A DNA stretch of 41,186 nt from an uncultured Elusimicrobium sp. (GTDB taxonomy: Bacteria; Elusimicrobiota; Elusimicrobia; Elusimicrobiales; Elusimicrobiaceae), in the NCBI GenBank assembly GCA_902794125.1, contig CADBFX010000020.1, positions 1-41,186 on the forward strand, read 5' to 3'. Under the pieces are notes generated by a model. It had not been told where the DNA came from. It worked only from the letters and a program-made list of their open reading frames with translations, and ran no database searches. Positions 1-41,186 of this stretch are shown piece after piece (the first letter of the stretch is position 1; every line of letters begins with the position of its first letter). The translations under genes and the position numbers were made by a program.

Positions 1-328
1 AACTTTTACGGACCCGCACTCGCTGGTTGCGCCGGAACTGTTAGGTATTCCGCTTCATCCTACCCAACTATATGAATCTGGGCTTAATTTCTTATTATTT
101 TTTTTACTCCACACGCTTTATAAAAAGCCGCACAAAGACGGTTCTATTTTAGTTTGCTACGTGGCGTGTTATAGTTTTCTGCGGTTTTTTATAGAATTTT
201 TTCGAGGAGACTTTCGCGGAGCGTTTATTTTAGGATTGTCCCCCTCCCAATTAATTTCAATTATTATCACATTACTGGCCGGTGCATTGTGGATACGCAT
301 GGCCCAAAAGGAAAATTCCCATGGCTGA
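1..328 (+). CDS. lgt: Prolipoprotein diacylglyceryl transferase, C-terminal part (cut by window edge)
   Basis: The open frame entering from the left edge (codons in phase with base 2) ends with TGA at 326-328. It carries the Lgt signature HPTQLYE early in the visible part and FLRFFIEFFRGD further on, followed by a final hydrophobic segment. Lgt is the inner-membrane enzyme that moves diacylglycerol from phosphatidylglycerol onto the lipobox cysteine of prolipoproteins. Only about the last 108 residues are visible, so the start and N-terminal half cannot be judged. The stop overlaps the ATG of the pseudouridine synthase at 321, suggesting translational coupling. A probable substrate in this window is the TlpA-like lipoprotein at 38657. 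Confidence 0.9.
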   Translation, partial: TFTDPHSLVAPELLGIPLHPTQLYESGLNFLLFFLLHTLYKKPHKDGSILVCYVACYSFLRFFIEFFRGDFRGAFILGLSPSQLISIIITLLAGALWIRMAQKENSHG

Positions 329-1229
329 TACTAAAAAAATCGTTTTTGACGGCTACTCCCGCCGCTTAGATGTGTTTGTTTCGGACGAACTAGAAAATCT
401 ATCCCGTTCTCTTGTGCAGAAACTAATTAAAGACGGACACGTTACCGTCAACGGTAAAAAAGTAAAACCGTCTTGGCCGCTTACCGCCGGAGAAACGGTG
501 GAAATTACGCTTCCAAAGGCTGCCAGCCAAACCCAATTAAAAGATTTAATTATTCACGACGGTAAAGATTTTTTCGTGTTGATTAAACCCGCCGGAATGC
601 TCGTGCATCCGCAAAGCCCGGTGTGGGAAGAACACCCCGAAACGGTGTTTTCTTCAGAAGAAACATTGGTTTCGGTTATTTTGGCTAATCCCCCCAAAGG
701 TTTTGATACGTCCATGCCGCGCGCCGGCCTAGTGCACCGCCTGGACCGCGAAACGAGCGGCGTGATGGTGGTAGCCAAAACACAAGAATTTCAAGCGGAA
801 ATGGTTTCATTATTTTCCAACCGCGAAGTACACAAAACGTATCACTCGATTGCCTGCGGGGAAGTGCCTAACGACGAAGGCACAATTGACGTGCCGATCG
901 GGCGCATAGCCGGCGGAAAAATAAAAGCCTCCGACGTCGGACGCGAAGCCGTTACCGGCTACAAAGTATTAGAACGCAAAAACGGATTTACGTATATTGA
1001 ACTGTATCCAAAAACGGGCCGCACCAATCAACTGCGCGTGCATTTAAGTTGGCTGGGATACCCGGTGTTAGGGGATTGGTTATATAAAGGGGCAACGGCC
1101 AACCGCTTGATGTTGCACGCCAGGCGCATTGAATTTCAGCATCCCTTAACGGGCAAAATGTTAAGGTTTGAAGCCCCCGTTCCACAAGACTTTTTAGACG
1201 CGTGGAAACGCGTAACAAAAAGTAAATAA
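321..1229 (+). CDS. RluA/RluD-family 23S rRNA pseudouridine synthase
   Basis: This protein of about 302 residues has an N-terminal S4 RNA-binding domain (about residues 10-60, with RLDVFVSDELENLSRS and VTVNGKKVK) and a RluA catalytic domain with HRLDRETSGVMVV, where the Asp is the catalytic nucleophile. The later KTGRTNQLRVHL motif is also typical. It converts uridine to pseudouridine in rRNA; the exact site (RluD- or RluC-like) cannot be told from sequence alone. I chose ATG 321 rather than an upstream GTG at 282 because AAGGA lies 8 nt before it, the S4 domain begins directly after, and it overlaps the lgt stop by 8 nt. A strong terminator follows. Confidence 0.9.
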   Translation: MADTKKIVFDGYSRRLDVFVSDELENLSRSLVQKLIKDGHVTVNGKKVKPSWPLTAGETVEITLPKAASQTQLKDLIIHDGKDFFVLIKPAGMLVHPQSPVWEEHPETVFSSEETLVSVILANPPKGFDTSMPRAGLVHRLDRETSGVMVVAKTQEFQAEMVSLFSNREVHKTYHSIACGEVPNDEGTIDVPIGRIAGGKIKASDVGREAVTGYKVLERKNGFTYIELYPKTGRTNQLRVHLSWLGYPVLGDWLYKGATANRLMLHARRIEFQHPLTGKMLRFEAPVPQDFLDAWKRVTKSK

Positions 1230-1250
1230 TTATTACATCCGATAATTCTA

Positions 1251-1284
1251 AACCCGCCCGCTATTAAGCGAGCGGGTTTTTAGC
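1251..1284 (+). terminator. Intrinsic terminator after the pseudouridine synthase
   Basis: The arms at 1251-1262 and 1267-1278 form a 12-bp stem with one mismatch and an ATTA loop, followed by a short T run. It closes the lgt-rluA-type transcript and separates it from the non-coding stretch downstream. Confidence 0.8.
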
Positions 1285-1323
1285 TGTGCAAAAAGCCCCG
1301 GAAAATCTAACCCTTTTTTTGCA

Positions 1324-1352
1324 TTGTCAGCAGAAAACTAATCTTTTATGAT
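1324..1352 (+). promoter_or_regulatory. Sigma70-like promoter of the candidate small RNA
   Basis: TTGTCA at 1324-1329 and TATGAT at 1347-1352 are separated by exactly 17 bp, a near-consensus sigma70 arrangement. No plausible protein start follows on this strand, but a highly structured stretch and a terminator do. The predicted start of transcription is near 1359. Confidence 0.6.
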
Positions 1353-1363
1353 AGGAATATCAC

Positions 1364-1439
1364 AAGTTTGTTCCGGGGGATAAACGGCTGCAAAGCCGGA
1401 TAAGTTTGTTCCGGGGGATAAACGGCTGCAAAGCCGGAT
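1364..1439. repeat. Perfect 38-bp tandem duplication
   Basis: Copies at 1364-1401 and 1402-1439 are identical and adjacent. Each holds the hairpin CGGCT-GCAA-AGCCG, with a GNRA-type loop. With only two copies and no spacer this is not a CRISPR array. Confidence 0.9.
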
Positions 1440-1597
1440 TAGGAACAACAACGCACACCAGGGGGCAGAGGAGCATTTTACGTGGGGTAAAATATCCTCT
1501 GTGGGATGCAAGAAGCCCCGGCCGGAGTACCCGGTGGGGCTTCTAGATTTCATCCGATCCGGTACCGGGAGGGGACCCGCACACCGGACATTATAAA

Positions 1598-1633
1598 GGC
1601 GCTGCTTCGTGGGAAAAGCAGCGCCCTATTTTT
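1598..1633. terminator. Strong bidirectional terminator
   Basis: Perfect 10-bp arms GGCGCTGCTT (1598-1607) and AAGCAGCGCC (1616-1625) are followed by CTATTTTT on the plus strand and by TTTATAA on the minus strand. It would end the candidate small RNA on the plus strand and the acc-to-GNAT operon on the minus strand. Confidence 0.8.
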
Positions 1634-2744
1634 ATAAATTTTTCTGGTAAATCCGGTAGCGCTTACTTAAATGGCAACCGCACTCCTCTATTCCGCGTAA
1701 CATGCTGGCGTTATCCTCTAACACCCACGAAAGTTCTGCCTCGTTCCACACGGCTACGCCGTGCGTAATAATATGCTTAATTAAAATTAAATCTAATCCG
1801 CGCTTGCGAAATTCGGGCAATACGCCCAACATGATAAGCCGCGCGTCTTTAATCCGTTTCCACACCCATAACGCTTTTAATACTCGCCACGGGTTTTTCA
1901 ATGAACCTTTTAATACTTTTAACACGTGGTTCATGTTGGGAATACAAATGTAAAACCCGGCCGGCACTCCGTTTTCTTCTATCACGCAGGTTCCTTCCGG
2001 CCGCAAAATAGGTTTTAATTCGCGCACGATATCCATAATTTCTTGTTTGGACAAAGGTACAAACCCCCAATTTTCCGCCCAAGCACTGTTGTAAATCGTG
2101 CGTATCATTTCGGCTTCTTCTTCTATTTTTTGCAAATTCAGTTGCCTTAGCGTAATGCCTTGGGCGCGTTCGCACCGGGCGCATATTTTTAAAAACCGTT
2201 CAGAAAATTTGTCGTCCTTTGTGCGGTGAAAAGCGAGCAAATCTTTTATCTTAGTTAAACCGAATTTTTCTAATAAATCTGCGTAATACGGGCGATTATA
2301 CGGCATCATAATAGCTGGCATGGAATCAAACCCATCCACGAGTAGTCCATACACGTGGTTGCTGGACGGATTGGCCGGACCGCGCATAGCACTTACCCCT
2401 TGGGCACGCAACCAATCTTGCGCAGCTTGTAATAAAGCCGTAGCCACGTCTTCGTCGTTTGCACAATCAAAAAAACCAAAAAAGCCGATATTTTCGTGGT
2501 GATATTCATTATGGGCTCGGTTTACAAGCGCCATAATCCGCCCCACCGTTTGACCTTTTTTTTCAGCTAAAAATAAGGCGCGGGTAGCCGTAGTCCAAAA
2601 GGGATTATCTGCCTGCAACAAACGCTTGGTATCGGCTTTTAACTCCCCCACCCAGTACGGGTCGTTTTTATACAAAGAAAAAGGGAAATCAATAAATTCA
2701 CTTACTTCGTAATCGGTCGTAACTTGGCGGATTTGTGCGGGCAT
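1632..2744 (-). CDS. GNAT-fold acyltransferase-like protein; possible bacterial ceramide synthase
   Basis: This is a 370-residue soluble protein. The N-terminal part matches a family I know as a long GNAT-like conserved hypothetical, with the signature MRGPANPSSN...GLLVDGFDS near residues 119-140. The C-terminal part (about 220-365) looks like an acetyltransferase domain, with a GVLPEFRKRGLDLILI acyl-CoA-binding-like loop. Bacterial ceramide synthases are described as GNAT-like proteins encoded near serine palmitoyltransferase. The gene directly upstream here is such an alpha-oxoamine synthase, so N-acylation of a sphingoid base is a reasonable inference, not a demonstrated one. SD AGGAG lies 8 nt before ATG 2744. 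A terminator hairpin sits between it and the upstream gene, so it may be expressed at a lower level. Confidence 0.55.
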   Translation of the reverse strand: MPAQIRQVTTDYEVSEFIDFPFSLYKNDPYWVGELKADTKRLLQADNPFWTTATRALFLAEKKGQTVGRIMALVNRAHNEYHHENIGFFGFFDCANDEDVATALLQAAQDWLRAQGVSAMRGPANPSSNHVYGLLVDGFDSMPAIMMPYNRPYYADLLEKFGLTKIKDLLAFHRTKDDKFSERFLKICARCERAQGITLRQLNLQKIEEEAEMIRTIYNSAWAENWGFVPLSKQEIMDIVRELKPILRPEGTCVIEENGVPAGFYICIPNMNHVLKVLKGSLKNPWRVLKALWVWKRIKDARLIMLGVLPEFRKRGLDLILIKHIITHGVAVWNEAELSWVLEDNASMLRGIEECGCHLSKRYRIYQKNL

Positions 2745-2754
2745 AGTCGCTCCT

Positions 2755-2788
2755 AAAAAATAACACCCCGCTTACAGCGGGGGGTGTT
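2755..2788 (-). terminator. Intrinsic terminator inside the lipid operon, next to a ribosome binding site
   Basis: On the minus strand a GC-rich hairpin (arms about 2762-2771 and 2777-2788, loop TTACA, one extra G) is followed by ATTTTTT and immediately by AGGAG of the GNAT gene. It should stop part of the transcripts coming from the alpha-oxoamine synthase gene, giving differential expression within the operon. Confidence 0.7.
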
Positions 2789-2797
2789 AAACAAAAC

Positions 2798-3988
2798 TTA
2801 CTTAATGATACCTACTGCACGTCCGGCTTGAGCAAACGCATCTATAATTTTTTGGACATGTTGGTCCGTATGCGTAGCCATCAGCGTCAAGCGGATAAGC
2901 GAACGGCCGGGAGGTACCGCCGGGCTGATAACCGGGTTTGCAAAGATACCCATTTCGTGCAAGGCACGCCACATTTTAAAACAATTTTCGTTGCTGCCTA
3001 CATGCACCGGCAAAATCGGCGTTTTGCTGGTGCCTAAATCGTACCCTAAATCTTCCAATCCTTTTTTGAGGTTCGCCGTTAAACGGAACAAATTGTCGCG
3101 GCGAGAAGTATCGTTTTCAATTAACTCTAACGCTTTAGTGATAGAAGCAATACAGGCCGGCGGCATAGAGGCCGAGAAAATTTGGCTGCGTGCATTGTGG
3201 CGCATATAGTGGATAACATCTTTATCCCCCACCACAAAACCACCGACGGTAGCAAACGTTTTGGAGCACGTGCCTACCACCAAATCTACTTCGCCGTTTT
3301 CTAAGCCGAAGTATTCGCACGTACCGCGACCGGTTTTACCAATAATTCCGGTTGCGTGGGCATCATCCACCATAATCCGCGCACCGTATTTCTTGCCTAT
3401 TTTAACAATTTCCGGCAACGGGCAGATGTCCCCTTCCATGCTAAACACACCGTCCACAATAATCAACTTGCCGGCTTCGGCAGGCAGTTTGGCCATTACG
3501 CGCTCTAAATCGGCCGGGTCGTTGTGTTTAAAGCGGACCATTTCCCCTTCGGACAGGCGAACCCCGTCCAAGATGCTGGCATGGTCCAACTTATCTACAA
3601 TAGCGTAATCGCCTTTTTTAAGAAGACAGGAAACTACCCCTAAATTCATCTGATAACCGGTAGCAAATAAAAGACCGGCTTCTTTACGTTTAAACTTGGC
3701 TAATTTTTCTTCTAACGCATCGGCAATTTTGGTGTTCCCGTTTAGTAAGCGCGAACCGGCTACCCCGGTACCGTATTTTTGGACGGCTTCTAACGCGGCT
3801 TTTTTCATTTCCGGGTCGTTGGCTAAGCCTAAATAGTTGTTAGATCCTGCCATGATGTATGTTTTTCCGCCCAACACGACTTCCGGCCCTTGGGCAGATT
3901 CTATCGGTTGAAAGTAACCGTAAATTCCCATACGCATTGCCAGTTTAGCGTCTTTATAATTTCTGCATTTTTCAAAAATATCAGCCAT
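2798..3988 (-). CDS. PLP-dependent alpha-oxoamine synthase, serine palmitoyltransferase-like
   Basis: This 396-residue fold-type I PLP enzyme belongs to the KBL/BioF/SPT family. It shows NNYLGLA, GTGVAGSRLLNGN, the cofactor-stacking LDHASILDG (His), VDDAHATG (Asp) and the Schiff-base lysine in GTCSKTFATVGG. These enzymes condense an acyl-CoA with an amino acid. The leader MGIYGYFQPIES and the GGFVVGDKDVIHYMRHNARSQIFSAS stretch look to me more like Bacteroidetes-type serine palmitoyltransferase (acyl-CoA + serine to 3-ketosphinganine) than glycine C-acetyltransferase or BioF, but this is judgement without alignment. The setting (AccBC for malonyl-CoA, an ADP-heptose enzyme, a GNAT acyltransferase downstream) supports a lipid role over threonine catabolism. 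SD GAGGAAACT precedes ATG 3988. Confidence 0.75.
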   Translation of the reverse strand: MADIFEKCRNYKDAKLAMRMGIYGYFQPIESAQGPEVVLGGKTYIMAGSNNYLGLANDPEMKKAALEAVQKYGTGVAGSRLLNGNTKIADALEEKLAKFKRKEAGLLFATGYQMNLGVVSCLLKKGDYAIVDKLDHASILDGVRLSEGEMVRFKHNDPADLERVMAKLPAEAGKLIIVDGVFSMEGDICPLPEIVKIGKKYGARIMVDDAHATGIIGKTGRGTCEYFGLENGEVDLVVGTCSKTFATVGGFVVGDKDVIHYMRHNARSQIFSASMPPACIASITKALELIENDTSRRDNLFRLTANLKKGLEDLGYDLGTSKTPILPVHVGSNENCFKMWRALHEMGIFANPVISPAVPPGRSLIRLTLMATHTDQHVQKIIDAFAQAGRAVGIIK

Positions 3989-4026
3989 AGTTTCCTCTAT
4001 ACTTCTCCGTCGGGTACACCCCGCGG

Positions 4027-4491
4027 CTATTTACTTATTTTTTTAATAATGTTTGTGGTAGAACGCCCCTTTAACAAAGCAAAACGTACCACTTTTTTTG
4101 CAAATTCTCTGCCTACGATTTCGGAAGGTTTATAATCTCCACCCTTCACGAGTACATCGGGACGTACCAGTTTAATTAACTGATATGGGGTATCTTCTTC
4201 AAAAATACACACCGCCGACACACTTTCCAACCCCGCCAACACAAGGGCACGATCCGCCTGGCAATTAACCGGGCGAGTAGGGCCTTTTAAGCGTTTCACG
4301 GAAGCATCGCTGTTTAAACCCACCACCAATACGTCCCCTTTGGAGCGGGAAAATTCCAACACGCTCACGTGTCCGGCATGTAAAATATCAAAACAACCGT
4401 TCGTAAATACGATTTTTTTACCGGCCTTACGTTGGGTTTCTACCCATTTTTTAAGCTGCCGCGGCCCTAAAATTTTACTTTTCGCTTTCAT
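4027..4491 (-). CDS. hldC: D-glycero-beta-D-manno-heptose 1-phosphate adenylyltransferase
   Basis: This 154-residue protein corresponds to the RfaE/HldE C-terminal (cytidylyltransferase-like) domain encoded alone. The nucleotidyltransferase motif GCFDILHAGHV (HxGH) is at about residues 32-42, VGLNSDASVKRLKGPTRPV at about 57-75, and GRSTTNIIKKI closes the protein, all hallmarks of the family. It makes ADP-heptose for the LPS inner core, implying a lipooligosaccharide or LPS in this organism. The kinase half (HldA/HldE-N) is not in the window. The start overlaps the end of accC by 17 nt, so the two are translationally coupled in one minus-strand operon. Confidence 0.9.
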   Translation of the reverse strand: MKAKSKILGPRQLKKWVETQRKAGKKIVFTNGCFDILHAGHVSVLEFSRSKGDVLVVGLNSDASVKRLKGPTRPVNCQADRALVLAGLESVSAVCIFEEDTPYQLIKLVRPDVLVKGGDYKPSEIVGREFAKKVVRFALLKGRSTTNIIKKISK

Positions 4492-5866
4492 CTTTCTTTT
4501 TATCCGCGGCCATCATCCGTTCAATTAGGCCAGTATCCATATTGCCTTGTATAAAATCTTCGTTATTCACGATTTTTTTATGGAACGGAATCGTCGTTTT
4601 TACGCCTTCCACCACAAACTCATCCAAACACCGGCGGCTACGCGCTAATAAACGGGTGCGATCCGGCGCGGTGACAATCAGTTTAGCCATCAAACTGTCG
4701 TAATAACTGGGAATCGTGTACCCCGGATACATATGGCTATCAATCCGCACGCCCAACCCCCCCGCCGGAATCCATTCTTCAATGGTGCCGGGGTTCGGCG
4801 TAAAATTATGTTCACTGTCTTCAGCGTTAATGCGGTGCTCGATAGCGCGGCATAAAATAACGGCCGCTTCTTTTTGGGTAATATCCAGCGGTTCGCCTTG
4901 CGCTATTTTGAGTTGCATTTTAACTAAATCCTGTCCGCAGACGGCTTCCGTTACCGGATGTTCCACTTGAAGACGCGTATTCACTTCCATAAAATAAAAT
5001 TCTTTGTTTTGCGCCATTAAAAATTCCACCGTACCTACTCCGCGGTACTCGGCAGCTTTGATAAGTTTGCAAGCCGCTTCTTGGAGTTTGGCACGCGTCT
5101 TAACATCCACAAACGGGGAAGGCGATTCTTCCACTAATTTCTGGTGACGGCGCTGCATGCTGCAATCGCGCTCCGCAAAGGCCACTACATTGCCGTAATT
5201 ATCGGCAGCCACTTGCACTTCAATATGGCGCGGATTTAAAACGAGCTTTTCAAAATAAACGCGGTCGTCGCCGAAGTTGGCCTTAGCTTCGCCTTGGGCC
5301 GTTTTCATCATAAGGTCCAAATCTTCTTCTTTTAAGCACGCCCGCATTCCCTTTCCGCCGCCGCCAAGCGTGGCTTTAATCATAATCGGAAACCCGATTT
5401 TTTTGGCTACCGCATGATAATTTTTTCCTACAATCCCGTCGGAACCGGGCGTTATCGGCACACCGGCCTTAATGGCAATTTCGCGCGCGGTGGATTTGAC
5501 TCCCAGCATGGAAATGGCGTGTGCGCTGGGCCCAATAAACGTCATGCCGGCTTTGACGACGGCCTCTGCAAAATCGGCATTTTCCGACAGAAAACCATAT
5601 CCCGGATGAACCGCATCGGCTCCTGTAATTTTAGCAGCCGTAACGATCGCATCTATATTTAAATAACTTTGTGAGGAAGGTGCCGCCCCAATGCACACAG
5701 CTTCATCGGCCATGCGTACGTGCAAGCTGCTGCGGTCCGCTTCCGAATAAATTGCCACGGAAGCAATCCCCATTTCTTTTAGTGTGCGGATAACACGCAA
5801 CGCAATTTCTCCGCGGTTAGCAATGAGAACTTTTTTAAAAGGAGTGATTTTTACGTTGGAAGCCAT
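4475..5866 (-). CDS. accC: Biotin carboxylase subunit of acetyl-CoA carboxylase
   Basis: At 463 residues the protein is slightly longer than the usual ~450. The ATP-grasp features are intact: VLIANRGEIALRVIRT at the N-terminus, HPGYGFLSEN, the glycine-rich GGGGKGMRA loop, ERDCSMQRRHQK and MEVNTRLQVEHPVTE. It carboxylates biotin on the carrier protein using ATP and bicarbonate, the first half-reaction of malonyl-CoA synthesis. It lies 3 nt downstream of accB. In the accB partner the biotinyl-lysine motif is missing, so the enzyme probably needs another BCCP encoded elsewhere or a different acceptor. Its 3' end overlaps hldC. Confidence 0.95.
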   Translation of the reverse strand: MASNVKITPFKKVLIANRGEIALRVIRTLKEMGIASVAIYSEADRSSLHVRMADEAVCIGAAPSSQSYLNIDAIVTAAKITGADAVHPGYGFLSENADFAEAVVKAGMTFIGPSAHAISMLGVKSTAREIAIKAGVPITPGSDGIVGKNYHAVAKKIGFPIMIKATLGGGGKGMRACLKEEDLDLMMKTAQGEAKANFGDDRVYFEKLVLNPRHIEVQVAADNYGNVVAFAERDCSMQRRHQKLVEESPSPFVDVKTRAKLQEAACKLIKAAEYRGVGTVEFLMAQNKEFYFMEVNTRLQVEHPVTEAVCGQDLVKMQLKIAQGEPLDITQKEAAVILCRAIEHRINAEDSEHNFTPNPGTIEEWIPAGGLGVRIDSHMYPGYTIPSYYDSLMAKLIVTAPDRTRLLARSRRCLDEFVVEGVKTTIPFHKKIVNNEDFIQGNMDTGLIERMMAADKKKDESEK

Positions 5867-5869
5867 AAG

Positions 5870-6244
5870 TTATTTCTCAATAAAAAATAAGGGCAAGCCA
5901 AACTCAACCGGCGCGCCTTCTTTCGCAGTGATAATGCGGAGTTTCCCGGAGATAGGAGCGGTAATTTTGTGCTTTTTGGAAATGGTTTCCACCCAGCCCA
6001 ATCTATCGCCTTCTTTAATAACCTGGCCTTCGGTTAAGGTTAAATTTTTGCCTTTTTCAGCCATGCGAAAAATCCCTACCGCAGGCGCCGGCACCGGCGT
6101 AAGCGAGCAGGAAAATTCGGTAGGTTCGGGCAAAGCTTCTTGCGTTTTCACTTCAATAGAATCGCCGTTTTTTTCATAGCAAAATTCGGCCAAATCGGTG
6201 GTTTTCATCCAATCGGTAATTTCGGTAATGAGTTTGGTATCCAT
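5870..6244 (-). CDS. accB: AccB/BCCP-like biotinyl-domain protein lacking the biotin-accepting lysine motif
   Basis: This 124-residue protein starts an operon with accC and has the BCCP architecture. An N-terminal region (ITDWMKTTDLAEFCYEKNGDSIEVK, residues about 8-33) is followed by a PAPAVGIFRM stretch and a barrel-sandwich biotinyl domain at about 55-124 (EGQVIKEGDRLGWVETI...KITAPISGKL...GAPVEFGLPLFFIE). In active BCCPs the hairpin tip reads E-A-M-K-M; here the same place reads E-T-I-S-K, placing Ser where the biotinylated Lys should be and losing the flanking Met residues. I checked this against the DNA around 5960-6005. Plant BADC proteins, lysine-less BCCP relatives, regulate acetyl-CoA carboxylase, so a structural or regulatory role is possible. 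SD AGGA lies about 9 nt upstream. Confidence 0.8.
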   Translation of the reverse strand: MDTKLITEITDWMKTTDLAEFCYEKNGDSIEVKTQEALPEPTEFSCSLTPVPAPAVGIFRMAEKGKNLTLTEGQVIKEGDRLGWVETISKKHKITAPISGKLRIITAKEGAPVEFGLPLFFIEK

Positions 6245-6263
6245 GTCATCTCATCCTAAATAA

Positions 6264-6300
6264 AATAAAAATGTGTATAGTTATTTTAGCATTTTTAGGC
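6264..6300 (-). promoter_or_regulatory. Possible promoter of the accB-to-GNAT operon
   Basis: In the divergent gap before accB the minus strand shows TTACAA followed after about 16 nt by TAAAAT, with a second -10-like TATACA just downstream. The call is by eye only; the gap must also hold signals for tspO on the other strand. Confidence 0.3.
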
Positions 6301-6346
6301 GAGTTTGTAACTAACCCTTTTATGCATTGGGAAAGCGAAAGGGAAA

Positions 6347-6832
6347 ATGATACACTTGGGTATGCAAAAAATAGCAACCTTACTTAACTTGTTGTTTTGG
6401 TTGGTCATCTGCCAACTGCCGGGCCTGGTGGGTGCTTCCACTGTGCCTGCTAATATGGAGTGGTACCGCTCTTTAGTAAAACCACCCCTCACCCCACCGG
6501 ACGCTGTTTTTATGCCCGTGTGGGAACTGCTGTATTTGCTTTTGGGGGTATCGGCCTTTTTGGCCTTGCAACACAAAACTAAACACTCCACCCGCGCTAC
6601 AGCATTGTTACTTATGCAACTAGTGCTCAATGCGATGTGGACACCCGTCTTTTTCGGATTACACCACTTGGCGGGAGCATGCATTTTAATACTCATTATG
6701 CTAGTGGAAGGAGCCTTCTTGCACCGGGCATTCAAACGGCAAGAAAAATTGGCCGCGTGGTTATTATGGCCCTACTGGATGTGGCTCTGTTTTGCCACTT
6801 ATTTAACGGCCGGATGTTGGTTATTAAATTAG
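6347..6832 (+). CDS. tspO: TspO/MBR (translocator) family membrane protein
   Basis: This 161-residue protein has five predicted membrane helices. Family hallmarks are the WYRSLVKPPLTPPDAVFMPVW segment near residues 38-58, MQLVLNAMWTPVFFGLHH near 95-110, and the final ATYLTAGCWLLN. TspO proteins bind porphyrins and cholesterol-like ligands and are linked to tetrapyrrole and stress responses; the physiological role here is unknown. ATG 6347 has GAAAGGG just upstream; ATG 6362 is a possible alternative that removes five residues. It is monocistronic, divergent from accB, and ends at a bidirectional terminator. Confidence 0.88.
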   Translation: MIHLGMQKIATLLNLLFWLVICQLPGLVGASTVPANMEWYRSLVKPPLTPPDAVFMPVWELLYLLLGVSAFLALQHKTKHSTRATALLLMQLVLNAMWTPVFFGLHHLAGACILILIMLVEGAFLHRAFKRQEKLAAWLLWPYWMWLCFATYLTAGCWLLN

Positions 6833-6838
6833 AACATA

Positions 6839-6872
6839 AAAAAGCCCCGGCATAAAAACCGGGGCTTTTTTA
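6839..6872. terminator. Bidirectional terminator between tspO and the pilin-like gene
   Basis: AAAGCCCCGG and CCGGGGCTTT arms around a CATAAAAA loop are flanked by T runs on both strands. It serves the convergent tspO and pilin-like genes. Confidence 0.85.
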
Positions 6873-6884
6873 TTTCAGTAATTT

Positions 6885-7361
6885 TTAATTAGAGGACAAC
6901 ATCGTCCCCGGGAAATAACTGCTACACTCACTACCGGAACACGTGACCGAGGCAATCTTTCCGTCAGATAAATTAAAACAGAGAGTAGCCCTTCCATCAG
7001 CCTCATAGACTTTCTGCGCGCAAACATCCGCAGTATTACCAGAACCACCTGCCGCTAGCATCCAACTTTCGCCGTTAATTTTTAAAGCAGGAACATCTAT
7101 ATCAAAGTCCCCCGCATCATAAGATTCTATTTTCCCTGCATGAGAATATGAAAAATAGCCTCGTTGATACCGTCCATCTTCCAAATAGGCCATATTCATG
7201 GCTTTTGCCAATGCTTGCACACTTGTCATAATTTGAGTGCCTTTGGCTTTTTTAACGGCTTTTGTGTATTGTGGCAATGCCACGCTGGATAATATACCGA
7301 TAATTAACACTACTACTAATAGTTCTACAAGTGTAAAACCGCGTTTAAATGCATTTTTCAT
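6885..7361 (-). CDS. Type IV pilin-like (prepilin) protein
   Basis: This 158-residue protein has a class III signal sequence: the short basic leader MKNAFKRG, then FTLVELLVVVLIIGILSSVALPQY. The prepilin peptidase would cut after the Gly, leaving Phe1 and the conserved Glu5. The C-terminal domain has two nearby Cys pairs (DVCAQ/TLCFN and TCSGSEC), which may form disulfide loops. The start is ATG 7361, not the longer frame from 7400, because AAAGGA is 9 nt upstream and the leader fits exactly. PilD-type peptidase is encoded at 29242. No other pilus gene lies nearby, so it is an orphan pilin or pseudopilin. Confidence 0.88.
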   Translation of the reverse strand: MKNAFKRGFTLVELLVVVLIIGILSSVALPQYTKAVKKAKGTQIMTSVQALAKAMNMAYLEDGRYQRGYFSYSHAGKIESYDAGDFDIDVPALKINGESWMLAAGGSGNTADVCAQKVYEADGRATLCFNLSDGKIASVTCSGSECSSYFPGTMLSSN

Positions 7362-7478
7362 GTTCTCGTTTCCTTTTTGACAAATTTTGTCTATAAACAA
7401 ATTTTATCAAAAAAAATTACAAGCGTTTTATATTTTTCCAACCGGAAAAACAAAAAAATAGAAACTGTTCGGCATATA

Positions 7479-7521
7479 AACAGGCTACGGATACCTGTTA
7501 TACAGGTATCCGTAGCCTGTT
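7479..7521 (-). terminator. Long perfect hairpin downstream of the DUF948-like gene
   Basis: Arms 7479-7497 and 7503-7521 are perfectly complementary over 19 bp with a TTATA loop. On the minus strand the hairpin follows the DUF948-like stop and leads into TTTATAT, a weak U-tract, so it probably terminates that gene. Confidence 0.65.
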
Positions 7522-7534
7522 ATCGTCGTTATAT

Positions 7535-7789
7535 TTATTTGCGCAATTTTTTTACTAAATCCATCCCCAGGCGAAGGGTTCTGCAAAACCCGGAATCCAA
7601 AAAAGTAGCAAGATTATCCATGAGTTCAAACGTGCTTTTTGTTTTTTCCACGTTTTCCGCCGTTGTAACTGCCAGATATTCTACAGCTTCGGCTGTGCGC
7701 GTAACTTGCAAAATCGCACGCACTGCAAAAATAACCAATATCACAAAAGCAACTACCGCAATTAAAGTACACCATTGATAAAAATCCAT
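7535..7789 (-). CDS. Small DUF948-like membrane protein
   Basis: This 84-residue protein has one N-terminal membrane helix (about residues 7-29, AVVAFVILVIFAVRAI) followed by a helical, probably coiled-coil segment containing TAEAVEYLAVTTAENVEKTK. That layout resembles the DUF948/YtxG family, whose function is unknown. SD AGGAGGGG stands before ATG 7789, and a clear promoter lies at 7813-7841. It is monocistronic. Confidence 0.6.
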   Translation of the reverse strand: MDFYQWCTLIAVVAFVILVIFAVRAILQVTRTAEAVEYLAVTTAENVEKTKSTFELMDNLATFLDSGFCRTLRLGMDLVKKLRK

Positions 7790-7812
7790 ATTCCCCTCCT
7801 GTTGTACACTTT

Positions 7813-7841
7813 ATTTAATCAGTTTGTGCGTGCCACGTCAA
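7813..7841 (-). promoter_or_regulatory. Sigma70-like promoter of the DUF948-like gene
   Basis: On the minus strand TTGACG (7836-7841) and TTAAAT (7813-7818) are separated by 17 bp, about 24 nt upstream of the start codon. Confidence 0.6.
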
Positions 7842-7984
7842 GCAGGAAAAAACACTTTCTATTTTATCGACGAGAAATAGCTGTTTTTTTATTTTTTAAG
7901 CAGCGCAACTTTTGTTAGGCGGCCCTTTTTTGGAACTGTATTTGCTTATTTTTTAAACATTATTTTTGTAGGACCAAAAAAAAG

Positions 7985-8012
7985 TTGACATCATTTTCTT
8001 TATTAGTAATAA
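7985..8012 (+). promoter_or_regulatory. Sigma70-like promoter of the nrdD operon
   Basis: A perfect -35 TTGACA (7985-7990) is followed after 16 bp by TAATAA/AATAAT (8007-8013). Transcription from here gives a leader of about 185 nt before nrdD. I saw no sequence close to a NrdR box. Confidence 0.6.
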
Positions 8013-8019
8013 TTATTAT

Positions 8020-8203
8020 TAACAAAACGGGAAAAGATGATCCCCGGAAGCCCAAAATGCTGTTTCTCCGACGGAAACATTTTTTTATCGCCAGTTACTA
8101 CTTAATTTTTTAAGACGTAATTTGCATTTTTGTTTTGTTTTTGTCAAAATTGTAGAAGCCGCTGCTTTGATTAGCGGCTAATTTCTAATCAGGATGCAAG
8201 ATT
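8020..8203 (+). promoter_or_regulatory. Long nrdD leader with an attenuator-like hairpin and an SD-proximal hairpin
   Basis: Within the leader, TGTTT...AAACA arms (8061-8079) with an inner TCC/GGA pair are followed by seven T residues (8080-8086), the layout of an intrinsic terminator ahead of the gene. A second perfect 7-bp stem, AGCCGCT/AGCGGCT (8157-8163 and 8173-8179), lies 12 nt before the SD AGGA. The rest is A/T-rich. I do not recognise a known riboswitch class. Regulation by premature termination is an inference. Confidence 0.4.
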
Positions 8204-10264
8204 ATGAAAAACTCAGAAGTAATTACCCACATTGTTAAAAGAGATGGTTCTACCCAAGTTTTTGATTCTAAAAAGATTACCAAAGCGATTGCGAAAGCCG
8301 CTGAAGTAACGGGTGAATTTGACGAAGAAACCGCCAAAAAATTGACGATTCGCGCAATTAACATCATCCAACAACTTTATTCGGACACCATTCCCAACGT
8401 AGAAAACGTACAAGATATTGTAGAAGATGTACTCTTAACTTCTAATTATCACAAAACAGCCAAGGCCTACATCTTGTACCGTGACCAACACGCCCGCATG
8501 CGCGAAATTACCTCTAAGTTTAATGTGGACTTAGTGGACCAATACTTGCAAAAGATTGACTGGCAAGTCAACGAAAACAGCAACATGGGCTATTCGCTGC
8601 AAGGGTTAAATAACTATATTTCTTCTGAAATCAGCAAAGTATATTGGCTTAACAAAATTTATCCGGCCGATGTAAAACGCATGCACTCGGAAGGGGATTT
8701 CCACTTGCACGATTTGGGCTTGTTAGGTGCCTACTGCGTAGGCTGGGATTTGCAAGACTTACTTTTAAGCGGTTTTACCGGCGTAGTCGGTAAAGCGGAA
8801 AGCAAACCGGCTAAACACTTACGCACCGCGTTAGGTCAAGTAGTCAACTTCTTCTACACCTTGCAAGGCGAAAGTGCCGGCGCGCAAGCGTTTAGCAACT
8901 TTGATACGCTCTTGGCTCCGTTTATCTACTACGATAAATTGACCTATGATGAAGTCAAACAAGCACTTCAAGAATTTTTGTTTAACGTCAACGTGCCTAC
9001 CCGCGTAGGCTTCCAAACGCCGTTTACCAACTTAACCTTGGACTTGACGGTTCCTTCCTATTATAAGGACCAACCGGTTATTATCGGCGGAAAACTGCAA
9101 GACAAAACGTACGGCGAATTCCAAAACGAAATGGACATGCTTAACCGTGCGTTCTGCGAAGTAATGCTCGCGGGTGATGCGAAAGGCCGCGTGTTTACGT
9201 TCCCGATTCCGACGTACAACATTACCAAAGATTTTGATTGGAACAACCCTAAATTGGAACCTTTATGGGAAATGACGGCCAAATACGGTATTCCGTACTT
9301 TGCTAACTTCATCAATTCGGACATGAACCCCGAAGATGCCCGTTCCATGTGCTGCCGCTTGCGCATTGATAACCGCGAACTCAGAAAACGCGGCGGCGGA
9401 TTGTTTGGTTCGGCTCCGCTGACGGGTTCTATCGGCGTAGTAACCATCAACTTGCCGCGCTTAGGATATTTGTCCAAAACGGAAGATGAATTCTTTGCCA
9501 ACCTCAAAAACCGCATGGATATTGCCAAGATGAGTTTGGAAATCAAACGCAAAGTCATTGAACGCTTTACCAAAGGTAATTTGTATCCTTATATGAGTTT
9601 CTACCTGCGCTCCGTACGCCAACGCTTCAACGAATATTGGAAGAACCACTTCTCCACCATTGGGCTTGTTGGCTTAAACGAAGCGGCAGTGAACTTGATC
9701 GGCACCGATATCGGCACGGAAAAAGGTCGCAAATTTGCCGAAAAAGTACTTACCTTCATGCGCGAAACCTTGGTGAAATACCAAGAAGAAACCGGCAACA
9801 ACTACAACCTGGAAGCCACCCCGGCGGAAGGCACCTCCTACCGCTTGGCTAAACTGGATAAAGAACGTTACCCGGAAATCATCTGCGCGAACGAAGATTT
9901 GTATAAACAAGGTCACCAACCTTTCTATACCAACTCTTCCCAATTACCCGTTAACTATACTGACGACGTATTTGAAATGTTGGACTTGCAAAGCTCCATC
10001 CAATCCAAATACACCGGTGGTACGGTACAACACATCTTTACGGGTGAAAAGATTAAAAATTTAGATGCGATGAAGAAATTCATCCGCACCGTATGTGAGA
10101 AATATACGTTACCGTATTTCTCCATTACGCCTACGTTCAGCGTCTGCCCCAAATGCGGCTACATTGAAGGCGAACATTTTGAATGCCCCAAATGCAAAGC
10201 CGAACGGATGCAGGAGCTGGAACGCAAAGTACGGCTTTTGGAAGAACAGCTATACAGTAAATAG
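8204..10264 (+). CDS. nrdD: Anaerobic (class III) ribonucleoside-triphosphate reductase, large part without the glycyl-radical domain
   Basis: This 686-residue protein reduces NTPs to dNTPs by glycyl-radical chemistry. An N-terminal ATP-cone (about residues 5-100, VKRDGSTQVFDSKKI) gives allosteric control. The catalytic barrel shows HLHDLG, NFFYTLQGESAGAQAFSNFD, SMCCRLRID, GGGLFGSAPLTGSIGVVTINLPR and NYNLEATPAEGTSYR. A C-terminal four-Cys zinc site (CPKCGYIEGEHFECPKC) is intact. The protein then ends in a charged helix (about 20 residues) where other NrdDs continue into the glycyl-radical loop. That loop, SRVVGYLRPVQNW, is encoded separately 141 nt downstream. SD AGGATG is 7 nt before ATG. 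It is part of an operon with the small protein and nrdG. Confidence 0.93.
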   Translation: MKNSEVITHIVKRDGSTQVFDSKKITKAIAKAAEVTGEFDEETAKKLTIRAINIIQQLYSDTIPNVENVQDIVEDVLLTSNYHKTAKAYILYRDQHARMREITSKFNVDLVDQYLQKIDWQVNENSNMGYSLQGLNNYISSEISKVYWLNKIYPADVKRMHSEGDFHLHDLGLLGAYCVGWDLQDLLLSGFTGVVGKAESKPAKHLRTALGQVVNFFYTLQGESAGAQAFSNFDTLLAPFIYYDKLTYDEVKQALQEFLFNVNVPTRVGFQTPFTNLTLDLTVPSYYKDQPVIIGGKLQDKTYGEFQNEMDMLNRAFCEVMLAGDAKGRVFTFPIPTYNITKDFDWNNPKLEPLWEMTAKYGIPYFANFINSDMNPEDARSMCCRLRIDNRELRKRGGGLFGSAPLTGSIGVVTINLPRLGYLSKTEDEFFANLKNRMDIAKMSLEIKRKVIERFTKGNLYPYMSFYLRSVRQRFNEYWKNHFSTIGLVGLNEAAVNLIGTDIGTEKGRKFAEKVLTFMRETLVKYQEETGNNYNLEATPAEGTSYRLAKLDKERYPEIICANEDLYKQGHQPFYTNSSQLPVNYTDDVFEMLDLQSSIQSKYTGGTVQHIFTGEKIKNLDAMKKFIRTVCEKYTLPYFSITPTFSVCPKCGYIEGEHFECPKCKAERMQELERKVRLLEEQLYSK

Positions 10265-10283
10265 TTCTTCCGTAAGATTATCT

Positions 10284-10313
10284 TTTTTGGGTTATTTTGC
10301 GCCCCAAAAAACA
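10284..10313. other. Hairpin between nrdD and the glycyl-radical gene
   Basis: TTTTTTGGG and CCCAAAAAA form a 9-bp stem about 20 nt after the nrdD stop. No T run follows on the plus strand, so it is more likely an mRNA processing or stability element than a terminator. Confidence 0.45.
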
Positions 10314-10405
10314 GTTGCAACGAGTTGGTCAAAGACCCCAATACTGCAAGGGTTTAGGCTTAAAAACCAACAAAATTGCACCCGACAGACAATTAGGAGA
10401 AAATT

Positions 10406-10618
10406 ATGACCGCACAAGAAAGAGAAGTTGTTGAAAATAAAATTTCGGAACTCAAAAAGGAAATGACGGACGTCCACGGTTCCAAATGTGAAGTATACTC
10501 CCGCGTAGTAGGTTATTTGCGCCCGGTACAAAACTGGAACAAAGGCAAAAAAGAAGAATTTGCCATGCGCAAAACCATGCATGTGGGCTGCGGTTGCGAT
10601 TGCGCCAGCGATAAATAA
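10406..10618 (+). CDS. Stand-alone glycyl-radical domain of class III ribonucleotide reductase
   Basis: This 70-residue protein carries CEVYSRVVGYLRPVQNWNKG, the NrdD glycyl-radical loop in which the Gly of RVVGY holds the radical. The N-terminal third (EREVVENKISELKKEMTDV) is a predicted amphipathic helix that could pair with the C-terminal helix of NrdD. The tail GCGCDC adds Cys residues not usual in fused NrdD. SD AGGAGAAAATT supports independent translation from ATG 10406, so this is a real gene rather than a frameshifted tail. It should be activated by NrdG (downstream) and dock into NrdD in trans. Short NrdD-like proteins of this kind may exist in other anaerobes; I cannot check how widespread they are. 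Confidence 0.85.
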   Translation: MTAQEREVVENKISELKKEMTDVHGSKCEVYSRVVGYLRPVQNWNKGKKEEFAMRKTMHVGCGCDCASDK

Positions 10619-10647
10619 CTTTCCTTTCTTGAGGCAACTGGTTTGGC

Positions 10648-11007
10648 ATGAAATTTGGCGGACTTATTAAATTTACACTAATAGACTTCCCGGGCCGGCC
10701 GGCCGCGGTGGTGTTTACCCAAGGGTGTAATTTCCGTTGCCGCTACTGCCACAACCCGGAACTAGTGTACCCGCACTTATTTGCCGAACCTGTTGCCGAA
10801 GAGGAAATCTATTCGTTTTTAAAACGCCGCCAGGGAACCCTGGAGGGCGTTGTTGTTTCCGGCGGGGAACCCACCCTGCACGAAGATTTAAAAAATGGGT
10901 TACGCCACAAAGTTAGACACCAACGGCGCACGCCCGGAAGTAATCAAAAACCTTATCCAAGAAAAATTGGTAGATTTTATCGCCATGGATCTAAAAGCCC
11001 CGTTTGA
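10648..11007 (+). CDS. nrdG: NrdG (class III RNR activase), N-terminal fragment of a frame-broken gene
   Basis: This is the radical-SAM activating enzyme that abstracts hydrogen from the NrdD glycine. Visible are KFTLIDFPGRPAAVVFTQGCNFRCRYCHNPEL with the iron-sulfur CxxxCxxC motif, and VVSGGEPTLHEDL. After HEDL (near 10890) the frame runs into unrelated residues and stops at 11007. The true continuation is in the +1 frame from ATG 10895 (overlapping fragment). By comparison with the family, about eight residues between GGEPTLHEDL and the following MGY are missing, consistent with a deletion of about 23 nt. Whether this is real or an assembly error cannot be decided here. Confidence 0.85.
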   Translation: MKFGGLIKFTLIDFPGRPAAVVFTQGCNFRCRYCHNPELVYPHLFAEPVAEEEIYSFLKRRQGTLEGVVVSGGEPTLHEDLKNGLRHKVRHQRRTPGSNQKPYPRKIGRFYRHGSKSPV

Positions 11008-11245
11008 AAAATACTGTTTGATTACCGGAGCTGAAACCAACCCCGAAATCTTACGCCAATCCATGGATTTAATTAAAAATAGCGGTATTGACTACGAATT
11101 TCGCACCACCTATGATAAAGAAGTGCTGACCGATGCGGATATCGCCGCGCTCACCCAACTGGCCGGTAAAAATTACCGCGTGCAAGAATGTTTGCCGGTA
11201 GCCAAAGAAAAAAATGTGCTTAAGGTAATGCACAAAGAAATATAA
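10895..11245 (+). CDS. nrdG: NrdG, C-terminal fragment of a frame-broken gene
   Basis: This fragment begins MGYATKLDTNGARPEVIKNL, the normal continuation of NrdG after GGEPTL, then FIAMDLKAPFEKY and YEFRTTYDKEVLTDADI, and ends normally at TAA 11243-11245 before a terminator. It is in the +1 frame relative to the N-terminal fragment. Both pieces are otherwise well conserved, with no further lesions, which suggests a recent event or a sequence error rather than an old pseudogene. The only obvious start is the internal Met, so separate translation is unlikely to yield an active enzyme because the iron-sulfur motif is in the other piece. Confidence 0.85.
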   Translation: MGYATKLDTNGARPEVIKNLIQEKLVDFIAMDLKAPFEKYCLITGAETNPEILRQSMDLIKNSGIDYEFRTTYDKEVLTDADIAALTQLAGKNYRVQECLPVAKEKNVLKVMHKEI

Positions 11246-11263
11246 ATTGCCTCCTTTTTAATA

Positions 11264-11295
11264 AAAACCCCGGCTTTTTAGCCGGGGTTTTTATT
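11264..11295. terminator. Terminator after nrdG
   Basis: AAAAACCCCGGC and GCCGGGGTTTTT arms (11264-11275 and 11281-11292) enclose TTTTTA. The stem is strong and could act on both strands. Confidence 0.85.
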
Positions 11296-11313
11296 AGGAA
11301 AAGGCACACAAAA

Positions 11314-11340
11314 TTCCCGGAAGGAAGATCCCTCCGGGAA
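11314..11340 (-). terminator. Terminator of the exported unknown protein gene
   Basis: TTCCCGG/CCGGGAA arms lie just past the minus-strand stop at 11346. Reading on the minus strand, TTTTG follows. Confidence 0.7.
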
Positions 11341-11345
11341 GGAAG

Positions 11346-12239
11346 TTATTTCAGAATAGTAATGGAAGAAGCTCCTGCATCATTACGCACGTTGTCTTTG
11401 AACTCATCAAATCCACCCGGCGTAGTCATATAGGCTGCTTCAAACTGCGAGATAAAACCAACCACATTAAAGGTTTTACCGTCTTTGGTTGTAAATACTT
11501 TCTGCGAGATATACGTAGCAGCCATACCGGCGGCTTTCATATCTTTAGCACGCAGCGCATTGTATTCTTCGATTGTTCTGGAAAAGCTTTGGAAGATGTT
11601 TCCAATGGCTTGTTTATCTTCCAGGCCAGTCGGGTAATACATATTGGCTTTAATTTGTTTAGCCGCCGCATCTACTTCTTTAATAACGGGCAGAACCAAA
11701 TCCACTCTGGAAATATCCTGTTTAGTAAAATGTCCGGTTTCGCTCAAGTTTTGCAATTTGGTTTCAATTTTTTTCGTTGCAACTTCCAATTTCAAGTCTG
11801 CTTCCAACGCGGCACCGAATTCATCAAATTTTTGTTGTTCGGTCGGCCACAAGGTAACGCTTTCCATTCTTACATAAGCAGGAATAGTAATTTTTTGCGC
11901 ACCGTTGTTAATGCTAATCGGTTGGGAGATATGTTCTGCAATGGCTTTTACTACGGCCGGTTCTCCACCGTGTAATTTCATGTAAGCTTCGCGCGTATCA
12001 TCCATTTGTTGGAAGATGACGCTCCACTCATAGTACTTATGGCTGGCCACATTGGCTTTGAATAATTCAAACGCTCTGATAACAGCTTCCACATTTTCTG
12101 CTTGGCTGGGAGCCGCGGCTTGTACTTGCGCGCGGACATTGCGTTCAATTTTCGTGGTATCTACTTGCCCGGCGGCTTGTGCGTTGGCTACCACAGCCGC
12201 GAATAGAGAAACTACAAACAACGAAACTGCTTTTTTCAT
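11346..12239 (-). CDS. Exported protein of unknown function
   Basis: This 297-residue protein has a clear Sec signal peptide (KKAVSLFVVSLFAAVVANAQA, cleavage about residue 22-24). The mature part is mostly helical and charged, without Cys and without internal membrane segments. I recognise no family. SD AAAGGAGAGG is followed by ATG 12239, and a good promoter lies at 12278-12306. It is monocistronic with its own terminator, so it is probably well expressed. Location is likely periplasmic. Confidence 0.8.
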   Translation of the reverse strand: MKKAVSLFVVSLFAAVVANAQAAGQVDTTKIERNVRAQVQAAAPSQAENVEAVIRAFELFKANVASHKYYEWSVIFQQMDDTREAYMKLHGGEPAVVKAIAEHISQPISINNGAQKITIPAYVRMESVTLWPTEQQKFDEFGAALEADLKLEVATKKIETKLQNLSETGHFTKQDISRVDLVLPVIKEVDAAAKQIKANMYYPTGLEDKQAIGNIFQSFSRTIEEYNALRAKDMKAAGMAATYISQKVFTTKDGKTFNVVGFISQFEAAYMTTPGGFDEFKDNVRNDAGASSITILK

Positions 12240-12277
12240 ATGCCTCTCCTTTGTTTAAGTTATATCCTTACACTAAT

Positions 12278-12306
12278 ATTGTATGCTTTTGAAAAAAGGG
12301 TCACAA
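12278..12306 (-). promoter_or_regulatory. Sigma70-like promoter of the exported unknown protein
   Basis: TTGTGA (12301-12306) and TACAAT (12278-12283) on the minus strand, spacing 17, about 38 nt upstream of ATG. Confidence 0.6.
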
Positions 12307-12361
12307 GGGCCATTGGGCCTAAAAACCCATAGGTCTTTGTACCCGGAGAGTTCATAGGTAA

Positions 12362-13567
12362 TTAATAACTAAACTCGCCTTTTTCGTACACCGTTACCGT
12401 CGTTCCGTTTTTGAGTTTAGCCGTAACGCGTTTGTTTTCAGTGTTAATGAGGTCCCAATGTAAGGAAGAATCGTTAAAGCCGAGTTTTTCTTTCATCTTT
12501 TTATCTAACTTGGCTTGCGGACCGGTAAACGTATCGGCATAGCTGGCTCCCACCGCTACGTGGCAGTTACCGTATTTGCCGCCGAAATTTTCATCATACA
12601 GAATATCGGCCATGAATTTAGTAATCTTGGAGAATCGACGGTCGGTAAGCGAAAACTCGCCGATTTGCGCCGCCCCGCGGTCCATAGCTAACATTTTACG
12701 TACAAATTCGGCCCCTTGCTCGGCATCGGCCTTTACGGCGCGTCCGTTTTTAAATTCCAACCGAACCCCTTTTACATAATTGCCGCTTCTGTAAGAAGAC
12801 AAATCAGCAAAATATACCCCTTTCGTTCCGCGCCAATCGGGCGATGTAAAAATTTCAAATGACGGCACGTTGCACCCACTGCCACCGATAAATTTGCGTT
12901 TCTCCCCCAACAAGACCGTAAAGTCCATATGGTCCGATTCAATGTGGAGCGTTTCAATTGGCAACGAAGAAAGCCACGCGCCGATTTCCGTAATTTGCGC
13001 CATTACTTCCTTCCACTTTTTCACAGGGTCTTTTTCATTTAAAAAACAAGCGCGCGCCACTTGGTTGGCATATTCTTTGGGCGTTAACCCCGCGCGTTTG
13101 GCCAGTTCTTCCGTCGGCCAGTTGCAAAGCGTCCACGAAAAAAGACCTTTTTGCTCGCGCACATCTAAAATTTCGCGCACCGGTTTGCGGGCCACGGCAC
13201 TTTTGGCAATGCGGGCCGGGTCAGCATCTTTTAAATGTGTTAAATCCATAGGAGCGTGCAACGCAATCAAACCGTTAATACCGCCTTGAAATTCTTTTTC
13301 TCCGGGCGGCAAGAAAGAAAGCTGGGTATTATCGGCCGTTTGGTAAAAAGCTTTGGCAAAGCCTTCCGGCGCTTGGATACGCGTAATTACTTGGGCGCGC
13401 TGAGCAATCAGTTTTTTATAAATTGCTTCCGCTAACGGTAGGGCGGCTACATCTGTGCGCAAAAGCACGGAATCATATTTTTTAAACGTTCCGTTACGAC
13501 GGGCCACTTTCAACGCCCGAATCATTACATCGGCATATTTTTCGGTTTGCAATTTGGTAAGTAACAT
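12362..13567 (-). CDS. M29-family metallo-aminopeptidase
   Basis: This 401-residue protein is like AmpS/aminopeptidase T. The dinuclear metal-site motifs are visible: NVPSFEIFTSPDW (Glu), IGEFSLTDRR (Glu), NCHVAVG (His) and LHWDL (His and Asp, near residue 373). These enzymes remove N-terminal residues from peptides in the cytosol; no signal peptide is present. SD AAGGGGG stands about 9 nt before ATG 13567. It is divergent from the membrane protein at 13634. It fits a peptide-fermenting lifestyle together with the three M20 peptidases in the window. Confidence 0.88.
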   Translation of the reverse strand: MLLTKLQTEKYADVMIRALKVARRNGTFKKYDSVLLRTDVAALPLAEAIYKKLIAQRAQVITRIQAPEGFAKAFYQTADNTQLSFLPPGEKEFQGGINGLIALHAPMDLTHLKDADPARIAKSAVARKPVREILDVREQKGLFSWTLCNWPTEELAKRAGLTPKEYANQVARACFLNEKDPVKKWKEVMAQITEIGAWLSSLPIETLHIESDHMDFTVLLGEKRKFIGGSGCNVPSFEIFTSPDWRGTKGVYFADLSSYRSGNYVKGVRLEFKNGRAVKADAEQGAEFVRKMLAMDRGAAQIGEFSLTDRRFSKITKFMADILYDENFGGKYGNCHVAVGASYADTFTGPQAKLDKKMKEKLGFNDSSLHWDLINTENKRVTAKLKNGTTVTVYEKGEFSY

Positions 13568-13598
13568 TTTTTTATTCCCCCTTTTGGTCTATTAATTG

Positions 13599-13604
13599 TA
13601 TAAT
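13599..13604 (+). promoter_or_regulatory. Perfect -10 box in a divergent promoter region
   Basis: TATAAT at 13599-13604 lies 29 nt before ATG 13634. I see no clear -35. On the other strand, overlapping TATTAT/TACAAT boxes could serve the M29 gene. Confidence 0.4.
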
Positions 13605-13633
13605 AGCAAATAAAGAATACCGGGTGAAACAAA

Positions 13634-14392
13634 ATGAAAAAAATAATAATGACCCTATTGATTTGCGCTGCTGTACTTCCCGCTTGGGCAGATGTATCGC
13701 CTAAACCGGAAATGGAATTTTCCTTCATTTATAATACAGAAAACAAACCGCTCATTAGTGCCACTCGCAGTGAACAAATCCAATGCGTCGACAACCAATG
13801 TTTAGAAGAAAAACCCCTCGGGCACTACGGTATTCAAAAGTTATACTGCGGTGCAGGCCGGTGTTTTTCTGTAGCGTATGAATACACCGATTTCCAAAAA
13901 TTAGTCATTGGGTTTGAAGACGGATCTGTGCGGGAAAGTAACATTTTCCCCGCATCCCATCGCCTGCGCTCTCGTTTTAATGTATATGTAGAAAAAGATT
14001 CTTTGCGCGTGGAACCTTCCGATGTAATTCCGGATGCAAACGCTTGGGGTCGAACCGATGCCTGGGTTTCTTTATTCATTATTTTACTGTTGGAAATGCT
14101 GGCGGCCGTGGCGTATCTTACCTACGTTAAACGCAGTTTCAAAGTGTTATACAGCGTGTTGGCCGTCAATCTATTAACCACTACGCTTTGCTGGTGGGGA
14201 CTGGCGTGGTATGTATCTGAATCGGCTCTCTTGTGGTTGTTCTGCTTCACGGTAGAAGCCTTATTACTGCGCGTAATGAATTTAAAACGGCTCTCTCTCA
14301 AGGAATCTTTTATGCTCAGCCTTACGATAAATGTTACCAGTTATACGCTGGGCATGATAATTTCGTTTATTTTGGCCCCGTATTTATTTTAA
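13634..14392 (+). CDS. Exported-domain multi-spanning membrane protein, unknown function
   Basis: This 252-residue protein starts with a signal peptide (MKKIIMTLLICAAVLPAWA). An extracytoplasmic domain of about 125 residues follows, beginning DVSPKPEMEFSF, with two Cys pairs (QCVDNQC, YCGAGRC) that may form disulfides. Three or four membrane helices occupy about residues 145-252. A DVxPKPxMxF opening with Cys-pair segments recalls a conserved hypothetical family in anaerobic bacteria, with no function I can name. The gene is 9 nt upstream of the aldo-keto reductase and on the same strand, so probably co-transcribed. The SD is weak (GGGTGAAAC). Confidence 0.75.
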   Translation: MKKIIMTLLICAAVLPAWADVSPKPEMEFSFIYNTENKPLISATRSEQIQCVDNQCLEEKPLGHYGIQKLYCGAGRCFSVAYEYTDFQKLVIGFEDGSVRESNIFPASHRLRSRFNVYVEKDSLRVEPSDVIPDANAWGRTDAWVSLFIILLLEMLAAVAYLTYVKRSFKVLYSVLAVNLLTTTLCWWGLAWYVSESALLWLFCFTVEALLLRVMNLKRLSLKESFMLSLTINVTSYTLGMIISFILAPYLF

Positions 14393-14401
14393 GGAGAAAC
14401 T

Positions 14402-15376
14402 ATGTCCCGTTACGATCGCATGACGTACCGCCGTTGTGGAAAAAGCGGTTTAAAACTTCCTTCTGTGTCTTTGGGGTTATGGCACAACTTCGGCTCCGGA
14501 GATAATTTTGATAATATGCGTGCGCTCTGCCGCACTGCTTTTGACTGCGGAATCACTCATTTTGACGGAGCCAATAATTACGGCCCTGTCCCCGGATCGG
14601 CCGAAGAAAATTTGGGGCGCATTTTGCATGGTGACTTGGCCGCCCATCGCGACGAACTTATCATCAGCACCAAAGCCGGATACACCATGTGGGACGGCCC
14701 ATACGGCGATTGGGGCAGCCGCAAATACTTGCTGGCCAGCTTGGACCAAAGTTTAAAACGATTGGGTCTTAAATACGTGGATATTTTTTATCATCACCGC
14801 ATGGATCCCAACACCCCATTAGAAGAAACCATGGGTGCACTGGCTACTGCGGTGCATAGCGGACGGGCGCTTTATGCCGGCATTTCTAATTACGACCGAA
14901 AAACCGCCCGGAAAGCCGCCGCGATTTTGAAAGATTTAAAATGTCCGTGCATTATTAACCAAGTCCGTTATTCTATTTTTGACCGCCATATTGAAAAAGA
15001 CGGTTTAAAAGAGTGGGCTGAAAAAAATGGCATGGGGCTTATCATCTTTAGCCCGCTTGCCCAAGGTCTATTAACTAATAAATATTTGCATGGTATTCCG
15101 CAAGACAGCCGCATGGTCAAGGACGGACGGTTTTTAAAACCGGAGGCTCTTACCGAGCACCGCCTCAACCAAATCAAAGAATTAAATAATTTAGCATTAG
15201 AGCGGGGTGAAACGTTAGCCCAAATGGCCCTGGAATGGGTACTTAAAGATGCGTCCGTTACCAGCGTACTAATCGGGGCCTCTAAACCGCAGCAAATCAT
15301 AGAAAACGCTTACGTGGCAGAGAATATTCATTTCTCTAAAAAAGAGCTGGCGGAAATCAACCGTATTTGCAAATAA
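14402..15376 (+). CDS. Aldo-keto reductase, YghZ/GpR-like
   Basis: This 324-residue TIM-barrel protein has the AKR tetrad regions THFDGANNYGP (Asp, Tyr), STKAGYTMWDGPYG (Lys) and DIFYHHRMDP (His). Near the C-terminus VLIGASKPQQIIEN contacts NADPH. The GYTMWDGPYGDWGSRKYLLASLDQSLKRLGL segment is characteristic of the YghZ (L-glyceraldehyde 3-phosphate reductase) group, which reduces aldehydes with NADPH. SD AAGGAG lies 5 nt before ATG. It ends directly at a terminator. Confidence 0.9.
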   Translation: MSRYDRMTYRRCGKSGLKLPSVSLGLWHNFGSGDNFDNMRALCRTAFDCGITHFDGANNYGPVPGSAEENLGRILHGDLAAHRDELIISTKAGYTMWDGPYGDWGSRKYLLASLDQSLKRLGLKYVDIFYHHRMDPNTPLEETMGALATAVHSGRALYAGISNYDRKTARKAAAILKDLKCPCIINQVRYSIFDRHIEKDGLKEWAEKNGMGLIIFSPLAQGLLTNKYLHGIPQDSRMVKDGRFLKPEALTEHRLNQIKELNNLALERGETLAQMALEWVLKDASVTSVLIGASKPQQIIENAYVAENIHFSKKELAEINRICK

Positions 15377-15410
15377 AAAACCGGGGATTCACTCCCCGGT
15401 TTTTTATGTA
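15377..15410. terminator. Bidirectional terminator between the aldo-keto reductase and zupT
   Basis: AAAACCGGGG and CCCCGGTTTT arms surround ATTCACT and are followed by a T run. The convergent ZIP gene ends nearby. Confidence 0.85.
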
Positions 15411-15420
15411 TCAACTTCCT

Positions 15421-16194
15421 TTAAAAAATAAGTAAAGAAAGTGCCATCACAGCCATACCCACAATCACCCCTGCAATCACGCGGTGACCTTCGCCGTATT
15501 CGTGTGCAGTGGGTAATAATTCATCTAACGAAATATACACCATAATTCCACCTACCAGCGCAAACATAACCCCAAATAATGTTTCGTGCAGTACCCGGCG
15601 AAACAACCAAAATCCAACGAGTGCCCCCGCAGGTTCTGCCAAACCCGATAAAGCGCTATAACTAAATGCTTTGAAGCGGCTGTTGGTAGCATGGAAAACA
15701 GGCAACGCTACGGCAATCCCTTCCGGGATATTATGAATAGCCACGGCCACCGCTACGGAAACTCCTAAAAACGGCTCCTGCAAAGCAGCCATAAAGGTGG
15801 CTAACCCCTCCGGGAAATTATGTATTGCTAATGTAAGTGCCGTAAATAATCCAAGGCGTTTTAATTTATCTTGCGGGCTTAACGTACGCACTTGAACGTG
15901 ATGAGAAGGCAAAAGCGTATCTATTAGCCACGCTATGCCAATTCCCACAAAAAAAATACCCGTGCTTAGCCACGCCCCGCAACTGGGCCCATGGATACGC
16001 TGCAATACAACGAAAGATTGGGGTAACAACTCCCGAAACGAAACATAAATCATCACTCCAGCCGAAAAGCCTAACCCCAAGGAAAGAACAGCCAAGTTCT
16101 TCTTTTTAATAATAAATGCCAGCGCACCGCCTATCATAGTGGCTGCGCCGGCTAAAAAACTAAGTAACAACGCTATTGCTACCGCTGTTTGCAT
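15421..16194 (-). CDS. zupT: ZIP-family zinc/divalent metal transporter
   Basis: This 257-residue protein has eight predicted membrane helices. The two metal-binding helices carry HNFPEGLATF and HNIPEGIAVALP, the ZIP/ZupT hallmarks, spaced about 35 residues apart. The loop between helices 3 and 4 has only a short His-containing stretch (LPSHHVQV). It imports Zn2+ or other divalent ions across the inner membrane. ATG 16194 has AGGG close by. It is divergent from the helicase gene. Confidence 0.92.
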   Translation of the reverse strand: MQTAVAIALLLSFLAGAATMIGGALAFIIKKKNLAVLSLGLGFSAGVMIYVSFRELLPQSFVVLQRIHGPSCGAWLSTGIFFVGIGIAWLIDTLLPSHHVQVRTLSPQDKLKRLGLFTALTLAIHNFPEGLATFMAALQEPFLGVSVAVAVAIHNIPEGIAVALPVFHATNSRFKAFSYSALSGLAEPAGALVGFWLFRRVLHETLFGVMFALVGGIMVYISLDELLPTAHEYGEGHRVIAGVIVGMAVMALSLLIF

Positions 16195-16260
16195 AGCCCT
16201 ACTTTACAAAACTCTATCTCTTTTAGCGGCCCGCAAAAAGGATTAGCGTAATTTAATTGC

Positions 16261-16272
16261 TATAATAAAGTA
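16261..16272 (+). promoter_or_regulatory. -10 box placed for a leaderless helicase mRNA
   Basis: TATAAT (16261-16266) ends 5 nt before ATG 16272, and no Shine-Dalgarno sequence is present. Transcription would start at or next to the A of ATG. No good -35 is visible. Confidence 0.5.
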
Positions 16273-17588
16273 TGGCCGTAACTACCGAAAACATCCTCCT
16301 TACCGACGAATTTAAAGATGCCTTGGCGTTATTAGAACATAAACCCGCCGTACAGCCGCTTATTTTTATCACAGGGAGAGCGGGAACGGGAAAAACCACA
16401 TTACTGCGTTATTTTGCCAGCCATACCGCCCAAAATGTAGTAGTTCTGGCAACAACGGGTCTGGCGGCTATTAACGTGCATGGACAGACCGTTCATTCTT
16501 TTTTCCATTTAAAACCGGGCAATTTATTGGACCTGAGCAACTTAAAACGCTTGCCCCGGCGCACGGTAGACGCCGTAGATACGATTATCATTGACGAAGC
16601 ATCTATGCTCCGGGCCGATTTATTAGACGCCATTGATTACATCCTTCAAATCTCTACGCACAGCGATGAGCCGTTTGGCGGTAAAAAAATTATTTTATTT
16701 GGGGACTTATTCCAACTTCCCCCCGTAGAAGAAAAATCATCCGGCGGCTTATTTGATTATTTTCAAGCCCGCTACGCAAGCCCTTATTTTTTTGAAGCGC
16801 AAGTATTGCGCCGCTTGCCGCTGGAAGTGTTTGAGCTACGTCGTATTTTCCGCCAACGCACTGACCCGCAATTTGCACAACTGCTCAACTTAATTCGCGA
16901 AGGGCGTGCGACACAACCTCAGTTGGATACCTTACTCAATACGCGCAAAACCACTGAACTGCCCGAATCGTTTGAAAACTGTATTATCTTGTCCCCCACT
17001 AACCGCGAAGCTGCCGCCCGCAACCTGCATTATTTATCGCTACTACAACAACCGGAATTTACGTATCCGGCCATAGTGGATGAGGGGTTTTCGCAAAAAA
17101 ATACGCCGGCAGAAACAACGCTTCATTTAAAAAAAGGCGCTAAAATTATGATGCTCATGAATGACGACAATTGGGTGAACGGGGATATCGGCACCGTGTA
17201 TGATTTAGGGCCGGATTTTATTAAAGTGGAACTAAAAGGATGTGTGTATCAAGTAGAACCGCACGTATGGGAAGATGTGCGTTATGAATGGAATGATCTT
17301 TCCCAAAAATTAGAACCGCGCGTGAAAGGTTTTTTTAAACAATATCCTTTAAAATTGGCCTGGGCCATTACAATTCACAAATCGCAAGGCCTGACGTTTG
17401 AAAATGTATATTTAGATATGGGGCGCGGTGCTTTTGCCACGGGACAAACATACGTGGCACTCAGCCGTTGCCGCACGTTGGCGGGCATACATTTAAAAAA
17501 AGATATTTTGGAAAAAGATGTGTTATGTGACAAGCGGGTACAACAATTTTTTAACCAAGTACGCGGGCCTAAACAAGTTTCTTATTAA
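16272..17588 (+). CDS. Pif1/RecD-like superfamily 1 DNA helicase
   Basis: This 438-residue protein has Walker A GRAGTGKTT at residues 35-43, Walker B IIIDEASM near 103-110, a motif III-like LFGDLFQLPPV, and the UvrD_C_2/RecD C-terminal signature AITIHKSQGLTFENVYLDMG. Motif VI (YVALSRCRTLAGI) is also present. It is close in size and order to the Pif1/Dda type 5'-3' helicases that act at forks, R-loops or recombination intermediates. It stands alone; its stop overlaps the convergent DUF3592 gene by 4 nt with no terminator between. Confidence 0.9.
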   Translation: MAVTTENILLTDEFKDALALLEHKPAVQPLIFITGRAGTGKTTLLRYFASHTAQNVVVLATTGLAAINVHGQTVHSFFHLKPGNLLDLSNLKRLPRRTVDAVDTIIIDEASMLRADLLDAIDYILQISTHSDEPFGGKKIILFGDLFQLPPVEEKSSGGLFDYFQARYASPYFFEAQVLRRLPLEVFELRRIFRQRTDPQFAQLLNLIREGRATQPQLDTLLNTRKTTELPESFENCIILSPTNREAAARNLHYLSLLQQPEFTYPAIVDEGFSQKNTPAETTLHLKKGAKIMMLMNDDNWVNGDIGTVYDLGPDFIKVELKGCVYQVEPHVWEDVRYEWNDLSQKLEPRVKGFFKQYPLKLAWAITIHKSQGLTFENVYLDMGRGAFATGQTYVALSRCRTLAGIHLKKDILEKDVLCDKRVQQFFNQVRGPKQVSY

Positions 17589-18004
17589 AGGAACACAACT
17601 ACTAACCCTATCAAGAAAACTGCGCCGCCCGCAAACATCAAAAATCCACCCAGCAACATAAAGAACCAATCTAATAATTCCGACGCGCCGGAATAAACGC
17701 GGGCCTCTTCTATATTTTCCGGGTTAATGCCTACTTGTTTTCTGTGGCCAATGACCGGGGGAATATCACTGCCAAACTCTGCGGTTACTTCGCGTGTTTC
17801 TCCGTCAAAATAAAAGCGTACAGTCGGATAATACATTCTTACGTAGCGAGGGCGATCCCTCTCTATGTTTTCAACAAGCCGGGATTGGTACGATACCACT
17901 TCTCCCCACACTTTAATAGCCCTTGCAAAAAAGTTCTTATTGCGCTTGCGGCAGAAAAACCCTAATGCAAATAGCGCCATCCCGGTTATAAAACAGTCTC
18001 CCAC
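17585..18004 (-). CDS. DUF3592-like membrane protein (copy 2)
   Basis: This 139-residue protein has an N-terminal hydrophobic segment, a beta-rich middle domain (YPTVRFYFDGETREVTAEFGSD) followed by an IGINPENIEEARVY-like stretch, and a C-terminal membrane hairpin. That order fits DUF3592 proteins of unknown function. It is a paralogue of the gene immediately upstream (18017-18406), sharing VGxNPxNIExARVYS. SD AAGGAGAT precedes ATG 18004. The operon includes the exported HAD protein. Confidence 0.65.
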   Translation of the reverse strand: MGDCFITGMALFALGFFCRKRNKNFFARAIKVWGEVVSYQSRLVENIERDRPRYVRMYYPTVRFYFDGETREVTAEFGSDIPPVIGHRKQVGINPENIEEARVYSGASELLDWFFMLLGGFLMFAGGAVFLIGLVVVFL

Positions 18005-18016
18005 CAGAATATCTCC

Positions 18017-18406
18017 TTAAGATAACCACCCGTATATTGCTCCGCCCATCATTACAAACCCCGCTCCAATAAATAGGCCGTACAGGATCAAGGAACCCTT
18101 GGAATATACACGCGCTTTTTCTATATTGTTCGGGTCTACGCCTACCCAGCGTTCTTTTCCTAATTTGGGTTTCCACGAGGCCGAAGAACCTTCCGTTACT
18201 TGCCGGGTTTTGCCGTCAAATTCAAAGGTAACAATAGCGGAATACATCGTTTGCCGGCCGTGTTCGTGGTCATAATCTGCCCGTTCGTGTATGCCGCTTA
18301 CAATGCCACGCACCATAATAGCATGTTTAAAAAATTTTCTATCGTAGCACCAGAAAGCAATTCCCACGCCGGCCCAAACCGCCCCGCATAAAAAAAGTCC
18401 TATCAT
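18017..18406 (-). CDS. DUF3592-like membrane protein (copy 1)
   Basis: This 129-residue paralogue of the downstream gene has an N-terminal hydrophobic helix, a KFFKHAIMVRGIVSG segment, a beta-domain with IVTFEFDGKTRQVTEG, then VGVDPNNIEKARVYS and a C-terminal hydrophobic segment. The two copies lie 12 nt apart and read the same way, indicating local duplication. The function is not known. It lies 11 nt from the HAD gene and is probably co-transcribed. Confidence 0.65.
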   Translation of the reverse strand: MIGLFLCGAVWAGVGIAFWCYDRKFFKHAIMVRGIVSGIHERADYDHEHGRQTMYSAIVTFEFDGKTRQVTEGSSASWKPKLGKERWVGVDPNNIEKARVYSKGSLILYGLFIGAGFVMMGGAIYGWLS

Positions 18407-18417
18407 GTTATTTGCCT

Positions 18418-19452
18418 CTAGAAATTTTTAACTACGCCGGGGCCGGCAAATGTGTAGATGAAATAATTACCGGCGTTTCTGATAGCCCGCGCATGCGGGG
18501 CCGGGTGGAATGGTTCGGCTACTCCGGCCGTTAAATAACCGGCCGCTTTGGCCGTTTGCAGTGCGTACAAGGCATCTTCTACCACTAGCGTGCGGGCTTT
18601 GGTAGTTCCCAGGCGCTCGCGCGCTACGTCGTAAACAGCCGGACTATGTTTCCCTGCACCTACTTCATCACAGGTAATTATAAAATCAATATACGGCGTT
18701 AAGCCTAAACGCTTAAAAACCTTTTCGGACAGCTCTTTATCACTCGCGGTGGCCACGCAAACTTTAATTCCTTGCGCTTTTAACCGTTTTAAGAGTAAAG
18801 GCACGCCGGGTTTGGCTTGAATATCGGTCAAATAGTGCTGGCGAATAGGGGCCAACGTGAGGCGCAAAATTTCTTCTTCGGACAAATCAAATCCATATCG
18901 TTCTTTTAAAATGCGCGCACCGTCGGTCAAAGACAATTTGGACATTTCATCATCTAAAGACGGCTCCGGCTCGATTCCTTGTGAACGGACAAAATTGGAA
19001 GCCGAGTGTTCCCACGCGGGCAAAGAATCTAATAAGGTTCCGTCCATATCAAAAATAACCGCATCAATATCTTGTTTACCGGGGAAGAATTGCCCACCCT
19101 CTACCGAAGAAGGCATCGACTTTGAAGCCAGAGCAGCTGCTTGCACGGAAGCAGAAATATGCGCAAAATTGGAGCTAACCTTGGAAGGGGTAATCACCGG
19201 GCAGACCGGATCTGCTACTTTCACACCGGGGCGCAGGGGCGGAACGATTTCAACCCTATTTACCATCGGAAGAAGCGGTGGCAGGACCGGCTTAGGAGCC
19301 ACAACCCCCAAAAATCCTTCCGGCGGGAACCCGCCCCGGGCAATGTTGGTAAAACGCAACAAAGGACCTACTGTTTGTGCCTGCAACGAGCTGGCCCCCC
19401 ATAAAACAAATAACAAAAAAACCGCTAGATGCGATTTACTCAGTTTTCTCAT
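18418..19452 (-). CDS. HAD-superfamily phosphatase-like protein with signal peptide and proline-rich linker
   Basis: The HAD domain occupies about residues 128-335: nucleophile motif VIFDMDGTLLDS (Asp135), VATASDKEL (motif II), and VVEDALYALQTAKAAG (motif IV), with a helical cap like beta-phosphoglucomutase enzymes. The N-terminus (MRKLSKSHLAVFLLFVLWGASSLQAQ) is a clear signal peptide. It is followed by about 100 low-complexity residues rich in Pro, Val and Ala (APKPVLPPLLPMV). Relatives are normally cytosolic, so export is unusual. The start has TATAAT six nt upstream and no SD, suggesting a leaderless message. The substrate is unknown. Confidence 0.8.
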   Translation of the reverse strand: MRKLSKSHLAVFLLFVLWGASSLQAQTVGPLLRFTNIARGGFPPEGFLGVVAPKPVLPPLLPMVNRVEIVPPLRPGVKVADPVCPVITPSKVSSNFAHISASVQAAALASKSMPSSVEGGQFFPGKQDIDAVIFDMDGTLLDSLPAWEHSASNFVRSQGIEPEPSLDDEMSKLSLTDGARILKERYGFDLSEEEILRLTLAPIRQHYLTDIQAKPGVPLLLKRLKAQGIKVCVATASDKELSEKVFKRLGLTPYIDFIITCDEVGAGKHSPAVYDVARERLGTTKARTLVVEDALYALQTAKAAGYLTAGVAEPFHPAPHARAIRNAGNYFIYTFAGPGVVKNF

Positions 19453-19458
19453 ATTTAT

Positions 19459-19464
19459 ATTATA
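19459..19464 (-). promoter_or_regulatory. -10 box placed for a leaderless HAD mRNA
   Basis: On the minus strand TATAAT at 19459-19464 is separated from ATG 19452 by six nt. No SD can fit in the gap. Confidence 0.5.
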
Positions 19465-19568
19465 CTTTTTTCTAAAACCAAATTAGCGGAAGTGGGCCCG
19501 AAAAAGATATAATAAGTTAATTAACTCATTATCTACTGCCTGTTCAGAAATTTTGTTGGAGTTTTATC

Positions 19569-20759
19569 ATGAAACGTTTTTTGTTATGTTGTTGTTTAGG
19601 GATGAGCTTTTTATGCACCCCGCTGACGGGTATGGCCAAAGTAATAGAAGCCCATCTTTTCACCGCTCCCTGGTGCCCGCATTGCCAACATCTAAAAAAA
19701 GACGGTTTTATTGAATCGTTCCGCGCCAAATACAAAGGCCAAGTGGTACTATACGATCACGACATTACCCAAGGCACCAACAACATCCTTTTCCAAGAAA
19801 AAATCAAACAACATCCCGGAGCCAAGCCTGGTATTCCGGCCTTATTTATCGGCGATGAACTGCTGCAAGGGTACCCGACATCTATCGGCACCAAAACCGA
19901 CGAAACTTTGCAAAAACTATTGCCCCAAAATGTGGCTCAAGCCCCCCAAGAAATCACTCCTTCCGTGACGGCGTCTCCGGAAGAACAACTGGCTCCCAGC
20001 GCACTAGCCCGACATGAAGATTTCTTTAACCAAATTACCCTATGGACAATTATCGGAGCCGGACTTGTGGACGGCATCAACCCATGTGCATTTGCGGTAA
20101 TTGTATTTTTTGTTTCTTTCTTAGCCGCGTACAAATACAGCAAAAAAGAAATTATTGTGGTAGGGACTGCCTACTGTTCGGCCGTATTTTTGGCCTACGT
20201 GCTAATGGGGTTGGGCGTTTTCCGCGTATTATATGCGTTGGAAAGTTTCCGCACGGTGGCGTTATTTATTCAGTGGGGAATTGTAGGTTTGTGCGCGCTG
20301 TTTTTTGTGTTGTGCGTATATGATTTCATTATTTACCAAAAAACAAAACAATCCGAAAAAATGCTTTTGCAACTTTCCCGTAATCAAAAAACTTTTATCC
20401 ACAAAGTGATGCGCACTTTTTTAAAGGATAAACAAAATTCTTTGTGGCGGCTTTTGATAGCGTCGTTTGTGGTGGGGTTTGTGGTCTCCGGCGTGGAGGC
20501 CGTCTGCACGGGGCAAGTATATTTGCCCACAATTCGCGTAATTTTAAAAGAAGCACACCAGTATTTTTTCAAAGCAGCGGCCTATTTACTGATTTATAAC
20601 TTGATGTTTATTGCCCCGCTTGTGTTAGTATTTATTCTTACGTTGTGCGGCAAAGAATCGGCTACCTTTAACAACTGGTTAAAGAAGCATTTGGGACTGT
20701 CTAAATTTTTGCTTTGTTGTGTATTTTTAGGGCTGCTGATCCTGCTGATTTACTTTTAA
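19569..20759 (+). CDS. Thioredoxin-fold plus CcdA/DsbD-type membrane fusion protein
   Basis: This 396-residue protein has a signal peptide (residues 1-23) and a thioredoxin-like domain with TAPWCPHC (CPHC 36-39) and a cis-Pro in GIPALFIG. A linker of about 50 residues leads to a membrane domain of six or so helices from about residue 157. Cysteines in DGINPCAF and GVEAVCTGQ correspond to the membrane Cys pair of the CcdA/DsbD electron carriers. The likely role is carrying reducing equivalents across the inner membrane to periplasmic thiols. The order (Trx first, membrane domain second) resembles a compact DsbD lacking its C-terminal domain. SD TTGGAG is 8 nt before ATG; TATAAT lies at 19508-19513. 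Confidence 0.75.
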   Translation: MKRFLLCCCLGMSFLCTPLTGMAKVIEAHLFTAPWCPHCQHLKKDGFIESFRAKYKGQVVLYDHDITQGTNNILFQEKIKQHPGAKPGIPALFIGDELLQGYPTSIGTKTDETLQKLLPQNVAQAPQEITPSVTASPEEQLAPSALARHEDFFNQITLWTIIGAGLVDGINPCAFAVIVFFVSFLAAYKYSKKEIIVVGTAYCSAVFLAYVLMGLGVFRVLYALESFRTVALFIQWGIVGLCALFFVLCVYDFIIYQKTKQSEKMLLQLSRNQKTFIHKVMRTFLKDKQNSLWRLLIASFVVGFVVSGVEAVCTGQVYLPTIRVILKEAHQYFFKAAAYLLIYNLMFIAPLVLVFILTLCGKESATFNNWLKKHLGLSKFLLCCVFLGLLILLIYF

Positions 20760-20760
20760 T

Positions 20761-20790
20761 AAAACCCCGCTCCTAAGAGCGGGGTTTTTA
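20761..20790. terminator. Terminator after the thioredoxin-CcdA fusion gene
   Basis: AAAACCCCGCTC and GAGCGGGGTTTT arms with a CTAA loop, followed by T. It also lies 4 nt from the end of the convergent deaminase gene. Confidence 0.85.
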
Positions 20791-20793
20791 ATG

Positions 20794-21330
20794 TTAGCGG
20801 GTAGGTTTATAGACGGTCTTTCCGGCTTTCACATATTCTTTTAAAACTTTCTCACCTGCTTCGGGAGCGATATTGCCATATACGGCAATTCCGCGTTTTT
20901 TAAATTCCATTAACCAATCGGCCTTAAAGCCTTCGTCAAACCCGGTAATCTCTTCCACCTGTTTGGAAGGCACACCGAAATATATCGTCTGAATGCCGGA
21001 CCACATAATTCCCCCCACGCACATCAAGCATGGTTCGGCCGTTGTATATAAGCTTAATTTAAAAGGAGCCAAATCAAACGAACCCATTTTAGCCTCGGCC
21101 CGTTTGATAGCATTCATTTCCGCGTGATTGTTGCTGCATACCTCGTCCACCACGGAATTAGCCGCCATAGACACTAAATTTCCTTTTTCATCGTAAATGG
21201 CAGCCAGAAAAGGGCCGGATCCGTGCTGGATACGGATTCGTAATTCTTGTTGAAGCGCGCGCATAATTTTTTCTGCTTTTTGGAGCTTAGTAGCACGAAT
21301 AGGTTGGTTAGAAATAAGCTGTTTACGCAT
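20794..21330 (-). CDS. Nucleoside/guanine deaminase of the cytidine deaminase-like fold
   Basis: This 178-residue protein has the zinc motifs HAEMNAIKRA (His and catalytic Glu, about residues 73-82) and EPCLMCVGGI (two Cys, about 102-111). The VVDEVCSNNHAEMNAI and FGVPSKQVEEITGFDEGF stretches resemble guanine deaminase GuaD more than tRNA adenosine deaminase TadA. It is therefore likely a purine-salvage enzyme (guanine to xanthine) or a related nucleoside deaminase; the substrate is not certain. SD AGGAGGG is well placed before ATG 21330. Confidence 0.8.
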   Translation of the reverse strand: MRKQLISNQPIRATKLQKAEKIMRALQQELRIRIQHGSGPFLAAIYDEKGNLVSMAANSVVDEVCSNNHAEMNAIKRAEAKMGSFDLAPFKLSLYTTAEPCLMCVGGIMWSGIQTIYFGVPSKQVEEITGFDEGFKADWLMEFKKRGIAVYGNIAPEAGEKVLKEYVKAGKTVYKPTR

Positions 21331-21398
21331 AAGAATACCCTCCTGGTTGTACGCTCATTGTAGATTTTAAAACGCCCTTTTGCAAGCCCTTCTTGGGT

Positions 21399-21427
21399 TT
21401 AACAAACCCTTACAAATTTGTTATAAT
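21399..21427 (+). promoter_or_regulatory. Sigma70-like promoter of tRNA-Ser
   Basis: TTAACA (21399-21404) and a perfect TATAAT (21422-21427) are 17 bp apart, 14 nt before the mature tRNA 5' end. Confidence 0.75.
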
Positions 21428-21441
21428 AAATAGGTCACTTT

Positions 21442-21528
21442 GGAGAGGTGGCCGAGTGGTTTAAGGCACAGTCCTGGAAAGACTGCATACGGGAAACCGT
21501 ATCGAGAGTTCGAATCTCTCCCTCTCCG
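21442..21528 (+). tRNA. tRNA-Ser (anticodon GGA)
   Basis: This is an 87-nt class II tRNA. Acceptor arms GGAGAGG/CCTCTCC with discriminator G, D-arm GCCGAGTGGTTTAAGGC, anticodon stem CAGTC/GACTG with loop CTGGAAA (GGA), a long variable arm (TACGGGAAACCGTA) and a T-arm with GTTCGAATC are all present. It reads UCC and UCU. The 3' CCA is not encoded. It has its own promoter and terminator. Confidence 0.97.
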
Positions 21529-21538
21529 TATGAATTTA

Positions 21539-21567
21539 AAAAAGCACCCTTGCGGGTGCTTTTTTAT
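21539..21567. terminator. Terminator after tRNA-Ser
   Basis: AAAGCACCC and GGGTGCTTT arms around TTGC with A and T runs on the two sides; it can also end the convergent small membrane protein gene. Confidence 0.85.
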
Positions 21568-21809
21568 CGTTTAAATCGGCGCATTTCCCAACCGAACAAT
21601 CGCCCCAGTAACATAAGTGGGCAAAGCACCAGCAAACTAAATGCCGCTACCAGCACCGTCATCACAATTCCCACGGCAAGCACGGCGATCCCCCCCAACA
21701 CACCGCTGGTGTCGCCTTCGGGGCGGGCATGGTCCGGCTGGGCGGAAACGGGAATCCCGTTTTCATCAATAATTTCCGGCTCTATCACTTGGGGTTTATT
21801 ATCTCTCAT
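21564..21809 (-). CDS. Small membrane protein of unknown function
   Basis: This 81-residue protein has a hydrophilic acidic N-terminal half (about residues 1-35) followed by a long hydrophobic stretch (about 37-70, GVLGGIAVLAVGIVMTVLVAAF) that may form one or two helices, then a basic tail MRRFKR. I recognise no family. TACAAT lies exactly six nt before ATG 21809 and no SD is present, suggesting a leaderless message. It ends at the tRNA-Ser terminator. Confidence 0.6.
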   Translation of the reverse strand: MRDNKPQVIEPEIIDENGIPVSAQPDHARPEGDTSGVLGGIAVLAVGIVMTVLVAAFSLLVLCPLMLLGRLFGWEMRRFKR

Positions 21810-21857
21810 ACAAGTATTGTAATTAAAAAAGAAAACGGCACAAATATAAAAAAATAA

Positions 21858-22349
21858 TTAGTCTGCCTGTCGCACCGGATATTCGCTTTGTTTTTCTTTC
21901 CAATCAGCTAACAATGCTGAAAAACGAATGGCCACTTCTTTTGCGCCTTTTAAATCGTGCAATTTATAATTACCGCATTGCCAAGCATATTGCGCCCCGG
22001 GAATTTCACCTTCAAATTTTGCCACAAATTCAAATGCCGCACGTAACAAAGGTACAATTTCAGCCGCAGCAACTTCCCCCATTACCAAAAAATCAAAGCC
22101 CGTTTGGCAACCCATCGGCCCCCAGTAAAGCACCCGGTCCGCCCACGAAGATTTTTCACGCAAATAAACCGCTACCAAATGTTCCAGCGTATGTAGTACC
22201 GCGGGCGATAGCGGCTCCTCGCGATACGGTGCCGTTAAACGCACATCAAATGTCGTCACCACCATATTGCCGACCGTATCCTTGCGTGACACATACACCC
22301 CCGGTTGCAGTTGGGTATGGTCCACTTCAAAACTGGCTACTTTATTCAT
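21858..22349 (-). CDS. luxS: S-ribosylhomocysteine lyase (AI-2 synthase)
   Basis: This 163-residue protein contains the metal site HTLEHL (His53, His57) with Cys125 in WQCGNYKLHD, and the catalytic Glu56 and Cys81 (GPMGCQTGF). It cleaves S-ribosylhomocysteine to homocysteine and DPD, the precursor of autoinducer-2. The gene directly follows mtnN, which makes the substrate, with one nt between them, so the two act in the activated-methyl cycle. Length and all catalytic positions are normal. Confidence 0.96.
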   Translation of the reverse strand: MNKVASFEVDHTQLQPGVYVSRKDTVGNMVVTTFDVRLTAPYREEPLSPAVLHTLEHLVAVYLREKSSWADRVLYWGPMGCQTGFDFLVMGEVAAAEIVPLLRAAFEFVAKFEGEIPGAQYAWQCGNYKLHDLKGAKEVAIRFSALLADWKEKQSEYPVRQAD

Positions 22350-22350
22350 T

Positions 22351-23061
22351 TTATTTCTCTTGTGCTAAGGCAGATAAAAACGTCCACGTATTTTCAAAAG
22401 CCGTTTGGGTTACGGTCTCCCAAAAGTTATCGTATTGCGCTTCATTGTTTGTTTCTTTGCCAACCACATCACTAACAACGCGGAAACTCAAAAACGGCAC
22501 TTTGTATAGATAGCACACTTGTGCAAAAGAGGCCGACTCCATATCACACGCCAACGCTCCCGGAAAATTCTTCCGGATATCTTGTAATTTGTGCGAATCG
22601 GTTATAAATTGCTCTCCGGTGCAAATGAGCCCCATATGAACCGGACGGGAAAACGCTTGTGCATTTTTTAATTTTTCCACACAAGCCAACAATTTTTTAT
22701 CTGCTAAAAACGCAGACGGCAACCCCTGCACTTGCCCCCATTCATTTTCGGGGCCACAAAACACGTCGTGATGTACATACTCTTTACCGGCCACTACATC
22801 CAGTGAGTTTAATTTTGGGTCTAACCCGCCGGCCACGCCCGAATTGATAATTGCGTCCGGGGCAAAGCGGTTGATTAATTCCACCGCGCAAGCGGCTGCA
22901 TTTACTTTGGCAATACCGCTTTGCGTTAAAATAAATTCATTTCCGTTTAAATTGCTTACAAAAAACGTAAACGGCCCGGAAACGATTTTTTCCGGGTTCG
23001 GCAAGCGCTCTAAGAGCTGAGCTTGTTCTTTTGCGAGTGCGCAAATAATTCCTATCTTCAT
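22351..23061 (-). CDS. mtnN: 5'-methylthioadenosine/S-adenosylhomocysteine nucleosidase
   Basis: This 236-residue nucleosidase of the PNP/UDP fold starts MKIGIICALAKEQAQLLERL, with NSGVAGGLDPKL in the ribose/purine site and ACDMESASFAQVCY, where the Met-Glu binds ribose. RVVSDVVGKE near the C-terminus carries the catalytic Asp. It removes adenine from SAH and MTA, feeding LuxS encoded next. I placed the start at ATG 23061 because the family begins with MKIGII; an open frame reaches back to 23145 but the added residues are not conserved-looking. No SD is present; CACAAT lies six nt upstream of ATG, so leaderless expression is possible. Confidence 0.92.
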   Translation of the reverse strand: MKIGIICALAKEQAQLLERLPNPEKIVSGPFTFFVSNLNGNEFILTQSGIAKVNAAACAVELINRFAPDAIINSGVAGGLDPKLNSLDVVAGKEYVHHDVFCGPENEWGQVQGLPSAFLADKKLLACVEKLKNAQAFSRPVHMGLICTGEQFITDSHKLQDIRKNFPGALACDMESASFAQVCYLYKVPFLSFRVVSDVVGKETNNEAQYDNFWETVTQTAFENTWTFLSALAQEK

Positions 23062-23122
23062 ATTTATATTGTGACATAATTTAGCGCACGGACACAACAA
23101 ATTGATAAAATATAAGTAGGTT

Positions 23123-23141
23123 ACGCGTGAAGTCACATCAC
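23123..23141. other. Hairpin in the valS leader
   Basis: GCGTGA and TCACGC form a 6-bp stem with loop AGTCACA about 28 nt before the valS start. There is no T run, and no T-box consensus is seen. Confidence 0.35.
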
Positions 23142-23168
23142 GCAATTTAAAAGACCGAAGGAAATACT

Positions 23169-24677
23169 ATGTTACCTAAAGCGTACGAACCGCAAGAAGT
23201 AGAAAAAAAACTCGCCGAAAAATGGCAAAACGCCAAATTATTCGCTGCTAAAAACGATAAAACCAAGAAACCTTTTGTAATTGTAATTCCCCCGCCCAAC
23301 ATTACGGGTGCTTTACATATGGGGCACGCCCTTAACGATACATTGCAAGACGTACTCATCCGCTCTCACCGCATGTTTGGGGAAGATGCCTTTTGGGTAC
23401 CGGGTACCGACCACGGCGGTATCGCCACGCAAAACGTCATTGAAAAGAAACTGGCCAAAGAAGAACATAAATCCCGCCACGATTTAGGCCGTGAAGAATT
23501 TGTTAAAACTGTTTGGAATTGGTACAACGAATGCGGCAACGCCATTTTTAATCAATTCCGCAAAATGGGCTGGGCGTTAGATTTGTCCGATATTCGCTTT
23601 ACTATGGATGAAAAACGCGCCAAAGCCGTCTTTGAATGTTTCCGCCAATGGTGGGAAAAGAAATATATTTACCGCGGCAAACGCTTAATCAACTGGTGCG
23701 TACGTTGCTCTACCGCGCTGTCCGACATTGAAGTAGAACACGAACAACACGCCGGCAAATTGTGGCATTTGCGCTACAAAGGCGAAGACGGAAGCGATGG
23801 CATTGTGATTGCCACCACCCGCCCGGAAACCATCTACGCAGATGCCGCCATTGCCGTCAACCCGAAAGATGAACGCTATAAAAACATGGTGGGCAAAAAA
23901 GTAATTATCCCGCTAGCAAACCGTGCTATCCCGGTAATTGCGGACGAAGCCGTGGAAATGGAATTTGGAACCGGGGCTTTAAAAATCACCCCGGCACACG
24001 ACGCGACCGACTACGAAGTCGGCAAACGCCACAATTTACCGGTCATGACCGTTATTAACGACAAAGGCAAAATGGTCAACTGCCCGGAAAAATACCTGGG
24101 CATGGACCGTGAACTCTGCCGCAAAGAAACCGTGAAGGATTTGGACGCGGCCGGACTACTGGTAAAGGAAGAAAAATATACCAACAACGTGTCCACCTGC
24201 TACCGTTGTCATCAACCCATTGAACCGTTCATGAGCGAACAATGGTTTGTAAAAATGGACGAACTAGCCAAACCCGTTATCGCAGCAGCCGAATCGGGCG
24301 AATTGCAATTCCACCCGGCCAGCTGGAAAAGCCCGTTCTTAACGTGGATGAAAAATTTGCAAGATTGGTGTATTTCCCGTCAGATTTGGTGGGGGCACCG
24401 TATCCCCGTGTGGTATTGCCGCCACTGCAGCGAAAAGGGTCTTACGTTTGCCACCGATTTACAAGGCAAAGAACAACTTACCAAAGTGTCGTTTGAAGAC
24501 GGAGCACAACCGATTATTTCTTTTGAAAAGCCGGCAGCTTGCCCGCATTGCGGCGGCCACGACCTCGTGCAAGACCCGGACGTATTAGATACATGGTTTT
24601 CTTCCGCTCGGCTGGCCGGAAAAAACGCCAGAACTAGAGCACTTTTATCCTACCTCCACACTCGTTACCGGATATGA
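23169..24677 (+). CDS. valS: Valyl-tRNA synthetase, N-terminal fragment of a frame-broken gene
   Basis: ValRS charges tRNA-Val. This piece holds the Rossmann-fold start with PPPNITGALHMGHALND (HMGH at residues 50-53), the CP1 editing domain with TTRPETIYADAAIAVNP and KITPAHDATDYEVG, and the WCISRQIWWGHRIPVWYC segment. After DTWFSSA the family continues LWPFSTLGWPE; here the first of those residues are absent and the frame changes near 24609, with a false stop at 24675. The correct continuation GWPEKTPELEHFYP is in another frame from 24610. About 20 nt appear to be missing. SD GAAGGA precedes ATG. Confidence 0.9.
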   Translation: MLPKAYEPQEVEKKLAEKWQNAKLFAAKNDKTKKPFVIVIPPPNITGALHMGHALNDTLQDVLIRSHRMFGEDAFWVPGTDHGGIATQNVIEKKLAKEEHKSRHDLGREEFVKTVWNWYNECGNAIFNQFRKMGWALDLSDIRFTMDEKRAKAVFECFRQWWEKKYIYRGKRLINWCVRCSTALSDIEVEHEQHAGKLWHLRYKGEDGSDGIVIATTRPETIYADAAIAVNPKDERYKNMVGKKVIIPLANRAIPVIADEAVEMEFGTGALKITPAHDATDYEVGKRHNLPVMTVINDKGKMVNCPEKYLGMDRELCRKETVKDLDAAGLLVKEEKYTNNVSTCYRCHQPIEPFMSEQWFVKMDELAKPVIAAAESGELQFHPASWKSPFLTWMKNLQDWCISRQIWWGHRIPVWYCRHCSEKGLTFATDLQGKEQLTKVSFEDGAQPIISFEKPAACPHCGGHDLVQDPDVLDTWFSSARLAGKNARTRALLSYLHTRYRI

Positions 24678-25056
24678 AATTTTGTATCTGTGGGTAGCGC
24701 GCATGGTCATCACCGGGCTTGATTTTACTGGCAAATTACCTTTTAAAGATGTTTATTTAAACGGTATTGTGCGCGATAAGAGCGGCCAAAAAATGAGTAA
24801 ATCTAAAGGCAACGTCATTGACCCCTTGGATATGACCGCCAAGTACGGCACCGACGCCGTGCGCTTTTCGCTTTTGTTGCAAGCCGTACCCGGCAAAGAT
24901 ATTCCATACGCCGAAGAAAGCATCACCGGCGCGCGCAACTTCTGCAATAAACTTTACAACGCTTCGCGCTTTATCTTAATGAATATGGAAGGCACCGTTA
25001 CACCAACGCTATTAAAACCGCCCGCGAAGGAATTGAAAAGTACAACTTGGCCTTAA
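24610..25056 (+). CDS. valS: Valyl-tRNA synthetase, middle fragment
   Basis: In the frame starting GWPEKTPELEHFYP at 24610 (first internal ATG 24682) the ValRS catalytic core resumes: YLWVARMVITGLDFTGKLPF, then the ATP-binding KMSKSKGN loop and DPLDMTAKYGTDAVRFSLL. The fragment keeps good homology to about FILMNMEGTV, then loses frame near 25000. Family members have here a linker and a conserved DRWILSRLN helix before the anticodon-binding domain. That part, about 50 nt, is missing. No Shine-Dalgarno sequence is seen for independent translation. Confidence 0.85.
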   Translation, partial: GWPEKTPELEHFYPTSTLVTGYEILYLWVARMVITGLDFTGKLPFKDVYLNGIVRDKSGQKMSKSKGNVIDPLDMTAKYGTDAVRFSLLLQAVPGKDIPYAEESITGARNFCNKLYNASRFILMNMEGTVTPTLLKPPAKELKSTTWP

Positions 25057-25763
25057 CAGCCAACACGCTCTATCACTTCTTGTGGGGTGATTTTTGCGAC
25101 TGGTACGTAGAACTTGCCAAGCAACGCTTCCAAACCGCTGACAAAGAACATGTTATGGCGTTGTGCGTTAACATCTTGTACGGCACACTTAAAGCGTTAC
25201 ACCCGCTGATCCCGTTTGTAACGGAAGAAATTGCCACTTCCTTGCGGCCGTATGTGGGTGAAACGGAAGAGTTCTTGCTCAACCAGCCCTACCCGGCGTT
25301 TGATGCGTCCCTCTGTAACGAACAAGCCGTGCGTAAAATGAATATCGTGCAAGGCGTTGTACCGCCCGGCCTTAAAATTTCTGCGGTGGTAACCGCTCAT
25401 ACGCAGGAAGAATTAGCCGTTGTAAAAGAGTACGAATCATATATTAAATTAATGGCCAAGCTGGAAAACTTAACCGTTTCCGTCAACGCTGATAAACCGA
25501 AACAAACGGCTACGGCTGTGTTTGAAAATTTGGCTATTTATGTGCCGCTTACCGGACTAATTGATTTTGATAAAGAACGCAAACGTTTGGAAAAAGACCT
25601 CGCCGCCGCCAAAGCCAACATTGCTTCGCGTGAGGCTCGCTTAAGCCAGGAAAATTTCCTCAAACACGCGCCGGCCGAGCAAATTCAAAAAACAAAAGAT
25701 GAATTGGCTGCGGCCCAAGCCGCTTTGGCCCAAGTAACAGCTTCGTTAAAGGATCTAGCTTAA
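25047..25763 (+). CDS. valS: Valyl-tRNA synthetase, C-terminal fragment
   Basis: The frame resumes in phase with 25003 (NAIKTAREGIEKYNLAL upstream of ATG 25047) and carries the anticodon-binding domain (YHFLWGDFCDWYVELAKQRF) and the ValRS-specific C-terminal coiled coil (FDKERKRLEKDLAAAKANI to the end), which contacts tRNA. The stop TAA overlaps the ATG of pepT by one base. With the other pieces the gene spans 23169-25763. ValRS is normally essential and single-copy, so an assembly error is the simplest explanation, but a real lesion with a second valS elsewhere cannot be excluded. Confidence 0.85.
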   Translation: MALTANTLYHFLWGDFCDWYVELAKQRFQTADKEHVMALCVNILYGTLKALHPLIPFVTEEIATSLRPYVGETEEFLLNQPYPAFDASLCNEQAVRKMNIVQGVVPPGLKISAVVTAHTQEELAVVKEYESYIKLMAKLENLTVSVNADKPKQTATAVFENLAIYVPLTGLIDFDKERKRLEKDLAAAKANIASREARLSQENFLKHAPAEQIQKTKDELAAAQAALAQVTASLKDLA

Positions 25764-27121
25764 TGAAAAACTTACTAAAACTATTCTTTTTCGCACTCTG
25801 TTTAGCACTATCGTCCTTGGCAATAGCCCAGGATATGGATTGGAAAAAAGCAACTAATTACGATAAAACCGCGGCTAAAAAACAACTTATCCAGCGTTTT
25901 ACCGACTATGTTACATTTGATACTCAATCTAACGACCAGTCCACCACTACTCCCAGCACACCCGGGCAATTAAAGTTGGCAAAAGCGCTAGCCAAAGAAC
26001 TTAAAAAGAACGGAGCTACGCAAGTCCGCGTAGATAAAAATGGCATTGTTACCGCGTTGATACCGGCCAACCAACCAACCTCCGCCCCCACAATTGCTCT
26101 GCTAGCGCATATGGACACCGCCATGGAAGTATCCGGTACAAATGTAAAACCGCAAGTTCACACCAACTATGCAGGCGGGGATATTGTAATTAATGCAGAA
26201 AAAAAATTAATTCTAAATTCCACTAACGCCCCGCAACTGGCTTTTGCCAAAGGGCACGATATTATCACAGCTAGTGGAAATACGTTGTTAGGTGCCGACG
26301 ATAAAACAGGCGTTTCTATTATTATGACGCTGGTGCAATATCTTTACGATCATCCGTCTTTCAAACACGGCCCCATTAAAATTGCGTTCACACCGGATGA
26401 AGAAATCGGCACCGGCATTACGCATTTTGATGTGCCGGGTTTCGGGGCAGATTATGCTTATACATTTGACGGGTCCGACATTGGGCAACTAACTACTGAA
26501 AATTTTAATGCCAAATCTTTTACGGTAGTATTTGAAGGTAACCGCGCCGTTCATCCCGGCGAGGCTATGAACTCTCCCTTTTCCGACAACCTGTTAATGG
26601 CATCTGATTTCCACACCTTGCTTCCACGGCAACAACGTCCGGAAACTTCCGCCGGGCGGCGCGGATTTATTTTGGTAGACAGCATCACCACCGACCAAAA
26701 TCGCAGTGAAATAAACGGTATCATCCGCGCTTTTAGCGATGAAGAAATGAACCAATTAGTTGCAGAAGTCACCCGCGCATTTAATACGGTAAAAGCCATG
26801 AATTACAAAGGAACCGGGTTTTCTCTTTCGTTTAAAGACCAATACAAAAACATGAAAGCGTTCTTGCCTCAAAAAGTAGTGGATATCGCCTCTATGGCCA
26901 TGACCCAAGAGGATATCTCCCCCCGCATTAACGCCGCGCGCGGCGGCACGGACGGGGCACAGTTATCGCTAGCCGGGCTGCCTACGCCGGATATTTTCTC
27001 CGGGCAGTACAACATCCATAGCCCCTTAGAATATGCGGACGTGGACGTAATGGAAGCCTCCTTACGTACGGCCCTACGGCTTGTGTGGCTCTGGGGACTC
27101 CAATCCGCTCCGATGAAATAA
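25763..27121 (+). CDS. pepT: Exported M20B peptidase, tripeptide aminopeptidase (PepT)-like, copy 1
   Basis: This 452-residue protein has a signal peptide (KNLLKLFFFALCLALSSLAIA, about residues 2-22) not found in ordinary cytosolic PepT. Metal and catalytic motifs are intact: AHMDTAMEVSG (His), GADDKTG (Asp), PDEEIGTG (catalytic Glu and metal Glu), TFDGSD (Asp) and YNIHSPLEY (His). PepT cleaves N-terminal residues from tripeptides; here probably in the periplasm. It starts inside the valS stop (TAATG), so it is translationally coupled to valS. A terminator follows, then a second paralogue. Confidence 0.9.
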   Translation: MKNLLKLFFFALCLALSSLAIAQDMDWKKATNYDKTAAKKQLIQRFTDYVTFDTQSNDQSTTTPSTPGQLKLAKALAKELKKNGATQVRVDKNGIVTALIPANQPTSAPTIALLAHMDTAMEVSGTNVKPQVHTNYAGGDIVINAEKKLILNSTNAPQLAFAKGHDIITASGNTLLGADDKTGVSIIMTLVQYLYDHPSFKHGPIKIAFTPDEEIGTGITHFDVPGFGADYAYTFDGSDIGQLTTENFNAKSFTVVFEGNRAVHPGEAMNSPFSDNLLMASDFHTLLPRQQRPETSAGRRGFILVDSITTDQNRSEINGIIRAFSDEEMNQLVAEVTRAFNTVKAMNYKGTGFSLSFKDQYKNMKAFLPQKVVDIASMAMTQEDISPRINAARGGTDGAQLSLAGLPTPDIFSGQYNIHSPLEYADVDVMEASLRTALRLVWLWGLQSAPMK

Positions 27122-27129
27122 GCACTCTT

Positions 27130-27156
27130 AAGGCCCGCTAAAAAGCGGGCCTTTTT
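27130..27156 (+). terminator. Terminator between the two PepT-like genes
   Basis: AAGGCCCGCT and AGCGGGCCTT arms (27130-27139 and 27144-27153) with an AAAA loop and a T tail. Confidence 0.85.
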
Positions 27157-27185
27157 AGTCCTACTACTTTTAGGCCCTTTGGCCC

Positions 27186-27214
27186 TTGCGCAATATTGCA
27201 CATCTTATTACAAT
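27186..27214 (+). promoter_or_regulatory. Promoter with a palindrome in the spacer, before PepT-like copy 2
   Basis: TTGCGC (27186-27191) and TACAAT (27209-27214) are 17 bp apart. The palindrome GCAATATTGC (27190-27199) overlaps the -35/spacer and could be an operator. This separates control of copy 2 from the valS-pepT transcript. Confidence 0.5.
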
Positions 27215-27235
27215 AAGAGAATAACGGAGACCTTT

Positions 27236-28591
27236 ATGAAAAAATTTTGTTTATTATTTCTTCTACTAGCTACTTTCTTATTCAGTCCTTTATTCGTTAG
27301 TGCCCAATCGCAAGACATAAATATACAACGTGCAGCTGCTAACCGCGTCCTGGCGAACCGATATCGCCCCACTTTGTTAAAACGCTTTTTAAAATATGTT
27401 ACCTATAACAGCCAAAGTAGTGAAACCGAACAAATCACACCCAACCAAATTGCAACCGCTAAAAAATTGTACGAAGAAATCAAAGCCATGGGACACAATG
27501 TACAATTAACTGAACACTATTATATCTTTGTAGAAATTCCCTCTAACTTGCCTTGGCAAGTGCCTGTGTTAGGGTTCAGCGGACATTACGATGTTACCCC
27601 CGGTATTGAAGGAGAAAATGTACTATCACAAGTACATTATAGTTATGATGGAAATGCCATCCAACTCGCTCAAAACCGCGTGCTGGACCCGGCTGAACCG
27701 GCCAATGCTTATTTAGCCACCCAGAAAGGAAAAACCATCGTTACTTCGGACGGGAATACGATTTTGGGAGCCGATGACAAGGCCGGCGTATCTATTTTGA
27801 TGACTTTCTTAGAAACATTGGCCCAACACCCGGAAAAGAAACACGGGCCGATTCAAATTGTACTGGCCCCCAACGAAGATGTGGGCCGCGCCGCCGAATT
27901 TGTGGAAGAAACTCCTTACCGCCCGGAAATCGCTTTTGATTTTGACGGTGGCTCTAACGGGCGCGTAATCATAGAAAACTTTAATGCACGCCAAGAAATT
28001 TTTACTGTTACCGGAAAACCGGGGCATCAATCTTACGCCGCTACGAACGGATATAAAAATTCTGTATTGCCCACAGCTGTTTTAGTAACAAACATCTGCC
28101 GGTTGGAACGGTTGCCGGATCAAAGTTCCGACCGTCAAGGATATGCCGAACCGCATCACATATCCCACCCCGATGGTAAAGTTTATATTACAGAAGTAGA
28201 CTACCGCCTGCGTGGGTATGACGCCAAAAAAATGAACGAATGGGAATATAACACCGATTCCATCTCCCGTAAGGTAGCAGAACAATTTAATGTATCTATT
28301 CAACGCCGTACCATTAAAAATTACAGCAATGTGGGCGAATGCAGCCACCCGCAAGCGTTGCAAGTTACGCAAAATGCCGGTCGCCACGCAGAGGTAGAAC
28401 TCAACATTGAATCTGCTCGTGCCGGTACCACAGCTGCCATGTTTGTAACCAAAGGGCTCGTGGGGGCATACACCATTTTTACGGGTCAAAATAATCCGCA
28501 CGCCTACACGGAATGGCTGAGCGAAGAAGATATGTTTAAATCTTATTTAATGGCCTTACAATTAACAGATGAAGTGGCCGGGTTACGCTAA
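27236..28591 (+). CDS. Exported M20B peptidase, PepT-like, copy 2 with altered metal ligands
   Basis: This protein of about 451 residues also has a signal peptide (MKKFCLLFLLLATFLFSPLFVSA). The family scaffold is present: FSGHYDVTPG (His), GADDKAG (Asp), FDFDGG (Asp). The DEEIG motif reads NEDVG: the catalytic Glu is kept but the metal-binding second Glu is Asp. The final His region reads NPHAYTEW instead of HSPLEY. It therefore may have a different substrate or metal preference. I chose ATG 27236 (leader GGAGACCTTT) over an upstream ATG at 27179 because the signal peptide begins there. It sits 3 nt upstream of rdgB, in one operon. Confidence 0.87.
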   Translation: MKKFCLLFLLLATFLFSPLFVSAQSQDINIQRAAANRVLANRYRPTLLKRFLKYVTYNSQSSETEQITPNQIATAKKLYEEIKAMGHNVQLTEHYYIFVEIPSNLPWQVPVLGFSGHYDVTPGIEGENVLSQVHYSYDGNAIQLAQNRVLDPAEPANAYLATQKGKTIVTSDGNTILGADDKAGVSILMTFLETLAQHPEKKHGPIQIVLAPNEDVGRAAEFVEETPYRPEIAFDFDGGSNGRVIIENFNARQEIFTVTGKPGHQSYAATNGYKNSVLPTAVLVTNICRLERLPDQSSDRQGYAEPHHISHPDGKVYITEVDYRLRGYDAKKMNEWEYNTDSISRKVAEQFNVSIQRRTIKNYSNVGECSHPQALQVTQNAGRHAEVELNIESARAGTTAAMFVTKGLVGAYTIFTGQNNPHAYTEWLSEEDMFKSYLMALQLTDEVAGLR

Positions 28592-28594
28592 CTT

Positions 28595-29206
28595 ATGAAA
28601 ATTCTAATTGCTACTGGTAACGCTCATAAATTTCGGGAATTAACTCAAATACTCCCCTCTGTCACACAACAAGGCACGCCCTTAAAATATGTTTCGTTAG
28701 CCGATTTTCCGGATATTTCCATGCCGCCGGAAACGGGCAGCACGTTGGAAGATAATGCCGAATTAAAAGCCACCTATGCCGCACAGGCAACGGGACTAAT
28801 TACCCTATCGGATGACACAGGATTGGAAGTAGATGCATTACACGGAGCCCCCGGCGTACATACGGCCCGCTATGCAGGCGAACATGCCGATACCTCCGAC
28901 AACAACCGTAAACTCCTTTTAGCATTAGAAGGCAAGCCCTTAGACAAACGCACGGCTCGCTTTCGCACGGTTGCCTGCTTGGTAACACCCCGGGGAAATG
29001 TACAAACCTTTGAAGGCGTGTTGGAAGGACATATTGGGTTTGGATACCGCGGAGAAAACGGCTTCGGTTACGACCCGATTTTTATTGTAGAGTCCGGGAA
29101 AAAGACCCTGGCAGAACTTACCGAAATTCAAAAAAATAAAATCAGCCACCGGGGCAAAGCATTTAAACAACTGGCCAAGCATTTGGAACATTTGTCTGTT
29201 AAATAG
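28595..29206 (+). CDS. rdgB: XTP/dITP diphosphatase (RdgB/HAM1 family)
   Basis: This 203-residue house-cleaning enzyme hydrolyses dITP, XTP and dHAPTP to monophosphates. Family motifs are ATGNAHKFREL at the N-terminus, ETGSTLEDNAELKA, LSDDTGLEVDALHGAPGV, and GENGFGYDPIF...SHRGKAF at the end. Length is typical. The start lies 3 nt after the PepT-like stop, and a terminator follows. Confidence 0.95.
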   Translation: MKILIATGNAHKFRELTQILPSVTQQGTPLKYVSLADFPDISMPPETGSTLEDNAELKATYAAQATGLITLSDDTGLEVDALHGAPGVHTARYAGEHADTSDNNRKLLLALEGKPLDKRTARFRTVACLVTPRGNVQTFEGVLEGHIGFGYRGENGFGYDPIFIVESGKKTLAELTEIQKNKISHRGKAFKQLAKHLEHLSVK

Positions 29207-29210
29207 GCAC

Positions 29211-29243
29211 AAAAAACCCGGGGTTATAATCCCCGGGTTTTTT
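29211..29243. terminator. Bidirectional terminator between rdgB and pilD
   Basis: AAAAAACCCGGGG and CCCCGGGTTTTTT arms (29211-29223 and 29231-29243), loop TTATAAT. The pilD stop overlaps its right edge. Confidence 0.88.
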
Positions 29244-30024
29244 AAAATTCAATCGTTAGCATGGAAGGCGTCATTAAATAGAACAGATTTATAAGCGCTC
29301 CCATACTTAAAAACGGCCCAAACGGAATAGCATCGCTTTTCTTTTTATTCTTAAAAATCATAAGAATTACAGCATACACCAGCCCCAAAAAAGAAGCAAA
29401 TACCAGGGTTGTAATAACACCTTCCCAACCAATTAGCGCGCCTACTCCGCCCATTAGTTTCACATCTCCGCCGCCCATAGCATCTTTTTTAAATAGCCAT
29501 GTACCCAGCAAAGCAATTGCTAACACGCCAAATAGTCCTACCCCCGCCCCAAGCAGGCTCAGTAATTCTTTCTGCCACCAAGTCCCACTAAAATTCGGGT
29601 TGCACCACGCAAACGCCAACCCCAAAACAATTAGCCCCAGCGAAAAACGATCCGGAATAATCATTAATTCAAAATCAATGGCCGATAAAACAATAAGCGC
29701 ATAAATAGCCGCCAAGGCCACAAACGTCCACAGTTGCAGACCAAACCGCCACACACAAGCCAACGTCAGCACACCGGCAATAAGTTCCACCGTGGGATAT
29801 TGCCACGAAATGGGTTGTTTGCATTGGCGGCATTTTCCGCGCAAGAAAATAAAACTGAGCACCGGAATATTGTCGTACCAGCGAATCGGCGCGTTACATT
29901 TTGGGCAGCCCGACGGCGGCCACACAATAGATTTATTGCGCGGAATGCGGTAAATACAAACATTTAAAAAACTTCCAAATAATAAGCCAAACAAAGTGGC
30001 AAAAACGAGTGTAAACGTGTCCAT
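29242..30024 (-). CDS. pilD: Type IV prepilin peptidase / N-methyltransferase
   Basis: This 260-residue A24-family membrane protein has FGSFLNVCIYRIP near the N-terminus, a zinc-like four-Cys cytoplasmic loop (CPKCNAPIRWYDNIPVLS...CRQC), and the aspartic protease motif GGGDVKLM near residue 190, with the first catalytic Asp in SAIDFELMIIPD. It cuts prepilin leaders and methylates the new N-terminus. It probably processes the pilin-like proteins at 6885 and 30087, the latter 62 nt upstream of it on the same strand. SD AGGAG precedes ATG 30024. Confidence 0.95.
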   Translation of the reverse strand: MDTFTLVFATLFGLLFGSFLNVCIYRIPRNKSIVWPPSGCPKCNAPIRWYDNIPVLSFIFLRGKCRQCKQPISWQYPTVELIAGVLTLACVWRFGLQLWTFVALAAIYALIVLSAIDFELMIIPDRFSLGLIVLGLAFAWCNPNFSGTWWQKELLSLLGAGVGLFGVLAIALLGTWLFKKDAMGGGDVKLMGGVGALIGWEGVITTLVFASFLGLVYAVILMIFKNKKKSDAIPFGPFLSMGALINLFYLMTPSMLTIEF

Positions 30025-30048
30025 AAAACTCCTATTTATTCATAAAAA

Positions 30049-30075
30049 TCCCCGCGTTAAAACACGGGGAATAAA
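30049..30075 (-). terminator. Terminator between the pilin-like gene and pilD
   Basis: Inverted arms (30049-30058 and 30061-30070, one mismatch) are followed on the minus strand by ATTTTTATG, so pilD may be partly uncoupled from the pilin-like gene. Confidence 0.6.
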
Positions 30076-30086
30076 AATAATGCCCG

Positions 30087-30503
30087 CTAATGCGTATACC
30101 AGGATTTACCGTAACTGTCTTCGTCTTCTAAATTAACAAAGAAATCTCCGTAACGCGGGTCTGCCGGGTCGCTTACGTAGGCCCAACCGCCCGTTTTGGT
30201 AAACGCTTGTTCAAACGTGCCGGTAGATACATGGGCCGTAGGCGCATGCCCCGGCACCGTGGCTTGCGGAATTTTTTCAATATAAGCCGGCACCAAAGAA
30301 GTCAGGTCATCTGTCGGATATTGGCCTTGGTGTTCCCCGTAATAGGCGGCAATCGCGCTGCGCACACGTACTAATTGGTGTTTGGTTTTACCTTCTTGGG
30401 CTTTATGCACTAATGCCATAAATTTCGGCACGGTAAACCCTAAAAGCACCGCAAAAATTACCACCGTAATTACAATTTCGGTTATTGTAAATCCTTTCTT
30501 CAT
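30087..30503 (-). CDS. Type IV pilin/pseudopilin-like protein
   Basis: This 138-residue protein has a very short class III leader (MKKG) followed by FTITEIVITVVIFAVLLGFTVPKF, with cleavage after Gly, and Glu at position 5 of the mature form. The C-terminal part has the GspG-like layout of a helix (KHQLVRVRSAIAAYYGEHQGQYP) and an end with DPRYGDFF and acidic residues (NLEDEDSYG), which recalls calcium-binding pseudopilins. It has no Cys. It lies upstream of pilD and downstream of an M20 peptidase gene (10 nt gap). Confidence 0.85.
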   Translation of the reverse strand: MKKGFTITEIVITVVIFAVLLGFTVPKFMALVHKAQEGKTKHQLVRVRSAIAAYYGEHQGQYPTDDLTSLVPAYIEKIPQATVPGHAPTAHVSTGTFEQAFTKTGGWAYVSDPADPRYGDFFVNLEDEDSYGKSWYTH

Positions 30504-30513
30504 ACATTCCCCC

Positions 30514-31743
30514 TTACTTAAAATTCAAAGCCACCAGCGTAAATACTTTGGCATCCCCTAATGTATTTTTTATGCTGGAGTATTCGTTAGGTTGGTGGGC
30601 CATATCGTCTAATTTAGAAAACACTACCACCGGATATCCGGCATTACGTAAATACGCACCTACGGTGCCGCCGCCTACGCCCAGTGCCCGCGGATTGTTC
30701 TTGTACACGGCCTTTGCCGCGGCTTGGGTCAATTTGACGATGAGCGCATTTTTATCAGTCGGCTTGGAACTTTCGCCCATTAATTTTTCCACTTTTACTT
30801 TTACCTTAAATTGTTTTTCAATGGTTTTATTTATCTTGGCAATTTCGGCCAGCACGGCTTCATTGGTATAGCACGGAAGCACGCGGCAGTCCAAATAAAA
30901 CACGTCCGTCCCCGGAATCGTATTGACATTAGGTACGTTGGCTTCTTTTTTAGTCGGCTCAAACGTGCTGGTAGATTCGGGCGCAAAGAGTGCATCTTTT
31001 TTATTAAATTTCTTGTACAAATCGCCCAATTTCACTACCAAATGCGCCCCGGCACGGTGTGCATTGTTGCCGGAGTGCGGCGTGGAGGAGTGAGTTTGTT
31101 TGCCCGATACAGTAAATTTCAGCCACAACATATTTTTTTCGGCAATTTCTACCATAGAGCCTTGCGGGTTTCCACCATCCGGTACCAAGAAAGCATCTTC
31201 TTTCCCAAACAGTTTCCCATGTTTTTTAAGAAGCGGCACAATCCCGTACGTACTGCCGATTTCTTCATCCGCATTTAATAAAAGCGCATAGTTGCACGGC
31301 GGGCGAACACCCAAATCCATCATGGCTTTTACGGCGAGCAAGCCAGACACCAAACCTTGTTGGTTATCTTCCGAACCGCGGCCGTAAATTTTGTCGCCCT
31401 TTACAACGGCTTTAAAGGGGTCTGTTTTCCATAAACTTAAATCGCCGGGAGGCACTACGTCCATATGCGCCATGACCCACAACGTTTTTTTACGGTCTTT
31501 ACCGTAGTATTTGGCCACAATGTTGGGGCGCACACCGTCTTTGGCTTTAGAATCTTTTACGTTGATAACGGAAACTTCATCAAATTTCATGGCTTTTAAA
31601 ACGGATAATAAATAGGCAGCTTTGGCATTTTCACCCAAACCTCCGGAATGAGGAGAAACAGCCGGGCAAGCAATCATATGGGTTTGCAAATCAATGACTA
31701 CCGGTTTATATGTATCAATTTTTTTGAATAATTTTTTTTGCAT
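30514..31743 (-). CDS. M20-family metallopeptidase (diaminopimelate desuccinylase/dipeptidase-like)
   Basis: This 409-residue cytosolic protein without signal peptide shows M20 motifs VMAHMDVVPPG (His), YGRGSEDNQQG (Asp; Asn follows), NADEEIGSTYG (catalytic Glu, metal Glu), and a C-terminal DDMAHQPNEY (His). The dimerisation domain contains VSGKQTHSSTPHSG. It is most like M20 dipeptidases grouped with DapE/ArgE; the substrate is not predictable. SD GGAGG precedes ATG 31743. It is probably co-transcribed with the pilin-like gene and pilD, though the functional link is unclear. Confidence 0.88.
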   Translation of the reverse strand: MQKKLFKKIDTYKPVVIDLQTHMIACPAVSPHSGGLGENAKAAYLLSVLKAMKFDEVSVINVKDSKAKDGVRPNIVAKYYGKDRKKTLWVMAHMDVVPPGDLSLWKTDPFKAVVKGDKIYGRGSEDNQQGLVSGLLAVKAMMDLGVRPPCNYALLLNADEEIGSTYGIVPLLKKHGKLFGKEDAFLVPDGGNPQGSMVEIAEKNMLWLKFTVSGKQTHSSTPHSGNNAHRAGAHLVVKLGDLYKKFNKKDALFAPESTSTFEPTKKEANVPNVNTIPGTDVFYLDCRVLPCYTNEAVLAEIAKINKTIEKQFKVKVKVEKLMGESSKPTDKNALIVKLTQAAAKAVYKNNPRALGVGGGTVGAYLRNAGYPVVVFSKLDDMAHQPNEYSSIKNTLGDAKVFTLVALNFK

Positions 31744-31759
31744 ATTAGGCCTCCAACAT

Positions 31760-32509
31760 TTAAATGGAATTGGCTACATCAATAAAATCTGTTTCTACAT
31801 TGAAATTTTTAGCAATTAATGCTTGCAATGCAAGAACGCCGGGCTTTTCGGAATTATAGTGCCCCAGCGCAATGCAGTTGATATGCCCTTCGCGGCACCA
31901 TTCTTGCACGGGCTCATCTAATACCCCGGTCACATATACGTCCATTTTTTGGGCAATGGCTTGCGGCAACAAACTATGCGCTCCGCCGCTAACAACGGCT
32001 ACCGAGTTAATATCTTTCGGGCCAAACTCTAATACTTGGGCTTTTGTTTGACAATACGTTTCCAAGGTGACAACCATTTTATCCAGTGTCGTGTGCACAA
32101 GGCCGCTAAACCCAATCGGCGTGCCGTGATATTCGCCAAACGGTTGCAACCGCTCGGCTTGCAACGCGCGCATTAAACACGCATTATGCCCCACGATCGG
32201 GTGTTTATCCAATGGCAAATGATAGGCCGCCAAATTGATATTATGTTTTAATAAAAAGGCTAATCTCTCTCGGAAAAGGCCCGTTACGGGTTGTTCCTGG
32301 CCCCACAAGAGTCCATGGTGTACAATCACCAGTTCCGCGCCCCTGGCTTGTGCTTTGCGAAAAAGCTCCAAAGAAGCCGACACGCCAAACGCCACCTTTC
32401 CGACGCGAGGTGTTCCGGCCACTTGCAAGCCATTGTGGCTGGCATCAGCAATGGCCGCGCTATTTAGATAGGTATTAAGAAAATTAAGAATGTCTTCGCA
32501 ATTAACCAT
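31760..32509 (-). CDS. Nif3-like dinuclear metal-center protein (YbgI/YqfO family)
   Basis: This 249-residue protein has family motifs ADASHNGLQV, VHHGLLWGQEQP (metal His pair), HLPLDKHPIVGHNACL and the final LGHYNSEKPGVLAL (His and Glu). Members form hexamers and bind two metals; reported roles vary and no reaction can be assigned. The start codon ATG 32509 is only 25 bp from the divergent amidase start. No SD is seen; TATAAA lies 16 nt upstream on the minus strand. Confidence 0.92.
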   Translation of the reverse strand: MVNCEDILNFLNTYLNSAAIADASHNGLQVAGTPRVGKVAFGVSASLELFRKAQARGAELVIVHHGLLWGQEQPVTGLFRERLAFLLKHNINLAAYHLPLDKHPIVGHNACLMRALQAERLQPFGEYHGTPIGFSGLVHTTLDKMVVTLETYCQTKAQVLEFGPKDINSVAVVSGGAHSLLPQAIAQKMDVYVTGVLDEPVQEWCREGHINCIALGHYNSEKPGVLALQALIAKNFNVETDFIDVANSI

Positions 32510-32534
32510 AGAATTATGTTATCATTTTATAAGG

Positions 32535-34466
32535 ATGAAAAGAATACTTTTTTTAATAGGGTGTTTATTAGGAGTTTTTGTAGGTTCCGCCAACGGAGCC
32601 ATCCCGGTAGCACCTTATTTACCCGCCCAAGAAAAATCTACCCCTAAAGATGCCCCTATTACGGTACAATTCCCATACGAAAATATGACGGTAGCCCGTG
32701 GGGCTAAAAAAATTTTTATTTTTGGTCAAGTCAATTTACCCAGTCCGGTAACACTGGATATTAACGGGGAAAATATCCCGGTATACAGTAACGGCGGATT
32801 TATCGGCTTTGTGCCGGTGGAAAGCGGAAATTTTACCTTTGTACTGACCGCTTCTTCCAAAGAGGCTATCTACCAAGCCGAACGACACATTACCGTGCCC
32901 GGCGCAGATGTACGTACATTTACTGACAAGGCTGAATTTGATAAAGAAGAGATTTTTCCCAAATACCCCGTTGAATTAATGCCGGGAGACACCGTAGATC
33001 TTTACGCCCGCGGAACCCCGGCCTCCAACGTAACCGCTACATTAAGTGGCCTAAAAGACGGCAAAAAAATCCCGCTTAAAGAAGATCCTTCCGCTCCCGG
33101 TGTCTATCGGGCGCGGTACGTAATAGACCCGCAACAAAAACCGAAAACAGCCAAAATCACCTATTATTTAACAGGCGGACCGCGGCGTTCCGAAACAAAA
33201 ATCACCGCTCCGGAAAAACTAAAAGTTCTTTCCGCACAGCAGCCGTTGCGCCGGGCTCAAATCACCTCTCCGGGCATTAAATTACGCAAAATCCCCACCC
33301 CTACCGAAAACTTATATCCCTTTTACCGCGCGTATGGAGAGGTGCAAATTAACGGCCGTTTAAACCAGCAATACCGCCTGGTGCTAAACGACCAGGAAAC
33401 CGCTTGGTTGGAGCAAGAAAAACTGCAACTGCTTTCCGAACAGCCTTACACGCCGAACCAATTACATAATTTATCTGTTATCGCCAACGAAGGGAAAACC
33501 CGTTTACTGCTAAAGACTGACCGGGAAGTGCCTATCAGCGTGCACGAATTTAATGACCGGCTGGAGCTGACTTTTTATTATACCGGCGATTTAGAAGAAA
33601 ATTTCAGTTTAGATACAGATAGCCCACTAGTAGAGCACATCACGTGGGCCAACCCCGCGCAAGACACGGTGCTACTTAAAATTTTCTTTAAGAAAGAGAC
33701 GCTCCCTTGGGGGCATGCATACGCATTTGAAGATGGTCAATTCACATTAGACCTTTTCCATAAACCCACCTTAACGCCTACTAAAAACAAACCCCTTACC
33801 GGCGCGCGCATTTTACTGGATGCCGGGCACAGTCCGCGCCGCACTCCGCCGTATGACGGGGCTGTCGGGCCGACCGGATTTATGGAGTACGAAGGCACAC
33901 TGTTATTGGCTGAAGAATTAAAACCTTTGCTGGAAAAACAAGGGGCCACGGTTCTTTTAACGCGCCGCGGCAACAACCGCATGACACTGCCGGACCGCTA
34001 TCAGTATGCCCTGCAAGAAAATGCACATTTGTTTATCAGCCTGCATTACAATGCACTGTCCGAGGTAGCTAATCCGCGCGCACGCGCACGCGGGTTCACG
34101 GTATATTATACGTATCCGCACAGTTTTGCGCTTGCTCAATCGGTGTATGATTCGTTCACGCGCCTGGTTCCGCTGCCGGATAACGGCATGATTTCAAACG
34201 ATATCTTATTCATTCCGCGCATGTCGGAGTTTCCCAGCATTTTGGTAGAAAATGCGTTCTTGATGTTACCCGAACAGGAAGAAATGGCCAAAACCAAAGA
34301 AGGCCGCCAAGCGTTTGTGCAAGCGTTGTACGAAGGGATTTTAAATTTTTACGGTGTAAAACTGCCTGCCACGAAAACGAAAAAAGTAACTCGCAAGCAA
34401 TTTCAAAAGCCGGCTAAACAGATGTATTTAAAACCGGCTCCCACACCTGTTTTGAAAGGTTCCTAA
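32535..34466 (+). CDS. Periplasmic N-acetylmuramoyl-L-alanine amidase (Amidase_3)
   Basis: This protein of about 643 residues has a signal peptide (KRILFLIGCLLGVFVGSANGA). A long N-terminal beta-rich region (about 20-430) includes Ig-like or AMIN-like parts (VARGAKKIFIFGQV; TRLLLKTDREVPISVHEF). The Amidase_3 domain at about 445-610 has Zn ligands in LDAGHSPRR, EYEGTLLLAEEL and SLHYNAL, and the catalytic Glu in ILVENAFLM. It cleaves the amide bond between MurNAc and the stem peptide during division. The tail is Lys- and Pro-rich. I took ATG 32535 since the signal peptide begins there; AAGG touches the ATG, so the leader is unusual. Confidence 0.92.
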   Translation: MKRILFLIGCLLGVFVGSANGAIPVAPYLPAQEKSTPKDAPITVQFPYENMTVARGAKKIFIFGQVNLPSPVTLDINGENIPVYSNGGFIGFVPVESGNFTFVLTASSKEAIYQAERHITVPGADVRTFTDKAEFDKEEIFPKYPVELMPGDTVDLYARGTPASNVTATLSGLKDGKKIPLKEDPSAPGVYRARYVIDPQQKPKTAKITYYLTGGPRRSETKITAPEKLKVLSAQQPLRRAQITSPGIKLRKIPTPTENLYPFYRAYGEVQINGRLNQQYRLVLNDQETAWLEQEKLQLLSEQPYTPNQLHNLSVIANEGKTRLLLKTDREVPISVHEFNDRLELTFYYTGDLEENFSLDTDSPLVEHITWANPAQDTVLLKIFFKKETLPWGHAYAFEDGQFTLDLFHKPTLTPTKNKPLTGARILLDAGHSPRRTPPYDGAVGPTGFMEYEGTLLLAEELKPLLEKQGATVLLTRRGNNRMTLPDRYQYALQENAHLFISLHYNALSEVANPRARARGFTVYYTYPHSFALAQSVYDSFTRLVPLPDNGMISNDILFIPRMSEFPSILVENAFLMLPEQEEMAKTKEGRQAFVQALYEGILNFYGVKLPATKTKKVTRKQFQKPAKQMYLKPAPTPVLKGS

Positions 34467-34496
34467 AAAAGCCGCTTCTTACGAGCGGCTTTTTAA
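34467..34496. terminator. Bidirectional terminator between the amidase and the beta-barrel gene
   Basis: AAAAGCCGCT and AGCGGCTTTT arms around TCTTACG, flanked by A and T runs. Confidence 0.85.
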
Positions 34497-34500
34497 ATGA

Positions 34501-35097
34501 TTAAAAACGAACTCCGGCCCGTAACGCTAGTTCCGTTTCCCAGTTGCTGTCCCACCGTAAAAAAGAACCAACGGATTTGTGCGTGTGGTAAAATTCCTGT
34601 AATTCCACACCCAGAAATACTTGTCGCCAAAGGGGCATTTCCACCCCGGCACCAAACATCCAATAATTAGTTTTCTCTTTTTCCTGGAAATTAAACGTAT
34701 AATCCAGCGTATATTTGGAAACTCCAAACCCTGCCAATAAATAAGAATTCGGTAACGTGTCCGGTGCTAACGACTCTTTCACCACCACCCCATAGCGGCG
34801 CGTTTTGTAATGAGAAATTCCGGGAAATGAATGACTGCCAAAGGTGCTGCCTTCCACCCCCACCCCTAACCAGGGGAATACATTGAACAATAACCGGCCG
34901 GAAAAAGTTTTTTGGTGCCCCAACATTTTGACCGAGCCATGGTCCTCCAAGCGGTGGAACGATTGGCCCGCTCCAACTGATAATTCAAAACGGGAAAAAT
35001 CTTCGGATGTTGTAGAGGTTTTCCCTGCACTATAAAATTGAGCATACCCAACAGACGCCACTCCACACAAAATCAGTACGGCAATTAGTTTACGCAT
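34501..35097 (-). CDS. Outer-membrane beta-barrel-like protein
   Basis: This protein of about 198 residues has a signal peptide (MRKLIAVLILCGVASVGYAQ). The mature part alternates polar and aromatic residues typical of beta strands (SRFELSVGAGQSF; GVGVEGSTFGSHSF; NYWMFGAGVEMPLW; VFLGVELQEFYHTH) and ends in RAGVRF, a terminal Phe as in many barrels. It resembles OmpA-like 8-stranded barrels of the OMP_b-brl type, function unknown. Start ATG 35097 is preferred over a frame start at 35124 because the signal peptide starts there. It implies an outer membrane. Confidence 0.8.
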   Translation of the reverse strand: MRKLIAVLILCGVASVGYAQFYSAGKTSTTSEDFSRFELSVGAGQSFHRLEDHGSVKMLGHQKTFSGRLLFNVFPWLGVGVEGSTFGSHSFPGISHYKTRRYGVVVKESLAPDTLPNSYLLAGFGVSKYTLDYTFNFQEKEKTNYWMFGAGVEMPLWRQVFLGVELQEFYHTHKSVGSFLRWDSNWETELALRAGVRF

Positions 35098-35154
35098 ATA
35101 CACACCCCGGGAATAGGATCTCAACAGTATTATAATAATTTATAAAGAATAGAA

Positions 35155-35449
35155 TTGGCAAGTCCCTATGTCAAAAATAAAAAACCACCTTTCGGGGACT
35201 TGCCCACAAGTCCCTACGCGCACCAAGCAGTTGGTGCGCTTCCCTACCATAGACTTGCCCTGCGTAAATTTCCTGACGGAAATTTCGCCCGGGCCCGCCC
35301 TCGCGGTTTTTGCCTTTCGCGGCCGCCCTCGCGGTTTTTGCCTTTCGCGGCTTACGCACGCTCAAACAAAAACATCGCTCCGGGCTTCAAGCCCCTTACG
35401 CAGGCAAAGCAGTTTGCCTGCTCCCCGACTAAAATAAAAAACCACCTTT
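35155..35449. repeat. Palindrome-rich non-coding element bounded by 19-bp direct repeats
   Basis: A stretch without credible genes holds at least five perfect or near-perfect hairpins: 35195-35214 (8 bp), 35218-35239 (9 bp, loop GCAG), 35266-35285 (8 bp, loop TGAC), 35400-35421 (9 bp, loop GCAG), and an outer stem 35255-35267/35396-35407 (12 bp, one bulge). It also has a 28-bp tandem duplication (35295-35350). The same 19-bp sequence occurs at 35174-35192 and 35431-35449; the right copy is part of the tRNA-Leu terminator. GGCAAGTCCC (35157-35166) is inversely repeated at 35195-35204. This looks like an inserted or amplified mobile-type repeat, or a structured RNA. Confidence 0.55.
35295..35350. 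repeat. Perfect 28-bp tandem duplication
   Basis: Copies 35295-35322 and 35323-35350 are identical. Each unit begins CCGCCCTCGCGG and ends CTTTCGCGG. It lies inside the palindrome-rich element. Confidence 0.9.
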
Positions 35450-35463
35450 TCAGGTGGTTTTTA
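35437..35463 (-). terminator. Terminator of tRNA-Leu
   Basis: AAAACCACCT/AGGTGGTTTT arms with a short TTTC-type loop, T run on the minus strand after the tRNA. Its left arm is part of the 19-bp direct repeat. Confidence 0.8.
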
Positions 35464-35469
35464 TATTTT

Positions 35470-35553
35470 TACCGGGGAAGGGACTTGAACCCTTAAGCCC
35501 GTGCGGGCAATAGTTTTTGAGACTATCCTGTATACCAATTCCAGCACCCCGGC
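35470..35553 (-). tRNA. tRNA-Leu (anticodon CAA)
   Basis: This is an 84-nt class II tRNA on the minus strand. The acceptor is GCCGGGG/CCCCGGT (first pair G-U) with discriminator A. The anticodon stem ATAGT/ACTAT encloses CTCAAAA (CAA). A variable arm (TGCCCGCACGGGC) and T-arm GGTTCAAGTCC are present. It reads UUG. CCA is not encoded. A terminator follows at once. Confidence 0.95.
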
Positions 35554-35655
35554 ATAAAATTGACTACATTTATTGTAGCAAATTTAACAACGGAAAGGAA
35601 ACTGCTTTTACCGTCAGCCAAACTCCGCCCCGTTGGCAGGCACGCGCCCTACTTC

Positions 35656-36564
35656 TTAAAAGCACAACATTTCGGTATATTCTTTTAAGCGTTTTTTGAT
35701 GTCGCGCTGCGTGAGCCCGGCTAACCGGTCCACGCTAAACGACTCAATGGTAAACGAGGCCATCACGTTGCCAATCATCATAGCGCGTTTAATAGATTCT
35801 ACCGTGGTCCAATTTTTTTGGCTGGCTAAATATCCTGTAAATCCACCGCCAAACGTATCTCCGGCGCCGGTGGTATCGTGTACGTGCTCCAAAATATACG
35901 GCGGCAATTGGGCAATCCCTTTTTTACTCACAAGCATGGATCCGTTGGACCCCAATTTAATAATTACATATTTAACACCTTTAGCAAGCAGCGATTTCCC
36001 GGCTTTAATTAAATTATATTCCCCGGTGAGTAGCCGCGCTTCCGTTTCGTTTAAAAACAAAATATCAATACGTTTGACGACTTCCAACAATTCTTTTTTC
36101 TTGGAAGAAATCCAATAGTTCATCGTATCGCACGCCACAAAACGCGGCTTTTTTACTTGTTTCAAAACGGAAAGTTGCAATTCCGGGTCAATATTTGCCA
36201 AAAAAACAGCCTTGGCTTTTTGTTGTTCCGGCGTAAGGACCGGGTTAAAATCTTTAAACACGTTCAATTCGGTAAATTTGGTAACCGCCGTGTTAAAATC
36301 TTTATCATATCGCCCGCCCCAATGGAACGTTTTTCCTTCCTTTACTTCAAGGCCCGACAAATCCACCCCGCGTTTAACAAGCGGCGCGCGGTCCTTATCC
36401 GTAAAATCTGTCCCTACCACCGCCACGATAGACGGCTGAGCAAAATAGCTGGCACAAATAGACGCATAACACGCCGCACCGCCCAACACACGCTGCACGC
36501 TGCCGTTGGCATTTTCAATAGAATCAAACGCAACCGAACCGACTACTAAAACTTCGTTAGCCAT
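35656..36564 (-). CDS. PfkB-family sugar/nucleoside kinase
   Basis: This 302-residue kinase of the ribokinase family has VLGGAACYASICASYFA and VVGTDFTDKD in the N-terminal half, NETEARLLTGE in the middle, and the catalytic/anion-hole motif DTTGAGDTFGGGF near residues 230-242 with the base Asp. The substrate is not predictable (ribose, fructose-P, nucleosides are all possible). It is the last gene of the M23-bactofilin-SurA_N operon with a gap of 4 nt. SD AAGGA is 8 nt before ATG 36564. Confidence 0.88.
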   Translation of the reverse strand: MANEVLVVGSVAFDSIENANGSVQRVLGGAACYASICASYFAQPSIVAVVGTDFTDKDRAPLVKRGVDLSGLEVKEGKTFHWGGRYDKDFNTAVTKFTELNVFKDFNPVLTPEQQKAKAVFLANIDPELQLSVLKQVKKPRFVACDTMNYWISSKKKELLEVVKRIDILFLNETEARLLTGEYNLIKAGKSLLAKGVKYVIIKLGSNGSMLVSKKGIAQLPPYILEHVHDTTGAGDTFGGGFTGYLASQKNWTTVESIKRAMMIGNVMASFTIESFSVDRLAGLTQRDIKKRLKEYTEMLCF

Positions 36565-36568
36565 GGGG

Positions 36569-37252
36569 TTAGTCCTTCAAAAATGTTTTGACTTCTACAC
36601 GCGCATTAAAATCATCAAAAAACGCATGTTGCGCCGTTTCCATTTTTGTATCTAAGAGTTGCGTGGCAAAATCTTTTTTGTTTTGTTCAAATTCTCTCAG
36701 ATTGCCATGTTGCGTTTTATAAGCGTGTTTAATTTCGGCCGGGGTTAATTTGTAATTGGCGTACAACACCGTGCGGAAACGGTCTGCCAATTTCCCACGG
36801 CGAAGTTGCTCTTCAAATTCTACCGGTTTCATACCCGTCGCTTGGCGGATAATCGCTTGGTATTGTTGCTTGTTAAATTGACCGCCTTGCGATAAAAGCG
36901 GCGAGTGGCTGATATCATACGCTACTTCATAGTCAGACACCGCAAGCCCGGCCTCTTTAGCCGATTGCACCAAAATTTCTTCGCTGATTAAACCCGCCAA
37001 CAATTGTTGGTTTAAAAAAGCCAACACATCTTCGTTGACGTCAACGCCTTGGTCACGCAGTACCCGGGCCCGGTTTTCACTAAGACGGGAAAGCTGACGG
37101 TAAGAAATGGTATGAGAGCCAACTTTTGCTGCAGCCGAATTCATAGCCCCGCGGCGATAAGCATCTGCCCCAATGTACACCAAACTACCCAAGAAAAACG
37201 TCAGGGTTATAATCAAAATTATTTTTTTGTATTTAATTAGAAAAGAAATCAT
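36569..37252 (-). CDS. Membrane-anchored SurA_N/PpiD-type chaperone-like protein without a PPIase domain
   Basis: This 227-residue protein has a single N-terminal membrane helix (about 10-30, IILIITLTFFLGSLVYIGA) and a periplasmic SurA_N-like domain: VGSHTISYRQLSRL, LNQQLLAGLISEEILVQSAKEAGLAVSDYEV, FNKQQYQAIIRQATGMKPVEFEEQLRRG. No parvulin rotamase domain follows. The layout matches the N-terminal half of PpiD or SurA, so it is likely a chaperone for envelope proteins. Its place between bactofilin and PfkB genes is unexplained. SD AGGAG precedes ATG 37252. Confidence 0.8.
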   Translation of the reverse strand: MISFLIKYKKIILIITLTFFLGSLVYIGADAYRRGAMNSAAAKVGSHTISYRQLSRLSENRARVLRDQGVDVNEDVLAFLNQQLLAGLISEEILVQSAKEAGLAVSDYEVAYDISHSPLLSQGGQFNKQQYQAIIRQATGMKPVEFEEQLRRGKLADRFRTVLYANYKLTPAEIKHAYKTQHGNLREFEQNKKDFATQLLDTKMETAQHAFFDDFNARVEVKTFLKD

Positions 37253-37267
37253 TTTCTTAGCTCCTGT

Positions 37268-37654
37268 TTATGCTTCTTCATCTTCCGAAGGAAGTGCATC
37301 TTCCGCATCGCCGATATCGCACTGCCCGCTAATGCGGCCGCCTTCCTCTACAATCATTTTTTTGGCGCGGATATCACCTGTAATGGAAGACTTGGCTAGC
37401 ACTTCCAACATTTCCGCACACACATTTCCTTCTATGGCTCCGCCGCAAACCACAATCTTTGCGGTTACATCCCCTATAATTTTACCGCCGGAACCTACAA
37501 TCACGTGCCGCGCGTTATCCACGGAACCTTCCAATGTTCCATCCACACGCAGGGACCCTTGCACGTTGAGTGTACCCTGAAAATAGCATTCGGCACTCAC
37601 TACGGAATAGTGTTCACCGGAAGCAAAATCAGAGTCTTTTTTCAAAAATCCCAT
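37268..37654 (-). CDS. Bactofilin (cytoskeletal protein)
   Basis: This 128-residue protein has the bactofilin beta-helix repeat pattern: FQGTLNVQGSLRVDGTLEGSVDN, VIVGSGGKIIGDVTAKIVV, IEGNVCAEMLEVLAKSSITGDIRAKKMIVEEGGRISG. It ends in an acidic tail (DALPSEDEEA). Bactofilins polymerise without nucleotide and scaffold cell-shape enzymes. The M23 peptidase gene directly upstream is a common companion. SD AGGAGG precedes ATG 37654; gap to M23 is 19 nt. Confidence 0.95.
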   Translation of the reverse strand: MGFLKKDSDFASGEHYSVVSAECYFQGTLNVQGSLRVDGTLEGSVDNARHVIVGSGGKIIGDVTAKIVVCGGAIEGNVCAEMLEVLAKSSITGDIRAKKMIVEEGGRISGQCDIGDAEDALPSEDEEA

Positions 37655-37673
37655 ACAAACTTCCTCCTACAAC

Positions 37674-38594
37674 TTATTTAAAATAGTTGCGCGGATTGAC
37701 GGCTTGACCGTCTTTCCACACTTCATAATGTAAATGCGTGCCCGTGCTGCGCCCGCTGGAACCCATGGTGGCAATTTTATCGCCGCGTTTAACCACATCA
37801 CCGGCTTTTACTTTTATCCCGGTTGTATGCGCATAAAGCGTGGAATACCCAAAACCATGGTCTACTAAAATAGCTTGCCCGAAACTCGGCACCCAGCCCG
37901 CATGCCGCACAACACCGTCGGCCGTTACAAAAATCGGGCTGTCGGGTTTGCCGGCAAAATCTACCCCGTTATGGCGTTTGGTAGAGCGTTTGCCAAACGG
38001 ATCTATCCGGTAACCAAAACCGGAACTAATCGGCGCGGAAGAAGGCCGAATAGAAGGCGTGGAATGCAACCCTTCGCGGCGGTTGGCATAGTACCAGGCA
38101 ATTTCCTGGAAACTGGCCAAATGCAATTTGGCTTCTTCCTCTATTGTATCAATATAATCTTCAAATTCTTCTACCGACAAATCCCGTAAATCTTTAGAGA
38201 ACAATTCTTTCGCCCGCGCTTCTTCTTTTTCTTTGGAAGCTTCCCACCCTTTAGGTAAATTAATAAATTTCCCGCCGGGCATTCCTAACATTTGGCGCAT
38301 TTGCGTATCGGTCGTGCGGGTTAGCTCCAAGTATTTGCGGCCGCGTTCCAGTTCGTCGCCAATAAGTTTCATTTTAACGCGCATAATTTCGTTATCGGCT
38401 TTTGTAACGCTGTAATGATATTCCCGCACAAAGGCAATCAGTCCCCCGGCCGTCACGATTAACCACAGCAAACCTACTAACAACAAAGTCAGCACACGTA
38501 CTTTGAACTTAACAGACGGGCGTAAGCGCGGCATAATCAAAATATCTACCCGCTCCCCCAGCACGCGGCCTAAGGAATTGATTAATTTTCTCAT
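37674..38594 (-). CDS. Membrane-anchored M23 peptidoglycan endopeptidase
   Basis: This 306-residue protein has one N-terminal membrane helix (about 33-53, VLTLLLVGLLWLIVTAGGLIAF), a coiled-coil-like region (about 60-160) and a LytM/M23 domain at about 185-306. Zn ligands appear in RHNGVDF (His, Asp) and in HLHYEVW (two His); GSSGRSTGTHLHYEVW is typical. It cuts peptide cross-links in the wall. Co-transcription with bactofilin suggests curvature or shape control. No SD is evident; TAGAAT lies 7 nt before ATG 38594, so a leaderless transcript is possible. Confidence 0.92.
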   Translation of the reverse strand: MRKLINSLGRVLGERVDILIMPRLRPSVKFKVRVLTLLLVGLLWLIVTAGGLIAFVREYHYSVTKADNEIMRVKMKLIGDELERGRKYLELTRTTDTQMRQMLGMPGGKFINLPKGWEASKEKEEARAKELFSKDLRDLSVEEFEDYIDTIEEEAKLHLASFQEIAWYYANRREGLHSTPSIRPSSAPISSGFGYRIDPFGKRSTKRHNGVDFAGKPDSPIFVTADGVVRHAGWVPSFGQAILVDHGFGYSTLYAHTTGIKVKAGDVVKRGDKIATMGSSGRSTGTHLHYEVWKDGQAVNPRNYFK

Positions 38595-38656
38595 CTTTTG
38601 TATTCTATCATAATAAGGGGCCCTTCGGGGCAGATTTCAATAACTTAGGAGATAAG

Positions 38657-39145
38657 ATGAAAAAATTGTACGTAGCTGCGGCACTTGCATTATTGGGAGC
38701 CGCGTGTATTTTTGAGCCGGTACCGCAAGCGCCGAAATTAGGAGAAGTCCGCTTGCCGATAGCCGCCCAGCAAGACACCTTATGGGTTTCTTCGGATTAT
38801 CAAGGCAAACCGCTGTTGATTGCCGTGATGGGTTCATGGTGTCCGTATTGCAAAATGAGTATCCCGGCATTAAATGCCGTAGCCGAAGCTTATGGCGATA
38901 AAATTGAAGTGGTGGGTGCGTTTGTGGACGAAGACGCACAAGAGGTGGCCGAAGTAGCCAAAGCACACGGCATGACCGTAAAAGCCTTGTACAACGGCGG
39001 TGAATTGGCCCAATACTTACAGGCGGAAGGATTCCCGCACATGGTGCTTTTTGATAAAAAACACCGCTTGGTTAAAAAATGGGAAGGCTTTAGTCCCAAC
39101 CGTGAACAAGACTTCCGTCTCTATTTAGATAAGTTAGTTAAATAA
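38657..39145 (+). CDS. TlpA-like thioredoxin-fold lipoprotein
   Basis: This 162-residue protein has a lipoprotein signal (KKLYVAAALALLGAAC, lipobox LGAAC with Cys17). The thioredoxin-fold domain has GSWCPYCKMSIPALN with a CPYC active site and the cis-Pro in GFPHMVLF. Such proteins reduce disulfides or reactivate thiols in the periplasm. The Trx-CcdA fusion at 19569 is a candidate electron donor. SD AGGAGATAAG precedes ATG. A UUCG-capped hairpin (38620-38631) lies in its leader. Confidence 0.9.
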   Translation: MKKLYVAAALALLGAACIFEPVPQAPKLGEVRLPIAAQQDTLWVSSDYQGKPLLIAVMGSWCPYCKMSIPALNAVAEAYGDKIEVVGAFVDEDAQEVAEVAKAHGMTVKALYNGGELAQYLQAEGFPHMVLFDKKHRLVKKWEGFSPNREQDFRLYLDKLVK

Positions 39146-39148
39146 TTT

Positions 39149-39176
39149 ATCCCGCCTTTCTGGCGGGATTTTTTCA
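39149..39176 (+). terminator. Terminator after the TlpA-like gene
   Basis: ATCCCGCC and GGCGGGAT arms with a TTTCT loop, then a T run. Confidence 0.85.
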
Positions 39177-39189
39177 ACAGGAATATAAC

Positions 39190-41169
39190 ATGACTGTAAT
39201 TTTATTTATCTTCATTATTATTGAATTTTTCTGGTTGTTATCGTTGCAAGATTCAATCAGCGGGCTAAAATTTCAAATTGCCCGGTTACAACAAACCCCG
39301 GCCCCAAAAAAACAGGAAACTCAGGAGCCGGCCCCCGCCCAAGCCGCCCCTGTTCAACCAACAGCAACGGCAACTCCTGCGACCGTTACTCCGGCAGCTG
39401 CAGCGCAAACTCCGGCAACCGTTTCGCGACCGACTTCCGATACAAAAGAAGCTCCTTCTTTTACATTAAGCCAAGCATTTTCCTGGATCGGTGGGTTTAT
39501 TTTATTGCTTGCCATTGGGTTCTGGATTAAATACGCATTGGAAAACAATCTCGTTTCCCCCCAATTGCGCATTATCAGCAGTTTGACCTTCGGGGCCGGA
39601 TTATGGATTAGCGGTGCCCTGTTAAGAAAACCGCAATACAAGGTAACCTCGGACACGTTGTGCGCCAGTGGGTTATGTATCGGATATATTGCGTTCTTTT
39701 CGGCCTACTTCTTTTATAACATGCTTTCTTTGCCGCTCGCTTTTGCGCTGTTAGGAGTTACCTCTTTAGCCACGTTTGGAACAGCCGTTTGGAAAGAATC
39801 TAAATATATCGGATTTTTAGCACAAATCATCGGCTTTTTAACACCGTTTCTGTTCCACATGACAGAACCCAATTGGTTCTTCATTTTTGCGTATATTGCA
39901 TTTATCGCTTCTGCGGCTACCGCTTCGGCTACGCTCTGCAAATGGGAACAGCAAATTCTTTCCTGCATTGTGTTTGCGTTTTTGTGTTTGTGGATTTCGC
40001 TGTGGCGTTTGAACCCGGCGGACATCCATTTACTAGGCGGATTTATTTTATTTTTTAATCTGCTTTTCGGATTTGCCGCTTACGGGCATAAAAACGGCGA
40101 ATATTTATTGTGTAGCAGCATCGCCAGTTTTGTTTTGCTGGGCAGTTACGGAGTTGTATGTTGGAAAAATGACTTCGCGTATGCACTGGCCTTTATTAGT
40201 TGGACGGCGCTGTTTATGGCTCTTTTCTTCGTGCCGGTACTTGGATTGCGCCGCGTGTTTGAAAACGATAAACCCGCGTGGTTAAGCGCGTGGATTGGCA
40301 GTTTTTTGGGCGGGATTTACCTCTATGGAACGGTTCGCGATGCCTACCAATGGGATAACGGCCTCATCCCACTACTTTTAACATGCATTTTCGCGTTAAT
40401 TACGTACTGGGTCTATTTTTGGACTCCGCTGGAAGAAGAAAATCAACGTTTCCGCTTGGCGGGGTTGGGCGGAATTACAACGTTCTTTTTAACTTTCACG
40501 TTGGCCTGCCAATTAAAAAACGAATGGCTGACCATTTCGTTGGCGTTGGAAGGGCTTGCTCTAATTGCGCTTAACCAACAGCTGCGCATTGAAGGATTAA
40601 CAGTTATCGGCAAGTGGCTCTTGGTCGGAACGGCGGCACGCTTACTCATCAACCCGGCTGTCATGAATTACCACGAAGCAAGTACTAAAATCTTTAACTG
40701 GATCTTATACACTTATGGTTTATCGGCAGGAGCCATGTTAATAGGTGCAAGTGCCTGGAGACCGCGGGAAGATACAAAATCTATTTTTCTGTTGCAGCTG
40801 TTAGGTGGGCTGGTGTTGTTTGCCATGATTAACTTACAGATTGCGGACTTCTTCAGCACGTCCAGCACGCTGGAATTTAATTTAACCGGGTCTATGGCCG
40901 AGGCCGCCGCTTACACCATTGCATGGGCTTTGTGCGGTGCGTTTTGCGTACTACTTTCTATCGGTACGGATAAAGCATCCGCGTGGTTTTTACAAGGTGG
41001 GATTGGGCTAATGATTATGGCCTTAGCCAAATTATTCCTAGCCGATATCTGGATGTTGGAAACAGGCGCACGCATCATGGTGCTTTTATGCGTAGCCGTG
41101 ATACTAATACTTGTTTCGTTTAGTTTCCAAACGGTAAAAGGAATAGTAAAAACCGGCAGCAAAAAATAA
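39190..41169 (+). CDS. DUF2339 multi-spanning membrane protein
   Basis: This 659-residue protein has an N-terminal helix, a low-complexity Pro/Ala/Thr/Gln-rich linker (about 35-85) and then about 16-18 membrane helices. The segment SFSWIGGFILLLAIGFWIKYALENN-like (about 95-120) and LISSLTFG following are typical of DUF2339 proteins, whose function is unknown. The end RIMVLLCVAVILILVSF also fits. SD AGGA is 9 nt before ATG 39190. It ends 17 nt before the window edge. Context with the TlpA-like gene suggests only shared direction, since a terminator lies between. Confidence 0.85.
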   Translation: MTVILFIFIIIEFFWLLSLQDSISGLKFQIARLQQTPAPKKQETQEPAPAQAAPVQPTATATPATVTPAAAAQTPATVSRPTSDTKEAPSFTLSQAFSWIGGFILLLAIGFWIKYALENNLVSPQLRIISSLTFGAGLWISGALLRKPQYKVTSDTLCASGLCIGYIAFFSAYFFYNMLSLPLAFALLGVTSLATFGTAVWKESKYIGFLAQIIGFLTPFLFHMTEPNWFFIFAYIAFIASAATASATLCKWEQQILSCIVFAFLCLWISLWRLNPADIHLLGGFILFFNLLFGFAAYGHKNGEYLLCSSIASFVLLGSYGVVCWKNDFAYALAFISWTALFMALFFVPVLGLRRVFENDKPAWLSAWIGSFLGGIYLYGTVRDAYQWDNGLIPLLLTCIFALITYWVYFWTPLEEENQRFRLAGLGGITTFFLTFTLACQLKNEWLTISLALEGLALIALNQQLRIEGLTVIGKWLLVGTAARLLINPAVMNYHEASTKIFNWILYTYGLSAGAMLIGASAWRPREDTKSIFLLQLLGGLVLFAMINLQIADFFSTSSTLEFNLTGSMAEAAAYTIAWALCGAFCVLLSIGTDKASAWFLQGGIGLMIMALAKLFLADIWMLETGARIMVLLCVAVILILVSFSFQTVKGIVKTGSKK

Positions 41170-41186
41170 GTTTGTTTCACAAAAAA

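Follow-up and report, generated by a model that had tools for sequence, protein, structure and literature searches.

Genomic context and boundaries of the RNA gene

The window analyzed here, a stretch of 41,186 nucleotides, is contig C20 of a 1.43-Mb MAG whose relatives in GTDB are Elusimicrobiota MAGs from gut and rumen, the genus probably being the one named Avelusimicrobium or UBA1436 in that taxonomy. Between a gene for an RluD-type 23S rRNA pseudouridine synthase and a convergent gene for a GNAT acetyltransferase, positions 1324-1633 are predicted to form an untranslated RNA gene of about 275 nt with its own promoter and terminator (Table 1). Transcription would be expected to start near 1359 and to end near 1632.

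An earlier note on this DNA had described a near-consensus promoter and a strong terminator with no credible open reading frame between them, and all three observations held up. The promoter TTGTCA-17-TATGAT was the top scorer (10 out of 12) among six promoter-like sites found in 4 kb, against 5.7 expected by chance, so that its score alone is not above chance. We consider the promoter to be real because the arrangement TTGNNN-17-TANNNT, with the element CTAAYNNNTTTTT just upstream, was conserved in 12 out of 12 long-form homologues. The upstream element was also present 5' of most short forms. Exact matches to CTAAYCNNTTTTTT occurred only four times in the organism's own genome, and only the match at 1304-1320 was found at a small-RNA promoter; none of the other three resembles one, and at least two of them lie inside open reading frames. 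The terminator hairpin at 1598-1625, followed by a U-rich tail, was the best of the region. As for coding potential, the longest sense open reading frame has 42 aa and the longest antisense one 71 aa, neither being conserved, and no common reading frame was found on either strand among 12 homologues. The 71-aa antisense frame (window 1338-1553, minus strand) overlaps the RNA and, being unconserved, was taken as a chance occurrence.

Table 1. Coordinates of the RNA gene, its parts and its flanking genes in the window.
Feature	Position	Strand	Basis or remark
RluD-type 23S rRNA pseudouridine synthase (S4 + PseudoU_synth_2)	282..1229	+	Pfam; syntenic in homologues
Promoter element upstream of the -35 box, ATCTAACCCTTTTTTT (consensus CTAAYNNNTTTTT)	1304..1320	+	Conserved in homologues
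Promoter: -35 TTGTCA (1324-1329), 17-nt spacer, -10 TATGAT (1347-1352)	1324..1352	+	Scan and conservation
Extra copy of 38-nt 5' module, perfect tandem duplicate	1364..1401	+	Only in the window genome
5' hairpin domain: GUUCC (1408-1412) pairs with GGAAC (1442-1446)	1402..1446	+	Pairing kept in homologues
5' domain, G-rich internal loop strand GGGGGAUAAA	1413-1422	+	
5' domain, inner hairpin CGGCU-GCAA-AGCCG	1423-1436	+	
Linker G-rich motif CCAGGGGGC (GGGGG; in relatives CACAGGGGAUAAG)	1461..1465	+	Alignment A1
Variable hairpin CAGAGGA/UCCUCUG, inner AUUUUAC/GUAAAAU, loop GUGGG (1482-1486)	1466..1501	+	Fold
Middle hairpin AGAAGCCCC...GGGGCUUCU	1511..1544	+	Corresponds to terminator of upstream unit in L054 and L055
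Conserved single-stranded UUUCAUCCG	1548..1556	+	Alignments A4/A5
Core hairpin: outer UCCGGU/ACCGGA, inner CGGG/CCCG, hexaloop AGGGGA (1570-1575)	1558..1588	+	28 homologues
Intrinsic terminator: hairpin 1598-1625, loop CGUGGGAA (GUGGGA 1609-1614), U-rich tail	1598..1633	+	Terminator scan and covariation
GNAT acetyltransferase, convergent flanking gene	1632..2744	-	Pfam; syntenic in homologues; used for tree

Secondary structure and covariation

The RNA strand folded with an energy of -118.6 kcal/mol, compared with -90.7 kcal/mol in dinucleotide shuffles, a difference of 28 kcal/mol (z -6.0). For 12 full-length homologues, the z-scores of the fold ranged from -5.2 to -8.0. We then compared the structure across 28 homologous sequences, 27 of them distinct. 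In alignment A5, a covariance-model alignment and therefore fitted to the structure, 91.0% of the cells were paired against 78.2% in shuffles, and both sides had changed in 18 out of 22 pairs. The covariation score of this alignment was 0.548 compared with 0.302 in shuffles, none of 500 being as high, and it was at most 0.21 when the partners were slid. Plain MAFFT alignments, which are not fitted to the structure, also revealed compensated pairs, 10 out of 36 with six sequences and 9 out of 13 with 28 sequences. Compensatory base changes together with the lack of a conserved reading frame are what is expected of a structured non-coding RNA.

Conservation is uneven along the molecule. The core hexaloop is WGGGGA in all 28 homologues, and both core stems covary. 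In the terminator stem, 11 out of 12 pairs covary and the loop GGGA is kept; GGGGA in the core loop and GGGA in the terminator loop are thus invariant or nearly so among the 28 sequences. The variable hairpin differs in sequence among homologues and carries a G-rich loop in most of them. The pairing of the 5' hairpin is kept with other letters (GUUCUG/CAGAAC, GCUCC/GGGAGC, GCCCU/AGGGC), and the G-run of the internal loop is kept as well; this covariation was read from individual sequences and is unscored, the automatic alignment being too poor there for pair counts.

The presence of a free-standing RNA gene is strongly supported by the homologues in 28 genomes, the compensatory changes, the conserved promoter and terminator, and its own intergenic location, and a structured RNA gene almost certainly exists at this position. 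A fortuitous intergenic structure or repeat devoid of function could be invoked for a gene that was predicted from sequence alone. This explanation has to face covariation, single copy number, synteny and a promoter conserved across the protein divergence of the genus; it is already refuted by the covariation of A5 unless the alignment misleads, and its probability is next to nil. The earlier note had likewise proposed a free-standing structured RNA gene, and had named conservation and covariation in relatives as the place where the proposal could fail; both were looked for and found.

The same note drew attention to a perfect 38-bp duplication, which is indeed present (1364-1401 is identical to 1402-1439), as are the two copies of TTGTTCC (1368-1374 and 1406-1412) and the single GGAACAA (1442-1448). 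Since either copy of TTGTTCC is able to pair with GGAACAA, the duplicated module had been read as a possible switch between alternative pairings. This reading does not stand: every homologue has a single copy of the module, so the alternative pairing is confined to the window genome and the switch is left with no comparative support. Furthermore, the two copies are identical, which makes both pairings equivalent and provides no distinct signal state. We regard such a switch as a very remote prospect. In the homologues, the pairing that is conserved joins a single GUUCC arm to GGAAC. The duplicate itself may have arisen very recently or may have been created during assembly. Two smaller points of the earlier description need amending. 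A hairpin capped by GCAA is present in the window, but this loop is not conserved in homologues, and strong stems do follow the duplicated module, although there are four of them, terminator included, rather than three.

Distribution of the RNA in Elusimicrobiota

Within the genus, a plain DNA search revealed five homologues. With R1, a covariance model covering the 3' half, this number rose to 28 of the 66 genus genomes, at E-values of about 1e-5 or lower. Two further models, R2 and R3, were built on all 28 homologues and applied to 149 genomes at the level of the order and to 341 at that of the phylum. Exactly the same 28 were recovered with E-values of 1e-12 or lower, followed by a sharp drop to E-values of 1e-5 to 1e-3; since only the top candidates from a permissive first pass are scored in these searches, some distant homologues may be missed. 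The weak matches outside the genus (E 1e-3 to 1e-5) were rejected as homologues, as they resemble plain terminators or chance matches, one of them lying beside a tRNA. In the four best of them, each of which was inspected, the core hairpin is missing, and no fewer than three of the four are plain terminators.

When the 84,980 species of GTDB were scanned for an exact pattern, 26 loci were obtained, of which 17 score 77-97 bits with R2. Thirteen of these 17 are titled Elusimicrobia, and the four titled "uncultured bacterium" have coordinates that coincide with genus loci, so that all 17 true matches are in Elusimicrobiota MAGs. The remaining nine, which do not belong to Elusimicrobiota, reach 18.2 bits at most with R2 and were dismissed as chance matches. 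No match was found in a viral collection.

The flanking genes are syntenic in homologues. Among the 28 copies, 20 are situated in the interval from rluD to the GNAT gene, at times with an inserted type IV pilin gene, and 24 adjoin rluD and/or the GNAT gene. Genus genomes without the RNA have either a short gap between rluD and the GNAT gene or unrelated genes in it. On a tree of the GNAT protein, four changes account for where the RNA is present, compared with a mean of 17.3 when shuffled. This pattern fits a single gain, placed at the root of a clade of 31 rows (98/94), and about three later losses, suggesting vertical inheritance. At four loci the RNA is found elsewhere, near trpS and a peptidase M50 gene (L045), an acyltransferase-like gene (L047), hrcA/dnaK-like genes (L051) or rpsI (L066), the names of these neighbors having been read from the sequences; the RNA has thus moved at times. 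Type IV pilin-like genes (starting with FTLIELLVVVLI) were observed between rluD and the RNA in L040, L041, L044, L046, L049, L050, L054 and L060, and between the RNA and the GNAT gene in L041, L042 and L046. Pilin genes therefore seem to have been inserted repeatedly at this intergenic spot, on either side of the RNA and in several lineages.

One-unit and two-unit forms

The homologues differ in their architecture. The 5' domain of L054 and L055 closes with a terminator of its own, and the core is located behind a second promoter element, CTAAT-T5. These loci are tandems of two promoter-RNA-terminator units, each with a CTAAT-T5 element, and are predicted to encode two small RNAs. The window and its closest kin lack the second promoter, and the terminator of the first unit has turned into the middle hairpin of a single long RNA. 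In L053 and a large clade of short forms, the core stands alone, with a length of about 95-150 nt. From these arrangements we infer the direction of the changes between tandem units, fused RNA and core alone.

Comparison with known RNAs and regulators

At gathering threshold, a search of Rfam 15 detected only two tRNAs in the window (at 21442 and 35470), in agreement with the earlier failure to match this gene to a known housekeeping RNA, and none of the Rfam families reached its gathering score on 16 homologous loci. No work on small RNAs of Elusimicrobiota was found in the literature searched. As far as its sequence can tell, the RNA is a new, previously uncatalogued, structured small RNA of Elusimicrobiota that is restricted to one genus.

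The RNA resembles the CsrA-titrating RNAs of the CsrB/Rsm type. Like CsrB, CsrC, RsmX, RsmY and RsmZ, it is a free-standing intergenic RNA with its own terminator in which the number of sites varies between species, and it consists of a string of hairpins repeating one short G-rich motif in loops and linkers. The motif is GGGGA/GUGGG here and ANGGA there; the loops described here do repeat a motif with GGA at its end (GGGGA), though this is not ANGGA; short members of the present family have two sites only, and the Rfam CsrB/Rsm models were unmatched at their cut-offs. CsrB proper was rejected, CsrA (PF02599) having been found in none of 41 relatives, with positive controls in E. coli, B. subtilis and T. 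maritima. An Hfq-dependent sRNA was set aside in the same way, since Hfq (PF17209) was absent from all 66 genus genomes. These absences, like that of 6S RNA (RF00013, no Rfam match in the 66 genomes), come from profile searches of incomplete genomes (MAGs) and were consistent over 41 to 66 of them. Post-transcriptional regulation in the genus thus appears to proceed without the usual partners.

Other known RNAs were also considered. 6S RNA is free-standing too and of similar length to the long form, but it was rejected: RF00013 gave no match and the shape is wrong, with modular hairpins here against one long helix with a central bubble in 6S, the short forms being moreover too small. tmRNA, RNase P and SRP RNA are structured and in a similar size range, but no Rfam match to any of them was found at the locus, and the tmRNA gene is on another contig. 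Cyano-2 RNA (RF01702) is an orphan RNA of cyanobacteria (PMC2864571). It shares with the present family two adjacent hairpins, each with a common G-rich loop motif, the loop being WGGGGA here and GAGCGA in Cyano-2. With relaxed thresholds, the only match to any family was that of the homologue L005 to the Cyano-2 model, with 36.5 bits (E 1e-5), the gathering score being 40 bits. None of the 15 other homologous loci matched, and on 61 relatives the model gave one weak match at an unrelated place and none over the cut-off. Identity with Cyano-2 was rejected, as a single homologue below threshold is most likely due to convergence or chance.

A putative sponge RNA presenting a G-rich motif

We evaluated the unpaired G-runs in 12 RNAs of the family. 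Each RNA has two to four of them, compared with 0.35-1.3 in shuffles. The observed count was reached by none of 60 shuffles in six of the RNAs, by one to four of 60 in five more, and by 19 in L040. In L066 the sequence AGGGGA is found in both loops, and in L051 GGGGAA is found in the middle loop. The tandem loci L054 and L055 carry two units with G-rich loops behind similar promoter elements. To judge by these comparisons, evolution keeps the G-rich loop motif (GGGGA/GUGGG) and not the letters of the stems.

Such a pattern could be explained if the stems served only to present a G-rich single-stranded motif (GGGGA, GUGGG) repeatedly, at the 5' internal loop, the linker, the loop of the variable hairpin, the WGGGGA core hexaloop and the terminator loop. 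Several sites per RNA would capture a cellular factor recognizing this motif (an RNA-binding protein is the most likely candidate) and thereby draw it away from its mRNA targets, as happens to CsrA with CsrB/RsmZ. Because CsrA was not found in these genomes, the partner would have to be another factor. The 38-nt duplication would then add one more copy of the 5' site. An action in trans as a CsrB-like titrating (sponge) RNA for a putative partner is our preferred reading, to which we give somewhat less than an even chance. Several observations speak against it. The short forms have only two G-rich loops, which is few for a sponge, and their second loop can partly pair with an opposite UUCC or UUUC. 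In the minimum free energy fold of the RNA from the window, one duplicate pairs with the other, which conceals part of the motif. Invariant G-rich loops would equally be expected of an RNA kissing C-rich RNAs. In about 430 kb of the organism's own genome, start codons showed no surplus of nearby hairpins with a WGGGGA loop, although the partner's sites in mRNAs need not be hairpins.

The main rival of the sponge is base pairing with mRNAs. The G-rich loops and/or the conserved single-stranded UUUUAUCCG would pair, independently of Hfq, with stretches that are rich in C or resemble a Shine-Dalgarno sequence, either in mRNAs or in another small RNA. Other bacteria are known to have sRNAs that act without Hfq and pair through short loops rich in C or G. 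The loops described here are short, unstructured and invariant, like many seed regions, and a U-rich AUCC segment is found 5' of the core hairpin in nearly all members. Against this, when six single-stranded segments were scanned for duplexes with 344 translation starts, five performed no better than shuffled segments, and only the 12-nt segment of the internal loop was about 2 SD better on average; in addition, UCCCC occurs once in 345 start regions. Overall, neither duplex energies nor the enrichment of k-mers around starts gave a clear signal of mRNA targets beyond shuffles in the roughly 430 kb covered, about 30% of the genome. We consider base pairing to be unlikely, while still a serious contender. 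As a separate observation, the top match of the target scan for the GAGGGGA loop was UUUUCCCCCUC, which is complementary to this loop and located about 25-30 nt upstream of the start in a metK-like leader (L173, MIKQGHCFFTSESVSKGHPDKV); it was not beyond shuffles.

Two further explanations have less weight. A housekeeping-type RNA acting on a core machine, either 6S-like on RNA polymerase or associated with the ribosome, would be in line with the strong, constitutive-looking promoter and with a genus in which no 6S RNA is detected by Rfam. It is improbable given that there is no long helix with a central bubble, that the shortest members, of about 95-150 nt, form two separate hairpins, that the gene is missing from more than half of the genus, and that tmRNA is encoded elsewhere in the genome. 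Formation of an RNA G-quadruplex from four or more unpaired G-tracts might be imagined for the long forms, where as many as six G3-G5 tracts lie beyond the conserved stems. The short forms have only two such tracts, and the conserved A after the tract (GGGGA) together with the terminator loop GUGGGA argues for recognition of a sequence rather than of G-tracts alone, which leaves a quadruplex highly improbable.

Returning to the sponge, its most specific version would be a family of titrating RNAs, in one-unit and two-unit tandem forms, that bind a novel kind of GGGGA-loop-binding protein taking the role of CsrA in Elusimicrobiota in which neither CsrA nor Hfq is detectable. In this complete form we propose it tentatively, and rather doubt that every part will hold. 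In these gut bacteria, CsrA is undetected in the relatives searched and Hfq is undetected as well. An RNA that is conserved and displays a single loop motif repeatedly may serve as a bait for finding the regulator. The family would also show a small-RNA gene changing form within one genus, from two tandem units to a fused RNA or to the core only.
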